From assembly GCF_001411475.1 (NCBI RefSeq), contig NZ_LLWH01000001.1:124001-188000 (forward strand): a DNA stretch of 64,000 nucleotides. Direction: 5' to 3'. The translations under genes and the position numbers were made by a program. The notes under the pieces are model-generated. The model made no database searches, was not told the origin of the DNA, and worked only from the letters and a program-made list of their open reading frames with translations. Below, piece after piece: positions 1 to 64,000 of this stretch (its first letter is position 1; each line of letters opens with the position of its first letter). The stretch comes from Pseudomonas endophytica. GTDB taxonomy: Bacteria > Pseudomonadota > Gammaproteobacteria > Pseudomonadales > Pseudomonadaceae.

Positions 1-1
1 T

Positions 2-217
2 GCCAGCCGCATGGCCGTGCTGGCGGATCTCACAGCCTGCAACTGGAAAGAAACGGACTTTTACGCTTTAGCCCTACAAAGCAATGAGCGTTTTCAGCGT
101 GACGAACAGATATTGACGCTCTTTACTTACGACTTACGTGAATACAAACAAGTACCTGACTGGCTAAATGCCAGGTTTTGGGCCAACCCGGAAAATTTTG
201 GTAAGTATTGGTGGTAA
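2..217 (+). CDS. C-terminal end of a conserved Pseudomonas hypothetical protein (5' end outside window)
   Basis: The reading frame is open from the left edge, so this is the tail of a longer protein; the ATG at 11 is probably internal. The visible end is rich in aromatic residues and finishes in [13 protein letters not shown], which resembles the C-terminus of the Pseudomonas DUF6231-type proteins that I recall lying just upstream of ychJ. No catalytic motif can be seen in the 72 residues available. It ends 4 bp before the next gene, so the two are probably co-transcribed. The family name is from memory and the function is unknown. Confidence 0.6.
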
Positions 218-221
218 GCCG

Positions 222-698
222 ATGAGTACATCCATTTGCCCGTGCGGCAGCGGCAACGTGCTGAGTGCCTGCTGTGGGCAATATCACGCCGGCCACCCGG
301 CACCCAGCGCCGAAACCCTGATGCGTTCGCGCTACAGCGCCTATGTGTTGGGCCTAATTGACTATCTTGTCAGCACTACGCTACCTGTACAGCAAGCAGG
401 GCTCGACCGTCAGTCCATTGCACAATGGAGCGCTCAAAGCACATGGCTAGGTCTGGAAGTTGAAAGCAATGAAGTGTTCGGAGGCCAGCCTGAGCACGCT
501 TTTGTAACCTTTACCGCACGTTGGCATGATGCTGGCGGTGAACACAGCCATCGCGAACGCTCGTCATTTGTGCAAAATGCTGACCGTTGGTACTTCATCG
601 ACCCCACAGTGTCACTCAAGATCGGGCGTAATGACTCCTGCCCTTGTACCAGCGGGTTTAAGTTCAAAAAATGCTGTGCGGGTTTCTTCGGCCAATAA
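222..698 (+). CDS. ychJ: YchJ family SEC-C metal-binding protein
   Basis: A 158-residue protein with two Cys-rich ends around a central domain. The N-terminus has CPCGSG followed by a second pair of cysteines (ACC), and the C-terminus has the canonical SEC-C module [18 protein letters not shown]. The middle carries the YchJ signature ([12 protein letters not shown]). SEC-C modules bind zinc in the SecA tail, but the role of YchJ itself is not established. The frame is open upstream to 168, but ATG 222 lies just after the previous stop and gives the normal YchJ start. Another SEC-C protein is encoded at 1206, so this small group shares a metal-binding theme. Confidence 0.88.
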
Positions 699-712
699 GC
701 CGGGAGTAAAGA

Positions 713-1198
713 ATGGACTCTAGAGCTCGCTTAACCAAAACCCTCGCGCTGGTCATGTTCTTGGCGCTGTCAGGTTGCGCCTCATGGTTTGACTCAGATG
801 ACAAAGATCCGCAGGTGCATCTGGAACAAGTCGAACTGATTCGGGCTAAGCTGCTGGAACAACGCTTCAAGCTGCATTTCAGAATCGACAACCCCAATGA
901 CTCCACCCTCACCGTGCGCGGGTTGATCTACAGCGTTTATCTGGGGCCGGTAAAACTGACCGAAGGTGAGTACAGCCACTGGTTTAGCGTCGACCCCAAT
1001 AGCCATGCTGATCTGGTGGTGCCGATTCGTACCAACTTGTGGCAGCACATGCGCCCGCTGATCAAATTGCTCGAATCCCCCGACCAAGCTATACCCTATC
1101 GGCTCGACGGTACGTTACAGACCGGTCTGTTCTTCGGTTACGACGTGCACGTGGTGCGTAAAGGCGAGATAATGCCCGGCGATTTTATTTCAGAGTGA
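713..1198 (+). CDS. LEA type 2 (WHy domain) family lipoprotein
   Basis: A 161-residue predicted outer-membrane or periplasmic lipoprotein. Basic residues and a hydrophobic segment lead to the lipobox LSGC, placing the lipidated Cys at about residue 22, followed by ASWFDSDDKD. The remainder matches a LEA14/WHy immunoglobulin-like domain: FKLHFRIDNPNDSTLTVRG is the typical pattern of bacterial LEA-2 proteins (hydrophobic strand, N-P-N, L-x-V/I-x-G). These proteins are linked to envelope or desiccation stress in general terms, with no defined activity. It begins 15 bp after ychJ and ends 8 bp before the small SEC-C gene, so a common operon is likely. Confidence 0.82.
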   Translation: MDSRARLTKTLALVMFLALSGCASWFDSDDKDPQVHLEQVELIRAKLLEQRFKLHFRIDNPNDSTLTVRGLIYSVYLGPVKLTEGEYSHWFSVDPNSHADLVVPIRTNLWQHMRPLIKLLESPDQAIPYRLDGTLQTGLFFGYDVHVVRKGEIMPGDFISE

Positions 1199-1205
1199 TT
1201 GAGTA

Positions 1206-1415
1206 ATGACCCAACAACCCCACGTTCATGGCCCCGACTGTAACCACGATCACGAGCATCATCACGACCATGCCCACGATCATGGCCACGTACACGGCCC
1301 TAACTGCGGCCACGCCCCTCAAGAGCCGGTACGTAATGCCTTGAAAGACGTAGGCCGTAACGACGCTTGCCCATGTGGCAGCAGCAAAAAATTTAAGAAG
1401 TGCCACGGCGCCTGA
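1206..1415 (+). CDS. Small His-rich SEC-C metal-binding protein
   Basis: A 69-residue protein with two parts. The first 40 residues are dominated by histidine and aspartate ([20 protein letters not shown]) and begin and end with HGPxC repeats. The last 25 residues are a SEC-C module, [20 protein letters not shown], in which the final zinc ligand is His rather than the second Cys. Such an arrangement suggests zinc, nickel or copper binding, possibly as a chaperone or store; this is inference. It is 8 bp downstream of the LEA-type lipoprotein gene and probably the last gene of the ychJ operon. Confidence 0.8.
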
Positions 1416-1603
1416 TTCTTCAGACAGCCCCGCACGTGCCGCACCTGCCTTGAGCCTGTGCGGCGACTAAAAGCACGAGGCTTCTTCCTCTTTCGCAGCA
1501 TCCGGCAGCGCTTAAAGCGCTTGCTGTTGATAGCGCTTGCGCAGTGTCATCGGCCTCACTAACGTAGCGCCTTTCGATGACATTCCCCCGCAGGAGCTTT
1601 GCC

Positions 1604-4066
1604 ATGGCCTCGCCAGCCCTCACTCATTTTTTACCTAGGTTCGGCGCTGCCGCGGCAATGGTCAGCCTGCTGGGCTTGTCCGGTTGCCAGTTAAACTCCC
1701 TGTCTAACGACAGCCTGGTGCCCACTTCCGGTGTGGAGCCGCTAAAAGGTCTGGCTCAAAACGTCTCGGTTCGACGTAACAGTCAAGGCGTCCCGCTAAT
1801 CGAAAGCAGTAGTTTCCACGATGCATTGTTCACATTAGGTTATGTGCATGCAGGTGACCGTATCAGCCAAATGGTGCGCATGCGGTTATTGGCTCAAGGT
1901 CGCTTGGCCGAGCTAGACGGCGCTGACGCACTAGACACAGACCGTTTGATGCGCAGCATCAATTTAAAAAAGAATGCTGACGAGCTGTATAAGAGCGCCT
2001 CGCCGCGTCTCAAAAAATTCTTTGAAGTCTATGCCCGTGGCGTCAACGCATATCTGTTCCGCTACCGCGACAAGCTGCCTACCGATCTCGCGCAAGCGGG
2101 CTATCGAACGCAATACTGGAAGCCTGAAGACTCGGCACTGATATTCAGCCTGTTGAACTTCTCGACCTCGGTCAATTTGCAAGAAGAACTCAACACTCTG
2201 GTACTGGCGCAAACAATGGCCACCAACAAACTGGCCTGGCTGACGCCGACGTACCCCAATGAACAACTGCCTACCGCTGAAGCCGAAAAACTCAATGGCC
2301 TAAATCTGGCCAGCCAACTGCAAGGCTTAAGCGGCGTGACCCACGCGCTTGAGCGCGTGGCTGAACTCAATTTACCCGGTGTCACAGCATCCAGCGATTG
2401 GGCCATTGGCCCACAGCGCAGCCGAAACGGCAAAAGCCTGCTAGCCAACGATATTCACCAGCCGATTGGCATTCCCTCGGCATGGAATTACGTGCAAATA
2501 CGGGCGCCTAAATATCAAGCGGCCGGGGCTTCAATTGCGGGTTTACCCACCCTGTTCGCAGGCTTCAACGGTAAAGTGGCGTGGGGCATGAGCATGGCCA
2601 TGGGCGATAACCAAGATGTGTTCTTGGAAAAGCTCAAACGTCAGGGCAACTCCCTGTACTACCTGGCCGACGGTAAATGGCTACCCGCTACGGTGCGTAA
2701 CGAAACATTTTTCGTCAAAGGCCAGCGTCCGATTCGCGAAGCTATTTACGAAACACGCCACGGCCCCCTGCTCAACAGCGCTGTAGGCACGACCACTGCG
2801 CTCAATAGCAGCTTGGGCTTGGCGTTACAAACTCCCGACTTCAAGGGCGACAAAACACTGGATGCGTTCTTCGATTTGTCTCGCGCGCAAAACAGTGAAA
2901 ACGCGTCAGACGCCTCCCGCGAAATCCGTGCTATTGCACTGAATCTTCTGTATGCCGATGCCAGCCACATCGGCTGGCAGGTCACTGGCCAGTACCCTAA
3001 CCGCCGCGAGGGTCTGGGCCTGTATCCGTCTCCGGGCTGGGACGGCCGCTATGACTGGGACGGTTACGCCGACGCTATGCTCCACCCTTACGATCAAGAC
3101 CCGGCGCAAGGTTGGTTGGGCACGGCTAACCAGCGTACAGCGGCGTACGGTTACGGCATGCAGCTGTCCAATTCGTGGCTATCGCCCGAGCGCAGTGAGC
3201 GGCTCGCCCAATTGGCGGGCAGCGGCAAACAAGATACACGCAGCATGATCGCCATGCAGTACGACCAAACCACGTTATTTGCCGCCAAACTCAAGGCCAT
3301 GTTGAACGCACCCGGTATGCCCCCCCCCCTTAAACAAGCCATCGCGGCTTTACCTGCGGCAGATCAGACCAAGGCCCGCGAAGCTCTAGACCGGCTGATG
3401 GCCTTTGACGGCAAGCTCAGTCCCACTTCAAGCGATGCAGCGTTGTATGAGTTGTTCTTGCAAGAAAGCGGCAAACAGATCTTCCTCGACAAACTCGGCC
3501 CTGAATCGAGCGACAGCTGGAAAGCCTTTATCGCCACTAACAGTCTGTCGTACTCGGCGGTCAGCGATCACTTGCTGGGGCGTGAGGATAGCCCGTTCTG
3601 GGACGACACCCGCACCCCTCAAAAAGAAGATAAACCTGCCATTTTGGCCCGTAGCTTAGCGGCCACAATCACTGCGGGTGACAGCCTGATGGGCAGTGAC
3701 CACCGCGCATGGCAATGGGGCAAACTGCATCACTATCTATGGCGCAATACCAACGGCCAAACCGTGCGCGGGCCTATTGCCGCGGGTGGTGATCACACCA
3801 CCCTAAACGTGGCGGCATACACCCTTGGCAGTAACAACTTTACGACCACGGTTATTCCGGCCATGCGCATGATCGTCGACTTTGGTCAGAGCGAACCAAT
3901 GATGGCTCAAAACAGCACCGGACAATCCAGCAACCCGGCCAGCCCACATTACGCTGACGGTATTGATTCGTGGCTAAAAGGCCAATACATGAGCTTTCCG
4001 ATGCAGCCGAAAAACGTTGATCGGGTCTACGGCAAGACACACCTCACCTTGGTGCCCGAAAAATAG
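1604..4066 (+). CDS. quiP: Acyl-homoserine lactone acylase QuiP (penicillin acylase family)
   Basis: An 820-residue Ntn hydrolase of the penicillin/AHL acylase family, which hydrolyses the amide of long-chain N-acyl homoserine lactones. The sequence resembles QuiP (PA1032 of P. aeruginosa) along its length by memory, for example [12 protein letters not shown] near the start and [10 protein letters not shown] at the end. The N-terminus has a hydrophobic segment and a lipobox-like LSGC at residue 28. The autoprocessing site is the SSDWAIGP motif near residues 263-269; the nucleophile is probably Ser263, followed by Ser rather than the usual Asn. The frame opens at 1577, but ATG 1604 is preceded by a good CAGGAG site. 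Homoserine lactone products or the energy source use are not visible here; no luxI/luxR gene lies nearby. Confidence 0.9.
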
Positions 4067-4228
4067 AACCCATTGTTTGGGCGGTGCCAGGCTTGCTCGC
4101 GAAAGTAGGTGCTCGCTAGGTCAAAATGATCGAGTGGGCGCCTTCATAAATAAGCTCGATCTGCCCACGAGCGGTTTAATCTTTAGCGGCGCGCACTGTT
4201 CTAGATCACCTAATTTTCAACGCACATT

Positions 4229-4249
4229 GGGGGAGCATTAGCGCTCCCC
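4229..4249 (+). other. GC-rich hairpin in the quiP-ABC transporter gap
   Basis: GGGGAGC (4230-4236) can pair with GCTCCCC (4243-4249) around a 6-base loop. No T-run follows, so it is a poor intrinsic terminator for quiP as it stands. It lies in a gap of about 300 bp (4067-4368) in which I see no gene; the rest holds a CAGGCTTGCTCGCG stretch related to the dispersed repeat and presumably the promoter of the ABC operon. Confidence 0.4.
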
Positions 4250-4368
4250 GTCACTCCCTTCACCACTCTTTATATGCTCTCTCTGCCCTATGTGGTTCGG
4301 TTATTGCTACTTCTATCGAGTCGTAGCACTCCAGCAACTGTACTCACACTGGTTATAGGGATTGAATA

Positions 4369-5151
4369 ATGAAAAAAGCATTTCTGGCCCTTTCAGCACT
4401 GACGTTATGCATGGCTGCGGGCTCTGTTTTGGCCAAAGAGTACAAGGAGCTTCGTTTCGGGGTGGATCCTTCCTATGCGCCGTTTGAGTCCAAGGCCGCA
4501 GATGGCAGCTTGGTGGGCTTTGATATCGACTTGGGCAACGCCATCTGTGCCGAGCTGAAAGTGAAGTGCAAGTGGGTCGAGTCCGACTTTGACGGCATGA
4601 TTCCAGGGCTGAAAGCCAAAAAATTCGATGGCGTTATCTCGTCAATGACCGTCACACCCGCTCGAGAAAAAGTCATTGATTTCTCTAACGAGCTGTTCTC
4701 TGGCCCAACCTCGCTGGTGTACAAACAAGGTTCAGGACTAAGCGCCGATACCGCTTCGCTCAAAGGCAAAACCGTAGGCTATGAACAAGGCACGATCCAA
4801 GAAGCCTATGCCAAAGCGGTGCTGGATAAGGCCGGCGTTAAAACCCAGGCCTACGCCAACCAGGATCAAGTGTATGCCGACCTGCTTTCAGGGCGTCTCG
4901 ACGCGTCGATCCAAGACATGCTGCAAGCCGAGTTGGGCTTTTTGAAATCCCCGCAAGGCGCGGGCTACGAAATCAGCGAGCCGATTGACGACCCGCTACT
5001 GCCCTCTAAAACAGCCATAGGCATCAATAAAGGTAACAAAGCGCTAAAAGACCTCCTAAACAAAGGTATCAAAGCGTTACACGACGATGGTACCTACGCA
5101 AAAATCCAGAAAAAGAACTTTGGCGACTTGAACCTCTACAGCGGTAAATAA
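4369..5151 (+). CDS. Periplasmic basic amino acid/opine-type ABC transporter binding protein
   Basis: A 260-residue family 3 solute-binding protein. It has a classical Sec signal peptide (MKKAFLALSALTL...VLAKE, cleavage after about residue 22) and then the family start LRFGVDPSYAPFESK and GFDIDLGNAIC, followed by DGMIPGLKAKKFD and SMTVTPAREKVIDFS. Length and motifs match HisJ/ArgT/LAO proteins that bind lysine, arginine, ornithine or histidine, or opines such as octopine. The downstream genes supply two permeases, an aspartoacylase-like hydrolase and the ATPase. A hairpin with a T-run directly follows, which would let this gene be expressed above the membrane components. Substrate is not determined by sequence. 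Confidence 0.85.
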   Translation: MKKAFLALSALTLCMAAGSVLAKEYKELRFGVDPSYAPFESKAADGSLVGFDIDLGNAICAELKVKCKWVESDFDGMIPGLKAKKFDGVISSMTVTPAREKVIDFSNELFSGPTSLVYKQGSGLSADTASLKGKTVGYEQGTIQEAYAKAVLDKAGVKTQAYANQDQVYADLLSGRLDASIQDMLQAELGFLKSPQGAGYEISEPIDDPLLPSKTAIGINKGNKALKDLLNKGIKALHDDGTYAKIQKKNFGDLNLYSGK

Positions 5152-5157
5152 CACTTG

Positions 5158-5186
5158 GGCACCCACCTCTACGTGGGTGCCTTTTT
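5158..5186 (+). terminator. Attenuating terminator inside the ABC transporter operon
   Basis: GGCACCCAC (5158-5166) pairs perfectly over 9 bp with GTGGGTGCC (5173-5181), loop of 6, followed at once by TTTTT (5182-5186). It starts 6 bp after the binding-protein stop and ends 23 bp before the permease start, so it should reduce read-through and set the binding protein in excess over the membrane complex. Confidence 0.8.
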
Positions 5187-5208
5187 ACAAGCCAAAGGTT
5201 CGACTGTC

Positions 5209-5937
5209 ATGCTTGAAAATCTCGTTCAGAACCTCGGATTGACTGCGTTGAGCTTGCAAGGGTTTGGCCCCTTATTGCTAGAAGGGACCTGGATGACCCT
5301 TAAATTATCGGTGCTATCGCTGGCCTTAAGCGTATTGCTGGGACTGCTCGGCGCCAGCGCCAAACTCTCCCACCTAGCACTCCTACGCCTCCCGGCCCAG
5401 CTCTACACCACACTGATTCGGGGCGTACCTGATCTGGTGCTGATGCTGCTGATTTTTTATAGCCTACAAACTTGGCTGACCGAGTTTACCGATGCAATGG
5501 ATTGGGATTACATCGAAATCAATCCATTCAACGCAGGTGTGATTACGCTGGGGTTTATCTACGGCGCCTATTTCACCGAAACCTTCCGTGGTGCGATCCT
5601 TTCAGTACCGCGCGGGCAGACAGAGGCGGCGACAGCCTTTGGTCTTAAACGCTGGCAACGATTTCGTTTTGTAGTGTTCCCACAAATGATGCGCTTCGCC
5701 CTTCCAGGTATCGGCAATAACTGGATGGTGATGCTCAAAGCCACCGCGTTGGTGTCGATAATTGGTTTAGCCGATTTGGTCAAGGCCGCTCAGGATGCGG
5801 GTAAAAGCACCTATCAGTTGTTTTACTTTCTGGTGATCGCCGCACTCATCTATCTGGCGATCACTAGCGCATCGAACGTCATCTTGCGTCGACTGGAACG
5901 TCGTTATGCCTTGGGTGTACGGGAGAACATACGATGA
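5209..5937 (+). CDS. Amino acid ABC transporter permease (HisQ/ArtQ-like)
   Basis: A 242-residue inner-membrane permease of the HisQ/HisM family with about five hydrophobic segments. The conserved EAA loop is present: GAILSVPRGQTEAATAFGL, with the cytoplasmic contact to the ATPase. The N-terminal LEGTWMTLKLS and TTLIRGVPDLVLMLLIFY segments are typical of this family. The frame continues upstream to 5155, but that part covers the terminator hairpin; ATG 5209 gives the family start. Its gene overlaps the second permease by 4 bp (ATGA), as expected for a heterodimeric channel. Confidence 0.87.
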   Translation: MLENLVQNLGLTALSLQGFGPLLLEGTWMTLKLSVLSLALSVLLGLLGASAKLSHLALLRLPAQLYTTLIRGVPDLVLMLLIFYSLQTWLTEFTDAMDWDYIEINPFNAGVITLGFIYGAYFTETFRGAILSVPRGQTEAATAFGLKRWQRFRFVVFPQMMRFALPGIGNNWMVMLKATALVSIIGLADLVKAAQDAGKSTYQLFYFLVIAALIYLAITSASNVILRRLERRYALGVRENIR

Positions 5938-6644
5938 TCGAACTGTTGCAAGCGTATTGGCAGCCCTTTCTATACAGCGACGGCCATCAAATCACCGGCT
6001 TGGCCATGACGCTATGGCTGTTGAGCGCCGCACTCGTCATCGGTTTTGTGCTGTCCATCCCCCTGTCTATTGCTAGGGTTTCATCCAGACGCTGGATTCG
6101 TTGGCCCGTGCAGTTTTACACGTACCTGTTTCGGGGAACGCCACTGTATATTCAGTTGCTGATTTGCTACACCGGGATCTACAGCATCGCCGCCGTTCGT
6201 GCTCAACCGCTGCTCAATGAGTTCTTCCGGGATGCCATGAATTGCACGATTCTGGCTTTCGCCCTCAATACCTGTGCCTATACCACCGAGATTTTTTCCG
6301 GCGCCATCCGCAGCATGGCTCACGGTGAAATTGAAGCGGCTAAAGCTTATGGCTTGAGTGGCTGGAAGCTATATGCCTACGTGATCATGCCTTCAGCCTT
6401 ACGCCGCTCGTTGCCGTTTTATAGCAATGAGGTGATTCTGATGCTGCATTCAACCACTGTGGCCTTTACCGCGACGATCCCTGATGTCTTGAAAGTCGCT
6501 CGGGACGCGAACTCAGCGACGTTCCTGACCTTTCAGTCGTTTGGTATCGCGGCCATCATCTATTTGTGCGTGACCTTTATTTTGGTTGGCTTGTTTCGAC
6601 TGGCGGAACGCCGCTGGTTGAGCTTTCTCGGCCCTGCTCACTAG
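5934..6644 (+). CDS. Amino acid ABC transporter permease (HisM-like)
   Basis: A 236-residue partner permease. Family features are the N-terminal GLAMTLWLLSAALVIG, the FRGTPLYIQLLICYTGIY segment and the EAA loop GAIRSMAHGEIEAAKAYGL. About five transmembrane helices are evident. The ATG overlaps the upstream permease stop in ATGA, indicating translational coupling. Together with the upstream protein it should form the membrane channel for the periplasmic binding protein encoded at 4369. Confidence 0.87.
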   Translation: MIELLQAYWQPFLYSDGHQITGLAMTLWLLSAALVIGFVLSIPLSIARVSSRRWIRWPVQFYTYLFRGTPLYIQLLICYTGIYSIAAVRAQPLLNEFFRDAMNCTILAFALNTCAYTTEIFSGAIRSMAHGEIEAAKAYGLSGWKLYAYVIMPSALRRSLPFYSNEVILMLHSTTVAFTATIPDVLKVARDANSATFLTFQSFGIAAIIYLCVTFILVGLFRLAERRWLSFLGPAH

Positions 6645-6653
6645 GATTTTTAC

Positions 6654-7775
6654 ATGCAGCGACATCAAACTCACCCGCTCCTGTCCCCTGTTCCCGGGAC
6701 TGATCGGCATATTCATAGCTTCCATTACGGCCCGACCACGCCGCAAGGCAAGATCTACATTCAAGCCTCGCTGCATGCCGATGAGCTGCCTGGCATGCTG
6801 GTGGCCTGGCACCTGAAAAAACGCCTCGCCGAATTGGAAAGTGACGGCCGCCTGATCAGCGAAATCGTACTGGTGCCCGTGGCCAATCCGGTAGGCCTGG
6901 AGCAGGTCGTCATGGACATGCCGCTAGGCCGTTATGAGCTGGAAAGTGGGCAAAACTTCAACCGAAACTTTTTAGATCTCAGCGCACAGATAGGCGATCA
7001 AGTCGAAGGGCTGTTGAACGAGGACCCGGACCACAACCTACTGATCATTCGTCAGCACCTGCGCAAGGCACTGGCCGCTCAAGCCCCTTCTACACAACTG
7101 CAATCTCAGCGTCTGACCTTACAAACACTGGCGTGTGATGCCGATGTGGTACTGGACCTCCATTGCGATTTTGAAGCGGTTGCCCACCTTTACACCACAC
7201 CCGATGCGTGGCCGAAAGTGGAACCGCTGGCGCGTTACCTCGGGGCACAGGCCAGCCTATTGGCAACCGACTCGGGCGGCCTGTCGTTTGATGAGTGCTT
7301 CACCTTGTTATGGTGGACGCTACAACAACGGTTCGAGCATTGCTTTGCCATTCCACAGGGCAGTTTTTCAGTGACCGTTGAATTGCGCGGGCAAGGCGAT
7401 GTTAGCCATGCTTTGGCGGAGCAAGACTGTGAGGCGCTGCTTGATTACCTGATCACTTTGGGGGCTATCCAAGGCGAATGCAGACCTTTACCTGACCTGC
7501 TTTACCCGGCTACCCCTTTGGCCGGTGTCGAGCCTGTCATGTCTCCAGCCGGTGGGGTTCTAGTTTTTCACGTCAAACCCGGGGACTACCTGAGCGCTGG
7601 CCAGTTAGTGGCCGACGTTATTGACCCTATCAGTGATCGTCTCACCCCGGTGTACTCCACACGTGCGGGCTTGCTGTATGCGCGATCCATGAGACGAATG
7701 GCGACTGCAGGCATGGTGATTGCTCATGTGGCGGGGCGTGAAGCCTATCGCAGCGGCTACCTTCTCTCTTCTTGA
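6654..7775 (+). CDS. Succinylglutamate desuccinylase/aspartoacylase family zinc hydrolase
   Basis: A 373-residue M14-like zinc amidohydrolase. The metal site is visible as ASLHADELPG (His and Glu of the HxxE motif, about residues 43-46) and DLHCDFEA (third ligand His), and a catalytic Glu is likely in VTVELRGQGDV. The C-terminal 90 residues form a beta-rich biotinyl/barrel-sandwich-like domain (AGGVLVFHVKPGDYLSAGQLVADV). Such enzymes remove acyl groups from amino acids or aminoacyl derivatives. Placement between permease and ATPase genes of an amino acid importer suggests deacylation of an imported N-acyl or opine-like amino acid; this is inference. Confidence 0.82.
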   Translation: MQRHQTHPLLSPVPGTDRHIHSFHYGPTTPQGKIYIQASLHADELPGMLVAWHLKKRLAELESDGRLISEIVLVPVANPVGLEQVVMDMPLGRYELESGQNFNRNFLDLSAQIGDQVEGLLNEDPDHNLLIIRQHLRKALAAQAPSTQLQSQRLTLQTLACDADVVLDLHCDFEAVAHLYTTPDAWPKVEPLARYLGAQASLLATDSGGLSFDECFTLLWWTLQQRFEHCFAIPQGSFSVTVELRGQGDVSHALAEQDCEALLDYLITLGAIQGECRPLPDLLYPATPLAGVEPVMSPAGGVLVFHVKPGDYLSAGQLVADVIDPISDRLTPVYSTRAGLLYARSMRRMATAGMVIAHVAGREAYRSGYLLSS

Positions 7776-7782
7776 GGTGTGC

Positions 7783-8547
7783 ATGTACAAACTCAGCGTA
7801 GACGGCTTGTACAAGCGTTATGGCGACAACGAAGTGCTTAAAGGTGTATCGCTCAACGCTAAAACGGGGGATGTTATTTGCCTGATTGGCGCCAGTGGTT
7901 CAGGTAAAAGCACCTTTTTGCGCTGTATCAATTTTCTGGAATCCCCTAGCGACGGTGCGATCAGCCTTGATGGAAAATTGATTCGTATGGTCAGTGATGC
8001 AAATGGCATGCGGGTCGCCGACGAAGCTGAGTTACAACACTTGCGCACCCGCTTGGCCATGGTGTTTCAGCACTTCAACCTGTGGAGCCACATGACTGTG
8101 CTGGAGAACGTAACTCTGGCACCGCACCGGGTGCTGGGGGTCAGCAAAAAGGACGCGCAAGAGCGCGCAAGGCGTTATCTGGATCAAGTCGGTTTGCCTG
8201 CACGGGTCGCCGATCAATACCCAGCCTTCTTGTCGGGCGGCCAACAGCAGCGCGTAGCGATTGCGCGGGCACTGGCAATGGAACCTGAGGTGATGCTGTT
8301 CGATGAACCAACCTCGGCGCTGGACCCTGAACTAGTGGGCGAAGTATTAAAGGTTATTCAGGGTTTAGCCGAGGAAGGCCGGACGATGATCATGGTGACT
8401 CATGAAATGAACTTTGCACGTCAAGTCGCGAGCCAAGTGGTGTTCCTCCATCAAGGGCTGATAGAGGAGCAAGGTCCGCCCTGCGAGGTATTGGGTAACC
8501 CTAAAAGCGAACGACTGAGGCAATTTTTGAGCGGCAATTTGAAATAG
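7783..8547 (+). CDS. Amino acid ABC transporter ATP-binding protein (HisP-like)
   Basis: A 254-residue ATPase with all ABC motifs: Walker A GASGSGKST (about residues 37-45), Q-loop VFQHFNLW, signature LSGGQQQ, Walker [15 protein letters not shown] and switch His in MVTHEM. The insertion after Walker A (GKLIRMVSDANGMRVADE) is characteristic of HisP-type histidine/lysine/arginine transporters. The frame extends upstream to 7720 within the hydrolase gene, but ATG 7783 follows the hydrolase stop by 7 bp with GAGG upstream and gives the normal start. It closes the operon, which ends in a strong hairpin. Confidence 0.9.
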   Translation: MYKLSVDGLYKRYGDNEVLKGVSLNAKTGDVICLIGASGSGKSTFLRCINFLESPSDGAISLDGKLIRMVSDANGMRVADEAELQHLRTRLAMVFQHFNLWSHMTVLENVTLAPHRVLGVSKKDAQERARRYLDQVGLPARVADQYPAFLSGGQQQRVAIARALAMEPEVMLFDEPTSALDPELVGEVLKVIQGLAEEGRTMIMVTHEMNFARQVASQVVFLHQGLIEEQGPPCEVLGNPKSERLRQFLSGNLK

Positions 8548-8558
8548 CGCCTACTCCA

Positions 8559-8596
8559 GTAGCTGCTGGTGATCACAGCAGCTACCGACGATTTTT
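8559..8596 (+). terminator. Intrinsic terminator after the ABC operon
   Basis: GTAGCTGCTG (8559-8568) and CAGCAGCTAC (8576-8585) form a perfect 10-bp stem with a 7-base loop, followed five bases later by TTTTTT (8591-8596). It lies between the end of the ABC operon and the end of the convergent small gene on the minus strand. Confidence 0.75.
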
Positions 8597-8796
8597 TACG
8601 CCACAGGAGCAGGCGGAGCTTCATCCGGCAGGGTTGGTACGCCAGGTTCAGTAGGTTGTGGGCTATCAGGATCAGGCTGGCCGGGGATACCGCCTGCATG
8701 CAACTGGGGAAACGCGAGTAATGACCAAGCCAATACTCCCACCTGGTTAGGCTCAAGGTTTTCCAGTTTTGCGAGGATGGTCGGATCAATCTTCAT
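8596..8796 (-). CDS. Small hypothetical protein with Pro-rich tail
   Basis: A 66-residue protein I do not recognise. The first 40 residues look folded and helical (ILAKLENLEPNQVGVLAWSL), and the last 25 are rich in proline and acidic residues (QPDPDSPQPTEPGVPTLPD). Support for coding comes from a good ribosome site (CAGGAGTGACCC directly before the ATG), its own space between two other genes and a terminator at its end. There is no signal peptide or membrane segment. Function unknown. Confidence 0.6.
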   Translation of the reverse strand: MKIDPTILAKLENLEPNQVGVLAWSLLAFPQLHAGGIPGQPDPDSPQPTEPGVPTLPDEAPPAPVA

Positions 8797-8888
8797 GGGT
8801 CACTCCTGAGCGATGTCCGGTTCGCAGAGGTGCAGAACCGGAATACAAACAATAGAGTACTGTTTTGCTCAGAAATTCCTGCTGTTCG

Positions 8889-9455
8889 TCAGGTACGTGG
8901 CAAAGTCACGCCACGCTGGCCTTGATATTTACCACCACGATCCTTGTACGACACCTCACACTCTTCATCCGACTCGAAAAACAGCATCTGCGCCACACCT
9001 TCGTTGGCGTAGATTTTGGCTGGAAGTGTTGTGGTGTTTGAGAACTCCAGCGTCACATGACCTTCCCACTCAGGCTCAAGCGGTGTCACGTTGACGATGA
9101 TACCGCAACGCGCGTAGGTGCTTTTACCCAGACAGATGGTCAGTACATTGCGCGGAATACGGAAGTATTCAACAGTGCGCGCCAAGGCAAATGAGTTAGG
9201 CGGGATAATGCAGACATCGCTGGTAACATCTACAAAGCTGCCTTCATCGAAGTTTTTTGGATCTACGGTGGCCGAATTGATGTTAGTGAACACTTTGAAT
9301 TCATTGGCACAGCGAACATCGTAACCGTAGCTCGACACACCGTAAGAAATCAGACGATCAGCACCTTCGCCGCGTACCTGACGCTCGACGAAAGGTTCGA
9401 TCATGCCGTGCTCTTGCGCCATGCGGCGAATCCACTTGTCTGATTTGATGCTCAT
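8889..9455 (-). CDS. dcd: dCTP deaminase
   Basis: A 188-residue enzyme that deaminates dCTP to dUTP for thymidylate synthesis in the cytosol. It is full length for the proteobacterial trimeric Dcd family. Diagnostic motifs are [12 protein letters not shown], the nucleotide-binding [10 protein letters not shown], and the catalytic Glu region [15 protein letters not shown], ending in [12 protein letters not shown]. It is transcribed away from the cold-shock gene. Neighbouring apbC and metG repeat the order known in Pseudomonas. Confidence 0.96.
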
Positions 9456-9807
9456 GGCGGGGTGTCCTGAATAGCGAGGTAGAAAATTCTGTTCGGCATC
9501 TTACCGGGGCTGAGGTTTGGGTTCAAAGGCTGAGGAAAAAATCTTAGAAATAGCTGTAGGTGCTCTGAATTCAGGCTGTAAGGACAACCATCAGTCACGT
9601 TTTTCGAGAAACCTTCGCAAAGCCCCTTTGCACGCTCAGGAAAAAGGGTTAAGGTGGCGCCACTGTGCTGCTTGTGTCACTGAGAATCTCTACACGATAT
9701 GTTGAATTTCGATCCAACCATCTCCAAGAATTTTTCCTGCTCTTTGCACTCAGTCTCGGCCAGGGCTCTTCCTGCGTCGCAGTTATCTTTGTTCAAGGAG
9801 TTACACC
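9456..9807 (+). other. Gap of 352 bp with the cold-shock gene leader
   Basis: No gene is visible. The interval holds the dcd promoter on the minus strand and, toward 9808, what is probably a long 5' leader for the cold-shock gene, as is common for that family. A 10-bp perfect palindrome GTGGCGCCAC lies at 9654-9663. The start of the cold-shock gene is preceded by CAAGGAGTTACACC, a strong ribosome site. Confidence 0.45.
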
Positions 9808-10017
9808 ATGTCTAATCGCCAAACTGGTACCGTTAAGTGGTTCAACGATGAAAAAGGCTTCGGCTTCATCACTCCACAATCCGGTGACGACCTGTTTGTT
9901 CACTTCAAAGCTATCCAATCTGACGGCTTCAAAAGCCTGAAAGAAGGCCAACAGGTTTCTTTCATCGCTACTCGCGGCCAGAAAGGCATGCAAGCTGAGG
10001 AAGTTCAAGTTATCTAA
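9808..10017 (+). CDS. Cold-shock protein (CspA family)
   Basis: A 69-residue single cold-shock domain (OB fold) that binds single-stranded RNA/DNA. Both nucleic acid motifs are present: RNP1 as KGFGFI (about residues 16-21) and RNP2 as LFVHF (about residues 30-34). The N-terminus [17 protein letters not shown] is typical of Pseudomonas CspA/CapB-type proteins. It has a strong ribosome site, a long leader and a strong terminator, so it is a single-gene unit. Which paralogue it is cannot be decided from sequence alone. Confidence 0.93.
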
Positions 10018-10033
10018 CTTGTACTGATCCAGT

Positions 10034-10066
10034 AAAAAACCCCGCCCTTAAAAGCGGGGTTTTTTT
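10034..10066 (+). terminator. Terminator of the cold-shock gene
   Basis: AAAAAACCCCGC (10034-10045) pairs with GCGGGGTTTTTT (10054-10065) around an 8-base loop; the T-run continues to 10066. The A/T flanks make it potentially bidirectional. Confidence 0.9.
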
Positions 10067-10132
10067 GTGCTCGTCGTTTGAGCGAAGTCGATTCTGTAGG
10101 TGCGCCCACAACCGGCGCTGCTTATGCTTTTG

Positions 10133-10201
10133 GTAGAAGCTGCCGCAAGCTGCGATCTTTTGATCTTTAAAACAAAGATCGCAGCCTACGGCAGCTCCTA
10201 C
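10133..10201. repeat. Dispersed palindromic repeat, copy 1
   Basis: The arms GTAGAAGCTGCCGCAAGCTG and CAGCCTACGGCAGCTCCTAC are imperfect inverted copies, with GCGATC ... GATCGC and a short AT loop in the middle. Similar elements occur about ten times in this window, always between genes and often after a 3' end. Here it sits between the cold-shock gene and the convergent apbC. Confidence 0.85.
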
Positions 10202-10242
10202 AGTTAATCTTTGTGATCTTATTACAGAGGTGTAGCGTTAAA

Positions 10243-11337
10243 TCAGTCGTCGCTGGTGGTGATGCTCGGCATTGCCTGCGTGGCAGCCTCACTCAGAACA
10301 ATCCGCGCTCCAACATGACGAGCCAGCTCTTGATACACCATTGCTATCGGGCTATCCGGATCTGCAACCGCAGTAGGCTTGCCGTTATCGGCTTGTTCAC
10401 GGATATCCATCGACAGCGGCAAGGAGGCCAAGACTTCCACACCGTACTGAGTCGCCAGCTTCTCACCACCACCCTCACCGAACAAATGCTCTGCATGACC
10501 GCAGTTAGAGCAAATGTGGACTGCCATGTTCTCTACAACGCCCAATACCGGAATGTTGACCTTGCGGAACATCTCGACACCTTTGCGCGCATCCAGCAAA
10601 GCCAAGTCTTGCGGGGTTGTCACAATCACTGATCCCGCTACCGGTACTTTCTGCGCCAGCGTCAGTTGGATATCACCTGTACCTGGCGGCATGTCTATTA
10701 CCAGATAATCCAGATCATTCCAGGCCGTTTGTGTCACCAACTGCAAGAGTGCGCCCGAAACCATAGGCCCGCGCCACACCATCGGCGTGTTGTCATCCGT
10801 CAAAAAGGCCATCGACATGACTTCAACACCATGCGCCTCAATGGGCACGAACCATTTTTGATCGCGGACTTTGGGCCGAGTACCTTCGGCGATACCGAAC
10901 ATCACGCCCTGGCTAGGGCCATAGATGTCTGCATCTAAAATGCCTACGCGTGCACCTTCACGGGCCAATGCCAACGCAAGATTGGCTGCGGTGGTGGATT
11001 TACCGACGCCGCCTTTGCCTGAAGCCACGGCCACAATGTTTTTCACATTGGCCAGCCCTGGGATTTGCGCCTGCGCTTTATGCGCGGCTATCACGCAATT
11101 AATGTCCACCTTGACGGAAGACACGCCATCCAGATGATTGATGGCCATTTGCAACATTTGCGCCCAGCCATTCTTGAATAGACCAGCGGCATACCCTAAC
11201 TCAAGCTGAACACTGACATGCTCGCCTTGAACTTCAATGTGACGTACACACCCGGCGCTGACCGGATCTTGGTTCAAATACGGATCGGTGTATTGGCGAA
11301 GGACGGCCTCCACCGCTGCGCGATTGACTGCGCTCAT
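10243..11337 (-). CDS. apbC: Iron-sulfur cluster carrier ATPase ApbC (Mrp/NBP35 family)
   Basis: A 364-residue P-loop ATPase that carries and transfers [4Fe-4S] clusters. An N-terminal MIP18-like (DUF59) domain is followed by the deviant Walker A VASGKGGVGKST (about residue 105), the DADIYGPSQG switch and the cluster-binding CxxC in ICSNCGH near residue 280. Start: a TTG at 11343 is in frame, but ATG 11337 has GGGAG seven bases upstream and is preferred. It is divergent from metG, with 182 bp between them, the usual Pseudomonas arrangement. Confidence 0.95.
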   Translation of the reverse strand: MSAVNRAAVEAVLRQYTDPYLNQDPVSAGCVRHIEVQGEHVSVQLELGYAAGLFKNGWAQMLQMAINHLDGVSSVKVDINCVIAAHKAQAQIPGLANVKNIVAVASGKGGVGKSTTAANLALALAREGARVGILDADIYGPSQGVMFGIAEGTRPKVRDQKWFVPIEAHGVEVMSMAFLTDDNTPMVWRGPMVSGALLQLVTQTAWNDLDYLVIDMPPGTGDIQLTLAQKVPVAGSVIVTTPQDLALLDARKGVEMFRKVNIPVLGVVENMAVHICSNCGHAEHLFGEGGGEKLATQYGVEVLASLPLSMDIREQADNGKPTAVADPDSPIAMVYQELARHVGARIVLSEAATQAMPSITTSDD

Positions 11338-11519
11338 GGGCAACTCCCGAAAAAGGCTGAGTGAAACAGCCCGCTATCGTACCTTTAATAAATCACCTGG
11401 CGCAGGCTTTTGAACTCGCCAAAATAACGAGAAACCATCAGATCGGCGTCCACGGGGTGAAATATCTTGCTCGGCCCTTTATAGTGGCCGACCACCGTCT
11501 CATCAAATAGCCGAGCCCC

Positions 11520-13571
11520 ATGTCCGAGCCACGCAAGATCCTCGTCACCAGCGCCCTGCCCTATGCCAATGGTTCAATCCACCTTGGCCATATGCTTGAG
11601 TACATCCAGACCGATATGTGGGTGCGCTTCCAGAAGCATCGCGGTAACCATTGCACTTATGTCTGCGCAGACGACGCCCACGGCTCGGCCATCATGTTGC
11701 GTGCCGAAAAAGAAGGCATCACTCCTGAGCAACTGATCGCCAACGTCCAAGCCGAACACAGCGCTGACTTTGCTGATTTCTTGGTAGACTTCGATAATTT
11801 CCACTCCACCCACGCCGAAGAAAACCGTGAGTTATCGAGTGCGATTTACATCAAGTTGCGCGAAGCTGGCCATATCGCCACGCGCTCAATCACTCAGTAC
11901 TTCGACCCGGAAAAGAAAATGTTCCTGGCCGACCGCTTCATCAAAGGCACTTGCCCCAAATGTGGCGCTGAAGATCAGTACGGCGATAATTGCGAGAAAT
12001 GCGGCGCGACTTACGCTCCAACAGATCTGAAAAACCCGAAGTCGGCGATTTCGGGAGCTACGCCAGTCCTCAAAGACTCCCAGCACTTCTTCTTTAAGCT
12101 GCCGGACTTCGAAGCCATGCTTAAAAGCTGGACGCGAAGCGGTTCGCTGCAAGATGCCGTTGCCAACAAAATCGCTGAATGGCTGGATTCCGGCCTGCAA
12201 GAGTGGGACATTTCCCGCGATGCGCCGTATTTTGGTTTCGAGATACCTGGCGAACCTGGCAAGTATTTCTATGTCTGGCTGGATGCACCGATTGGCTACA
12301 TGGCCAGCTTCAAAAACCTGTGCGCCCGTCGCCCGGAGCTGGACTTCGACGCTTACTGGAACAAAGATTCGAGCGCCGAGCTGTACCACTTCATCGGCAA
12401 AGACATCGTCAACTTTCACGCGCTATTTTGGCCAGCCATGCTAGAGGGCGCAGGCTATCGCAAGCCTACCGCCATCAATGTTCACGGCTACCTGACGGTC
12501 AACGGCCAGAAAATGTCCAAGTCCCGTGGCACCTTCATCAAGGCGCGTACCTACCTTGATCATCTGTCTGCGGAATACTTGCGCTACTACTACGCCGCCA
12601 AGCTGGGTCGTGGCGTCGATGACCTAGACTTGAACCTCGAAGACTTCGTACAAAAGGTCAACTCTGACCTTGTCGGTAAAGTAGTCAACATTGCCAGCCG
12701 TTGCGCAGGCTTCATCCACAAAGGCAACGCCGGCGTGATGGTTGACGTCAACGCAGCGCCTGAGCTGACCGAGGCGTTCCAGGCTGCGGCGCCAAGCATT
12801 GCGGACGCCTATGAAGCCCGCGATTTCGCGCGTGCTATGCGTGAAATCATGGCGCTAGCTGATCGCGCTAACGCCTGGATCGCCGAAAAAGCGCCTTGGG
12901 CCATGGCCAAGCAGGAAGGTAAACAAGATGAAGTTCAAGCCGTGTGCGCCTTGGGCATCAACTTGTTCCGTCAGCTGATCATCTTCCTCAAACCCGTACT
13001 GCCACATCTTGTAGCCGAAGCTGAGTCGTTTCTGAACGTTCCACCTTTAACCTGGAATGATCACAGCACCTTGTTGGCGAACCATCAGTTGAATGCTTTT
13101 CAACCACTGATGACACGTATCGACCCAGAACATGTAAAGGCAATGGTTAACGCATCTAAAGAAGACTTGATCGCTAGCCAAACCGATACCGGCGCAGCGC
13201 CACCTAAAGGTAATGGCGAGCTGACTAAAGAACCTCTGGCAGCAGAGATCGAGTTTGACGCTTTTGCTGCCGTCGACCTGCGTGTGGCCCTGATTCTCAA
13301 AGCAGAAGCCGTAGAAGGTGCCGACAAACTGCTGCGTTTGACCCTAGATATCGGCGACGAACAGCGCAACGTGTTCTCAGGAATCAAGAGCGCCTACCCG
13401 AATCCGGCCGAGCTTGAGGGTCGGTTGACCATGATGATTGCCAACCTGAAACCCCGCAAAATGCGCTTTGGGATTTCAGAAGGCATGGTCATGGCCGCGG
13501 GGCCTGGCGGTGAAGAAATTTACCTGTTAAGCCCAGACAGCGGCGCCAAACCTGGCCAACGCATTAAGTAA
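11520..13571 (+). CDS. metG: Methionyl-tRNA synthetase
   Basis: A 683-residue class I aminoacyl-tRNA synthetase that charges tRNA-Met and initiator tRNA. Visible features are the HIGH-type motif [10 protein letters not shown] (about residues 19-28), a zinc knuckle with [18 protein letters not shown] (about residues 145-162), the KMSKS loop [10 protein letters not shown] (about residue 332) and a C-terminal EMAP/tRNA-binding OB domain from about residue 580 ([17 protein letters not shown]). Length and domain order match the E. coli MetG1 dimeric type. Confidence 0.97.
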
Positions 13572-13586
13572 CACGCCCTCCTCATT

Positions 13587-13611
13587 CGCCAGCGGCTTAC
13601 GGTCGCTGGCG
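13587..13611 (+). other. Hairpin downstream of metG
   Basis: CGCCAGCG (13587-13594) pairs with CGCTGGCG (13604-13611), 8 bp with a 9-base loop, 15 bp after the metG stop. There is no T-run, so it is at best a weak or Rho-assisted terminator, or an RNA 3'-end stabiliser. Confidence 0.4.
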
Positions 13612-13745
13612 GATGTTCGTTGTAGCCTCCCCTTCTGCCTTGTCGGATAATCAGCACCGTTTGTTTAACCGCCTCGCACTCATTACTCACTGCGCAGGAT
13701 GACTGTCGCACGGGTGCGGCCCGCTGTCGCTGGACTGATCACACC

Positions 13746-14741
13746 ATGAGCCTGATTCAACGTATCGACGCCTTATTGCCGCAAACCCAATGTGGCAAGT
13801 GCGGCCATCCTGGCTGTAAACCCTATGCGCAAGGTATTAGCCAAGGCGAAGCGATCAACAAATGCCCGCCCGGCGGGACTGAAACAATAGCCGCGCTGGC
13901 CAATCTGCTGAACATTCCTGTTATCACCCTGGACACAGAACGCGGCGCAGCCCCGGCGCAAGTAGCTTATATTCGCGAAGCCGAGTGCATTGGTTGCACC
14001 AAGTGTATTCAAGCATGCCCGGTTGATGCCATTTTGGGTGCGGCCAAGCTCATGCACACCGTGCTTGTCGAAGAATGCACAGGCTGTGATTTGTGCATCG
14101 CGCCGTGCCCTGTCGACTGCATAGAAATGCGACCGTTGCCAGCCAATGTGGTACCTATTGTCGGCGGGCTTGCACAGGTCGAGGAGCAATTCATTGCGCG
14201 TGCTAATAAGCGTGATCACGCCCGTGGCCGCTATGAGCGACGAGACGAGCGCCTGCGGCGCGATGAGCAACAGCGCCAAGCAGAACGGCTTGAACGGGCT
14301 CAGCGAGCCCCGGCAGAACCTCTTAAAGCTATAACACTTGGCAACTCGCAGGCAGAGCACGCCAAACTCAGCGATGCTGCAGTTAAAAAAGCCAAAGTCA
14401 CGCTGGCAATGGCACGCGCACAACTTCACAAATCGCTCAAAGCATTTGGTCATCCTCCAACAGCCCAGCAACAGGCCCAACTGGTGACCCTGCAAACGCA
14501 ATTCGAAACCGCAGAAAAAGCCTTGGCGCTGCTGGAGGAAGGCTCCGTGATGTCAGCGCCTGAACCCAATACAAACACGGCAGAACTTAAACGGGCAAAA
14601 ATACAGCTGGCCCTGCGCCGCGCGGAACTCAAAAAAGCGCAGACACAGGAGCTCAGCAACGCACAGCTCAAGCTTTTGAATGATGCGGTCGTCCAGGCAG
14701 AGCGTGTTGTCAACGCTTTAGCCTCGCCCAAAAGCTGCTAG
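13746..14741 (+). CDS. rnfB: RnfB/RsxB-like iron-sulfur protein (orphan)
   Basis: A 331-residue protein with three cluster motifs: an N-terminal [4Fe-4S] site at C16, C19, C24 and C40 ([10 protein letters not shown] ... KCPPGG) and two ferredoxin repeats, [14 protein letters not shown] and [14 protein letters not shown] (about residues 82-125). In Rnf/Rsx complexes RnfB passes electrons between ferredoxin or NADH and the membrane core. Here the usual N-terminal membrane anchor is absent, the C-terminal 160 residues are a charged A/K/Q-rich predicted coiled coil, and no rnfA, C, D, G or E gene adjoins. In P. aeruginosa the complete rnf set sits just before nth. It may act as a soluble electron carrier, for example for SoxR reduction or cluster maturation; this is speculative. 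Confidence 0.82.
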
Positions 14742-14804
14742 CTTTCTATTAAGCGACACGCTTCCATCCGTTTAACGGATTGCTCTCTAGGAAAAGTTTT
14801 AACC

Positions 14805-15443
14805 ATGAACGCCGCAAAGCGCTTTGAAATTTTTCGTCGATTTCACGAAGACAATCCTGAACCAAAAACTGAACTGGCTTACACATCGCCTTTCGAATTA
14901 CTGATAGCTGTCATTTTATCGGCGCAAGCAACTGACGTGAGTGTGAACAAGGCGATGGCCAAATTGTTCCCAGTCGCTAACACCCCAGAAGCCATCTACG
15001 CTTTGGGTGTAGAAGGGCTATCGGCGTACATCAAGACCATCGGCCTGTATAACAGCAAAGCGAAAAATGTGATCGAAACGTGCCGCCTATTGATAGAACG
15101 GCATGCCAGTGAGGTTCCGCAAACGCGGGAGGCGCTTGAAGCGCTTCCTGGGGTTGGTCGCAAAACAGCAAACGTCGTACTTAATACCGCATTCCGACAG
15201 CTGACCATGGCCGTCGACACTCATATTTTTAGGGTTAGCAACCGTACCGGCATTGCGCCAGGCAAAAATGTAGTGGAGGTTGAAAAGCAACTGATCAAGT
15301 TCGTGCCAAAGCCGTACCTGTTGGATGCCCATCACTGGCTTATTTTGCATGGCCGTTACGTTTGCCAAGCACGCAAGCCACGCTGCGGGAGTTGTCGGAT
15401 TGAAGACTTGTGCGATTTCAAAGAAAAAACCTCCGACGATTGA
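14805..15443 (+). CDS. nth: Endonuclease III (DNA glycosylase/AP lyase)
   Basis: A 212-residue base-excision repair enzyme that removes oxidised pyrimidines. The helix-hairpin-helix with catalytic Lys is LPGVGRKTANVVL (Lys near residue 120), the catalytic Asp lies in AVDTHIFRVSNR, and the C-terminal [4Fe-4S] loop has C-x6-C-x2-C-x5-C in CQARKPRCGSCRIEDLC. It follows rnfB by 63 bp and could be in the same transcript. Confidence 0.97.
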   Translation: MNAAKRFEIFRRFHEDNPEPKTELAYTSPFELLIAVILSAQATDVSVNKAMAKLFPVANTPEAIYALGVEGLSAYIKTIGLYNSKAKNVIETCRLLIERHASEVPQTREALEALPGVGRKTANVVLNTAFRQLTMAVDTHIFRVSNRTGIAPGKNVVEVEKQLIKFVPKPYLLDAHHWLILHGRYVCQARKPRCGSCRIEDLCDFKEKTSDD

Positions 15444-15549
15444 GCGATTGAGGTTTTATGAGCAGACCGATTGAGAAAAACTTTTTTACCCTTAAAGCGT
15501 TTATCGCTATAAGGGGCGCCATGGGATGTCTTAGCCTGGAGTGAACTGA

Positions 15550-15735
15550 ATGAGCACTGGCAAAGAACAATTGGATGTAGAGGATTTTCCAACGACCGAT
15601 CAGGACGACACTGAAATTGCAGACCGTCCTGTTGAGGTCGCTAAAACTAATCTGGCTAAACGACGCAGCGTAGACGCCTTGCTGGCAGAAAAGAGACTTC
15701 GCAAAGAGCTGGAAGACTACCCGTACGACTTGTGA
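15550..15735 (+). CDS. PA3496-family small acidic protein
   Basis: A 61-residue acidic protein. The C-terminal half is a charged helix ending DALLAEKRLRKELEDYPYDL. It resembles the Pseudomonas PA3496 family, annotated as a putative envelope integrity protein, and it occupies the same place directly after nth. There is no signal peptide or membrane helix, so the name says little about location. The ATG is preceded by CTGGAGTGAACTG. Confidence 0.75.
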   Translation: MSTGKEQLDVEDFPTTDQDDTEIADRPVEVAKTNLAKRRSVDALLAEKRLRKELEDYPYDL

Positions 15736-15744
15736 CTCTCAGCG

Positions 15745-15945
15745 CTTAACACCAAAAGCCTCCTAGGCCAGCAATGTTGTTCACTTAACAGAGCAGCGCA
15801 CCATCAGTTGTAAGAGCAAGCTTGCTCGCGATCTAGTAAAGATCAAACATCGCGAGCAATTGAGCATCGGCCGGATGCCCCTACAAGGTCGGCTTTTTAC
15901 TTAAGTGAACAGCATTGCCCTAGATCGGAGACTTTTGGTGTTAAG
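15745..15945. repeat. MITE-like element with about 45-bp terminal inverted repeats
   Basis: The left end 15745-15788 starts CTTAACACCAAAAG and ends GTTGTTCACTTAA; the right end 15901-15945 reads TTAAGTGAACAGCATTG and closes CTTTTGGTGTTAAG. The outermost 14 bp are perfect inverted repeats and the inner 17 bp nearly so, with a diverged middle. The core holds another hairpin (TTGCTCGCGAT ... ATCGCGAGCAA) related to the dispersed repeat. There is no room for a transposase, so it would be non-autonomous. No clear target duplication is seen at the ends. Confidence 0.6.
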
Positions 15946-15978
15946 GGGGTCAGGAGAAACCGCTCCTCCCCCGGTGAA

Positions 15979-16605
15979 TCACACCAGCCCGTTTCGCTGT
16001 GCTAACTCAATAAGATCAACCAGTGAGCGAGCATTGAGCTTGAGCAGAAGACGTGTTTTGTAGGTACTGACGGTTTTATTACTTAAGAACATGCCATCTG
16101 CTATTTCTTTATTGCTTTTACCTCGTGCTAACTGCTGCAAGACCATCATTTCTCGACCGGAGAGGCGATTGACCATATCGGCCTCGCTGGCATTCCCCAA
16201 GCTTGAGCGTACAGAGTGCAATGCTTGATTCGGAAAATAACTATAACCGGAGAGCACCGCCTTGATTGCACTTAACAGTTCTGTCAAATCCTGCTGTTTA
16301 CAGACATAGCCCGCCGCACCTGCCTGCATACAACGCATAGAAAAATGACCGGGTGCTTGCGAAGTCAACACAAGCACTTTAATAGGAACCGCGGGTGTAG
16401 AAAGTCGCGCAATAACTTCAAGCCCATCAAGTTTTGGAATTCCAATATCCAAAATTACAATGTCCGGTGCGTACTCACGCGCCAGCTGCAAAGCATCCAC
16501 GCCATTATCCGTCTCTGCGATAACTTCATAGCCATGCCGCTCCATGAGCATACGCACAGCAAGACGAATGACAGGATGATCATCCACGATCAGCACTTTA
16601 TTCAT
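15979..16605 (-). CDS. NarL/EvgA-type response regulator
   Basis: A 208-residue transcriptional regulator with an N-terminal receiver domain (acidic pair in VDDHP, phospho-acceptor Asp in IVILDIGIPK near residue 54, Thr/Lys positions in VLTSQAPGH and YVCKQQD) and a C-terminal LuxR-type helix-turn-helix (LSGREMMVLQQLARGKSNKEIAD). No cognate kinase is adjacent, so it is an orphan. The frame is open to 16650, but ATG 16605 has GGA upstream and gives the normal MNKVLIVDDHP start. Closest well-known relatives in layout are EvgA/BvgA and RcsB-like regulators. Confidence 0.88.
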   Translation of the reverse strand: MNKVLIVDDHPVIRLAVRMLMERHGYEVIAETDNGVDALQLAREYAPDIVILDIGIPKLDGLEVIARLSTPAVPIKVLVLTSQAPGHFSMRCMQAGAAGYVCKQQDLTELLSAIKAVLSGYSYFPNQALHSVRSSLGNASEADMVNRLSGREMMVLQQLARGKSNKEIADGMFLSNKTVSTYKTRLLLKLNARSLVDLIELAQRNGLV

Positions 16606-17756
16606 GGGTAATTCCAATTTTTTCGCTGTTCGAATTTTTAGAGTCAGCACAATAGCCTAGTCATAACACCCTGGGCATAGTGCCCTCCCCAAGCACCAAC
16701 AACCAAAGACATTTCCTACGCAAAATAAAGATTAGCCCTACAAAAAAATCACTTATAAAGACCACCTTCTTACCAACCTCATCACTAAGAGGCTCATAAA
16801 AATGCACAGGCAGGTCTTTAAACTTAAAATTCAATTCTTATGCTTAAAGGCAGCATCCTTATACGAGCTTCGAAAAATACGCTGGCTCATCTCCTCGACA
16901 CCAGACATCTGCCCGGCCCAAATCCCACCTCCCGCGAAGTGCTTCGCCATTGATTATTATTTTAAGCAGCTGTCGGACGACAACCTCTCGGCACACGTCG
17001 AAATTAGCACAGACAACAATTAAAAAACCCAAACAAATGTTAAAAAAAACCAACACATGTAACATCTTTATTTTATCCACCACGCCACTCACGGCCACCC
17101 CATTTTAATTCACCTCCTATTACGGAATAGCATCCGCCCCCGTTAAAACTTTACCCACCCTCTTTTCACGAGAAGACCTAACTGGAACTCATATAAAAAA
17201 ACAGCACCTCTAAAATCGCCTCCTTCTCGAAAACTTATCCTCGCTAAAATCTACTCTTTTTTTAGAAAAAAATATTACCGTTTTAAACTTAAAGAAGAAG
17301 CCTACAAGGCATTCGGAATCCCCTTAAAATCCCACTGGCTAAACCACCTCGCAACCAGCTATAACCGAGACACCAGCACTCAATGAGACCGAATTTCAAA
17401 CTTATTAAAATGTTACTTAATTACTCAACATTTAGTCTTACAAAAATGCATAACATGTCACCTATCTATATTGTAAGCATCCGCTCATAAATCAGAGCAA
17501 TCCCACATAAAAAACAAATAATTCCTCACACAAAAAAACAATTTATTCAAATAGTAAATACAAGGCAATTTCGATTTGCGATTTCATGAACTCGCGACTA
17601 AATTCATGGTAAGCCCTCCGCATAGAACTTCTATCAAGCGCTCATACTTATTTAGTTCTACACCTCAAGCACTAACTCTTAGCATCTAAATAAGTATTAA
17701 ATACTTAATATTCACTAGACCCGGTGAGCCCACTTTATTCGCAGACAGGCCACATC
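16606..17756. other. AT-rich gap of 1.15 kb with no convincing gene
   Basis: Base composition changes sharply to AT-rich from about 16650 to 18530, unlike both flanks. Two open stretches deserve mention but are not called. One is 16802-17023 (+, 73 codons, ATG start with AAGAGG about 10 bp upstream). The other is 17147-17386 (+, 79 codons, no ATG), whose end reads EEAYKAFGIPLKSHWLNHL and looks protein-like, perhaps a decayed gene. I see no tRNA, integrase or transposase. Confidence 0.5.
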
Positions 17757-18527
17757 ATGATAAAAAATAAAATTCGCGTTAATAACCCACTCACTGTCAT
17801 TGCTATTTTTTCGATGCTAACCGAAGCGTCTGCTGCGGTTTCATTACCGTACATCGACAGAGAGAATCAAAAAATATATATGTGGTTTTTAATTGTTTTC
17901 CCTTCAATTTTAATTACCTTGTTTTTTTTGACTCTTAACTTTAACAACAAAACCCTTTACACCCCTATGGACTACGCTAAGGACAAAAACCGCGAGACGC
18001 CCTACTTAACCGGTTCAGAAACAGAAGATACTCTGACTAAAAACGTGAAAAAGCCCTGCGTACTCTCTCCCGTGACCACGTCACTTCTGTCTAAGCCAGG
18101 TATAAGACTCATTTCCTACAGCCCTAAAAATTTTATATTCCTGCCTCAAGGACATAGACACTACGATTCCGGCTCAGAAAAGACGACCCCTCCGCCCTCT
18201 GATCTAGGAAAAGGAAAACACCACCTTTCACTAAATGATGAGGAGCCGAGCAGTCTTTATTTAATAGATTTTAGCCATCCATCGCTACGCTTGAGTTGCG
18301 ACCACACGCTGGAGGATATTTTGCAGACTTATTATGAAAGAGCGCATCCGAGGAAAGAGTGCTTACACAAAAAAGATGTACTACTCCTACTGACAAGTAG
18401 TTCGTTGCAGACTCAAGGATGCAGCCAACAACGACTCGAACTTGACTCACGTATCGCTTCACATCTGGGCGAGGCCACTGTCATTACCTACAACACAGAA
18501 ACCCGTCAACTCAACACACTAAACTGA
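17757..18527 (+). CDS. Unknown membrane protein with N-terminal two-helix domain
   Basis: A 256-residue protein lying in an AT-rich island. Two transmembrane segments are clear (about residues 9-28, VIAIFSMLTEASAAVSL, and 41-62, WFLIVFPSILITLFFLTLNF), followed by the conserved-looking NNKTLYTPMDY. This matches a membrane module I recall in many uncharacterised bacterial proteins (FP-x-LFF-x-TLxFN-x-LYAPSDF), where a variable cytoplasmic domain follows. The C-terminal 190 residues have no motif I recognise; the end (LYLIDFSHPSL ... ATVITYNTETRQL) alternates strands and helices. A GTG at 17724 is also possible, but ATG 17757 has AGG seven bases upstream. Likely function: unknown, possibly sensing. 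Confidence 0.62.
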   Translation: MIKNKIRVNNPLTVIAIFSMLTEASAAVSLPYIDRENQKIYMWFLIVFPSILITLFFLTLNFNNKTLYTPMDYAKDKNRETPYLTGSETEDTLTKNVKKPCVLSPVTTSLLSKPGIRLISYSPKNFIFLPQGHRHYDSGSEKTTPPPSDLGKGKHHLSLNDEEPSSLYLIDFSHPSLRLSCDHTLEDILQTYYERAHPRKECLHKKDVLLLLTSSSLQTQGCSQQRLELDSRIASHLGEATVITYNTETRQLNTLN

Positions 18528-18565
18528 TTGGGTAAACTCACGACCTATGAAACTCTCAAGCATAA

Positions 18566-18590
18566 AAAACCCGGCCATTGGCCGGGTTTT
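18566..18590. terminator. Bidirectional terminator between the membrane protein gene and argG
   Basis: AAAACCCGGCC (18566-18576) and GGCCGGGTTTT (18580-18590) form a perfect 11-bp stem around a 3-base loop, with A and T flanks. It serves both converging genes. Confidence 0.88.
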
Positions 18591-18605
18591 CTTTACAAAG
18601 TGCAA

Positions 18606-19823
18606 TTAAAACAACTTGCGGCCCCGATTAGCTGCAATGCGCATACGCAATGCATTCAACTTGATAAAGCCTGCAGCGTCAGCTTGGTTGTAGGCGCCAC
18701 CGTCTTCTTCAAATGTTGCAATATTGGCGTCGAATAACGATTCGTCGGACTTACGACCGGTAACAATCACGTTGCCTTTGTACAGTTTCAGACGCACAAC
18801 ACCGTTAACGTTAACCTGAGAAGCGTCGATCATTTGTTGCAACATCAAACGCTCAGGGCTCCACCAGTAACCTGTGTAGATCAGGCTGGCATACTTGGGC
18901 ATCAACTCATCTTTCAGGTGAGCAACTTCCCGATCCAGAGTAATCGACTCAATAGCGCGGTGAGCACGCAACATGATGGTGCCGCCTGGGGTTTCGTAGC
19001 AACCACGAGACTTCATACCCACATACCGGTTTTCAACGATATCAAGACGACCAATACCGTTTTCACCACCGATACGGTTAAGTGTTGCCAGCACAGTCGC
19101 AGGCGTCATCTCAACACCGTCCAGTGCAACGATATCGCCGTTGCGGAAAGTCAGTTCCAGATAAGTCGGCGTGTTAGGCGCGTCTTCTGGCGACTTGGTC
19201 CAACGCCACATGTCTTCTTCGTGCTCGGTCCAAGTATCTTCCAGTACACCGCCCTCGTAGGAGATGTGCAGCAAGTTGGCATCCATCGAGTACGGGGATT
19301 TTTTCTTGCCATGACGCTCAATCGGAATACCGTGCTTTTCCGCGTAATCCATCAGCTTTTCACGCGACAGCAAATCCCACTCGCGCCAAGGAGCAATCAC
19401 TTTTACGCCTGGCTTCAGTGCGTAAGCGCCCAGTTCAAAACGAACCTGATCATTACCTTTGCCGGTTGCGCCATGAGAAATAGCATCAGCACCGGTTTCA
19501 TTCGCGATTTCGATCAGACGCTTGGCGATCAGCGGACGCGCAATGGATGTACCCAGCAGGTACTCGCCTTCGTAAACAGTGTTGGCGCGGAACATTGGGA
19601 ACACGAAGTCGCGGACAAACTCTTCGCGCAGGTCGTCGATGTAGATTTCCTTGACGCCCATGGCTTGCGCCTTGGCGCGTGCAGGCTCAACCTCTTCACC
19701 TTGACCCAAATCAGCGGTAAAGGTTACGACTTCACAGTTATAAGTATCCTGCAGCCACTTCAGGATCACCGAAGTGTCCAAGCCGCCCGAATAAGCCAGA
19801 ACGACCTTGTTTACGTCCGCCAT
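18606..19823 (-). CDS. argG: Argininosuccinate synthase
   Basis: A 405-residue cytosolic enzyme that joins citrulline and aspartate with ATP in arginine synthesis. The ATP pyrophosphatase P-loop is [15 protein letters not shown] (about residues 9-23), with the family motifs [13 protein letters not shown] and [17 protein letters not shown]. Length is typical of the type I enzyme. ATG 19823 has GGAG seven bases upstream. An ArgR-type operator lies 54-95 bp before the start, so repression or control by arginine is expected. argF, also with such a site, lies about 6 kb away. Confidence 0.97.
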
Positions 19824-19876
19824 GCCATCACTCCACGGGTTGTTCTAAAAGCCGAGCAGTCTACCGCTCACGGGTA

Positions 19877-19918
19877 TTAATTTACAGGGGCGCGACAGCT
19901 TAAGACGACAAAGCGACA
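19877..19918 (-). promoter_or_regulatory. ArgR operator (tandem half-sites) upstream of argG
   Basis: GCGACA occurs at 19892-19897 and again at 19913-19918, exactly 21 bp apart; the first is preceded by TT-N8, so it fits the reverse complement of the Pseudomonas ArgR half-site TGTCGC-N8-AA-N5. The second copy lacks the TT. Position just upstream of argG supports the call. Confidence 0.65.
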
Positions 19919-19949
19919 GTAAGTTTCAACAATACGACGCCTGTAAACG

Positions 19950-20855
19950 TCAAGACACCGCCGCTGGGTCAGTGATGGCAGCCGTAGAGGTCGGCTTAGC
20001 AGGTTCAGACACTCGTTCTAGACGCACGCTAACACGACGGTTTTTCGCGCGATTAACCGCATTGTTATTGGGCGCCACTGGATATTGTTCACCATGAAAA
20101 CGAATCGTGATCTGCGACTCTTGCAGACCGTTGTCCTTGAAGTAATCCATTACCGCCAAGGCACGACGCCGAGAGAGCTCACGATTGGTCAAGCGATTAC
20201 CGGAGTTGTCAGAGTAGCCATCAAGCATGATGTGATTGGCCTTAGGATCGGCCTTCATATATTGCAGGATGATTTGCAGACTTGCGCGGGCCTTGGCATC
20301 TAAATCAGTGCCGCCCCCGGGAAAACCAATCTGGCTCTGGCGAACCTGGTCGAAGTTTTTTGCTAAAAGTTTTCCAGTACAGGCTTCGTAATCGCCATAA
20401 GCCTGGCGAAACTTGACCGGTAGCAGGCGCACTTCGGATACTCCACCCACCGCGGAGTAATGCCTGATGACAGGGCTACGCCCCTCCAACAGCCCCCTAA
20501 ATAAACGCCCGGCTTGCGTTTGAGAACTGTTGAACAGGACGTTACCGCGCCCAATTCGCACAGTACCCAAGTTAATATCGCCCCGCCCTGGCTGCCAAGG
20601 TGCCGCTGCTGCCAGCAAGGTTGCAGGGCCTTCACCCAGAATAGAGTTATGAGCATTTAGACGAAAAACCGCCTGCTCGCCCGCGCGGCGAACGAAGACA
20701 CCTGAGCCAAAATCAGTGATCGGCTGAACAAGGCGACACTCGAATTGATCACCCTCAACGTTCCACTCCACATTCTCCAGACGTGTCTGGAAAGTCAGGG
20801 CCATAGCAGGAAAGCTGGCAGATAGGCTGAGCAGAACAAAAAAGAGCTGGCGCAC
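19950..20855 (-). CDS. motY: MotY-like OmpA-family protein of the sodium-type flagellar motor
   Basis: A 301-residue exported protein. From the chosen GTG the N-terminus is a signal peptide (VRQLFFVLLSLSASFPAMA), followed by a MotY N-terminal domain and an OmpA peptidoglycan-binding domain in the last 120 residues (IMLDGYSDNSGN, NRELSRRRALAVMDYF, NRRVSVRLE). MotY forms part of the T-ring around the flagellar basal body and is required for stator function. A longer frame to 20909 exists, but GTG 20855 has GCGGAG seven bases upstream. Its position between argG and pyrC is the same as motY in P. aeruginosa (PA3526). Confidence 0.88.
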   Translation of the reverse strand: MRQLFFVLLSLSASFPAMALTFQTRLENVEWNVEGDQFECRLVQPITDFGSGVFVRRAGEQAVFRLNAHNSILGEGPATLLAAAAPWQPGRGDINLGTVRIGRGNVLFNSSQTQAGRLFRGLLEGRSPVIRHYSAVGGVSEVRLLPVKFRQAYGDYEACTGKLLAKNFDQVRQSQIGFPGGGTDLDAKARASLQIILQYMKADPKANHIMLDGYSDNSGNRLTNRELSRRRALAVMDYFKDNGLQESQITIRFHGEQYPVAPNNNAVNRAKNRRVSVRLERVSEPAKPTSTAAITDPAAVS

Positions 20856-21009
20856 GAAGGGCTCCGCAGGTGAATACTGGCAAATCAAAGTGCAGCGTTT
20901 GCGACACACCCTGCCTATATCGGTTCATACACTCAAAACTTGATAGCGAGTGCCTGACAGAGTCTTTTCCGGTAGCATTCGCATCAGTTTGACCCGCCTG
21001 GAATCCCAA

Positions 21010-22056
21010 ATGTCTGACCGCCTGACCCTGCTGCGTCCCGACGACTGGCACATTCATCTTCGCGATGGTGCTGTGTTGCCTCACACTGTGGCGGATGTTG
21101 CGCGCACTTTTGGCCGCGCCATCATCATGCCTAACCTCGTACCTCCGGTGCGTAACGCCGCCGAAGCCGACGCCTATCGTCAGCGCATTCTGGCTGCACG
21201 CCCGGCCGGCAGCCGTTTTGAGCCGCTGATGGTGCTGTACCTCACTGACCGAACCCAGCCAGAAGATATTCGTACTGCCAAAGCCAGCGGCTTTGTGCAT
21301 GCTGCCAAGCTCTATCCAGCTGGCGCTACGACAAACTCTGACTCAGGTGTCACCAGCATCGATGCTATTTTTCCAGTTTTGGAGACAATGGCCGAAGTCG
21401 GTATGCCTTTGCTGATACATGGCGAAGTCACCCGCGCCGAAGTCGATGTGTTCGATCGCGAAAAAGTCTTTATCGAAGAGCATTTACGCCGTGTCGTAGA
21501 TCGTTTTCCGAACTTAAAAGTTGTGTTCGAGCACATCACCACGGCGCATGCGGTGCAGTTCGTCAATGAGGCTTCGGCTAATGTCGGGGCAACCATAACG
21601 GCTCATCACCTGTTGTATAACCGCAACCATATGCTGGTTGGCGGTATTCGCCCGCACTTCTACTGCCTGCCGATCCTCAAGCGCAACATTCACCAAGAAG
21701 CACTGCTGGATGCAGCCACCAGCGGCAGTCCGAAGTTTTTCCTCGGCACCGATTCGGCACCGCATGCTCAACATGCTAAAGAAGCCGCGTGTGGCTGTGC
21801 CGGTTGCTATACCGCCTATGCCGCCATTGAGCTGTACGCTGAAGCCTTTGAACAGCGCAATGCGCTGGATAAACTCCAAGCATTTGCCAGCTTGAACGGT
21901 CCGCGTTTCTACGGCCTGCCACCGAGCACCGAACATATCACTCTACTCCGCCAAGAGTGGACAGCCCCAAGTAGCCTGCCTTTCGGCGAGTTGAATGTAA
22001 TCCCGCTGCGCGCCGGTGAAAAACTGCGCTGGCGCCTGCTGGAGGAACACGTGTGA
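21010..22056 (+). CDS. pyrC: Dihydroorotase
   Basis: A 348-residue zinc amidohydrolase that cyclises carbamoyl aspartate to dihydroorotate in pyrimidine synthesis. The metal site starts with [10 protein letters not shown] (HxH, about residues 13-19); the carbamylated Lys is likely in [13 protein letters not shown]; further ligands lie in LLIHGEV, FEHITT and the Asp in LGTDSAPH. It is the E. coli PyrC (class II) type in length. ATG 21010 is chosen over an upstream GTG because it gives the family start [10 protein letters not shown]. rnt overlaps its end. Confidence 0.96.
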
Positions 22057-22727
22057 GCGACGACCATTTTGATGACGAGCACGAAGGCGGTCATGGCACA
22101 GGCTCACGCCACCCGATGGCGGAGCGCTTTCGCGGCTACTTACCCGTCGTTATCGATGTAGAAACGGGTGGTTTCAACAGCGCTACTGATGCGCTGCTGG
22201 AAATTGCCGCCGTTACCATCGGCATGGACGAAAAAGGTTTTGTGTTCCCAGAACATACCTACTTCCATCGTGTGGAGCCCTTTGAGGGCGCCAACATCGA
22301 AGCCGCAGCGCTGGAGTTCACTGGCATCAAGCTGGACCACCCACTGCGCATGGCTGTCAGCGAAGAAACTGCCCTGACAGACATCTTCCGTGGTGTACGT
22401 AAAGCGCTAAAAGCCAATGGCTGCAAGCGCGCCATTCTGGTTGGCCATAACAGCAGCTTCGACTTAGGTTTCCTCAACGCTGCGGTGGCACGTCTGGATA
22501 TGAAACGTAACCCGTTTCATCCTTTTTCCAGCTTCGACACCGCTACGCTGGCAGGTCTGGCATATGGTCAAACGGTGCTAGCTAAAGCTTGCCAAGCCGC
22601 TGATATTGACTTTGACGGTCGTGAAGCGCACTCCGCGCGTTATGACACTGAAAAGACCGCCGAGCTGTTTTGCGGCATCGTCAATAATTGGAAGCAAATG
22701 GGTGGCTGGAAAGACTTCAACGACTGA
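22053..22727 (+). CDS. rnt: Ribonuclease T
   Basis: A 224-residue 3'-5' exoribonuclease of the DEDD family that trims tRNA and other stable RNA ends. The acidic residues are in [10 protein letters not shown] (Exo I), [11 protein letters not shown] (Exo II) and [13 protein letters not shown] (Exo III), with the DEDDh His in [10 protein letters not shown]. The gene starts with GTG and overlaps the pyrC stop by 4 bp, suggesting translational coupling. It carries an acidic/His-rich N-terminal extension ([15 protein letters not shown]). A terminator follows. Confidence 0.96.
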
Positions 22728-22756
22728 TCACGTCGTTAACCTTACCGCAGCACATA

Positions 22757-22784
22757 AAAAAACCGGACACTAAGTCCGGTTTTT
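22757..22784. terminator. Bidirectional terminator between rnt and the peroxiredoxin gene
   Basis: AACCGGAC (22761-22768) pairs with GTCCGGTT (22774-22781), loop of 5, with A-rich and T-rich flanks. Confidence 0.88.
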
Positions 22785-22799
22785 ATGCTGCCAGAAAGC

Positions 22800-23402
22800 T
22801 TACAGCTTGCCAGCGTTCTCAGTCAGGTAAGCCGCAACACCTTCAGTCGAAGCGGTCATGCCCTTGTCACCTTTCTTCCAGTTAGCAGGGCAAACTTCGC
22901 CGTGCTCTTCGTGGAATTGTAGTGCATCAACCAAACGCAGCAGTTCATCCATGTTGCGACCCAGTGGCAGGTCGTTAACGATCTGGGAGCGAACTACGCC
23001 CTTGTCGTCAATCAGGAATGCGCCGCGCAACGCTACACCGCCTTCAGTTTCAACATCGTAGGCTTTGCAGATAGCGTGATTGATGTCGGCAGCCATGGTG
23101 TATTTCACCTGACCGATGCCACCATTATTGACGGGAGTGTTGCGCCAAGCGTTGTGAGTGAAATGGGAGTCGATGGAGACTGCAACCACTTCAACGTTAC
23201 GCGCTTGGAACTCAGGAATGCGGTGATCCAAAGCGATCAGCTCGGATGGGCAAACGAAGGTGAAGTCCAGTGGGTAGAAGAACACCAGACCGTATTTGCC
23301 TTTGATCGCGGTGGACAGTGTGAAGCTATCAACGATTTCGCCATTGCCGAGTACGGCTGCGACGGTGAAGTCAGGCGCTTGTTTGCCTACGAGTACGCTC
23401 AT
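22800..23402 (-). CDS. Typical 2-Cys peroxiredoxin (AhpC/TSA family)
   Basis: A 200-residue peroxidase that reduces hydrogen peroxide and organic peroxides. The peroxidatic Cys is in DFTFVCPSE (about residue 52) and the resolving Cys in HGEVCPANW (about residue 170), so it is a typical 2-Cys enzyme. The frame continues upstream to 23507, but ATG 23402 has AGGAG eight bases before it and gives the family start MSVLVGKQAPDFTV. It lies beside bfd/bfr and grxD, a redox and iron neighbourhood; in P. aeruginosa the corresponding gene is PA3529. Confidence 0.93.
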   Translation of the reverse strand: MSVLVGKQAPDFTVAAVLGNGEIVDSFTLSTAIKGKYGLVFFYPLDFTFVCPSELIALDHRIPEFQARNVEVVAVSIDSHFTHNAWRNTPVNNGGIGQVKYTMAADINHAICKAYDVETEGGVALRGAFLIDDKGVVRSQIVNDLPLGRNMDELLRLVDALQFHEEHGEVCPANWKKGDKGMTASTEGVAAYLTENAGKL

Positions 23403-23615
23403 TGGATATCTCCTGGGTGCGAGGTAAAAACGGGTCCGGCCCACATGCCCTGAGGCAGCAGCAGTATCAGTGCCAGATCTCCGCGTAAAAAGACAACCAC
23501 TATACACGGCCTGTCAGGACCTTCCTTAACCCTTTTTATGCCACTGCCTAGCAGGGCATAAACGCCGTTCGTCAGCGTAACCTGAACAAACCCCAACCGC
23601 GCCCCAATCTACTTT

Positions 23616-23634
23616 GACAATCATTCTCGTTAAC
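23616..23634 (+). promoter_or_regulatory. Probable Fur box upstream of bfd
   Basis: GACAATCATTCTCGTTAAC matches 13 of 19 positions of the Fur consensus GATAATGATAATCATTATC. It lies 46 bp before the bfd start. Bfd is known to rise under iron limitation in P. aeruginosa, which fits Fur repression. Confidence 0.65.
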
Positions 23635-23679
23635 ATTAAGATCCGTTTCATTGAATCCAACCAGCGATGGTTCTTATTT

Positions 23680-23898
23680 ATGTACGTTTGCCTCTGCACT
23701 GGCGTTACTGACGGAAAAATCCGCGATGCAATCTATGAAGGTTGCTGTAGCTACCGCGAAGTACGCGAAGCGACGGGCGTCGCAAGCCAATGCGGCAAAT
23801 GTGCCTGCCTAGCCAAGCAAGTTGTTCGTGAAACCTTGTCCACGCTGCAAGCCAGCCAACCCGCACTAGGTTTTCCAGTAGAATTTTCTGCTGCGTAA
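23680..23898 (+). CDS. bfd: Bacterioferritin-associated ferredoxin
   Basis: A 72-residue [2Fe-2S] protein. Ligands are at C4, C6, C38 and C41 (VCLCTGV and QCGKC), the Bfd arrangement. In Pseudomonas Bfd delivers electrons to bacterioferritin to release stored iron as Fe(II). The frame opens upstream at 23614, but ATG 23680 gives the native start MYVCLC. A Fur box precedes it and a terminator separates it from bfr, so the two genes can respond oppositely to iron. Confidence 0.95.
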   Translation: MYVCLCTGVTDGKIRDAIYEGCCSYREVREATGVASQCGKCACLAKQVVRETLSTLQASQPALGFPVEFSAA

Positions 23899-23913
23899 TT
23901 AACATATTTCTAA

Positions 23914-23940
23914 GGAACCGGACTTAACGTCCGGTTTTTT
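23914..23940 (+). terminator. Terminator of bfd
   Basis: AACCGGAC (23916-23923) pairs with GTCCGGTT (23929-23936), loop of 5, then a run of T to 23940. Confidence 0.88.
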
Positions 23941-24096
23941 ATGTCAAAAATTCAAGTACTTAGGGCCAAAACGCGGAACACAAACATTCTTATTCCGATT
24001 AATTTTCATTTATTATTCAAACACTTAGGTTTGACAGTTGTAAGTGCGCAGATCAAACTCTGCCTTATATACGGTTAACTAAGGCAGGCCCTTGCG

Positions 24097-24567
24097 ATGA
24101 AAGGCGATATTTCAGTCATCCAGCACCTCAACAAAATTCTCGGTAACGAACTGGTTGCGATCAACCAATACTTCTTGCATGCACGCATGTACCAAGATTG
24201 GGGCCTGGAAAAGTTAGGCAAACACGAATATAACGAATCCATCGACGAGATGAAGCACGCTGACAAATTGATCAAGCGCATCTTGTTCTTAGAAGGTCTG
24301 CCGAATGTTCAAGACTTAGGCAAGCTGCATATTGGTGAGCACACCAAGGAAATGCTGGAGTGCGACCTGCGCATTGAGCGCACCGGCCACGCCGACCTCA
24401 AAGCCGCTATCGCACACTGCGAAGTTGTTGGCGACTTTGGTAGCCGTGAACTTCTGGAAGATATTTTGGAATCAGAAGAAGAACATATCGACTGGCTGGA
24501 AACTCAACTGGGCCTGATCGACAAAATTGGTATTGAGAATTATCTGCAATCGCAGATGGGTGAGTAA
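24097..24567 (+). CDS. bfr: Bacterioferritin (heme-binding, BfrB type)
   Basis: A 156-residue four-helix subunit of the 24-mer iron store. Ferroxidase ligands E18, E51 and H54 and the heme-ligating Met52 are in place ([22 protein letters not shown]), and further Glu/His pairs occur in ESEEEHIDW. Met52 identifies the heme-containing type. The gene order bfd-bfr matches P. aeruginosa bfrB. A perfect terminator follows. Confidence 0.96.
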
Positions 24568-24580
24568 CTAACGCCCACAA

Positions 24581-24615
24581 AAAACCCGCCCTGATTATTC
24601 AGCGGCGGGTTTTTT
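24581..24615. terminator. Terminator between bfr and grxD
   Basis: AAAACCCGCC (24581-24590) pairs with GGCGGGTTTT (24604-24613) around a 13-base loop, followed by further T. The genes converge here. Confidence 0.85.
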
Positions 24616-24654
24616 ATGCGCGGCTACTTAATATCCAAGTAGCAACTCAAGCTT

Positions 24655-24996
24655 TTAAGCTTCAGCTTTATTCGCAGCAGCCTTTTCAACGGCCTCTTTG
24701 ATCAGAGATTGAAGAGAACCATCTGCAGCCATCTCCGCCATAATGTCGCTGCCGCCAACCAGCTCACCGCCTACCCACAGTTGCGGGAAGGTTGGCCAGT
24801 TAGCATATTTAGGTAAGTTGGCGCGAATTTCAGGGTTCTGCAGGATGTCCACGTACGCGAACTTCTCACCACAGCCCATCACGGCCTGAGCCGCTTTAGC
24901 CGAAAAGCCACACTGCGGGGCATTCGGAGCGCCTTTCATGTAAAGCAGAACGGTGTTGTTGGCAATCTGATCTTTGATAGTTTCGATGATATCCAT
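24655..24996 (-). CDS. grxD: Monothiol glutaredoxin (CGFS type)
   Basis: A 113-residue glutaredoxin with the monothiol active site CGFS at residues 29-32 and the glutathione-binding WPTFPQLWVGGE and GGSDIM motifs. GrxD-type proteins coordinate a [2Fe-2S] cluster with glutathione and take part in Fe-S cluster transfer. The frame runs up to 25125, but ATG 24996 gives the family start MDIIETIKDQI and has GAGGTGCTCC just upstream. Its Ala-rich C-terminus is normal for Pseudomonas. Confidence 0.95.
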   Translation of the reverse strand: MDIIETIKDQIANNTVLLYMKGAPNAPQCGFSAKAAQAVMGCGEKFAYVDILQNPEIRANLPKYANWPTFPQLWVGGELVGGSDIMAEMAADGSLQSLIKEAVEKAAANKAEA

Positions 24997-25312
24997 GGAG
25001 CACCTCGGCTGAACTTTCCGACTCAGTTGTCGGCACGGTGGCGCATTGTAACGGAAAGCCGAGCATGACGCTCGGTCTCCCAGACAGAGAAACGTCGCAA
25101 CTTCATCACTGAGTCCAGCACGCACGCCGTCGCACTACTGGTGATACGCCTTTGCATCTATGGATAACAACCCCTCACAGGTGACAGAAAATTGCAAAAT
25201 AACCTGAGGGCAGTGTACAACTGGGCAGCTGAGGTGAGGCAAACCACTCAAAAGTGGCTAGATCACGAGTTCATACAGCCCAAGACTCGCTGAACCTCTG
25301 AACACTAGAGAC

Positions 25313-25354
25313 CCTTATTGGCACGGCGCGACATTTCCTTATAAGATCGCGCCT
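25313..25354 (+). promoter_or_regulatory. argF promoter with overlapping ArgR operator
   Basis: A sigma-70-like promoter is formed by TTGGCA (25318-25323) and TATAAG (25340-25345), 16-bp spacer. Overlapping it, TT-N8-GCGACA (25318-25333) matches the reverse complement of the Pseudomonas ArgR half-site TGTCGC-N8-AA-N5, and a second, weaker copy TT-N8-GCG (25339-25351) follows exactly 21 bp later. Binding would occlude the polymerase. The rest of the 458-bp gap (24997-25454) holds no gene that I can see. Confidence 0.7.
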
Positions 25355-25454
25355 TCCCCCTATTTCGTCGCCCCGTGCGGCATTCGCCGCAGGTTTCGCC
25401 GTTTTTCTGAAAAAGCGGCTTTGAATCCTGCGGTCGTTGCAAAGAAGGTAGTTA

Positions 25455-26378
25455 ATGATGAGCGCAAGGCACTTTCTCTCCCTGATGGACTGCACGCCCG
25501 AAGAGCTAGGCAGCATCATCCGTCGCGGTATCGAGCTAAAAGACCTGCGTGATCGCGGCGTTCTCTTCGAACCCTTAAAAAACCGCGTTCTGGGCATGAT
25601 TTTCGAAAAGTCGTCAACTCGCACTCGACTGTCATTTGAAGCGGGCATGATCCAGCTTGGCGGCCAGGCTATATTCCTGTCCCCTCGCGACACCCAGCTG
25701 GGGCGCGGCGAACCTATCAGCGACTGTGCGATTGTCATGTCACGCATGCTTGATGCGGTCATGATCCGTACCTTTGGCCACAATACCCTGACCGAGTTTG
25801 CAGCTAACTCTCGCGTACCTGTGATCAACGGCCTGTCTGACGACCTACATCCGTGCCAGTTATTGGCCGACATGCAAACCTTCTTCGAACATCGTGGTTC
25901 GATCAAAGGCAAAACCGTAGCCTGGATCGGCGACGGCAACAACATGTGCAACAGCTATATAGAAGCCGCCATTCAATTCGATTTCCAACTGCGTGTAGCC
26001 TGCCCTGAAGGTTATGAGCCGAACCCAGAGTTCGTGGCTCTCGCCGCAGATCGCGTCACTATCGTGCGTGACCCACGTGAAGCCGTGGTCGGTGCGCACC
26101 TGATTAGCACAGACGTCTGGACCTCTATGGGCCAAGAAGAAGAAACGGCCAAACGCCTAAAACTCTTCACACCGTTCCAAGTCGATCGCGCCCTGCTCGA
26201 TCTTGCCGCGCAAGATGTACTATTCATGCACTGCCTACCCGCTCACCGCGGAGAAGAGATCAGCCTAGACCTGCTAGACGACCCACGATCTGTGGCTTGG
26301 GATCAAGCTGAAAACCGCTTGCACGCGCAAAAAGCGCTGCTCGAGTTTCTGGTTCAACCGGCGTACCAACCCGTATGA
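25455..26378 (+). CDS. argF: Ornithine carbamoyltransferase (anabolic)
   Basis: A 307-residue transferase that makes citrulline from ornithine and carbamoyl phosphate. The carbamoyl phosphate loop is FEKSSTRTR (about residues 51-59), with [20 protein letters not shown] and the ornithine site [10 protein letters not shown]. Two ATG codons in tandem (25455, 25458) both suit the GAAGG site. The ArgR-controlled promoter upstream and size point to the biosynthetic enzyme rather than the catabolic arcB. Its stop overlaps the next gene by 4 bp. Confidence 0.96.
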
Positions 26379-27484
26379 GTCAGCAGTTATTGCTCAACCT
26401 GCGCGATTTGGCCTGTGGTTATCAAGGCCAAAGCGTGGTTCAACACCTAAACCTTCACCTTAATGCAGGCGATATTGGTTGCCTGCTTGGCTCTTCCGGC
26501 TGCGGTAAAACGACGACGCTACGAGCAATTGCAGGCTTTGAGCCCGTACACCAAGGTGAAATCCAGCTCGCAGGCGAAGTTATTTCCAGCGCAGGCTTTA
26601 CCTTAGCGCCGGAGAAACGTCGTATCGGTATGGTGTTTCAAGACTACGCCTTGTTCCCACACCTCAGCGTGGCCGACAACATTGCTTTTGGTATACGCAA
26701 GCATCCAAACAAAGAGCGAGTGGTCGAAGAACTGCTGGAATTGGTCAACCTCAAAGACCTGGGCAAGCGATTCCCTCACGAACTTTCCGGTGGTCAACAG
26801 CAACGGGTAGCACTTGCCCGAGCCTTGGCTCCGGAGCCTCAATTGCTATTACTGGATGAGCCCTTCTCCAACCTAGACGGAGAATTGCGCCGCAAACTCA
26901 GCCACGAAGTTCGCGACATTCTTAAAGCACGTGGCACCAGTGCGATTTTGGTGACGCACGACCAAGAAGAAGCTTTCGCAGTGAGTGACCACGTGGGCGT
27001 ATTTAAAGAAGGTCGCCTAGAGCAGTGGGATACGCCGTACAACCTCTATCACGAGCCTTTAACGCCGTTTGTTGCGAGTTTTATCGGCCAAGGGTATTTC
27101 ATTCGCGGGCAACTGCTCAGCCCTGATTCGGTGCAAACCGAGTTGGGCGTATTGCGCGGCAACCGGGCTTACAGTTGGCCTACCGGCGGCGCTGTCGATG
27201 TGCTACTGCGACCGGATGACATCGTCTATGCCCCAGATAGCGCCTTGAAAGCCAAAATCATCGGCAAAACTTTTTTGGGTGCCTCAACCTTATACCGGCT
27301 GCAACTACCGACCGGCAGCCAGTTAGAGTCAATTTTCCCAAGCCATGCCGATCACTTGCCAGGTACAGAGGTCGGCATTCGAGTCGCCGCAGAACACTTG
27401 GTCATGTTTCAAGGCTGCGGCAGCACGGCAGCCCAAATCCCACACTCCGAATCGGGTGTCCGGCGTTTCAGCACCGCCAACTGA
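26375..27484 (+). CDS. ABC transporter ATP-binding protein with TOBE domain (FbpC/PotA-like), no partner genes
   Basis: A 369-residue ATPase: Walker [10 protein letters not shown] (about residues 38-46), Q-loop [11 protein letters not shown], signature ELSGGQQQR, Walker [13 protein letters not shown], switch His LVTHDQEE, then a C-terminal TOBE domain from about residue 270. The pattern matches the ATPases of ferric iron, spermidine/putrescine or thiamine importers. No permease or binding-protein gene adjoins; it is joined to argF by an ATGA overlap, as in P. aeruginosa PA3537-PA3538. It may serve a transporter encoded elsewhere, or be co-regulated with arginine synthesis. Confidence 0.85.
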
Positions 27485-27499
27485 GGTCCGATACAAAAC

Positions 27500-27564
27500 T
27501 GTAGGAACGAACTTGGCCGCTATCTTTTGCTCTTGAAAAGATCGCGGCCAAGTTCGTTCCTACA
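27500..27564. repeat. Dispersed palindromic repeat, copy 2 (21-bp perfect arms)
   Basis: The first 21 bp (27500-27520, beginning TGTAGGAACGAAC) and the last 21 bp (27544-27564, ending GTTCGTTCCTACA) are perfect inverted copies, with ATCTTTT / AAAAGAT continuing the stem. It lies between convergent genes and may terminate both. The arm sequence is a variant of the other copies. Confidence 0.88.
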
Positions 27565-27567
27565 CCG

Positions 27568-28041
27568 TCATGCTTTTCGTCCGATCTCTGCAAACTGCGC
27601 CTGCGTGTGTTCAGCCAACACCGACGGCGCCAGCTCTACTTCAAGCCCGCGACGTCCAGCGCTGACATAGATAGTGCTAAATGCCTTTGCGCTCGCATCA
27701 ATGAACGTTCGTAAACGTTTCTTTTGCCCCAGCGGGCTGATCCCGCCCAACAGATAACCGGTCGCACGCTGGGCCGCTGCCGGGTCAGCCATCTCCGCTT
27801 TTTTGACCCCGGCAGCGTGGGCCAGCGCTTTTAAGTCAAGACTTCCGACGACCGGTACAACAGCAACCAGCAACTCACCCTTTTCATTACTGGCCAGCAG
27901 CGTCTTAAAAACCTGTGCCGGTTCGAGATTGAGCTTTTCTGCTGCTTCCAACCCATAAGACGCGGCTTTAGAGTCATGTTCATAGCTATGAACTCGATGT
28001 TCGGCGCGAACTTTTTTAAGCAGGTCCAATGCGGGCGTCAT
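27568..28041 (-). CDS. ybaK: Cys-tRNA(Pro) deacylase YbaK/EbsC
   Basis: A 157-residue editing enzyme that removes cysteine mischarged onto tRNA-Pro. YbaK signatures are the N-terminal TPALDLLKKVRAEHRVHSYEHD, the substrate-pocket Lys in QVFKTLLAS, and TGYLLGGISPLGQKKRLRTF. An in-frame GTG at 28044 is possible; ATG 28041 is preferred on family grounds. It is divergent from glpF. Confidence 0.94.
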   Translation of the reverse strand: MTPALDLLKKVRAEHRVHSYEHDSKAASYGLEAAEKLNLEPAQVFKTLLASNEKGELLVAVVPVVGSLDLKALAHAAGVKKAEMADPAAAQRATGYLLGGISPLGQKKRLRTFIDASAKAFSTIYVSAGRRGLEVELAPSVLAEHTQAQFAEIGRKA

Positions 28042-28251
28042 CACAGCCTCTTTGTGTGTGTTAGCTAAAGAATACGAGGCTGGATCTTAGGCTATTCGCT
28101 GATAAAAAACGCGCTAGAACGGGCCTCCCAGCGCTGTTTAAGGCTGAAACGTTACACCCAACCCTATCAATTTGTATTTTTTTCTTACAGAAAACCAACG
28201 TCAAAAACCCTAATGAAAGTCACAATGTGGATGCTCGTTCACTTTCGACCT

Positions 28252-28300
28252 TTGACAGGCGTGTTTCTTGTCTATATTTTTTCGAATCTGAATATTTCTA
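28252..28300 (+). promoter_or_regulatory. glpF promoter region with GlpR-like TTCGAA core
   Basis: TTGACA at 28252-28257 with an AT-rich -10 candidate (TATTTT, 28275-28280, 17-bp spacer). A TTTTTTCGAATCTGAATATT stretch overlaps the -10 side and shares the TTCGAA core and AT-rich flanks of the sites upstream of glpD, so it is a possible GlpR operator. The remainder of the 379-bp gap 28042-28420 shows no gene. Confidence 0.45.
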
Positions 28301-28420
28301 CGAATTCATGCGTTATGTTGTCCGGCCATGAAAACCCTGAAATACGAGTTTTAGTTTTTTAAAGCACTGCACAGCCACCACTGACTGACAACGTCAAAAA
28401 ACAACAAAAAGAGGTTCCAA

Positions 28421-29272
28421 ATGACGACTGCAACGCAGCACCCCACGCTTTCAGGTCAGTGTCTGGCCGAATTTCTCGGCACAGCGCTCTTAATATTCTT
28501 TGGCACCGGTTGTGTTGCGGCTCTCAAGGTCGCGGGCGCCAGCTTTGGCTTATGGGAAATCAGCATCATCTGGGGCATCGGTGTCAGCATGGCGATCTAC
28601 CTGACAGCAGGCGTATCCGGCGCCCATCTGAATCCGGCAGTTAGCATTGCGCTGTGCTTATTTACCGATTTTGATAAGCGCAAACTGCCGTTTTACATCC
28701 TTGCTCAAGTGGCCGGCGCCTTTTGTGCGGCAGCGTTGGTTTACACCCTTTACAGCAATTTGTTCTTCGATTACGAACAAGCCCATAACATGGTGCGCGG
28801 CAGCCAAGACAGTCTCGAATTAGCCTCGGTATTCTCAACCTATCCGCACCCGGCGCTCTCGACCCTGCAAGCCTTCCTCGTCGAAATGGTGATTACCGCT
28901 ATTCTTATGGGCGTGATCATGGCCCTGACTGACGATAAAAATGGCTTGCCTCGTGGCCCGCTCGCGCCCCTGCTGATCGGCTTACTGATTGCGGTTATCG
29001 GCAGTTCGATGGGCCCGCTGACAGGGTTTGCGATGAATCCTGCTCGTGATTTCGGACCTAAGCTGATGACTTTTTTTGCAGGCTGGGGTGAAATTTCGTT
29101 CACAGGCGCCCGGGATATTCCTTACTTCCTGATTCCTATTTTTGCTCCGATTGTGGGCGCATGTCTCGGCGCAGGCATTTATCGCGGGCTGATTGCCCGC
29201 CATTTGCCGAAAGAAGAGTTCGTGCCGACAGACGCTCCAGCAGTCGCCGAGGTTAAAACCCAGGCGTCCTGA
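28421..29272 (+). CDS. glpF: Glycerol uptake facilitator
   Basis: A 283-residue aquaglyceroporin. Six helices and the two half-helix pore motifs are visible: HLNPAVSIA (first NPA) and FAMNPARDFGP (second, NPAR). The Asp in NPARDFGP is characteristic of glycerol-conducting members. It opens the glp cluster with glpK 88 bp downstream. The last 25 residues are a polar tail (EEFVPTDAPAVAEVKTQAS). Confidence 0.96.
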   Translation: MTTATQHPTLSGQCLAEFLGTALLIFFGTGCVAALKVAGASFGLWEISIIWGIGVSMAIYLTAGVSGAHLNPAVSIALCLFTDFDKRKLPFYILAQVAGAFCAAALVYTLYSNLFFDYEQAHNMVRGSQDSLELASVFSTYPHPALSTLQAFLVEMVITAILMGVIMALTDDKNGLPRGPLAPLLIGLLIAVIGSSMGPLTGFAMNPARDFGPKLMTFFAGWGEISFTGARDIPYFLIPIFAPIVGACLGAGIYRGLIARHLPKEEFVPTDAPAVAEVKTQAS

Positions 29273-29330
29273 TATCGACTTATGAAACGGGGCGCTTGAG
29301 ACTACTGCCCGTGACCTTCTCGCGCCCTGA

Positions 29331-30866
<1,536 letters not shown>

Positions 30867-30900
30867 GTTTTCAGGCTAACACTGCTTGCAAAAGACCCAG

Positions 30901-30919
30901 CGGGCGCCCTTCGCGCCCG
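30901..30919 (+). terminator. Hairpin after glpK
   Basis: CGGGCGC (30901-30907) pairs with GCGCCCG (30913-30919), loop of 5. Only a short T-poor tail follows, so termination may be partial before glpR. Confidence 0.5.
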
Positions 30920-31014
30920 TTGTACATCCGTATTCATGGTACCTGCGTGTAGCAGGCTAGGCCCTTCCTGCGGCATGATGAGCGAATTTTGCTTCGCCGC
31001 CCAAAGGAAATCCC

Positions 31015-31770
31015 ATGAACCTGCCTCCACGCCAACAGCAGATCCTCGAACTCGTTCGCGAGCGCGGCTATGTCAGCATCGAGGAAATGGCTCAAGTGTT
31101 CGTCGTAACACCACAGACCATTCGTCGCGATATTAACCAGTTGGCAGAAGCCGATTTGTTACGTCGCTATCACGGGGGCGCGGCCTACGACTCTAGCGTT
31201 GAAAACACGGCCTACGCCATGCGCGCAGACCAAATGCGCGACGAAAAACGCCGTATTGGCGAAGCCATCGCCGCTCAGATTCCAGACAACGCCTCGATCT
31301 TCATCAATATCGGCACCACAACCGAGTCGATTGCACGCGCGCTGCTTAATCATAATCACCTAAAAGTCATTACTAACAACCTGCATGTCGCCTCAATCCT
31401 CAGTGCCAAAGATGACTTTGAAGTTCTAATCGCCGGCGGTAATGTGCGCCGCGACGGCGGCATTGTCGGTCAGGCCAGCGTCGACTTTATCAACCAGTTC
31501 AAGTTCGATTTCGCACTAATCGGCATTAGTGGTATTGATTCAGACGGTAGCTTGCTGGACTTCGACTATCAAGAGGTAAGGGTTTCTCAGGCGATTATCG
31601 CCAATGCCCGGCAAGTAATTCTGGCGGCGGACTCAAGCAAATTCGGCCGTAACGCCATGGTACGACTAGGTCCGATCAGCTTGATTGATTGCTTGATCAC
31701 CGACCAACCACCAGTCCCGGAACTGGCGCAGTTGCTGGCACTGAACAAGATTCGTCTGGAAGTGGTTTAA
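31015..31770 (+). CDS. glpR: Glycerol-3-phosphate regulon repressor (DeoR family)
   Basis: A 251-residue regulator. The N-terminal DeoR helix-turn-helix is visible as [20 protein letters not shown] and [15 protein letters not shown], followed by the phosphosugar-binding domain ([49 protein letters not shown]). It should repress glpF/glpK and glpD and be released by glycerol 3-phosphate. ATG 31015 has AAAGGA nearby. Candidate operators lie upstream of glpD and glpF. Confidence 0.95.
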
Positions 31771-31788
31771 ATCCGCTCCACTCCCCCA

Positions 31789-31869
31789 CTGTAGGAGCTG
31801 TCGAAGGCTGCGATCTTTTAATGACTAGGTCAAAAGATCGCAGCTTTCGTGCCTCAGCAGCTCCTACAG
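31789..31869. repeat. Dispersed palindromic repeat, copy 3
   Basis: Bounded by CTGTAGGAGCTG and CAGCTCCTACAG (perfect 12-bp ends), with CTGCGATCTTTT ... AAAAGATCGCAG inside. It lies directly after glpR and could end its transcript. Confidence 0.88.
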
Positions 31870-31970
31870 CGCCCTGCGCAACGCTAAATGTTCGAAAATC
31901 TTCCTTTAGGCTGTCTTCAATGAGTTTTTTCAATCGAATGGCACTGGATGTGGGCGTCTTTATCCGCTAA

Positions 31971-32013
31971 CATTTTCGAAAATGAACATTAATGTTCGAA
32001 TTCAAATATTCGT
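31971..32013 (+). promoter_or_regulatory. Putative GlpR operators upstream of glpD
   Basis: Two perfect 14-bp palindromes are fused at one base: CATTTTCGAAAATG (31971-31984) and GAACATTAATGTTC (31984-31997), followed by TTCGAA and ATATTCG half-sites. The cluster lies 21-63 bp before the glpD ATG and resembles the ATGTTCG/CGAACAT elements of GlpR operators. Confidence 0.6.
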
Positions 32014-32033
32014 AAAGAACGCGAGGCCCCAAC

Positions 32034-33572
32034 ATGCCCTTGACCACCTTGCCTGCCACGCCTCTTGCTGAGGTCTATGACGTTGCCGTGATTGGCGGCG
32101 GGATCAATGGTGTCGGGATCGCAGCTGACGCGTCAGGTCGCGGCCTCTCAGTATTCCTATGTGAAAAAGACGACTTGGCCAGTCATACCTCGTCTGCCAG
32201 TAGCAAGCTGATTCACGGTGGCTTGCGCTACCTTGAGCATTACGAGTTTCGCTTAGTCCGTGAAGCGCTAGCTGAACGTGAAGTGCTGCTGGCCAAAGCC
32301 CCGCACATCGTTAAACCCATGCGTTTTGTATTGCCTCATCGCCCGCACCTACGCCCAGCTTGGATGATTCGTGCAGGCCTGTTTTTGTACGACCACCTGG
32401 GCAAGCGCGAAAAGCTCGCCGGCTCGGTCAGCCTTAAGTTCGGCCCACAGAGCCCGTTGAAGCCTGAGATCACTAAAGGCTTTGAATACTCCGACTGCTG
32501 GGTGGATGACGCTCGACTTGTAGTACTCAACGCAATGGCGGCCAGGGAAAATGGGGCGCATATCCATACCCAAACCCGCTGTGTGGGTGCGCAACGCAGT
32601 AAAGGTCTGTGGGATTTGACCTTCGAGCGTGCTGACGGCAGTCTATTTTCGATTCGCGCCAAAGCCCTTGTGAACGCAGCAGGCCCTTGGGTTGCCAAGT
32701 TTATAAAAGATGACCTAAAACTGGACTCGCCTTACGGTATTCGCCTGATACAAGGCAGCCACCTGATCGTGCCAAAGCTGTATGACGCGCCGAATGCCTT
32801 CATTTTGCAGAATGAAGACCAGCGGATCGTATTCACGATTCCTTACCTAGATCAATTCACCATCATCGGCACCACTGACCGCGAGTACACAGGCGACCCG
32901 GCCAACGTCAGCATCACCGAACAAGAAACCGACTACTTGTTGAATGTCGTCAATGCGCACTTCAAAAAGCAGCTGAACCGCGACGATATTCTGCGCACTT
33001 ACTCGGGTGTGCGCCCGCTGTGCAACGACGAGTCGGACAACCCGTCTGCCGTGACCCGCGATTACACCCTTGCGTTATCAGGCGCCCCAAGCGAAGCGCC
33101 GCTGTTGTCAGTATTCGGCGGTAAGTTGACCACTTACCGTAAATTGGCTGAATCCGCCATGGCTCAGCTGACGCCATACTTCACTCAGATCAAACCGAGT
33201 TGGACAGCTAAAGCAACCTTACCGGGTGGTGAAGACATGACCACACCTCAAGCCCTGAGCGCTGCCTTGGTCAGCAAACATAACTGGCTAGAAGCCGCTA
33301 TTGCCAAGCGCTGGGCGATTACCTACGGCAGCCGTTCTTGGCACTTACTCGAAGGCGTACACAGCCTGAGCGATATGGGCGAGCATATTGGCAGTGGCCT
33401 TTACAGCCGCGAAGTGGATTACCTGTGCAATCAAGAGTGGGCGCTGGATGCGCAAGACATCCTGTGGCGTCGGACCAAGCTCGGGTTATTTACCAGCGCA
33501 AGTGAACAAGAGCATTTGGTGCGCTACATGGCCAGCCTGAATCTCAAACCGCGCAAGGTTCAAGCGGCATAA
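32034..33572 (+). CDS. glpD: Aerobic glycerol-3-phosphate dehydrogenase
   Basis: A 512-residue FAD-dependent peripheral membrane enzyme that oxidises glycerol 3-phosphate to dihydroxyacetone phosphate and passes electrons to quinone. The FAD-binding dinucleotide fold is VAVIGGGINGVGIAADASG (about residues 18-36). Other family motifs are SSKLIHGGLRYLEHYEF, QGSHLIVPK, TIIGTTDREYTGDP and FGGKLTTYRKLAE. ATG 32034 has GAGG seven bases before. Unlike P. aeruginosa, the next gene in the same direction is not glpM but the aat operon. Confidence 0.97.
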   Translation: MPLTTLPATPLAEVYDVAVIGGGINGVGIAADASGRGLSVFLCEKDDLASHTSSASSKLIHGGLRYLEHYEFRLVREALAEREVLLAKAPHIVKPMRFVLPHRPHLRPAWMIRAGLFLYDHLGKREKLAGSVSLKFGPQSPLKPEITKGFEYSDCWVDDARLVVLNAMAARENGAHIHTQTRCVGAQRSKGLWDLTFERADGSLFSIRAKALVNAAGPWVAKFIKDDLKLDSPYGIRLIQGSHLIVPKLYDAPNAFILQNEDQRIVFTIPYLDQFTIIGTTDREYTGDPANVSITEQETDYLLNVVNAHFKKQLNRDDILRTYSGVRPLCNDESDNPSAVTRDYTLALSGAPSEAPLLSVFGGKLTTYRKLAESAMAQLTPYFTQIKPSWTAKATLPGGEDMTTPQALSAALVSKHNWLEAAIAKRWAITYGSRSWHLLEGVHSLSDMGEHIGSGLYSREVDYLCNQEWALDAQDILWRRTKLGLFTSASEQEHLVRYMASLNLKPRKVQAA

Positions 33573-33599
33573 CCCTAAGCTGCACAGTTGAATGTGCCT

Positions 33600-33665
33600 T
33601 GTGAAGCGAGCCTGTTTCACGGTCTTTTAAACACTAAAAGATCGTGAGCAAGTTCGCTCCTACAG
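33600..33665. repeat. Dispersed palindromic repeat, copy 4 (diverged)
   Basis: TGTGAAGCGAGCCTG ... AAGTTCGCTCCTACAG with GGTCTTTTAAAC / CTAAAAGATCG in the centre. The left arm is diverged, the right arm is canonical. It follows glpD by about 25 bp. Confidence 0.7.
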
Positions 33666-33698
33666 ATTTTTAGGAGACGAAATACACACCCTTCCTCA

Positions 33699-33743
33699 TT
33701 CGGTTTTCCGAACGCGCTTACTAAACCCATTCGGTTTTCCGGG
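33699..33743 (+). promoter_or_regulatory. Two AauR binding sites upstream of aatJ
   Basis: TTCGGTTTTCCGAA (33699-33712) is a perfect match to TTCGG-N4-CCGAA, the inverted repeat I recall for AauR of P. putida; TTCGGTTTTCCGGG (33730-33743) matches except for the last two bases. The sites are 31 bp apart, three helical turns, and lie 75-120 bp upstream of the sigma-54 promoter, the usual enhancer position. Confidence 0.85.
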
Positions 33744-33819
33744 GATCCAGCTTGCTACTCCCCGCCCTTTGAAATTTAAAAATCAAATAAATCAGATACT
33801 TAGCAATAATTACGATCTC

Positions 33820-33835
33820 TGGCATGACTCATGCT
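33820..33835 (+). promoter_or_regulatory. Sigma-54 promoter of the aatJQMP operon
   Basis: TGGCATGACTCATGCT has GG and GC exactly 12 bp apart, the -24/-12 spacing (consensus TGGCAC-N5-TTGC). It precedes the aatJ start by about 110 bp and the AauR sites lie upstream. In the whole gap 33573-33946 no further gene is visible. Confidence 0.85.
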
Positions 33836-33946
33836 CTACACTCAGGGCCGAATGCTAAACCAACGCTAAGGCTGTTTAGCTTTTCGAAGTACATAAAGGG
33901 CTCATAAACGGGCTCAAATAAAAAAAACAATGTCGAGGAAAAGTCG

Positions 33947-34867
33947 ATGCGCATCGTTCCGCAACTTTTGAGTGCAGCTATCGCTGCAGCTCTGATTAGC
34001 ACTCCAGTTTTTGCCGCAGAACTAACCGGCACACTGAAGAAAATCAAAGAATCCGGCACCATCACCCTTGGGCATCGTGACTCCTCCATCCCGTTTTCTT
34101 ACATCGCTGATGCTTCCGGCAAGCCGGTTGGCTACTCTCACGATGTGCAACTGGCAATCGTTGAGGGGCTGAAAAAGCAACTCGATATGCCTGACCTCAA
34201 GGTTAAGTACAACCTGGTCACCTCCCAAACCCGCATACCGCTGGTTCAAAACGGCACCGTTGACGTTGAGTGTGGTTCCACCACCAATAACGCTGAACGC
34301 GGCCAGCAAGTTGACTTCTCGGTCGGCATTTTCGAAGTCGGGACGCGTCTGCTCTCTAAAAAGGACTCGGCCTTCAAAGACTTCGATGACCTCAAAGGTA
34401 AAAACGTCGTTACCACTGCGGGCACAACCTCCGAGCGCATCCTCAAGTCCATGAATGCCGACAAGCAGATGGGCATGAACGTGATCTCGGCAAAAGACCA
34501 CGGCGAAGCGTTCAATATGCTGGAGTCGGGCCGCGCAGTGGCCTTCATGATGGACGACGCCTTGCTGGCCGGGGAAATGGCCAAGGCCAAGCAACCGGCT
34601 ATTTGGGCCGTGACCGGCACACCACAGTCTTTCGAGATCTATGGCTGCATGATGCGCAAAGGCGATCCAGACTTCAAAAAAGCCGTGGATGACGCCATCG
34701 TTGCTTACTACAAGTCCGGCGACGTTAATAAGTCGTACACCAAATGGTTCGAGTCCCCAATCCCACCTAAAGGTTTGAATCTCCAATTCCCGATGAGCGA
34801 TAAGCTAAAAGCGCTGATTGAGAACCCGAATGACAAGCCTGCTGCTGAAGAGAAACCAGCAGCCTGA
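33947..34867 (+). CDS. aatJ: Glutamate/aspartate ABC transporter periplasmic binding protein
   Basis: A 306-residue binding protein with Sec signal peptide (LLSAAIAAALISTPVFAAE, cleavage near residue 23). The mature part begins TGTLKKIKESGTITLGHRDSSIPFSY and has GYSHDVQLAIVEGL, NGTVDVECGSTTNN and SYTKWFESPIPPKGLNL, all typical of the GltI/AatJ acidic amino acid branch. The permeases, ATPase and the AauS/AauR regulators follow, and AauR sites precede it, so this is the acidic amino acid uptake system. An Ala/Glu/Pro-rich tail ends the protein. Confidence 0.95.
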   Translation: MRIVPQLLSAAIAAALISTPVFAAELTGTLKKIKESGTITLGHRDSSIPFSYIADASGKPVGYSHDVQLAIVEGLKKQLDMPDLKVKYNLVTSQTRIPLVQNGTVDVECGSTTNNAERGQQVDFSVGIFEVGTRLLSKKDSAFKDFDDLKGKNVVTTAGTTSERILKSMNADKQMGMNVISAKDHGEAFNMLESGRAVAFMMDDALLAGEMAKAKQPAIWAVTGTPQSFEIYGCMMRKGDPDFKKAVDDAIVAYYKSGDVNKSYTKWFESPIPPKGLNLQFPMSDKLKALIENPNDKPAAEEKPAA

Positions 34868-34884
34868 TTGCTGACGACCAAGCC

Positions 34885-34912
34885 GTATGAGTGTGCATCC
34901 GCACGCTCATAC
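34885..34912 (+). terminator. Attenuator-like hairpin between aatJ and aatQ
   Basis: GTATGAGTGTGC (34885-34896) pairs with GCACGCTCATAC (34901-34912) over 12 bp with one G-U pair and a 4-base loop. The tail (GCTTTGCTGAT) is only weakly T-rich. It lies in the 201-bp gap before aatQ and may reduce read-through or protect the 3' end of the aatJ message. Confidence 0.55.
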
Positions 34913-35068
34913 GCTTTGCTGATCTGTTGTACTGGCTTCTTATTACATTAGTGAACACTCGAACCGTTGGTTATCGAGCGGTTTGCGTGTGCCCGACAGC
35001 ACTGTTGGGGTGAACGGATTCCTTGAAGCACGTGCTTGTCTATAGACCCATCTGAGGGGTGACCCTGA

Positions 35069-35815
35069 ATGAATTACAACTGGGACTGGAGCGTATTCTT
35101 CAAGTCCACCGGCGTAGGCAGCGAGACGTATCTCGACTGGTTTATTACCGGATTGGGCTGGACCATCGCGATCGCTGTTGTCGCTTGGATTGTCGCGCTG
35201 CTATTGGGTTCGCTGTTGGGCGTGATGCGCACCTTGCCGAACCGTTTTATTGCGGGCATTGCCACGGTCTACGTGGAAATTTTCCGAAACGTACCCCTGC
35301 TGGTACAGCTGTTCATGTGGTACTTCCTGGTACCCGATCTGCTGCCGCAAAACATTCAGGATTGGTACAAGCAAGACCTCAACCCGACCACCTCGGCATA
35401 CCTGAGCGTTGTTGTGTGTCTTGGCCTGTTTACGGCCGCACGAGTCTGCGAGCAAGTGCGTACCGGTATCGAAGCATTGCCACGCGGCCAAGAATCAGCG
35501 GCCCGTGCCATGGGCTTTAGCCTGTCGCAAATCTATTGGAACGTACTGCTGCCCCAGGCTTACCGCATCATCATTCCGCCACTCACCTCTGAGTTCCTCA
35601 ACGTCTTCAAGAACTCCTCCGTGGCGTCGCTGATCGGTTTGATGGAGCTGTTGGCGCAAACCAAACAAACGGCGGAGTTCTCTGCCAACCTGTTTGAAGC
35701 GTTCACCTTGGCCACGCTGATTTACTTCACTCTGAACATGAGCCTGATGTTGCTGATGCGTCTGATCGAGAAGAAGGTCGCCGTACCCGGCCTGATGTCT
35801 CTGGGGGGCAAATAA
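35069..35815 (+). CDS. aatQ: Glutamate/aspartate ABC transporter permease
   Basis: A 248-residue inner-membrane permease of the GltJ/AatQ type. It begins with the acidic amino acid family pattern YNWDWSVFFKSTGVGSETYLDWF, then ETFRNVPLL-like VEIFRNVPLLVQLFMWYF, and an EAA loop GIEALPRGQESAARAMGFS. About five transmembrane segments are evident. The start ATG is preceded by GAGGGGTGACCCTGA. It overlaps aatM by one base (TAATG). Confidence 0.93.
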   Translation: MNYNWDWSVFFKSTGVGSETYLDWFITGLGWTIAIAVVAWIVALLLGSLLGVMRTLPNRFIAGIATVYVEIFRNVPLLVQLFMWYFLVPDLLPQNIQDWYKQDLNPTTSAYLSVVVCLGLFTAARVCEQVRTGIEALPRGQESAARAMGFSLSQIYWNVLLPQAYRIIIPPLTSEFLNVFKNSSVASLIGLMELLAQTKQTAEFSANLFEAFTLATLIYFTLNMSLMLLMRLIEKKVAVPGLMSLGGK

Positions 35816-36489
35816 TGAACTTCTTCGATTTCAGCGGTATTGTTCCTGCCCTGCCGGGCCTATGGAACGGCATGATCATGACCTTGAAGCTGATGGCCCT
35901 CGGGGTCGTCGGTGGCGTGGCACTCGGCACTGTTCTGGCCTTGATGCGCTTGTCGTCCAGCAAGTTGTTGGCCAATTTGGCCGGCGCTTACGTGAACTAC
36001 TTCCGCTCGATCCCGCTGCTGCTGGTGATCACTTGGTTCTACCTGGCCGTACCGTTTGTGTTGCGCTGGATCACCGGCAGAGACATGCCCATCGGTGCTT
36101 TTGAATCTTGCATGGTGGCCTTCGTGATGTTCGAAGCAGCCTACTTCTGCGAGATCGTGCGCGCCGGTGTGCAGTCGATTGCTAAAGGCCAGATGAGCGC
36201 TGCCAAAGCATTGGGGATGAGTTACGGCCAAGCCATGCGCTTGATCATCCTGCCCCAAGCGTTTCGCAAAATGACGCCGTTGCTGCTGCAACAAAGCATT
36301 ATTTTGTTCCAGGACACCTCACTGGTTTACACCGTTGGCCTGGTTGACTTCCTCAATGCTTCGCGCTCCAGTGGCGATATCATCGGCCGCTCCAATGAAT
36401 TCCTGATTTTCGCCGGTCTGGTGTATTTCATCATCAGCTTTTCCGCCTCGCTGCTGGTCAAGCGTCTGCAAAAAAGGTTTGCCGTATGA
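35815..36489 (+). CDS. aatM: Glutamate/aspartate ABC transporter permease
   Basis: A 224-residue partner permease of the GltK/AatM type. Features are [20 protein letters not shown] at the start, [20 protein letters not shown], and the EAA loop [19 protein letters not shown]. Length and five hydrophobic segments fit. It begins within the aatQ stop and its end overlaps aatP by 4 bp, so the three genes are translationally coupled. Confidence 0.93.
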
Positions 36490-37220
36490 TCTCGATCAAG
36501 AACATCAACAAGTGGTACGGGGACTTCCAGGTACTGACCGATTGCAGTACTGAAGTCAAAAAAGGCGAAGTGGTTGTAGTCTGCGGCCCATCGGGCTCGG
36601 GTAAATCGACCCTAATCAAGTGCGTTAACGCCCTTGAGCCGTTCCAGAAAGGCGACATTGTGGTTGACGGTACGTCGATTGCCGACCCGAAAACCAACCT
36701 GCCAAAACTGCGTTCGCGAGTTGGCATGGTGTTCCAGCATTTCGAACTGTTTCCGCACATGACCATCACCGAAAACCTTACGATCGCGCAGGTTAAGGTA
36801 CTGGGTCGCAGCAAGGAAGAAGCCACGAAAAAGGGCCTAGAACTGCTGGAGCGCGTCGGTTTGTCGGCCCACGCCCATAAACACCCTGGTCAGTTGTCTG
36901 GCGGTCAGCAACAACGTGTAGCAATCGCCCGAGCATTGGCTATGGACCCGATTGTGATGTTGTTTGACGAACCCACTTCGGCACTCGACCCGGAAATGGT
37001 TAACGAAGTACTCGACGTGATGGTGCAACTGGCCCAAGAAGGCATGACCATGATGTGCGTCACCCACGAAATGGGGTTTGCACGCAAGGTTGCCAACCGG
37101 GTGATCTTCATGGACCAAGGCAAGATCGTCGAAGATTGTGAGAAAGAAGAGTTCTTCGGTGACGTTTCTGCCCGTTCCGAGCGTGCCCAGCACTTCCTCG
37201 CAAAAATCCTGCAGCACTAA
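36486..37220 (+). CDS. aatP: Glutamate/aspartate ABC transporter ATP-binding protein
   Basis: A 244-residue ATPase with Walker [10 protein letters not shown] (about residues 35-43), Q-loop [12 protein letters not shown], signature LSGGQQQR, Walker [15 protein letters not shown] and the switch His in CVTHEMGFA. It is the standard short amino acid type. It completes the operon and is followed by a dispersed repeat before aauS. Confidence 0.95.
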
Positions 37221-37234
37221 GCAACACCACTCCT

Positions 37235-37303
37235 TGCAGGAGTGAGCGTGTCTCGCGATCTTTTGATCTTCTAAAAGATCGCGAGATAAGCTCGCACCTA
37301 CAG
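37235..37303. repeat. Dispersed palindromic repeat, copy 5
   Basis: TGCAGGAGTGAGCGTGTCTCGCGATCTTTTGATC with its inverted counterpart ending GATAAGCTCGCACCTACAG. The central CTCGCGATCTTTT/AAAAGATCGCGAG pairing is perfect. It follows the aatP stop by 15 bp. Confidence 0.85.
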
Positions 37304-37357
37304 GTGATATCAGTTAATCGGCTGCCATCGCGCAGTGGTTGACCCAAGGCATCTGTG

Positions 37358-39262
37358 ATGAAATGCGACCCCAACCTTTATCGCGGTGCCCCGCCCTCTC
37401 TTGCCGTGAAACCACGTCTGCTTCGACATCTACTGTTGCCGCCGCTGATTATCTTGCTGATGATCGGTCTGGGTTATGCGGGTTATCGCATCAGTGAGCA
37501 CTTTAGTGTTGTTACCCTCAGCGAAAGCGGTGAGCGCCAGCTTGAGCTGCACGCACGCACGGTCGAAAGCGAACTCAGCAAATACACCTACCTGCCCAGC
37601 TTGCTAGAGCTGGAGTCCAGTGTTTCCCAGTTATTGGCTGATCCGACTGTGCAAAATCGGGTCACCGTCAATCAATACCTCGAAGGTCTTAACCGCCGCA
37701 GCCGCAGCCGGGCGATCTACGTCCTCGACACAACAGGCCGAGTCGTGGCCACCAGCAACTGGCGCGATAGCGACAGCTATCTGGGCGAAGACTTGTCCTT
37801 TAGGGCTTACTTTAAGGACGCGGTGCGCGGGCAGCCCGGACGCTTTTATGGGATCGGCAGCACCACCGGCGAGCCAGGCTACTACTTAGCCCACGGTCTT
37901 GAAGAGCAAGGCAAAATTATTGGCGTGGCAGTGATCAAAGTACGCCTTGAAGCCCTTGAAGAACGTTGGCAGCGCGCCCGCCTCGAAGCGTATGTGAGTG
38001 ATGAAAACGGCATCATCATTCTGTCCAGTGATCCGAGTCGGCGGCTCAAGTCAGTACGCCCGCTGACCGCTGACGTTAAAGAACAATTGGCGCGCAGCCT
38101 GCAGTATTACTGGTGGCCACTCGTAGAACTGCAACCCCTTGAGCGCGAGCGGCTGGGTGAAGGGGTCGAGAAAGTGACCTTTACCGCCAGCAACGAGATC
38201 ATGACCGACGACAAAGAGGTCAGTTATCTGGCCCAGACCCGTAAGCTTAACGACACGCCATGGGACATCACTCTACTCACGCCCCTGCAAGATTTACGTC
38301 GTGCAGCGGCCAACCAAGGCATGTTGGTAGCTGGCGCGTTTGCTCTGTTGGCTTTTCTGCTGATCGCTTGGAACGAACGGCGCAAAGTCATCGCCACCCG
38401 ATTGGCGGCCCGCGAAGCGCTCCAAGAAGCCAACAGCCAGCTGGAACGCAAAATTACCGAGCGTACGGCTCACTTGCGCGCCAGCAACGAACGTTTAAAG
38501 GGGCAAATTCGCGAACGCCGTCAAGCTGAAGAAACCCTACGCCGCGCCCAAGACGAACTGGTGCAGGCCGGAAAACTGGCTGCTATCGGTCAAATGTCCA
38601 CCAGCATTGCCCATGAGCTGAACCAGCCTCTGGCAGCACTGCGCACACTGTCTGGCAATACCGTGCGCTTTCTGGAGCGCGGAGACCTGACAGTCGCTAC
38701 CAACAACCTCAGCACCATTAATAATTTGGTCGACCGCATGGGCCGAATTACCGCCAATCTGCGCTCGTTTGCACGGCGTGGTGAAGATCTTGGCCAAGCC
38801 AATTTGAACAAAGCCGTCGACACCGTGTTGCAGTTACTTGCCAGTCGTCTCGAAGCCTCGGGTGTTGAACTGCACCGAGATTTCATTGATGTCGCGCTCA
38901 AGATAGATCAAACCCGACTCGAGCAAATCCTGCTCAATTTGATCGGTAACGCTCTGGATGCCCTGCAAGACCAGCCTACTGCCCCACAACTGTGGCTTGA
39001 GGGTGCACACAGTGAGGATAAATACCGGATCTGTGTGCGCGATAACGGCCCCGGCATAGCCCCTGAAAACCGCAAGCATCTGTTTGAACCTTTTTTCACC
39101 ACCAAGCCCGGCGAACAGGGTCTTGGCCTTGGTTTGACCCTGTCTGCCAGCCTTGCGGCGGCAGCGGGCGGCAACCTCGGCGTCGAGTTCCCGCAAACCG
39201 GTGGTGTTGCATTTGTCCTCCTTTTACCGCTGGTGTTACCCGCTAAGGCCGAGCCGATATGA
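37358..39262 (+). CDS. aauS: Sensor histidine kinase AauS for acidic amino acids
   Basis: A 634-residue DctB-type membrane kinase. A first membrane helix lies at about residues 25-43, then a double-Cache-like periplasmic domain to about residue 320, a second helix (MLVAGAFALLAFLLIAW) near 325-340, a coiled coil, and the kinase core. The phospho-acceptor is His419 in SIAHELNQPLAAL; the N, G1 and G2 boxes are NLIGNALDALQ, VRDNGPGIAP and GLGLGLTLS. It should sense glutamate/aspartate and phosphorylate AauR. A GTG at 37355 is also possible. It overlaps aauR by 4 bp. Confidence 0.93.
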   Translation: MKCDPNLYRGAPPSLAVKPRLLRHLLLPPLIILLMIGLGYAGYRISEHFSVVTLSESGERQLELHARTVESELSKYTYLPSLLELESSVSQLLADPTVQNRVTVNQYLEGLNRRSRSRAIYVLDTTGRVVATSNWRDSDSYLGEDLSFRAYFKDAVRGQPGRFYGIGSTTGEPGYYLAHGLEEQGKIIGVAVIKVRLEALEERWQRARLEAYVSDENGIIILSSDPSRRLKSVRPLTADVKEQLARSLQYYWWPLVELQPLERERLGEGVEKVTFTASNEIMTDDKEVSYLAQTRKLNDTPWDITLLTPLQDLRRAAANQGMLVAGAFALLAFLLIAWNERRKVIATRLAAREALQEANSQLERKITERTAHLRASNERLKGQIRERRQAEETLRRAQDELVQAGKLAAIGQMSTSIAHELNQPLAALRTLSGNTVRFLERGDLTVATNNLSTINNLVDRMGRITANLRSFARRGEDLGQANLNKAVDTVLQLLASRLEASGVELHRDFIDVALKIDQTRLEQILLNLIGNALDALQDQPTAPQLWLEGAHSEDKYRICVRDNGPGIAPENRKHLFEPFFTTKPGEQGLGLGLTLSASLAAAAGGNLGVEFPQTGGVAFVLLLPLVLPAKAEPI

Positions 39263-40584
39263 ACCACGAGCTGACCGTCCTGATCGTTGAAGACGACCCT
39301 CATGTTCTGCTGGGGTGCCAACAGGCACTCGCACTGGAAGACATCCACAGCGAAGGCGTCAGCAGTGCCGAGCAAGCGCTGGCACTAGTCGGAGACAACT
39401 TTCCCGGCATCGTCATCAGTGACATTCGCTTACCGGGGATAGACGGCCTAGAACTACTTAAAAGGCTCAAGGCCCGTGATCGCAGCCTGCCGGTTGTGTT
39501 GATTACAGGGCACGGCGATATTTCTATTGCCGTCGGCGCAATGCGCGACGGAGCCTATGATTTCATGGAGAAACCGTTCTCACCGGAACGACTGGTCGAT
39601 GTGGCACGCAGAGCGCTGGAACAACGCAGCCTGGCCCGTGAAGTGTGGTCGCTGCGCCGGCAACTGGCCGAGCGCGATTCACTGGAAGGCCACATCATCG
39701 GGCGCTCGCCCGCTATGCAGCAATTGCGCGAACTGATCGCCAACGTCGCCGATACCTCTGCCAACGTGCTAATCGAAGGCGAAACTGGCACCGGTAAAGA
39801 GTTGGTTGCCCGTTGCCTGCACGATTTCAGTCGCCGTAAGTCTCAGCAGTTTGTGGCCCTTAACTGCGGAGGACTCCCGGAAAACCTATTTGAAAGCGAA
39901 ATCTTCGGCCACGAAGCCAATGCGTTTACCGGTGCTGGAAAACGCCGGATCGGCAAAATCGAACACGCCAACGGCGGCACGCTGTTTCTCGACGAAGTCG
40001 AAAGCATGCCGCTCAACCTGCAAATCAAGCTTCTGCGGGTGTTGCAAGAGCGAACGCTGGAGCGTTTGGGCTCCAACCAGAGCATTGACGTCGATTGCCG
40101 GGTGATCGCCGCGACCAAATCGGACCTCGATCAACTGGGCAAAACCGGCCAATTTCGCAGCGACCTGTATTACCGCTTAAACGTGGTCACCCTCGAATTA
40201 CCGCCACTGCGCGAGCGCCGCGAAGACATCCTGCAACTGTTTGAATATTTCTTGCAGCAATCGTCTCTGCGCTTCGACCGCACCCCACCTGAACTGGACA
40301 ACCAAACCCTGTCCAGCCTCATGAGCCACGACTGGCCAGGCAACGTGCGCGAACTGCGTAACGTGGCCGAGCGTTTTGCTTTGGGCCTGCCCGCCTTTAA
40401 AAAATCGGGCAACAGCACCTCACAGGGGCTGGGCTTTTCAGAGGCGGTCGAAGCCTTCGAGCGGACCTTGCTCAGCGACGCCTTGCAACGCAGTGGCGGC
40501 AACTTGACCCAAGCCAGCCAAGAACTGGGTATGGCCAAAACCACACTTTTTGACAAAGTTAAAAAATACGGGCTCGCGCACTGA
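39259..40584 (+). CDS. aauR: Sigma-54-dependent response regulator AauR
   Basis: A 441-residue DctD-type activator: receiver domain with phospho-acceptor Asp55 (VISDIRLPGIDG), AAA+ domain with Walker A GETGTGKE (about residue 174) and Walker B GGTLFLDEVES, and a Fis-type helix-turn-helix at the end (GGNLTQASQELGMAKTTLFDKVKKYG). The sigma-54 contact loop reads NAFTGA instead of GAFTGA, which may be a lineage variant. It should activate aatJQMP through TTCGG-N4-CCGAA sites. Its stop overlaps glpM by one base. Confidence 0.94.
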   Translation: MNHELTVLIVEDDPHVLLGCQQALALEDIHSEGVSSAEQALALVGDNFPGIVISDIRLPGIDGLELLKRLKARDRSLPVVLITGHGDISIAVGAMRDGAYDFMEKPFSPERLVDVARRALEQRSLAREVWSLRRQLAERDSLEGHIIGRSPAMQQLRELIANVADTSANVLIEGETGTGKELVARCLHDFSRRKSQQFVALNCGGLPENLFESEIFGHEANAFTGAGKRRIGKIEHANGGTLFLDEVESMPLNLQIKLLRVLQERTLERLGSNQSIDVDCRVIAATKSDLDQLGKTGQFRSDLYYRLNVVTLELPPLRERREDILQLFEYFLQQSSLRFDRTPPELDNQTLSSLMSHDWPGNVRELRNVAERFALGLPAFKKSGNSTSQGLGFSEAVEAFERTLLSDALQRSGGNLTQASQELGMAKTTLFDKVKKYGLAH

Positions 40585-40919
40585 TGGACTTGATTCTAAA
40601 AGCCGCCTTAGGCGCTGGCGTGGTCATCATCTTGGCGATGCTGGCAAAAACCAAAAACTACTACATTGCAGGGCTTGTCCCGCTGTTCCCGACCTTTGCC
40701 TTGATCGCGCATTACATCGTCGGCAAAGGTCGAACCCTAGACGACCTGAAGACCACGATTGTGTTCGGCATGTGGTCGATCATTCCGTATTTCGTGTACT
40801 TGGCAGCGTTGTACCTGCTGGTGGACAGGCTGCGACTTGAAGCGTCGCTGGCCTTGGCCGCGGTGGCCTGGTTGATAGCCGCCACTGTGCTGGTCAGCGT
40901 GTGGGTGCGCTTGCACTGA
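40584..40919 (+). CDS. glpM: GlpM family membrane protein
   Basis: A 111-residue inner-membrane protein with four predicted helices. The segment NYYIAGLVPLFPTFALIAHY is a near match in memory to GlpM of P. aeruginosa, which was described as affecting alginate production. In P. aeruginosa it follows glpD; here six genes of the aat-aau block lie between glpD and glpM. ATG starts in the aauR stop (TGATG), so it could be translated with the regulator genes. Confidence 0.85.
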   Translation: MDLILKAALGAGVVIILAMLAKTKNYYIAGLVPLFPTFALIAHYIVGKGRTLDDLKTTIVFGMWSIIPYFVYLAALYLLVDRLRLEASLALAAVAWLIAATVLVSVWVRLH

Positions 40920-40920
40920 T

Positions 40921-40949
40921 CGCAGGCTGCGATCTTTTGATCTTTCAAA
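40921..40949. repeat. Half copy of the dispersed repeat
   Basis: CGCAGGCTGCGATCTTTTGATCTTTC corresponds to the inner left half of the other copies; the outer arm and the right half are missing. It stands between glpM and a sigma-54 promoter. Confidence 0.6.
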
Positions 40950-40957
40950 ACACAAAC

Positions 40958-40973
40958 AGGCACAGCCCTTGCA
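40958..40973 (+). promoter_or_regulatory. Sigma-54 promoter of the arginase-like/SMR operon
   Basis: AGGCACAGCCCTTGCA has GG and GC exactly 12 bp apart and keeps GCAC and TTGCA of the consensus TGGCAC-N5-TTGCA. It ends 60 bp before the first gene. The activator is not known from sequence; the NtrC-type regulator encoded at 49692 is a candidate. Confidence 0.7.
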
Positions 40974-41033
40974 TTTACCCTTAAAAGCCCGCCCGGCCTA
41001 GCTCGGCGGCGGTTGAAAGGGGTAAATACCACG

Positions 41034-41954
41034 TTGAACATTCTCGATCTCGATCACAGCCTCACCGCGCAGGCGCCTGTTGCGCAGCGCTTGGCCGATG
41101 GCCGCGCAACGCGTCTCGACTTACTGGCCTTAGGCCCAAAATTGCGGCTTTGGTCAACCGAGCGCAATTACCAACGCTTCGTTAAACACCTGCAACAACG
41201 CCCAAAACCCTCTGCACACAGCCCGGAAATCTTCTTTGTCGGCTCTGGTGATTATCACCACCTGACGCCAGCGCTGCTGTCTGGGCTGAGCGAGCCAGTG
41301 ACGCTGATCCACTTCGACAACCACCCTGACTGGGTCCGTTTTGCACCCCGTCGTCATTGCGGATCGTGGGTCAATCGTGCGCTGCAACTGCCTTTTGTCC
41401 AACGCGTCATCACCCTTGGCCCGTGCAGTGACGATCTGCAAAGCCCGCAGTTTAAAGGCGCTAACCTCAGGGCCTTGAGCCGAGGCACGTTGCAGCTTTT
41501 TCCTTGGCAGCATGCGCCCAGCAAAGTCTGGGGGCGGATTGGTGATGGCGCAGGCCACCAACAGCGTGAAAACCTTTTGCATTGGCGCAACCTGGCCGAT
41601 CAAGACTGGCCCGCCTTTATTGACCAACTGATTCAGAGCCTGCCGACCACGGCGGTGTGGATCACTATCGACAAAGACGTGCTTGCCAGTGAAGACGCGG
41701 CGACCAACTGGGATCAAGGCGGCATGCGTCTGACTCATTTATTGCACGCCCTCCGCGCCCTGGCCTCCAACAAGCGCGTCGTGGGCATAGATGTGTGCGG
41801 TGAGTTTGCTAAAGCCCCGCACAGTCATGTGCTCAAACGCTGGGAGGCTAAGTCTGACCAACCGCCCTTAGACCGCTGGAGCGAAACCGACCTCTTACGC
41901 AACGCAACCACTAATGAGGCGCTGATGTCGCTTTTTGAGGAGTTATTTGCATGA
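41034..41954 (+). CDS. Arginase/agmatinase-fold (ureohydrolase superfamily) protein
   Basis: A 306-residue protein with a degenerate but complete ureohydrolase metal site: FVGSGDYHHLTP supplies the first His, IHFDNHPDW the D-x-H-x-D ligands (about residues 93-99) and WITIDKDVL and GIDVCGEF later acidic positions. The usual guanidino-specific loops are not recognisable, so arginine need not be the substrate. The start is uncertain: no ATG is available, TTG 41034 gives LNILDLDHS, TTG 41013 adds seven residues. It is coupled by a 4-bp overlap to an SMR-type transporter pair, hinting at an amine or guanidino compound as substrate or product. Confidence 0.75.
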   Translation: MNILDLDHSLTAQAPVAQRLADGRATRLDLLALGPKLRLWSTERNYQRFVKHLQQRPKPSAHSPEIFFVGSGDYHHLTPALLSGLSEPVTLIHFDNHPDWVRFAPRRHCGSWVNRALQLPFVQRVITLGPCSDDLQSPQFKGANLRALSRGTLQLFPWQHAPSKVWGRIGDGAGHQQRENLLHWRNLADQDWPAFIDQLIQSLPTTAVWITIDKDVLASEDAATNWDQGGMRLTHLLHALRALASNKRVVGIDVCGEFAKAPHSHVLKRWEAKSDQPPLDRWSETDLLRNATTNEALMSLFEELFA

Positions 41955-42325
41955 CGTTCATAGTGGTTGTGTTGGTGGCGTTTTCTATCGTGCTCGATGT
42001 GATCGGGCAACTGTGTTTCAAGATCGGCCTCGACCGCTTGCCTGAGCTTGAGGGCGGTTTTCGGCTGAATGCTTTTTGGCTGCAAGTGTTTAACGCGCCC
42101 ATGCTCTGGGCCGGGGTCGGCGCTTACGTCATCGAGTTTTTTGTCTGGCTGCAAGCCTTGTCACGCGCACCGCTGAGCCTGTTATTTCCTGCCGCAGCGC
42201 TGGCGTATTGCGGCGTGGTATTCGCCGGTAAGGTGTTACTCGGCGAGTACGTCAGCCGTCGGCGCTGGATGGGAACATTGGTCATCACCCTTGGCGTGAT
42301 GCTGGTCTGCTTCGCCGCCGCTTAA
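41951..42325 (+). CDS. Small DMT/SMR-type membrane transporter subunit 1
   Basis: A 124-residue protein with four hydrophobic helices (TFIVVVLVAFSIVLDVIGQ, MLWAGVGAYVIEFFVWLQAL, PLSLLFPAAALAYCGVVFA, WMGTLVITLGVMLVCFA). The end of helix 3 and LGEYVSRRRWMGTLVI follow the EmrE/EamA half-transporter pattern. The conserved Glu expected in helix 1 of EmrE is not obvious; an acidic residue (D) lies in the first helix instead. It overlaps the arginase-like gene by 4 bp and is followed 11 bp later by a second such gene, so a heterodimer is likely. Confidence 0.8.
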   Translation: MTFIVVVLVAFSIVLDVIGQLCFKIGLDRLPELEGGFRLNAFWLQVFNAPMLWAGVGAYVIEFFVWLQALSRAPLSLLFPAAALAYCGVVFAGKVLLGEYVSRRRWMGTLVITLGVMLVCFAAA

Positions 42326-42336
42326 GGAGCCTAGTC

Positions 42337-42756
42337 ATGGAAAAAACTCAACCGATAAACACACACTCTAACGGCTGGTTACACGGCCGATTAGGCACCG
42401 TGGTGCTGTGGGCGCTGCTGATCACCCTTGAAAGCAGCGGGCAGATCGCCACCAAACTAGGCGGCGACCAACTGGGGGAGATGGCTTTTAGCTTGCATTG
42501 GCTGCAAGCCGTAATGAGCGACACCGGCGTTTGGGTGGCGATTGCGTGCTACATCGGCGCTTTTTTTGTGTGGATGCTGATTCTTCGGCGCAGCAGCTTA
42601 TCGCTAGCATTTCCACTGAGTTCGTTGGTATTTGTCGGTGTTTTGCTGGGGTCGTGGCTGGGCCTGGGAGAACATATCAGCCTGCTGCACTGGGCAGGGG
42701 TGGCCGTGATTATTGTCGGGATTGCATTGCTGGCTGAGGGTGAGCCGGAGCATTGA
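42337..42756 (+). CDS. Small DMT/SMR-type membrane transporter subunit 2
   Basis: A 139-residue protein with a 20-residue polar N-terminus followed by four helices. Helix 1 contains a Glu (VVLWALLITLESSGQIATK), matching the EmrE position, and later segments are WVAIACYIGAFFVWMLILR, LAFPLSSLVFVGVLLG and WAGVAVIIVGIALLAEGE. The pairing of a Glu-containing and an Asp-containing half suggests an asymmetric heterodimer such as MdtIJ, which exports polyamines. Substrate unknown. Confidence 0.8.
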   Translation: MEKTQPINTHSNGWLHGRLGTVVLWALLITLESSGQIATKLGGDQLGEMAFSLHWLQAVMSDTGVWVAIACYIGAFFVWMLILRRSSLSLAFPLSSLVFVGVLLGSWLGLGEHISLLHWAGVAVIIVGIALLAEGEPEH

Positions 42757-42770
42757 CCACGGCATGACGG

Positions 42771-42859
42771 TGTAGGAGTAGCGGGTCGACGCCCGACTGC
42801 TAGCGATCTTTTGATCTTTTGATCTTTTAAAAGATCGCAGCCTGCGGCGGCTCCTACAG
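42771..42859. repeat. Dispersed palindromic repeat, copy 6 with expanded core
   Basis: TGTAGGAGTAGCGGGTCGACGC ... GCAGCCTGCGGCGGCTCCTACAG, with the central GATCTTTT present three times in tandem before AAAAGATCGC. It lies between the SMR pair and the convergent mipA-like gene. Confidence 0.85.
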
Positions 42860-42862
42860 AAG

Positions 42863-43621
42863 TTAGAACTTATAACTCACCGCCGTCTGCACGGTGCCTT
42901 GATTCACATCGCCCAGTTCTTGAACGATGCTGCTGTGCGCGGCAGAACCTACCAAATGTATCCAACTGGCACTGGCCACCAGCGACCAATGCTGCGCCAG
43001 CGGAATTTCAACGTTTTGGGTCAAGGTCACGTTCTGAAAACCGCCGCTCGCGTTGTAGGGTGAGAGGCCCGAAGCCTGAGCCTCACCAGCGTTCACACCA
43101 AAGAATGTCGAGGTTTGGCGGCCATCGGCAAAGTGAGCTGACAATTGGCTGCTGCCAATTACCCCGCCCCCCAGCGGATACCCTAACTCCCCGCCCACCT
43201 GCCCCAATACGCCGCCCTGCCCACCGGCACCGCCCACCGCTTGACCAACTTGCGCGTATACCCGCCAGAAGTCCGCCGGGCTGTACTGCACAAAGCCGCC
43301 GAGTTGCGCCATGTCGGGCACATCGCGTAAACCTCGCAGCGAACCATTGGCCGTGCGGCCCGGCAAATAGTTGATAAACGGCCCGGCACTCCAGCCTTGG
43401 GTGTTGAGCGCACTCCACGTTAAGCCATCGTCAGTGTCCAAACTGAACTCGCCCCAATCCACATCGAAATAAGGCAGCGGCACGGTCTGGTAACGGCTGC
43501 CACTTGGGTCGTAGGGCTGATACCCCACCCCTGCTCCCACTTCGCCACTCGGGCCATCGCCCGCATGCGCGCCCGCGCTCAGCAAGGTGAGCAGTAAAAA
43601 AGCTGACAAGGAGGTTTTCAT
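42863..43621 (-). CDS. MipA/OmpV family outer membrane protein
   Basis: A 252-residue outer-membrane beta-barrel protein. A signal peptide (MKTSLSAFLLLTLLSAGAHA) is followed by alternating strands with MipA/OmpV features (GVGYQPYDPSGSRYQTVPLP, FSLDTDDGL, STFFGVNAGEAQASGL) and a C-terminal Phe (AVSYKF), as barrel insertion requires. The frame extends 20 residues upstream, but ATG 43621 has GGAG eight bases before it. It is on the opposite strand to its neighbours and separates the two sigma-54 gene groups. Confidence 0.88.
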   Translation of the reverse strand: MKTSLSAFLLLTLLSAGAHAGDGPSGEVGAGVGYQPYDPSGSRYQTVPLPYFDVDWGEFSLDTDDGLTWSALNTQGWSAGPFINYLPGRTANGSLRGLRDVPDMAQLGGFVQYSPADFWRVYAQVGQAVGGAGGQGGVLGQVGGELGYPLGGGVIGSSQLSAHFADGRQTSTFFGVNAGEAQASGLSPYNASGGFQNVTLTQNVEIPLAQHWSLVASASWIHLVGSAAHSSIVQELGDVNQGTVQTAVSYKF

Positions 43622-43693
43622 CTTGGTGACTCCAAACACGTTCATGCGCGCATCAATTGCTTTTTTGGTCGAGCGACGCAAGCACTCATGTTG

Positions 43694-43720
43694 TTTGTAG
43701 CAAGCTACAAAAATTGTAGC
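43694..43720 (+). promoter_or_regulatory. Palindromic upstream activator site for the phosphatase-aminotransferase operon
   Basis: TTTGTAGC-AA-GCTACAAA (43694-43711) is an inverted repeat with 8-bp perfect arms, followed by a third half-site TTGTAGC (43714-43720). It lies 63-90 bp upstream of the -24/-12 promoter, the distance usual for NtrC-type enhancers. It also lies upstream of the divergent mipA-like gene. Confidence 0.6.
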
Positions 43721-43782
43721 TCCATGCGACCAGTTTCCACGTTTGCGTCTGCAAAGCCCACGCCCGCAGGGCTTTGGCGAGT

Positions 43783-43798
43783 TGGCATAGTCAGTGCA
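43783..43798 (+). promoter_or_regulatory. Sigma-54 promoter of the phosphatase-aminotransferase operon
   Basis: TGGCATAGTCAGTGCA has GG and GC exactly 12 bp apart and conserved TGGCA and TGCA cores. It ends 48 bp before the HAD phosphatase start. The operon ends with an NtrC-type activator carrying an intact GAFTGA, so autoregulation is plausible. Confidence 0.75.
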
Positions 43799-43846
43799 AT
43801 CCCCTGTTTATGCGCAAGTGCGCTTCTCCTCAACAGGACAAAGCAG

Positions 43847-44542
43847 ATGATGCAATGGCATATCGTGTGTGACTTCGACGGGACCATCACCCGTACCGAC
43901 GTCATCGACAACATTCTTCAACGCTTCGCCGACCCGCATTGGGAAACGATCGAAGCGCAGTGGCTGCAAGGTGAAATAGGCTCGCGTGAATGCTTGAGCC
44001 GCCAGCTGTCGCTGGTAAAAGCCTCACCCGCCCAATTGTTGGCTTATTTCGACACGGTGCAGATTGACCCCGACTTCCCGGACTTTGTTGATCACGTCAT
44101 CGGCCTCGGCGCCACCCTTGAAGTGGTCAGCGACGGCATCGAACAGGGCATCGCGCGCATTCTGGCGCGTCACTATGTGAGCCTGTTGCCGATCCTCGCC
44201 AACCGCCTGCGCCAAGTCGATCAGAACAGCTGGCGCATCGACTTCCCGTACGCCAGCGACGCCTGCCGTGCCGCTTCGGGCAATTGCAAATGCAAGTCCA
44301 CCCCTAGCGGCAAACGTGTGCTGGTGATTGGCGATGGCCGCTCCGACATGTGCGTTGCCTCAAGCGCCGACTTTGTATTTGCCAAAGACAGCCTGGCCAC
44401 TCATTGCGAACGCAACGGCATCCCGTATGCGCGCTTCGACTCTTTCGCTGAACTCCCAGCCTTGCTTGGCAAATTGCCGAGCAACGCCGTTAACGCCCCT
44501 CTTTACTCTCGTGACCAGCAGGAACTCTTCAATCATGTCTGA
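43847..44542 (+). CDS. MtnX-like HAD-IB family phosphatase
   Basis: A 231-residue phosphoserine-phosphatase-type HAD protein. The nucleophile and acid are D9 and D11 in VCDFDGTIT, motif II is in EVVSDGIEQG, and motif IV is GDGRSDMCVASSADFVFAK. A Cys pair motif GNCKCKS occurs before it. It resembles MtnX (methylthiopentenyl phosphate phosphatase) and phosphoserine phosphatases, but no methionine salvage gene is near. The frame reaches up to 43688, across the sigma-54 promoter; ATG 43847 (ATGATG) has ACAGGAC upstream. It overlaps the aminotransferase start by 8 bp. Confidence 0.85.
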   Translation: MMQWHIVCDFDGTITRTDVIDNILQRFADPHWETIEAQWLQGEIGSRECLSRQLSLVKASPAQLLAYFDTVQIDPDFPDFVDHVIGLGATLEVVSDGIEQGIARILARHYVSLLPILANRLRQVDQNSWRIDFPYASDACRAASGNCKCKSTPSGKRVLVIGDGRSDMCVASSADFVFAKDSLATHCERNGIPYARFDSFAELPALLGKLPSNAVNAPLYSRDQQELFNHV

Positions 44543-45929
44543 TATCCGAATCGCTAGCGCTGAAGACCAGATTCTTCTAGATAAAGAAGCCAAATACTGC
44601 TCGTACGGTGACACCGTTCACTACATCGAACCTCCACGCATTTTTAGCCGTTGCGAAGGCTCTTACGTATGGGACACCGAAGGCCAGGCTTACCTTGATT
44701 TGCAAATGTGGTATTCGGCGGTGAATTTCGGTTACGCCAACCCACGCCTGAACAACGCGTTGATTCAACAGATCGACACCCTGCCGCAGATCGCCAGCCA
44801 ATACCTGCACAAAGGCAAGATCGAGCTGTCGGAGCGTATTGCGGTCGACGCCAAGAATAAGTTTGGCCTCGACGGCCGTGTTCACTTCAACGTCGGCGGC
44901 TCGCAGTCCATAGAAGACTCATTAAAAGTGGTACGTAACGCCAGTAACGGTAAGAGCCTGATGTTCGCGTTTGAAGGCGGCTATCACGGTCGGACCTTGG
45001 GCGCATCCTCAATCACCTCAAGCTACCGCTACCGTCGTCGTTATGGCCACTTTGGTGAACGCGCCAACTTTATCCCGTTTCCCTACCACTTCCGCGGCCC
45101 TAAAGGCATGAGCAAGGAAGAGTACGGCAGCCACTGTGTGCAGCAATTCGCGCGTTTATTTGAAACCGAATACAACGGTGTGTGGGACCCCAAAGTGGGC
45201 CAAAGCGAATACGCCGCGTTTTACGTCGAGCCGATCCAAGGCACGGGTGGTTACGTTATTCCACCGATGAACTTTTACCGCGAACTTAAGCAAGTGCTGG
45301 ATCAGCACGGCATTTTGATGGTGGTCGACGAAATCCAAATGGGCTTTTGGCGTACCGGTAAGCTGTGGTCGATTGAACACTTCGACGTTAAACCTGACGT
45401 AATCGTATTCGGTAAGGCATTAACCAACGGCCTCAACCCGCTAGGCGGCATCTGGGCCCGTGAAGAACTGATTAACCCTAAAGTGTTCCCGCCGGGCTCG
45501 ACACACTCCACGTTCGCCTCCAACCCGCTGGGCACCGCGGTCGGCTTGGAAATGTTCAAGATGACCAGCGAAATCGACTACGGCGCCATGGTCATGGAAA
45601 AGGGCAGATACTTCCTCGCCGGTCTGCAAGAGCTGCAAAAGCGTTACCCGATCATTGGCGACGTCGACGGTCTGGGCCTCGCCCTGCGCTGCGAAATCTG
45701 CGCCGCTGACGGCTTTACGCCAGACAAAGCCACCCTGGACTTCATGGTTGAAGAAGGCATGAAGGGTGACATTGAAATCGACGGCAAGCGTTTGGGACTG
45801 ATTCTGGACGTGGGCGGCTACTACAAAAACGTCATCACCTTGGCGCCGTCGCTGGAAATAAGCTATGCGCAAATCGACTTGGGCTTGGCCCTGCTCGACC
45901 GACTGCTGCACCGGGCGATGAAACGGTGA
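44535..45929 (+). CDS. Class III PLP-dependent aminotransferase
   Basis: A 464-residue aminotransferase. The PLP Lys is K294 in FGKALTNGLNPLGG; the cofactor Asp is in VVDEIQMGFWRTG, and GGYHGRTLGASS is the phosphate-binding stretch. It belongs to the ornithine/4-aminobutyrate/diamine group that transfers to or from omega-amino or amino-aldehyde substrates. ATG 44535 is chosen because it follows the family start MSDIRIASAEDQ; a longer frame from 44328 runs through the phosphatase gene. Between phosphatase and hydrolase in one operon, its likely job is to make or remove an amine on a small metabolite; the substrate is unknown. Confidence 0.88.
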   Translation: MSDIRIASAEDQILLDKEAKYCSYGDTVHYIEPPRIFSRCEGSYVWDTEGQAYLDLQMWYSAVNFGYANPRLNNALIQQIDTLPQIASQYLHKGKIELSERIAVDAKNKFGLDGRVHFNVGGSQSIEDSLKVVRNASNGKSLMFAFEGGYHGRTLGASSITSSYRYRRRYGHFGERANFIPFPYHFRGPKGMSKEEYGSHCVQQFARLFETEYNGVWDPKVGQSEYAAFYVEPIQGTGGYVIPPMNFYRELKQVLDQHGILMVVDEIQMGFWRTGKLWSIEHFDVKPDVIVFGKALTNGLNPLGGIWAREELINPKVFPPGSTHSTFASNPLGTAVGLEMFKMTSEIDYGAMVMEKGRYFLAGLQELQKRYPIIGDVDGLGLALRCEICAADGFTPDKATLDFMVEEGMKGDIEIDGKRLGLILDVGGYYKNVITLAPSLEISYAQIDLGLALLDRLLHRAMKR

Positions 45930-46792
45930 TCGCGTCAGAGATCGACTTGGGCGAAGGCGACGCCGGTTTCGTTCTCGGCACAGGCGAGGTCGGGGTCTTA
46001 TTGATCCACGGCCTCACCGGCACCCCGACGGAACTTCGTCGGGTCGCTCAGGGCTTGGCCAAAGACGGAACCTGCACAGTCTACGTGCCGACCTTGGCCG
46101 GGCACTGCGGTGACAACAGCGACCTGCAAGCCACGGGCTGGCAAGACTGGTACGAAGGGGTGCGCAAAACCTTTGTCGAGATTCGCCGGCGTCACCAACA
46201 GGTGTTTGTCGGCGGTTTGTCGATGGGGGCGGTGATGTCGATGTACGTCGCTAGCGAACACCCAAGCCAAGTCGCCGGTTTGCTGATGTACTCCACCACC
46301 TTGCGCTACGACGGTTGGAGCATCAACAAACTGGCGTTCCTGACTCCGTTACTGATGGCGATACCCGGCGGTGTGCACTTGTGCAGCTTTGAAGAAAAAC
46401 CGCCCTACGGCATCAAAAACGAACGCTTGAGGGCGATTGTCGAACGGCAGATGAAAGCGGGCGAAAGCAGCAATGCCGGGTTGTTAACCATGGAGGGCGT
46501 GACTGTTCGCGAACTGCATCGGATGAACGCGGTGGTGAAAAAACGCATGCCGTCGATCAACACACCCGCGCTGGTGGTGCACTCCCTTGAAGACGACATC
46601 ACTAGTCGCTGGAACGCCGACTATGTTGAGCGCCACCTCGGTGGCCCGGTGACCAAAGTGTTCCTCGACAACTGCTACCACATGATCACCGTCGACCTGC
46701 AATACCGCCGGGTGATCGACTTAAGCGTCGCCTTTATCAAAAAGAACAGCCCAGCGTCACAGCCACCGATTGAGTATTTGCAACAAGCCTGA
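45926..46792 (+). CDS. Alpha/beta-fold hydrolase (Est30-like carboxylesterase)
   Basis: A 288-residue serine hydrolase. The oxyanion motif is LLIHGLTGTPTELR, the nucleophile is S99 in VGGLSMGAVMS, and the acid and base are in SLEDDITSRW and NCYHMITVD. The pattern matches the thermostable carboxylesterase Est30/monoglyceride lipase group. It starts with GTG overlapping the aminotransferase stop (GTGA), so expression is coupled. An ester or thioester intermediate is implied in the pathway, but this is inference. Confidence 0.87.
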   Translation: MIASEIDLGEGDAGFVLGTGEVGVLLIHGLTGTPTELRRVAQGLAKDGTCTVYVPTLAGHCGDNSDLQATGWQDWYEGVRKTFVEIRRRHQQVFVGGLSMGAVMSMYVASEHPSQVAGLLMYSTTLRYDGWSINKLAFLTPLLMAIPGGVHLCSFEEKPPYGIKNERLRAIVERQMKAGESSNAGLLTMEGVTVRELHRMNAVVKKRMPSINTPALVVHSLEDDITSRWNADYVERHLGGPVTKVFLDNCYHMITVDLQYRRVIDLSVAFIKKNSPASQPPIEYLQQA

Positions 46793-46807
46793 CCCCAAGG
46801 ATGCCTC

Positions 46808-47932
46808 ATGATTACCGCCCAAGCCTTTTCATCCATTCAGGCCATCGAGCGCGACGTCCGGAATGATTGTTTTCCAGATGCTCTTGAGGATTGTGATTAC
46901 ATCATGGCGGTGGAAAACTCTGGTATTGAGGGCTTCGAATGGCGTTACCTGACGCTGTTTGAAGGCTCAACCCTGATTGCGGCGGCGACTGCATTTACCA
47001 CCCGCTATCGGCTCGACACCACGGTTCAAGGCCTCAGTAAGCGCTTTACCGAGCAACTTAACCGCGCGCTGCCTGGGCTGATGCAGTTGCCGCTTTACGC
47101 CATCGGCTCGCCGGTCACAGAACAGTGCAACGCGGGCACTGCCAGCCATATTCCAGCCTCAGAGCGCCCAGCGCTGCTCGCTCAATTGCTGGCTTTGGCG
47201 CACCGTGACGCGGCCCAACTGGGCATCGGTTTGATCGCCGTCAAAGATGTGCCCAGCCACGACAACGACTGGTCGCAAAGCTGCCAAGCCGCAGGGTTTG
47301 AGTCGATGCCCAGCTTGCCCAGCGCCCTGCTGCCAGTGCCCTACAGCTCGGTAGAGCGTTACCTTGAGGCTCTGGGTAAATCTACTCGCAAAGACATGCG
47401 CCGCAAGCTGCGTGCGCCAGAGCCGCGTGTGGAATGGCGCAACCAGATTGACGACGTGTTGCCCGAGGTTATGCGCCTGTACGAAGCCACGCTGGGGCGC
47501 AGTGATTTGCAGTTTGAACGCTTACCCCCCGCTTATTTCACCGGTATTCTCCAGCAACTGGATAACCGGGCACGGTGCGTGTTGTATTGGATTGAAAATG
47601 AGTTGGTTGCTTTCAATCTGGTCCTGATTGACGAGCACCGTCTGATCGACAAGTTTTTTGGCCACGACCTTACACTCAGCCGAGAGTACAACTTGTATTT
47701 CAGAAGCTGGGTCGTGAATATCGACTACTGTATTCGCAACAACATAGCGCTATACGAATGCGGCCAGGCCGGCTACGCCAGCAAGATACGTCTGGGCTGT
47801 ACCTTTCAAAACAACTTACTGTTCTTTCGTCATCGCAATCGGTTGATCAACGGCGTGCTCAAAATGGTCAAACTGTTTATTCGCCCTGATCGCCATGACC
47901 CTGCTCTGGCTGCCGCAATAAGCGAGTCATAA
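46808..47932 (+). CDS. FemAB/GNAT-like N-acyltransferase (COG3146-type)
   Basis: A 374-residue protein with two tandem GNAT-like halves. Patterns such as WRYLTLFEGSTLIAAATAFTT in the first half, GKSTRKDMRRKLR in the linker and RCVLYWIENELVAFNLVLI ... ECGQAGYASKIRLG in the second resemble the peptidogalycan biosynthesis/FemAB (PF04339-like) group, which forms amide bonds on amine acceptors. No signal peptide or membrane helix is evident. In this operon it could acylate the amine made by the aminotransferase. It is joined to the kinase gene by a TAATG overlap. Confidence 0.72.
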   Translation: MITAQAFSSIQAIERDVRNDCFPDALEDCDYIMAVENSGIEGFEWRYLTLFEGSTLIAAATAFTTRYRLDTTVQGLSKRFTEQLNRALPGLMQLPLYAIGSPVTEQCNAGTASHIPASERPALLAQLLALAHRDAAQLGIGLIAVKDVPSHDNDWSQSCQAAGFESMPSLPSALLPVPYSSVERYLEALGKSTRKDMRRKLRAPEPRVEWRNQIDDVLPEVMRLYEATLGRSDLQFERLPPAYFTGILQQLDNRARCVLYWIENELVAFNLVLIDEHRLIDKFFGHDLTLSREYNLYFRSWVVNIDYCIRNNIALYECGQAGYASKIRLGCTFQNNLLFFRHRNRLINGVLKMVKLFIRPDRHDPALAAAISES

Positions 47933-49692
47933 TGCCCATCACGCCTGAATCATCGCGCAAACCCCAGCCCTTCAAGGTGTCGCGCTGGACGGTACAGCGC
48001 AAATTACTCTTGGCTTTTTGGCTAGTCAGCGTCGTCCCCACCATGATCGCCGCTGAACTGGCCGCCACCACCTTGTCGCAGATTTTCGACAGTAACGTTC
48101 GGGTCTGGCTGCAAGAGTCGACCAAAATCGTCAAAGACGAGATCAGCGAAATCCTTCAGGACAACGCCCGTGTCGCCAAACTGTTCTTGCAGTACACCCA
48201 TCCGCCGTCCAGCCATACAACCCCCAACCCCGACTCGCTCACCGCAGATATAGCCGACGCCATAGGCATTGATGTGGTGGCGTTAATTCGCGATAGCGAC
48301 CATAAAGTGGTGTTCAGCACGGCCAGCGACAACATCGTCGACCAGATCAGCCTGGCCCCCAACGCCGTCTTGCAAACCATCAACGTCGGCGGCGTACCGA
48401 CCGGCACCGTGGTGTCGACCTTCACTACCTCGCAGGGCGGCGTGGACTACGAGCTATTGGTCGCGACGTACATGGACAGCAGCTTCCTGACCAGCGTGGC
48501 CGATGTGCATTCACTCGACCTGCGGCTGTACCTGTCCAACGCTGACGGTTTTGCCGAGATTTTCTCCAGTCAGCATTTTGATGACCGTACGCCCATACTC
48601 TCCCACAGCATCGAAAAGACCCTGCGTGAAACCAAGCTGCCCAGCGAGCAATTCACCAGCCGATACAGCGGCTTGTACTGGCCCATTTTTAATGACAACG
48701 GGGAGTTGCAAGGTGTGATCTACAGCGGTTTGCTGCGTCACACCAGCCTCGTCGGGCGGGTCAACCAAACCAACTTGTTCGTGCTGATCTTTTTGCTCGG
48801 TTCGCTGTTCTCACTGACCGTTGGCTGGTGGGTGTCAAAACGACTGACGCGCCCGGTACGCGCTTTGGCCGAAGGCGTACGCGCGGTCACGGCGGGCGAT
48901 TACCGACAGCGAGTCGGCGTATCGGGGCACGATGAATTGGCTGAATTAAGCAGCACCTTCAACCATATGACGGCGCGACTGGGCGAGTTACAGCACCTCG
49001 AAGCTCAACTGCGTCGACGTGACCGCCTGCATGCCTTAGGTGAAGTGGCAATGGGCTTGGCCCATGAGATCCGCAACCCGCTGGGTATTATCAAAACTGC
49101 GACCCAATTACTGCATCGCAGGGCCGACCTTGGCGAAACCGACAAGCGCCATCTGCACTACGTGGTCAGTGAAGTGACGCGGATTAACGAGCTGATTACC
49201 GAGTTCCTCGACTTTGCCAAACCCAGCGCACCGGTGCGTTCACAACAGCCCGCACGGCCATTGGTCGACGATATTTTAGGTTTCTGCGAACCCGAGCTGA
49301 AAAGCCACAATGTCGAGGCCCATATTGACGATCAAGCCCCTGATGCGACCCTTTATGCAGACACTGGGCAGTTGAAACAGGCGTGCCTGAACCTGATTAT
49401 CAACGCCATCGACGCGATGCCCGAAGGTGGGCACCTGACTGTGCGTATTGCTCAGGATGACAGCGGCGATACCGTATTGAGCATTAGCGACACTGGCCAA
49501 GGTATTGAACCTGACATGATCGAGCGAATTTTCACCCCATTTGTCACCACAAAAGCCTCGGGCACAGGGTTAGGTTTGCCCAAAGTATTCTCGATCATGG
49601 AAAACCATGACGGTCGTGTTGAATGCATCAGCGAAAAAGGTGCTGGCACCACCTTCAACTTGTACATCCCGGCTCATGGAGGGAATGAGTGA
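47932..49692 (+). CDS. Membrane sensor histidine kinase (operon-linked)
   Basis: A 586-residue kinase: helix 1 at about residues 24-45, a periplasmic sensor domain of about 230 residues, helix 2 near 281-302 (LFVLIFLLGSLFSLTVGWW), HAMP, then the NtrB-like kinase core. The phospho-acceptor is H378 in GLAHEIRNPLG; ATP motifs are NLIINAIDAMP, ISDTGQGIEP and GTGLGLPKVF. It pairs with the NtrC-type regulator that overlaps its stop. The input signal cannot be inferred; the sensor region resembles dCache/four-helix types. Confidence 0.9.
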   Translation: MPITPESSRKPQPFKVSRWTVQRKLLLAFWLVSVVPTMIAAELAATTLSQIFDSNVRVWLQESTKIVKDEISEILQDNARVAKLFLQYTHPPSSHTTPNPDSLTADIADAIGIDVVALIRDSDHKVVFSTASDNIVDQISLAPNAVLQTINVGGVPTGTVVSTFTTSQGGVDYELLVATYMDSSFLTSVADVHSLDLRLYLSNADGFAEIFSSQHFDDRTPILSHSIEKTLRETKLPSEQFTSRYSGLYWPIFNDNGELQGVIYSGLLRHTSLVGRVNQTNLFVLIFLLGSLFSLTVGWWVSKRLTRPVRALAEGVRAVTAGDYRQRVGVSGHDELAELSSTFNHMTARLGELQHLEAQLRRRDRLHALGEVAMGLAHEIRNPLGIIKTATQLLHRRADLGETDKRHLHYVVSEVTRINELITEFLDFAKPSAPVRSQQPARPLVDDILGFCEPELKSHNVEAHIDDQAPDATLYADTGQLKQACLNLIINAIDAMPEGGHLTVRIAQDDSGDTVLSISDTGQGIEPDMIERIFTPFVTTKASGTGLGLPKVFSIMENHDGRVECISEKGAGTTFNLYIPAHGGNE

Positions 49693-51083
49693 TGAGCCAT
49701 AACCTATTGGTCGTCGACGATGAACCCAAACTGTGTGACCTGCTCAGCTCGGCGCTGTCCCAGAACGACGTTCAAGTGTTTACCGCAAGCAACGGTCTGC
49801 AAGCCTTGGCCATGCTTGAGCAGGAAGACATCGACCTGGTGATCAGCGACTGGCGTATGCCGGGGATGGACGGCCCGCAGTTACTGGCCGAGGTCAAACT
49901 GCGCTACCCGCAATTACCGGTGATCGTGATGACGGCCTACAGCACGGTGAAAAACGCCGTACAGTCGATGCGCAACGGCGCCTACGACTACATAGCCAAA
50001 CCCTTCGACATCGACGAACTCGATATCACCGTCAGCAAAGCCCTGCAATTTCGCGACATCCTGCGCGACAACGCGCGCATGCGCGCCGAGCTTGATGAGC
50101 ATCAGCAGATAGACAGTTTGGTCGGCGATAGCCCGAGTTTTCGTCGCGTGCTGCACGCCATCGACTCCGTACGCGACAGCAATGCCACCATTTTGCTGAC
50201 CGGCGAAAGCGGCACCGGCAAAGAGATGGTGGCGCGGGCCATTCATCGACACGGTAGCCGTGCTGACAAACCCTTTGTCGCGGTTAACTGTGCGGCCATT
50301 CCTGAAGGGCTACTAGAAAGCGAGATGTTTGGCCATCGCAAAGGCGCGTTTACCGGCGCACTGGCTGACCGGGTCGGGCGTTTTATGCAGGCCGATAAAG
50401 GCACGTTATTTCTCGATGAAGTGGGCGATATGCCGTTGGCCTTGCAGGCCAAAATTTTGCGAGCCCTGCAAGAGCGCGTGATTGAACCTGTTGGCGACTC
50501 CCGTGAGCGCAAAGTGGACGTGCGGGTGATTGCTGCGACCAACAAAAACTTGCTGGCGGCTGTGGCCAACAAAGAGTTTCGTGAGGACCTGTACTACCGC
50601 TTAAATGTCTTCCCAATCCCACTGCCTGCCTTGCGCGAGCGCGTGGAAGACATTGCGCCACTGGCGCGGCACTTTGCCCACAGCTTGGGAGCCACGGCGG
50701 GCAAAAGGATCACCGGATTTAGCCCGAGCGCGTTACAAGCAATGATGACGTACACCTGGCCAGGGAATATTCGTGAACTGCAAAACTGCGTCGAGCGCGC
50801 CACCATCGTCGCCAACAGCGGCACGATTGAAGACAGCGATTTACCGCCTTACCTGTTCAGCGCTCAGCCCTTACAGAACAGCGACCTGATAACCCCGTCA
50901 GTAAGCGTACCGCCTGACCTAGAAGCCGCCTTGGCCGAGGTAGAAAAGGCTTACATCTTGGCAGCCTTACAACAAGCGCAAGGGGTGCAGGCGGCGGCAG
51001 CGCAATTGATCGGTATTTCAGAAAGGAGCTTTTGGTATCGCCTGAAAAAGCTCGATATTCATGTCGATAAAATTGTCAGGTGA
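49692..51083 (+). CDS. NtrC-family sigma-54-dependent response regulator (operon-linked)
   Basis: A 463-residue activator. Receiver domain with Asp53 (ISDWRMPGMDG), AAA+ domain with Walker A GESGTGKE, an intact GAFTGA loop (RKGAFTGALADRVG), Walker B GTLFLDEVGDMP, and a Fis-type DNA-binding helix-turn-helix at the end (VQAAAAQLIGISERSFWYRLKKL). It overlaps the kinase stop by one base (TGATG). It is the last gene of the HAD-aminotransferase-hydrolase-acyltransferase run, whose own promoter is of the sigma-54 type, so direct autoregulation is likely. Confidence 0.92.
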   Translation: MSHNLLVVDDEPKLCDLLSSALSQNDVQVFTASNGLQALAMLEQEDIDLVISDWRMPGMDGPQLLAEVKLRYPQLPVIVMTAYSTVKNAVQSMRNGAYDYIAKPFDIDELDITVSKALQFRDILRDNARMRAELDEHQQIDSLVGDSPSFRRVLHAIDSVRDSNATILLTGESGTGKEMVARAIHRHGSRADKPFVAVNCAAIPEGLLESEMFGHRKGAFTGALADRVGRFMQADKGTLFLDEVGDMPLALQAKILRALQERVIEPVGDSRERKVDVRVIAATNKNLLAAVANKEFREDLYYRLNVFPIPLPALRERVEDIAPLARHFAHSLGATAGKRITGFSPSALQAMMTYTWPGNIRELQNCVERATIVANSGTIEDSDLPPYLFSAQPLQNSDLITPSVSVPPDLEAALAEVEKAYILAALQQAQGVQAAAAQLIGISERSFWYRLKKLDIHVDKIVR

Positions 51084-51152
51084 CGCTGAGCGGTAGGCGT
51101 TGAGGATCGGTGTTCGATTGCGCGAAACCCATTGAACACCGAAAAGCCCTGC

Positions 51153-51217
51153 GTAGGAGCAAGCTTGCTCGCGATCTTTCAAAGATCAAAAGATCGCAGC
51201 CTTCGGCAGCTCCTACG
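51153..51217. repeat. Dispersed palindromic repeat, copy 7
   Basis: GTAGGAGCAAGCTTGCTCGCGATCTTT ... AGATCGCAGCCTTCGGCAGCTCCTAC. The outer arms pair, while the inner left half derives from the CTTGCTCGCGATC subtype and the right half from the CAGCCT...GGCAGC subtype, so it is a hybrid. It lies between the regulator gene and the convergent metE. Confidence 0.8.
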
Positions 51218-51269
51218 GGGGTTTCAGCGTTTTTGCAGGCGGTGACGGCCTGCGGGTTGCGCGGGCGGG

Positions 51270-53582
51270 TTAAGCGGCTTTGATACGCAACTGACGCGCT
51301 GCTGCCACCATGTTGATTAACGCGGCTTCTGTTTCAGCCCAAGCGCGGGTTTTGAGGCCGCAATCGGGGTTCACCCACAAACGCTCAGCCGGGATCCGTT
51401 TGGCTGCTTTATTCAGCAATTTCACCATCTGTGCGGTGTCCGGTACCCGTGGTGAGTGAATGTCGTACACGCCCGGACCAATGTCATTGGGGTAATCGAA
51501 CGCTTTAAACGCCTCCAGCAGTTCCATGTCCGAACGCGAGGTTTCGATGGTGATAACGTCAGCGTCCATCTCGGCAATCGACTTGATCACATCATTGAAC
51601 TCGCTGTAGCACATGTGGGTGTGGATCTGAGTTTCATCCCTCACGCCAGAAGCGCACAGACGGAACGCTTCTACCGCCCAGTCCAGGTATTCCTGCCAGT
51701 GCGCACGGCGCAGCGGCAAGCCCTCACGAAACGCCGCTTCGTCAATTTGTACGATCTTGATGCCCGCGCTTTCCAAGTCGACGACTTCATCACGGATGGC
51801 CAGCGCCAGTTGCTGCGCCTGCACTTTGCGCGAGACGTCTTCGCGGGGGAATGACCACATCAGCATGGTCACCGGACCGGTCAACATGCCCTTCATGATT
51901 TTCTCGGTCAGGCCCTGCGCGTATTTAATCCACTCAACCGTCATGGCGGCTGGGCGGCTCAAGTCACCGAAGATAATCGCCGGTTTGACGCAGCGCGAAC
52001 CGTAGCTCTGTACCCAGCCGTATTGGGTGAAGACGTAGCCGTCCAACTGCTCGGCAAAGTACTCAACCATGTCATTACGCTCAGCTTCACCGTGTACCAG
52101 CACGTCCAGCCCCAGACGTTCCTGTACCTCTACCGCGTTACGGATCTCGCTGTGCATCGCGTCGGTGTAGTCGCTGGCCGACAATTTGCCCTGTTTGTAC
52201 GACTGACGCGCCAGACGGATCGACGCGGTCTGCGGGAAAGAGCCAATGGTGGTGGTCGGGAACGCGGGCAAGTTCAAACGCTCACGTTGGCGTTCAATAC
52301 GGGTTGCGAACGGTGATTGACGCTGGCTGTCAGCCTCGCTAATCGCTTCAATACGGGCCTGAACCGCAGCCTTGTGGATACGTGGCGAGTTGGCGCGACT
52401 GGCTTGAATCTCGCGGCTTTCGGCGAATGCTTGCTGCACCTTGGCGGCGTCTGGGATGTTCAGCGCATCGCGTAATACGGTAATTTCGCCACACTTTTGC
52501 TTGGCAAACGCCAACCAGCTTTTCAGCTCGGTATCCAATTTGGTTTCACGGTCCAGATCAACCGGGGTATGCAGCAACGAGCAAGACCCCGCTACCCACA
52601 GGTTGTCTGCAAAGCGCTCTTGAGCCGCTTGCAGTTGCGCCAGCGCATTTTCGAGATCGCAGCGCCACACATTACGGCCGTTTACCAAACCCAGAGAGAG
52701 CACTTTGTAGGTCGGCAGGCGGTCTAGAATTGCTTGCAGTTGGTCGGGAGCGCGCACTAAGTCCACGTGCAAACCATCAACCGGCAGGCTGACCGCCAGC
52801 CCCAGATTGTCTTCCAAGCCACTGAAGTAAGTAGCGATCAGCTTCTTTAGCGGCGAGTACTGAAGAATGTGATAAGCGCGTTCGAATGCATTTTTCCACG
52901 CTGGCGGCAGGTCCAGCGACAGGATCGGTTCGTCGATTTGCACCCACTCCACACCCTGCTCAGCCAGTCGTGAAAGGATTTGGGCATAAACCGGCAGCAG
53001 GTTTTCCAGCAGGTCGAGCTTGTCGAATGCCTGGCCTTTGGCTTTGCCCAGCCACAAGTAGGTCAGCGGGCCGATAATCACAGGCTTGACCTTGTGGCCC
53101 AGCGCCAGCGCCTCAGCGGTCTCTTCGAACAGTTGGTGCCAGCTCAGTTCAAAACGCTGATCAAGGCTGAATTCCGGGACCAGATAATGGTAATTGGTGT
53201 CGAACCACTTGGTCAGTTCTTGAGCATGCTGAGCCTGGCTGTGCTCACCCCCGCAGCAATGGGTCGTAGCGCCGCGGGCCATGCCGAACAGGGTGTTCAG
53301 GGTTGGTCGGCCTTGGCCATCAAGAGTGCTGGCAAAACGCTCAGGCACAACACCCAAGGTCAGGGAGTGAGTCAACACTTGGTCGTACCACGCGAAGTCG
53401 CCGACGGGGAGCAAATCGAGGCCCGCCTCTTTTTGCAGTTGCCAATGTTTGGCCCGCAACTCACGACCTGTCGCGTGCAACGCGGTCTGGTCGCTATCGC
53501 CTTTCCAATACGCTTCAAGTGCTTTTTTTAGCTCGCGGTCCGCACCGATGCGTGGGAAACCAAGATTGTGGGCCAGGGCCAT
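51270..53582 (-). CDS. metE: Cobalamin-independent methionine synthase
   Basis: A 770-residue enzyme that transfers a methyl group from 5-methyltetrahydropteroyltriglutamate to homocysteine. The zinc ligands are in HTHMCYSEF (His, Cys), the Glu in HGEAERND and the final Cys in NPDCGLKTR. Both barrel halves are present (N-terminal [20 protein letters not shown]). The frame continues upstream to 53636, but ATG 53582 gives the family start [13 protein letters not shown] with AAGGA upstream. It is divergent from metR, the classical arrangement. Confidence 0.97.
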
Positions 53583-53635
53583 AACGACATTCCTTCGTGT
53601 AAGTAATGGCAACATTATCGACAGCCACGACAACA

Positions 53636-53648
53636 TGAGACAAACTCA
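53636..53648. promoter_or_regulatory. Probable MetR operator in the metE-metR gap
   Basis: TGAGACAAACTCA is a perfect inverted repeat TGAG-N5-CTCA, closely related to the MetR site TGAA-N5-TTCA of enteric bacteria. It lies 54 bp from the metE start and 42 bp from the metR start, suited to control both. Confidence 0.6.
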
Positions 53649-53689
53649 ACGTTTTCGTGTTGATCACAAATTTTATTCATGGAGCCATC

Positions 53690-54607
53690 GTGCTGGAAAT
53701 TCGTCACCTCAAAACCCTGCATGCCTTGCGCGAGTCCGACAGCTTGGTCGAAGCGGCCGAGCGTTTGCACCTGACTCAATCGGCGTTGTCACACCAGTTC
53801 AAAGAGTTGGAAGAGCGCATGGGCATGCCGCTCTTCGTGCGTAAAACCAAGCCGGTGCGTTTCACCAGCGGGGGGTTGCGCCTGCTACAACTGGCTGACG
53901 CGACGCTGCCTTTACTGCGCGCTGCCGAGCGCGACATCGCGCGCTTGGTGGGCGGCACCGCAGGGCGCTTACACATGGCGATTGAATGCCACAGTTGTTT
54001 CCAGTGGCTGATGCCCACCATTGACCAGTTTCGCGATGCGTGGCCCGAAGTTGAGCTCGACTTAGCGTCGGGCTTCGCGTTCGCGCCCTTACCTGCGTTG
54101 GCGCGGGGTGATCTGGACTTAGTCGTAACCTCCGACCCGCAAGAAATTGCCGGTCTGACCTACGTACCGCTGTTTACCTACGAAGCCATGTTGGCCGTGG
54201 CCAAACAACATCCGTTAGCCTCTAAGCCGTTTATCGTGCCGGAAGACTTGAGCACGGAAGTGTTGATTACCTACCCGGTAGAACGCGACCGACTCGACAT
54301 CTTCACCCGCTTTCTAGAGCCTGCCGACGTCGAACCCGCGCAAGTGCGCACCTCGGAGTTGACGGTGATGATGATGCAACTGGTGGCCAGTGGCCGAGGT
54401 GTGTGCGGAATGCCGCATTGGGCGCTGCATGAGTACAGCTCACGCGGATACGTGCAGGCCAAGCGTCTGGGAGAGAAAGGCTTGTTCGCCACCCTGTATG
54501 CCGCAGTGCGTACCGACATGTTGGACGCGCCTTACATGCGCGACTTCTTGCTGACCGCAAAAGATACGTCGTTCTCGACGCTGGACGGGGTTAGCGCGGT
54601 TAGATAA
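53690..54607 (+). CDS. metR: LysR-type regulator of methionine synthesis
   Basis: A 305-residue LysR regulator. The helix-turn-helix is in LVEAAERLHLTQSALSHQFKELEERMGMPLF (positions 20-50), and the effector domain follows. Divergence from metE and overall similarity identify it as MetR, which uses homocysteine as coeffector. GTG 53690 with GGAG seven bases upstream is chosen over the longer frame from 53657, giving the family start LEIRHLKTL. Confidence 0.94.
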   Translation: MLEIRHLKTLHALRESDSLVEAAERLHLTQSALSHQFKELEERMGMPLFVRKTKPVRFTSGGLRLLQLADATLPLLRAAERDIARLVGGTAGRLHMAIECHSCFQWLMPTIDQFRDAWPEVELDLASGFAFAPLPALARGDLDLVVTSDPQEIAGLTYVPLFTYEAMLAVAKQHPLASKPFIVPEDLSTEVLITYPVERDRLDIFTRFLEPADVEPAQVRTSELTVMMMQLVASGRGVCGMPHWALHEYSSRGYVQAKRLGEKGLFATLYAAVRTDMLDAPYMRDFLLTAKDTSFSTLDGVSAVR

Positions 54608-54630
54608 CGCGCACGTTTGTGTGGCCGCTG

Positions 54631-55131
54631 TTAAGTGACCAAACGCCGCATATGCACCCGGTCGAAATACGCTTCGCCCACCCGAATCGCGCTGTCTTCA
54701 AGACCCGACTGTTCAAACCCGCAGCGCTTGTATAACGCCAGCGCTGCGCGGCTATTCGCACTGACGGTCAACTCAATCACCTTGATAACAGGCTCTTGCT
54801 CAGCCAAAGACACGACTGCCTGAACCAATTGCTCACCCAACCTTCGCCCGCGAAAGGCTTGAGACACGTACAGGCCAAACAAGGTGGCTTTGTGCTGGGC
54901 ATCCTCCCACGGTTCAAACGCCAGCCCAATAAGCCCCGCCAACTGCGAATCGACAAAGGCACCGAACACGGTGCATAACTCGTCATCAAGCTGCCCTTCC
55001 CACCAGCTCAGCGGTAATTTCTCACGGTTAACGATGCTGGAAACAAAGGCTTCCGGGTGCAGCGAATACGCCTCCAGCATCAACTGGCGATAAGCCTTAG
55101 CGTGGAAAGGTTCAAGCAGTTCTATAGCCAT
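54631..55131 (-). CDS. GNAT family N-acetyltransferase
   Basis: A 166-residue acetyltransferase with the acetyl-CoA motif LYVSQAFRGRRLGEQLVQAV (about residues 99-118) and the Asn/Tyr region SANSRAALALYKRCGF. Substrate is not predictable. The start is uncertain: ATG 55131 gives MAIELLEPFHAKAY, but TTG codons at 55143 and 55161 also lie in frame; a TTG at 55161 would overlap the upstream Nudix stop. It probably forms an operon with that gene. Confidence 0.85.
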   Translation of the reverse strand: MAIELLEPFHAKAYRQLMLEAYSLHPEAFVSSIVNREKLPLSWWEGQLDDELCTVFGAFVDSQLAGLIGLAFEPWEDAQHKATLFGLYVSQAFRGRRLGEQLVQAVVSLAEQEPVIKVIELTVSANSRAALALYKRCGFEQSGLEDSAIRVGEAYFDRVHMRRLVT

Positions 55132-55157
55132 TACAGGGTCCAAATCATACGACGAGG

Positions 55158-55568
55158 TCAAACGGTAACCAGCGATTGGCGATAAAACGGCAGGATCAGA
55201 TCACGTGTCAAGGGCGCTAAAACTAGATCGCCGTCACCTGCGGGATCAATCCAGCGCACTTCTTCAATCTCGGCAGCCGGGTTGACCGGCTCGTCGACAG
55301 TCACCTGATACAACTCGGCTTCTACAACCCATCCCGGCTCGTTGACCGCAGGCGCCGAGAAGTGACCAAGGTACACGGCGTCAGACGGTTCAATCTCCAA
55401 CCCGAGTTCTTCATGAAGCTCACGGGCCAACGCCTCGACGGGCTGCTCGCCTGCATCAATCTTGCCGCCCGGCTGCATGAACGCCTGTGTGCCGCGCTTG
55501 CGCACGAGCAGCGTTTGGCCGTCTGGCCCGAGTAATAAAGCAGCGGCGATACGAATGTTATTGGGCAT
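55158..55568 (-). CDS. Nudix hydrolase
   Basis: A 136-residue protein with a complete Nudix box, GGKIDAGEQPVEALARELHE continuing EELGLEI, which binds Mg and hydrolyses nucleoside diphosphate derivatives. The N-terminus (IRIAAALLLGPDGQTLLVRK) is the typical first strand pair. The frame is open to 55607; ATG 55568 gives the shorter and commoner start. Substrate unknown. It precedes the GNAT gene closely on the same strand. Confidence 0.88.
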   Translation of the reverse strand: MPNNIRIAAALLLGPDGQTLLVRKRGTQAFMQPGGKIDAGEQPVEALARELHEELGLEIEPSDAVYLGHFSAPAVNEPGWVVEAELYQVTVDEPVNPAAEIEEVRWIDPAGDGDLVLAPLTRDLILPFYRQSLVTV

Positions 55569-55790
55569 AAATAAGTTGGCCTTGGACACAAAGGCGGCAA
55601 GGATCACATGACTTGCAGCTCATCACAAACACTGTGGCGCGGGTAGATAGTTGGAGTCTTTGGTCACGCCTTATGAGAAGCCCTAACTCATAACTCAAGG
55701 TTGGCACCAGAGCCCTTAGTCCTTGTCCGGGCTTTGCCGACAAGCGCAGAATGCCCTACCGACCTGAGCGTCAAATTCAAGGAAAACCGT

Positions 55791-57410
55791 ATGAGCCTGT
55801 CCTTACTAAGCCGTTACGCCTTCTTTGCCATCTGCGTCATTTTCACTCTCGCCAGCCTCCCTTTTCTACATCACGAGTGGTTGTGGCCCTTCACTGCTGT
55901 GACGTTAGTTCTAAGCCTGCTGGGTATTTTCGACTTGCTGCAAAGCCCGCACGCGGTACGGCGTAACTACCCGATTCTGGGCAATATTCGTTATTTGGTT
56001 GAGGCCATTCGCCCGGAAATCCGCCAGTACTTGTTGGAGTCCGACAGTGACGCGCTGCCCTTTTCACGCGCGCAACGCTCGCTGGTGTATTCACGGGCCA
56101 AGAATGAAACAGCCGACAAACCGTTTGGCACGCTGATTGATGTGTACCAACCTGGCTTTGAGTTCATTGGCCACTCCATGCGCCCGGCGCCGCTGACAGC
56201 CCCCAACAGTTTTCGTATCACCATTGGCGGCCCGCAATGCACGCAGCCGTACTCCGCCTCCATTTTTAATATCTCGGCCATGAGTTTTGGATCGCTGAGC
56301 GCCAATGCGATTCGCGCCCTTAATCAGGGCGCTAAGCTCGGTAACTTTGCCCATGACACGGGTGAAGGCAGCATCAGTGCATATCACCGCGAGAACGGCG
56401 GCGATCTGACGTGGGAATTGGGCAGCGGCTACTTTGGCTGTCGCACCTCCGATGGCCGTTTCGACCCAGAGCGTTTTGCTGCCCAGGCGCGTACACCACA
56501 AGTCCGAATGATCGAAATCAAAATGAGCCAAGGTGCCAAGCCGGGTCATGGCGGGATTTTGCCCAAGCATAAAGTCACCCCGGAAATTGCCGAAACCCGT
56601 GGCGTGCCGTTGGGCGAAGACTGCGTTTCACCGTCACGCCACAGTGCCTTCTCAACGCCCATCGAACTGATGCACTTCATCGCGCAGCTGCGTGAGTTAT
56701 CCGGTGGCAAACCGGTTGGCTTCAAGTTCTGTCTGGGCCACCCTTGGGAGTTCATGGGGATCTGCAAAGCCATGCTTGAAACCGGCATCCTCCCCGACTT
56801 CATCGTGATTGACGGCAAGGAAGGCGGCACCGGCGCAGCACCTGTTGAGTTCACCGATCACATCGGCGTGCCGATGCGCGAAGGCTTGTTGTTTGTCCAC
56901 AACACCTTGGTGGGCCTGAATTTGCGGGACAAAATCAAGCTCGGCGCCAGCGGCAAGATCGTCAGTGCTTTTGACATTGCCAGCGTGCTAGCTATCGGCG
57001 CGGACTGGGCAAACTCCGCCCGCGGCTTTATGTTTGCCATCGGCTGTATTCAGTCGCAGAGCTGCCACACCAACAAGTGCCCGACCGGTGTCGCGACCCA
57101 AGACCCATTGCGCCAGCGCGCTTTGGTAGTGCCTGACAAAGCTCAGCGAGTGTTCCAATTCCATCGCAATACGCTTAAGGCGCTGGCCGAAATGCTAGCC
57201 GCGGCAGGTCTGGAACATCCGGCAGAACTCACGGCCAAGCACTTGGTTCGGCGCATGTCAGCGACTGAAATCAAGCTGTTCTCGCAGTTGCACGTATTCC
57301 TCAAGCCCGGTGAGCTGCTCACAGGTGAGGTCAATGGCGAGTTCTATTCGCGCATGTGGCAAATGGCCCGTGCCGACAGCTTTGAACCCAATGAGATCAA
57401 AGCGGCGTAA
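55791..57410 (+). CDS. FMN-binding glutamate synthase-like protein with N-terminal membrane helices
   Basis: A 539-residue protein of the archaeal-type/GltB-domain family. Two hydrophobic helices at about residues 9-26 and 31-48 anchor it; the remainder is an FMN-binding barrel with GSLSANAIRALNQGAKLGNF, GGILPKHKVTPEIAETRG, and DGKEGGTGAAPVEF. The 3Fe-4S cysteines are in IGCIQSQSCHTNKCPTGVA (C-x5-C-x4-C). No amidotransferase domain and no small subunit gene adjoins, so it is not a complete glutamate synthase. ATG 55791 has GGA upstream; a longer frame starts at 55701. Physiological role unknown. Confidence 0.85.
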   Translation: MSLSLLSRYAFFAICVIFTLASLPFLHHEWLWPFTAVTLVLSLLGIFDLLQSPHAVRRNYPILGNIRYLVEAIRPEIRQYLLESDSDALPFSRAQRSLVYSRAKNETADKPFGTLIDVYQPGFEFIGHSMRPAPLTAPNSFRITIGGPQCTQPYSASIFNISAMSFGSLSANAIRALNQGAKLGNFAHDTGEGSISAYHRENGGDLTWELGSGYFGCRTSDGRFDPERFAAQARTPQVRMIEIKMSQGAKPGHGGILPKHKVTPEIAETRGVPLGEDCVSPSRHSAFSTPIELMHFIAQLRELSGGKPVGFKFCLGHPWEFMGICKAMLETGILPDFIVIDGKEGGTGAAPVEFTDHIGVPMREGLLFVHNTLVGLNLRDKIKLGASGKIVSAFDIASVLAIGADWANSARGFMFAIGCIQSQSCHTNKCPTGVATQDPLRQRALVVPDKAQRVFQFHRNTLKALAEMLAAAGLEHPAELTAKHLVRRMSATEIKLFSQLHVFLKPGELLTGEVNGEFYSRMWQMARADSFEPNEIKAA

Positions 57411-57550
57411 CAAATAGAGACATTCGGCACTACCCGATCTTTGCAATTGCCCCTCAATACCCTCACCCTGCGGGCCGTCGATAGATGGCCCGCACGTTTA
57501 GACTGCGCCCACTAACATTCATTAAACCTCTGTGTTGAGTACTTGTTGTC

Positions 57551-58666
57551 ATGCTTAACGGTCGCGATCTGCGCGTCGACTTCTTTCGAGGTCTGGCGTT
57601 GATCTTTATTTTCTGGGACCACATCCCGCACAACCCGCTAGCAGCACTGACCGTGCGTAATTTCGGTTTCAGTGATGCAGCCGAAATTTTTGTATTTTTG
57701 GCCGGTTATGCCGCCGTGCTGGCCTACGGCAAGATCGCCCGGCGCGATGGTTTTATGATCGCCAGCATCAAAATCTGGCGCCGTGCCTGGGTGCTGTATG
57801 TCGTGCATATCTTTTTGCTCGCCGTGCTGATGGGCATTGTGTTCTACGCCAACAGTCACGTTGAAACCCGAGATCTGGTGCAAGACATGGGTTTGCAATA
57901 CTTCTTGAGCAACCCGCAACAAGCACTGACTGACGAGTTATTGCTGCGCTTCAAACCCAACCTGATGGACCCGCTGCCGCTCTACATCGTGTTGCTGATG
58001 GGTTTACCGCTGGTGCTGCCGATGCTGCTGCGCAAAGCGCGCTACGTGGTGGCTGTGTCACTGGCGCTGTATTTAATGGCGCCGTACTGGAATCTGGCGT
58101 CGCAAGAAGGCGGCGTCTGGTTTTTCAACCCGGTGGCTTGGCAGTTCCTGTTTATCCTCGGCGGCGCACTGGCGCTGCACAGCCAAGCTAACCCGGCTAT
58201 CAACCCTCGGCCTCTAAACCGTCAACCGTTGTTCTTGGGTGCTGTGGTGTATCTGTTAGTGACCGGCCTAGTGGCGGTGTCTTGGAAATGGCCGCCACTG
58301 CACGATGCCCTTATCCCGCAAGCGCTGGGTGAGCAGATATACCCGATCAGCAAGACCAACCTGTCGCCGCTGCGCTTGCTGCACTTTTTGGCCCTGGTGT
58401 ACGTGGTTGCCAAACTCGTTCCACACAGCCAGTGGCTAAACCAGTGGGTTGCCCAGCAGTTGTGCCGAATGGGCCGTTACTCGCTGGAGGTGTTTTGCTT
58501 GGGTGTCATTCTTGCCCCGCTGGCAGACATGCTCAACGCATTGGGGGACGATGCGTGGCCAGTCCAAGTGTTCAGTGCGGTGTCAGGCGTAGGCGTCATG
58601 GCGCTGCTGGCCCTATGGTTGGACTGGAACAAACGATTGGGGCTACCGCCTTCAGCCATGAAGTAG
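57551..58666 (+). CDS. opgC: OpgC family membrane acyltransferase
   Basis: A 371-residue inner-membrane protein with about ten hydrophobic helices. Its start (GRDLRVDFFRGLALIFIFWDH) carries the family Arg-Asp and His signature of OpgC/acyltransferase-3 proteins. In enterobacteria OpgC adds succinyl groups to osmoregulated periplasmic glucans. No opgG/opgH gene is nearby, and many Pseudomonas OpgC proteins have an unassigned substrate, so the symbol marks the family. It is preceded by 140 bp without a gene. Confidence 0.82.
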   Translation: MLNGRDLRVDFFRGLALIFIFWDHIPHNPLAALTVRNFGFSDAAEIFVFLAGYAAVLAYGKIARRDGFMIASIKIWRRAWVLYVVHIFLLAVLMGIVFYANSHVETRDLVQDMGLQYFLSNPQQALTDELLLRFKPNLMDPLPLYIVLLMGLPLVLPMLLRKARYVVAVSLALYLMAPYWNLASQEGGVWFFNPVAWQFLFILGGALALHSQANPAINPRPLNRQPLFLGAVVYLLVTGLVAVSWKWPPLHDALIPQALGEQIYPISKTNLSPLRLLHFLALVYVVAKLVPHSQWLNQWVAQQLCRMGRYSLEVFCLGVILAPLADMLNALGDDAWPVQVFSAVSGVGVMALLALWLDWNKRLGLPPSAMK

Positions 58667-58724
58667 CACGATCAGTCCTTTGAAGATGAGAACCATTACC
58701 GTTCGTCAATTCTATTTGCGCGTT

Positions 58725-58742
58725 CTTAAGATATATCTTAAG
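58725..58742 (+). promoter_or_regulatory. 18-bp perfect palindrome at the yqjI-yqjH operon promoter
   Basis: CTTAAGATATATCTTAAG is a perfect inverted repeat 31 bp before the PadR-type regulator gene. PadR/YqjI proteins bind AT-rich inverted repeats at their own promoters, so this is the likely operator. Confidence 0.75.
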
Positions 58743-58773
58743 TTACTTCGCACAAACACAGAGGACGAAGACA

Positions 58774-59349
58774 ATGAGAGAGCATCACCATCCCCCCCGT
58801 GACCACAGTGTGGGTCAAGACGGCTTTGAGAAACGTGCCGGGCAACGCGGCGGGCGCGGCCCACGCGTATTTGCCCCCGGCGATCTGAAATTACTGCTGC
58901 TGGCCCTGATTGCCGAGCAGCCTTGCCACGGCTATGACCTGATCCGCCAGATTGAAGGCATGTTCGATGGCGCTTACAGCCCGAGCCCAGGCGTGATCTA
59001 CCCGACCCTGACTTTTCTTGAAGAAAGCGAGCTGATTGAAGGCGACGCCGCGGGCGGTAAAAAACGCTACAACGTGACTGAAGTCGGTCGCCAGTCATTG
59101 CTTGATCAAGCCATCGCCCTGGACGGCGTGCGGATGCGTATTGATGTCAGCAAGCGCTCGTTGCGCGGCCATGATCGCCCTGCCGAAATTCACGAGGCCG
59201 TGCACAACTTGCGCCACGCCTTGCAAATGCACCACGGACGCTGGAACCCGACTGAGATTGCTCGGGTACGGGACCTGCTCAATAACACCGCCAAAGCCAT
59301 CGTCGATGGACCTGTCACTGCCCAGTCTGCGCAGGAGAACGCTGAATGA
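58774..59349 (+). CDS. yqjI: PadR-family metal-sensing repressor, YqjI/NfeR-like
   Basis: A 191-residue regulator. A His-rich N-terminal extension (REHHHPPRDHS) and a Gly/Arg-rich linker precede a PadR winged helix: GDLKLLLLALIAEQPCHGYD, SPSPGVIYPTLTFLEESELI and the wing GGKKRYNVTE. This is the layout of E. coli YqjI, a nickel/iron-responsive repressor of the ferric reductase gene yqjH. Here the reductase gene directly follows in the same direction with a 4-bp overlap, rather than being divergent. A perfect palindrome lies upstream. GAGGACGAAGACA precedes the ATG. Confidence 0.85.
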   Translation: MREHHHPPRDHSVGQDGFEKRAGQRGGRGPRVFAPGDLKLLLLALIAEQPCHGYDLIRQIEGMFDGAYSPSPGVIYPTLTFLEESELIEGDAAGGKKRYNVTEVGRQSLLDQAIALDGVRMRIDVSKRSLRGHDRPAEIHEAVHNLRHALQMHHGRWNPTEIARVRDLLNNTAKAIVDGPVTAQSAQENAE

Positions 59350-60131
59350 ATACTGCTAACCCGCTTACCATTCATCGCGTCATGCATGAAATAAAACGTC
59401 GAAAACTGCAGGTACTGCGCGTGGTCGATTTGACCCCGCGCATGCGCCGCATCACGGTTGGGGGGCCTGAGTTGGCCGGTTTTATCAGCCTAGGCAGCGA
59501 CGATCACGTAAAGCTGTTTTTCCCGCAGACCGCTGAGCAACACACCGCGCTGAATAATCTGGAGCTGAGCGCGGGCGTCAAAAACAAAGTCATGCCGCCC
59601 ATGCGCGACTACACCCCGCGCCGCTATGACCTGAGCACCCACGAGCTGGATCTGGATTTTGTATTACACGGCGACGGCCCTGCCTCTACGTGGGCTGCAC
59701 AGGTGCAACCGGGTCAGCACCTGCACATCGGCGGCCCACGCGGCTCGATGATCGTGCCGGACATTTTTGACAGCTATCTGTTGATCGGCGACGAAACCGC
59801 CTTACCAGCGATTGCCCGCCGCCTAGAAGAACTGCCAGCCAATCGCCGCGCGTTGGTGGTGATTGAAGTTGAAAACGAGCAGGAACAACAGCCGCTGAAA
59901 AGCGCAGCGTCGATTGAAGTCATTTGGGTACACCGCGATGCGCCAGCAGGCAATTTGCTGAGTACCGTTGAAGGGCTGAACATCCCAAGCGGCGAGCTGT
60001 ATACATGGGTCGCCACCGAAAGCGCGCTGTCACGCAAAGTGCGCCGCGTCTTGCTCGACACCCACGGCTTGAATGAAGAGTTCGTTAAAGCCGTGGGCTA
60101 CTGGCGCTTGGATGACAGCGCAGAAGAGTAA
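59346..60131 (+). CDS. yqjH: Siderophore-interacting protein/ferric reductase, YqjH/ViuB-like
   Basis: A 261-residue FAD-binding oxidoreductase. The FAD motif is MRDYTPRRYDLST, followed by LDFVLHGDGPASTWA and the NADPH-side GDETALPAI and Trp-rich C-terminus GYWRL. YqjH/ViuB proteins reduce ferric siderophores or ferric dicitrate in the cytosol. It is translationally coupled to the PadR regulator (ATGA), which should keep it repressed when metal is bound. Confidence 0.9.
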   Translation: MNTANPLTIHRVMHEIKRRKLQVLRVVDLTPRMRRITVGGPELAGFISLGSDDHVKLFFPQTAEQHTALNNLELSAGVKNKVMPPMRDYTPRRYDLSTHELDLDFVLHGDGPASTWAAQVQPGQHLHIGGPRGSMIVPDIFDSYLLIGDETALPAIARRLEELPANRRALVVIEVENEQEQQPLKSAASIEVIWVHRDAPAGNLLSTVEGLNIPSGELYTWVATESALSRKVRRVLLDTHGLNEEFVKAVGYWRLDDSAEE

Positions 60132-60154
60132 GGCCCCTACACGCCCTAAAACGC

Positions 60155-60220
60155 GTAGGAACTGCCGCAGGCTGCGATCTTTTGATTGTTAAAGATCGCA
60201 GCCTGCGGCAGCTCCTACAG
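60155..60220. repeat. Dispersed palindromic repeat, copy 8
   Basis: GTAGGAACTGCCGCAGGCTGCGATCTT ... AAGATCGCAGCCTGCGGCAGCTCCTAC; near-perfect over 27 bp per arm. It follows yqjH by 23 bp, between convergent genes. Confidence 0.9.
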
Positions 60221-60294
60221 ACAACCCACAAAAAGCGGGTTGCGCGGCTTTTGATCTGGCTTTTAAGCGCCCCCTTAAACCGCGCAGGCCAAAG

Positions 60295-60942
60295 TTAGCC
60301 GCGACGCAGGTTGGCTCCACGCCAGCGGTCAATCCCCACCAGCACTAGCGCCACCGCGATAAACCCCGCCAAAACCCCTAAAGCATTCACAAACGTCTGC
60401 GCGTACCCGAGCTTGTTCACGTCAATAAACGGATAGGCGTACATGCCCAGTAGATGCCCACGCAACAAGAAGTAGGCGAAATACACAATCGGGTAAAGCG
60501 CCCATAGCCCAACGTGGCTTAGGCGCAACGTACCTTTGGGCACGTATAACCACCAATACAACGTGAACAACACGGGCATGACATCGTGCAGCAGTTCATT
60601 GGACAACCATCGCAGCCCCTGTGGTTGCCACAAGTTACGCAACAACAGGCTGTAAGCCACCCCCACCACGATGATGCTCACCGTAATACCGCTCGTGACC
60701 CACGGCTGTAGGAAAAAACGCCTGCCTGTTGAGTCGTGCCTTTTGGCGGCATAGGTGAGTACGGTGGCGGCCAAGGTATTGGTCAGCACGGTAAAAAAGC
60801 TGAAGTAATTCACCAACCCGCCCAACAGGCTCGCGCCCGATGTCCAGCGGGCGATCAGCACCATGTCCAACTGAATGACCAGCCCGCTCCAGCCGAGTAG
60901 GGCCATCAACGCGAACAGACGGTGTTTGTGCACTGCACTCAT
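60295..60942 (-). CDS. Pr6Pr family membrane protein
   Basis: A 215-residue integral membrane protein with about six helices. NYFSFFTVLTNTLAATVLT and LLHDVMPVLFTLYWWLYVPKG, then YFLLRGHLLGMYAYPFIDV, are hallmarks of the Pr6Pr (FAR-17a/AIG1-like) family. Function is not established. It lies 7 bp downstream of the VF530-type gene on the same strand. Confidence 0.86.
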   Translation of the reverse strand: MSAVHKHRLFALMALLGWSGLVIQLDMVLIARWTSGASLLGGLVNYFSFFTVLTNTLAATVLTYAAKRHDSTGRRFFLQPWVTSGITVSIIVVGVAYSLLLRNLWQPQGLRWLSNELLHDVMPVLFTLYWWLYVPKGTLRLSHVGLWALYPIVYFAYFLLRGHLLGMYAYPFIDVNKLGYAQTFVNALGVLAGFIAVALVLVGIDRWRGANLRRG

Positions 60943-60949
60943 AGGCGGA

Positions 60950-61180
60950 TCAAATCTCGCGCTTGGTGCGGGCGTATTTTACGTAAAGCTTTTCGACTTT
61001 CTCCCGCGCCCATGGTGTTTTACGCAAAAACGTGAGGCTCGACTTGATGCTCGGATCGCTTTTGAAACAACGAATATCAATGCGTTCGGCCAAGCCTTCC
61101 CATTCGTAATGCGCCACCAGCGCGATAAGAATCTGTTCCAGCGTTACGCCGTGCAAAGGGTTGTTGTTGGGTTCAGTCAT
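60950..61180 (-). CDS. VF530 family DNA-binding protein
   Basis: A 76-residue protein of the VF530/DUF2132 family: [40 protein letters not shown] and TPWAREKVE are its conserved blocks. A structure of the founding member suggested DNA binding; no cellular role is known to me. It is transcribed with the Pr6Pr gene. Confidence 0.9.
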
Positions 61181-61329
61181 GCCGAGCCTTTAAGCAGAAG
61201 TAGGAAAGCCGCGTACCTTAGGGGCTGTCCCCAATTCATTGCAAGCCACGTCGCGCGGTCAGGGAGCCGGTACTGTGTAGGTGAGGCAAAACGGCTATCG
61301 AAAAAGTTCCGCTTGGCGCGATTAAAAGA

Positions 61330-61348
61330 GATGTTATATTGTAACAAC
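61330..61348 (+). promoter_or_regulatory. Zur box upstream of the TonB-dependent receptor
   Basis: GATGTTATATTGTAACAAC matches the Zur consensus (ATGTTATAATATAACAT) with few changes, and lies 60 bp before the receptor start. It predicts zinc repression. Confidence 0.85.
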
Positions 61349-61407
61349 CCAAGTCATTATCTAGAGCGCTTAGCGCCACGCTTTCATCCCTCTGCCAAGG
61401 AACCGCA

Positions 61408-63447
61408 ATGTCCTCCCCTGCTCTGCCACGCCAACTGCGAAGCTTGCGTTTGACCCCGCTCGCCACGGCCCTGCTTATCGCTTCACCGGTCTACGCTCTG
61501 GAACTGCAACCGCAGGTCATCACCGGCAACCCGCTAGGCAACAGCCAGTTGGCATCGCCTACGACCGTTTTAGAAGGCGACAACTTGACCTTTCAGCAAC
61601 AAGGTAGCTTGGGTGAAACCCTGAACAAGCAGCCGGGTGTGTCCTCGTCTTACTTTGGCCCAGGCGCCAGTCGCCCGATTATTCGTGGCCTAGACGGCGA
61701 CCGGATTCGTATTTTGCGCAACGGCGTGGGCGCGTTAGACGCCTCTTCACTGTCTTACGACCACGCGGTGCCACTGGACCCAGTCAACGTTGAGCGGGTC
61801 GAAATCGTACGCGGCCCGGCAGCCCTGCTGTACGGCGGCAATGCCATCGGCGGCGTGGTCAATACGTTTGATAACCGCATCCCGACTGAAGCCATCAATG
61901 GCATTCAAGGTGCAGGTGAGTTGCGCTATGGCGGTGCGGATACCACGCGCAGCAGCGCAGGCAAACTGGAAGCCGGTGACGGCACGTTCGCCTTGCACCT
62001 AGACGCCAACGCCCGCGAATTCAACGACCTGAAAATCCCCGGTTACGCGCGCAACCGCCATGCGCCTGAGGGCGAAGACGACGGCGATCAAAAGAAAGGT
62101 CGCTTGCGTAACAGTAATGGCCGTCAAGATGGCGGCGCAGTGGGCGGCTCTTATACCTGGGACGATGGCTACGCGGGTATCTCCTACAGTAATTACGACG
62201 CTAACTACGGCTCACCCGCCGAAGAAGACGTACGCATCCGCATGAAACAGGATCACTACGCTTTCGCCTCAGAACTACGCAACCTGCAAGGGCCGTTCAG
62301 CTCCCTCAAGCTGAACGCCGGTTACACCGACTACGAACACCGCGAAATCGAAGACGGCGAAGTCGGCACAATCTTCAAAAATAAAGGCTACGAAGCACGC
62401 GTTGAAGCCCGTCATGTGCCGATTGGCCCGCTGAACGGCGTTATTGGCGCTCAGGTGAACCGCAATGAGTTCTCGGCCTTGGGCGAAGAAGCCTTTGTGC
62501 CGCAGACCGACACCACCAGCGGCGCGCTGTTTGTACTTGAGGAGTTGCAAGCCACTGACCGCCTCACACTCAGCCTAGGCGGGCGCTTGGAACATACCGT
62601 GGTCGACCCAGATGCCAAGGGTAATGATCGCTTCGCCGTGGCCGACAGCGCCAAGCGGTTCACTGCGGGCAGTTTGTCTTCTGGCGCAGTCTTTACCCTG
62701 ACGCCGATCTGGTCGTTGGCCGCAACGCTGGGCTACACCGAACGCGCACCGACCTTTTACGAGCTGTATGCCAATGGCGCGCACGTCGCCACCGGCACAT
62801 ATGAGCTGGGCAACCCTAATCTGTCCAAAGAAAAAGCCGTCTCCAGCGACTTGGCATTGCGCTTTGACAATGGCCCCCACAACGGCAGCGTCGGCGTGTT
62901 CTACAGCCATTTCTCCAACTACATCGGCTTGCTCGGCACCGGCCGCACCTTGAATGACGAGGGCGAGCCAGACGCAGATGGCATCCCGGAGTACAGCTAC
63001 TCCGGCGTCCGCGCACGTTTCACTGGGTTTGAAGCCAAGGATCACTGGAAACTCGGCGAAGGGGCTTACGGCAAGTTCGCACTTGAGCTGTCAGGCGATT
63101 ACACCCGCGCCACCAACCTCGACACCGGCGAAGCGCTGCCACGGATTGCGCCATTACGCCTGAGCAGCGGTTTGCTGTGGGAACTTGATCGTTGGCAAGC
63201 ACGGGTTGATGTTGAACACGCCAGCAACCAAGGGCGTGTGCCGGACAACGAGTCGGGCACTGAGGGTTACACCACGCTGGGCGCCAGCGCCGGTTACACC
63301 TTTAATGTGGGTGGCAGCCAATGGCTGGCCTTTGTTAAGGGCGACAACCTGACCAACCAAACCGTGCGTTATGCCAGCTCGATCCTGCGCGATATCGCCC
63401 CAGCGCCGGGTCGCGGGGTTGAGGTCGGCTTGCGTACCACGTTCTAA
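61408..63447 (+). CDS. znuD: Zinc-repressed TonB-dependent receptor (ZnuD-like)
   Basis: A 679-residue outer-membrane receptor. A signal peptide ends near residue 31 (ATALLIASPVYA), followed by a plug domain (GSLGETLNKQPGVSSSYFGPG, RPIIRGLDGDRIRIL, VERVEIVRGPAALLYGGNAIGG) and a 22-strand barrel ending in Phe (VGLRTTF). A loop near residues 217-235 is rich in His, Asp and Glu (RHAPEGEDDGDQKKG), as in ZnuD-type zinc receptors. The Zur box upstream supports zinc rather than siderophore uptake. A dispersed repeat with a T-run follows and could end the transcript. Confidence 0.9.
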   Translation: MSSPALPRQLRSLRLTPLATALLIASPVYALELQPQVITGNPLGNSQLASPTTVLEGDNLTFQQQGSLGETLNKQPGVSSSYFGPGASRPIIRGLDGDRIRILRNGVGALDASSLSYDHAVPLDPVNVERVEIVRGPAALLYGGNAIGGVVNTFDNRIPTEAINGIQGAGELRYGGADTTRSSAGKLEAGDGTFALHLDANAREFNDLKIPGYARNRHAPEGEDDGDQKKGRLRNSNGRQDGGAVGGSYTWDDGYAGISYSNYDANYGSPAEEDVRIRMKQDHYAFASELRNLQGPFSSLKLNAGYTDYEHREIEDGEVGTIFKNKGYEARVEARHVPIGPLNGVIGAQVNRNEFSALGEEAFVPQTDTTSGALFVLEELQATDRLTLSLGGRLEHTVVDPDAKGNDRFAVADSAKRFTAGSLSSGAVFTLTPIWSLAATLGYTERAPTFYELYANGAHVATGTYELGNPNLSKEKAVSSDLALRFDNGPHNGSVGVFYSHFSNYIGLLGTGRTLNDEGEPDADGIPEYSYSGVRARFTGFEAKDHWKLGEGAYGKFALELSGDYTRATNLDTGEALPRIAPLRLSSGLLWELDRWQARVDVEHASNQGRVPDNESGTEGYTTLGASAGYTFNVGGSQWLAFVKGDNLTNQTVRYASSILRDIAPAPGRGVEVGLRTTF

Positions 63448-63530
63448 CCCACACCCTACTCACTGCGCATAATGATCTGCGCCCAAAATGTTGGACATTC
63501 GTCCACTTTTAGGGCACAGATCACAACCGC

Positions 63531-63604
63531 GTAGGAGCTGCCGAGGCACGAAGGCTGCGATCTTTTGATCTTTAAAAGCTCGCAGCCTGCGGCAGTTCCT
63601 ACAG
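63531..63604. repeat. Dispersed palindromic repeat, copy 9, with terminator-like tail
   Basis: GTAGGAGCTGCCGAGGCACGAAGGCTGCGATCTT and its counterpart AAAGCTCGCAGCCTGCGGCAGTTCCTACAG, followed directly by TTTTTT. It lies 84 bp after the receptor gene and could act as its terminator. Confidence 0.85.
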
Positions 63605-63733
63605 TTTTTTACCCCCCCGCATTTACCCTCAAACAGCGTCGAACGTGTGGCAAAAGGCCCCTGAGACGAACCGTCGCAGCGCACTGTTACAGATTCCGAA
63701 AAGATCCATGTCGATTAAAGTGCTGTTTCTAAA

Positions 63734-63774
63734 CGTTTCAGCGCTTTATCATTTCCGCATTAAGAGCTGAAACG
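63734..63774 (+). promoter_or_regulatory. Spaced inverted repeat upstream of the last gene
   Basis: CGTTTCAGC (63734-63742) and GCTGAAACG (63766-63774) are perfect inverted copies 23 bp apart, about 98 bp before the ATG at 63872. They could be an operator for the exported protein. The gap 63448-63871 otherwise holds repeat copy 9 and no gene that I see. Confidence 0.35.
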
Positions 63775-63871
63775 CTTCACCCAGCCCTTTGATTTCTAAG
63801 GTGTGAGTCCTGCCTGCAAAGACAGCGCTACCCCTATCACTGCCCTTCCAAAAAGACCTTCATCTCGACCT

Positions 63872-64000
63872 ATGTCCACATTTCTGACTTTGCGCAAAGA
63901 CCGCGCGCTATTACCCATGGCCGGGCGAAAAGCCCTGACCTTGATTGGTGGTATTTCTGCCTTGGGTTTTGCCAGTGCCATACAAGCCGCTCCGGCTTTC
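63872..64000 (+). CDS. Start of an exported protein, cut by the window end
   Basis: The first 43 codons are visible. They encode basic residues (TLRKDRALLPMAGRKA), a hydrophobic stretch (LTLIGGISALGFASA) and an AxA site (IQAAPAF), a convincing signal peptide. The part after cleavage is not in the window, so the product cannot be named. The ribosome site is weak. Confidence 0.55.
   Translation, partial: MSTFLTLRKDRALLPMAGRKALTLIGGISALGFASAIQAAPAF

Follow-up and report, generated by a model that had tools for sequence, protein, structure and literature searches.

The locus analysed here raises the question of whether an operon that carries the gene of its own NtrC-type response regulator is switched on by that regulator, through a palindromic site and a sigma-54 promoter in front of its first gene. 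In the window (the whole 64-kb stretch of Pseudomonas DNA that was analysed) six plus-strand genes follow one another, encoding, according to profile matches, a HAD-IB (MtnX-like) phosphatase (43847-44542), a class III aminotransferase (44535-45929), an alpha/beta hydrolase (45926-46792), a FemAB-like/GNAT acyltransferase (46808-47932) and a membrane sensor histidine kinase with HAMP, HisKA and HATPase domains (47932-49692), with the gene of the NtrC-type response regulator (receiver, AAA+ domain with GAFTGA, Fis-type HTH; 49689-51083), the proposed activator and autoregulator, in last place. Overlaps of 1-8 bases are found within genes 1-3 and within genes 4-6, and 15 bp separate the hydrolase gene from the FemAB-like gene. 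The regulator gene is placed in this predicted operon behind the sigma-54 promoter and the gene order is kept in relatives, with the FemAB-like gene sometimes missing; a search at E 1e-20 did not detect it in 14 of the 78 relatives (L005, L007, L008, L015, L021, L027, L031, L048, L061, L063, L064, L066, L067 and L071), and it seems either to be dispensable for the operon or to have diverged. A MipA/OmpV-family outer-membrane protein is encoded divergently on the minus strand (42863-43621, profile match), this gene being the divergent neighbour in all 78 relatives that hold the first (HAD) gene, and mipA may share the control region of the operon.

Regarding the layout of the control region, the 225 bp between mipA and the operon (43622-43846) contain the palindrome, the third half-site and the -24/-12 promoter that had been claimed in the preliminary description, all of which were present when the sequence was read again. 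The stretch TTTGTAGCAAGCTACAAA, read at 43694-43711, contains the exact 7+7 palindrome TTGTAGCAAGCTACAA (43695-43710), which is proposed to be a full binding site of the regulator, and the third half-site TTGTAGC follows on the plus strand at 43714-43720, 19 bp past the first half-site. The promoter TGGCATAGTCAGTGCA (43783-43798, plus strand) has the GG (43784-43785), the GC (43796-43797) and the GG-to-GC spacing of a -24/-12 element, and transcription of the operon would start near 43809. The distances from the sites to the promoter are 63-89 bp, which agrees within one base with the 63-90 bp given earlier. Two further elements belong to the region, a conserved flank adjoining the palindrome on its upstream side (43678-43694, plus strand; GCAAGCACTCATGTTGT in the window and GCAAGCACTSATSTTGTT in relatives) and a GC-rich inverted repeat within the enhancer-promoter loop (CAAAGCCC-N9-GGGCTTTG, 43752-43776).

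Chance could account for the palindrome or for the promoter taken singly, but probably not for the combination. When the 225-bp intergenic region was shuffled 5000 times with dinucleotides preserved, 627 of the shuffles contained a perfect 7-bp inverted repeat with a gap of 0-6, 280 an equally good sigma-54-like site on the plus strand, and 10 such a repeat with a third copy at most 30 bp away; a search of the 64-kb window with the palindrome pattern gave a single exact match and, with up to 3 mismatches allowed, three matches where 2.8 were expected. The shuffles alone do not decide the matter, and the element was accepted as real because it is conserved across 79 promoters, namely that of the window and those of 78 relatives, which remained after two of 80 loci (L045 and L049, both without the HAD gene) had been dropped; the 80 relatives comprise 78 Pseudomonas and two unclassified gammaproteobacteria (L064 and L067). 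The sigma-54 GG and GC are kept in all 79 promoters, in which TGGCA and TGC are invariant, and scoring against a TGGCAC-N5-TTGCW-like pattern (maximum 11) gave 10 in 77 promoters and 9 in the window and in L022. None of the 79 promoters has more than 2 mismatches in the palindrome (51 have an exact one), and the third half-site stands at exactly +19 in every one of them, as TTGTAGC in 78 and ATGTAGC in one. The element had been described as TTGTAGC-N2-GCTACAA; the palindrome itself holds, but since 27 of the 79 promoters lack its inner C/G pair, the conserved core is better written TTGTAG-N4-CTACAA, which is exact in 76. Conservation averaged over alignment columns reaches 0.96 for palindrome plus third half-site and falls to 0.78 in the leader, 0.65 towards mipA and 0.59 in the spacer.

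Palindrome and promoter are separated by 78-80 bp in 25 of the 79 promoters, by 88-91 bp in 52, and by 100 and 145 bp in one each, with no spacings of 81-87 or 92-99 bp; looping on a single face of the DNA would be expected to give such steps, each close to one helical turn. In 78 of the 79 cases the upstream enhancer and the promoter are in helical phase, the outlier being L066, whose palindrome is degenerate and whose 145-bp spacing differs from the other spacings by a fractional number of turns. On a midpoint-rooted tree of four operon proteins (FastTree) the spacing class changes eight times; the classes are thus strongly inherited, and the 79 spacings can by no means be treated as independent. 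Changes of exact length on the same tree number 19 for the palindrome-promoter interval, 38 between promoter and start codon and 40 between mipA and palindrome, and the corresponding phasing values (R) are 0.93, 0.69 and 0.24. The promoter-to-start control interval likewise shows some jumps of 11-13 bp, so a bias in indel size may have contributed to the spacing steps. For 61 Vibrio qrr enhancers, loop lengths have been reported to cluster at steps of about 11 bp between some 80 and 120 bp (PMC4740811).

The search for further copies of the palindrome that the preliminary description had called for returned one exact copy in the 4.97-Mb genome. At up to 2 mismatches the palindrome occurs 13 times in this genome, the exact copy included, against 19 for the reversed control, which is background, and the right half with the third half-site occurs 69 times against 158, its sole exact place being the site itself. 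Across 249 Pseudomonas genomes the composite site (up to 2 mismatches) was found in 72, with one copy in each, and the reversed pattern in none. The orthologue of the operon's aminotransferase (at least 87% identity, with the next among the matches listed at about 33%) is present in 71 of the 249, all 71 of which also have the site (Fisher p ~3e-62, with genomes treated as independent of kinship), and in all 71 the site lies 836-923 bp from the aminotransferase gene. The single genome that has the site alone (G236) is best read as an assembly break, because its contig ends inside the HAD gene and the regulator is found on another contig. Among 40 of the 249 genomes, the regulator orthologue (E 1e-120) was detected in all 10 sampled from the 72 with the site and in none of the 30 sampled from the 177 without it, kinship being uncorrected. 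Site and operon are linked, so this co-occurrence links the site with the entire operon and does not distinguish the regulator from another dedicated protein. Since the site is found once per genome, the operon, possibly together with the divergent mipA, is probably the only strong target of the regulator.

Outside Pseudomonas, the aminotransferase was detected in five of the other 368 genomes of a class sample (E 1e-70) and in 77 of 117 genomes of one gammaproteobacterial family (E 1e-100), and 25 loci with both the HAD and the aminotransferase genes were examined, five from the class sample and 20 from 76 further aminotransferase-bearing genomes of the family. Within the sequence covered, which in L110 and L113 ends about 100 bp and about 2.1 kb past the aminotransferase and limits the absence there, 24 of the 25 loci lack the regulator; no close regulator was found in the family of L113. 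The palindrome is absent from all 24 (the best matches have 3-6 of 12 core positions wrong), and in the 350 bp that precede the HAD gene no sigma-54 site with both GG and GC scores more than 8 of 11; two of these loci have a promoter match scoring 9 without the GG. The remaining locus, L107, encodes a 52%-identical, kinase-linked regulator and has TGGCATGTCGCTTGCT before its HAD gene, with a sigma-54 score of 10; the TTGTAG palindrome is absent from it. The predicted promoter type follows the regulator, with L107 as the one positive case outside Pseudomonas. Footprinting of the site of the L107 regulator failed because one such genome only was found: a regulator of this type (E 1e-125) was returned by one of 233 genomes of the family, with seven candidates scored per genome among the matches listed, and by one of the eight genomes of its genus. 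L107 is also the only one of 21 loci of this family to have the two-component system. The HAD and aminotransferase genes of the family are often found near FemAB-like, hydrolase, arginase-like and small-transporter genes and apparently ACP and ketoacyl-synthase genes (L107, 11857-14353; L126; L116), the ACP-like and ketoacyl-synthase-like reading frames having been read by eye.

Lying about 5.9 kb downstream at its start and about 7.3 kb at its end, the regulator gene directly follows its histidine kinase gene. Its product matches the Pfam families PF00072, PF00158 and PF02954, all above cut-off, which identifies an NtrC-type enhancer-binding response regulator. The GAFTGA (residues 219-224) and Walker A (GESGTGKE) motifs, reported earlier to be intact, are so, as are FLDE and the receiver residue D54; the domains and motifs needed for sigma-54 action are present. 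Assignment to a named system was rejected in each case tried, the regulator scoring 447.8 bits as NtrC (cut-off 558.6), 478.3 bits as AtoC, the top model (cut-off 714), 401 bits as ZraR (cut-off 760) and 408.9 bits as the PEP-CTERM regulator PrsR (cut-off 502.6), and the kinase 222.7 bits as AtoS, its top model (cut-off 646). The regulator is predicted to work like NtrC, AtoC, ZraR and the PEP-CTERM regulator, yet it is filed as none of them. Solved structures comprise only general relatives, both for the regulator and for the aminotransferase.

Taken together, the locus is very probably a self-contained, positively autoregulated sigma-54 operon, driven by its own regulator through a composite enhancer. 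Autoregulation through this element, predicted in the preliminary description, agrees with almost all the comparisons made, being supported by its conservation, by the co-occurrence of site and regulator and by the helical phasing in 78 of 79 promoters, and also because loci in which the enzymes are seen without the regulator have neither the site nor a good sigma-54 promoter; binding by the regulator and dependence on RpoN are what we infer from these sequence comparisons. On receiving a signal the kinase would phosphorylate the regulator, dimers of which would occupy TTGTAG-N4-CTACAA and the lone half-site and assemble the AAA+ oligomer; through a DNA loop of about 80-100 bp, a step that the phasing supports, the oligomer would touch the sigma-54 RNA polymerase and open the promoter. 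As the gene order suggests, the whole operon, including kinase and regulator, would then be switched on in positive feedback.

Another regulator, such as a repressor or a global factor, could instead occupy the palindrome, with the operon's own regulator driving the sigma-54 promoter from another, unrecognised site. Such a binder would fit a conserved block that is longer than the palindrome, and also L107, in which a diverged regulator goes with no palindrome, but the composite site is present as a single copy per genome and, among the Pseudomonas sampled, is confined to those with the operon, unlike the sites of a global factor, the regulator is the only transcription-factor gene of the conserved operon, and the site is phased with the sigma-54 promoter, so that we regard this explanation as unlikely. 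We consider it very unlikely that the palindrome serves mipA, as an operator or as an overlapping sigma-70 promoter, and is unrelated to the sigma-54 operon. The divergent mipA in 78 of 78 relatives speaks for such a role; the distance from the palindrome to the mipA start, however, varies between 57 and 118 (259 in one case), with the 40 length changes and the R of 0.24, against 0.93, given above, and the empty result of a simple scan for sigma-70 promoters at 43550-43900 counts weakly against it as well.

Finally, the palindrome can be written as a short stem-loop and might then be an RNA hairpin or another transcribed element, but it lies upstream of the predicted transcription start, little variation and no compensatory change is seen in its six outer pairs, and the single Rfam match in 43500-44000 (E 0.4) is under its gathering score; this possibility can be given almost no weight.

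Regarding the other elements of the region, the palindrome and third half-site form part of a longer conserved block of 43 bp, in which the upstream flank is about as conserved as the palindrome (mean 0.95 over 43678-43693). Because the block exceeds palindrome and half-site, a second protein may bind it. In its own genome the flank has one exact match and three matches at 2 mismatches; allowing up to 3 mismatches gives 40, mildly more than the 24 of the control. The 3' arm of the inverted repeat ends 10-12 bp before the -24 element recurrently in relatives and 6 bp before it in the window, where the full stem was counted, and the mean stem at 11 bp before the -24 element is 4.19 against 0.61 +/- 0.16 in shuffles. 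Covariation is moderate: with 28 distinct arms, pairing with the own partner gives 4.25 against 3.91 +/- 0.13 for swapped partners, the highest of 2000 permutations reaching 4.43. The repeat was ruled out as a standard terminator by the simple-scan rule, and no classical intrinsic terminator was found by simple scan in 43550-43900.

An arginase-like protein and two ArnE/ArnF-like small transporters are encoded at 41013-42753, and these genes are perhaps part of the same biosynthetic neighbourhood. The arginase-like gene is near the operon in 45 of 78 relatives and the transporter genes in 59 of 78 each, some loci being cut by contig ends; weaker homologues are found near the enzymes in the other family, in 11 of 21 loci for the arginase-like gene and in 12 of 21 for each transporter. 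As a guess, the product of the operon is a lipid-linked or acylated small molecule. With low confidence, these elements may be joined into one co-evolving device, consisting of a private composite enhancer, a loop evolving nearly always by whole turns and a GC-rich repeat 10-12 bp before the -24 element that would insulate the promoter (as a weak terminator) or shape the loop; it would serve one conserved biosynthetic operon that has an exported or lipid-linked product and, in many genomes, arginase-like and ArnE/F-like genes linked to it.

The glnALG (glnA-ntrBC) operon of enteric bacteria, with its promoter glnAp2, is a sigma-54 operon of enzyme, kinase and NtrC-type activator, in which positive autoregulation works by looping from enhancer sites that are paired inverted repeats, placed about 100-140 bp upstream. 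The present operon shares this layout, with enzyme genes followed by kinase and NtrC-type regulator genes behind a sigma-54 promoter, but differs in its TTGTAG-N4-CTACAA site, in its enzymes and signal and in having probably a single target instead of a global regulon. AtoSC and ZraSR (NCBIfam) likewise combine a HAMP kinase with a sigma-54 response regulator, but the present proteins score below the AtoC, ZraR and AtoS cut-offs and the genes are different. The Vibrio qrr/LuxO system also has sites of an NtrC-like activator with a sigma-54 promoter and loop steps of a helical turn, but another activator is involved and the qrr targets are small-RNA genes and not the regulator's own operon (PMC4740811). 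For PrsK/PrsR, a cis site is reported that stands with a sigma-54 motif at a mean spacer of 62.8 nt and agrees in its phylogenetic profile with an NtrC-like regulator and its kinase, the cis motif ending in TTTACA and preceding 99 of 167 PEP-CTERM genes (PMC1569441). The same logic of matching a cis-site profile to an NtrC-like regulator applies here (PMC1569441), with a different motif, different target genes and a regulator under the cut-off of the PEP-CTERM model. No paper on the operon or its site was found among the best matches in the open-licence PMC literature. The design is already known, and the switch of this operon is unusually well documented by evolution.

Through this analysis an unnamed two-component system gains a candidate DNA site and a probable sole target; going by the aminotransferase, the operon of this system is present in 71 of 249 sampled Pseudomonas genomes. 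The analysis also adds another natural case of sigma-54 loops changing by whole helical turns, beside the Vibrio qrr enhancers (PMC4740811). An inducible handle on a conserved operon is provided as well, since forcing the regulator into its active state should turn the pathway on.

The window holds a further, AauR-like sigma-54 regulator in the neighbourhood of the operon (39259-40584), in which GAFTGA is replaced by NAFTGA. Five of 64 tblastn alignments above 70% identity do not show the motif, and the variant is present in the other 59.
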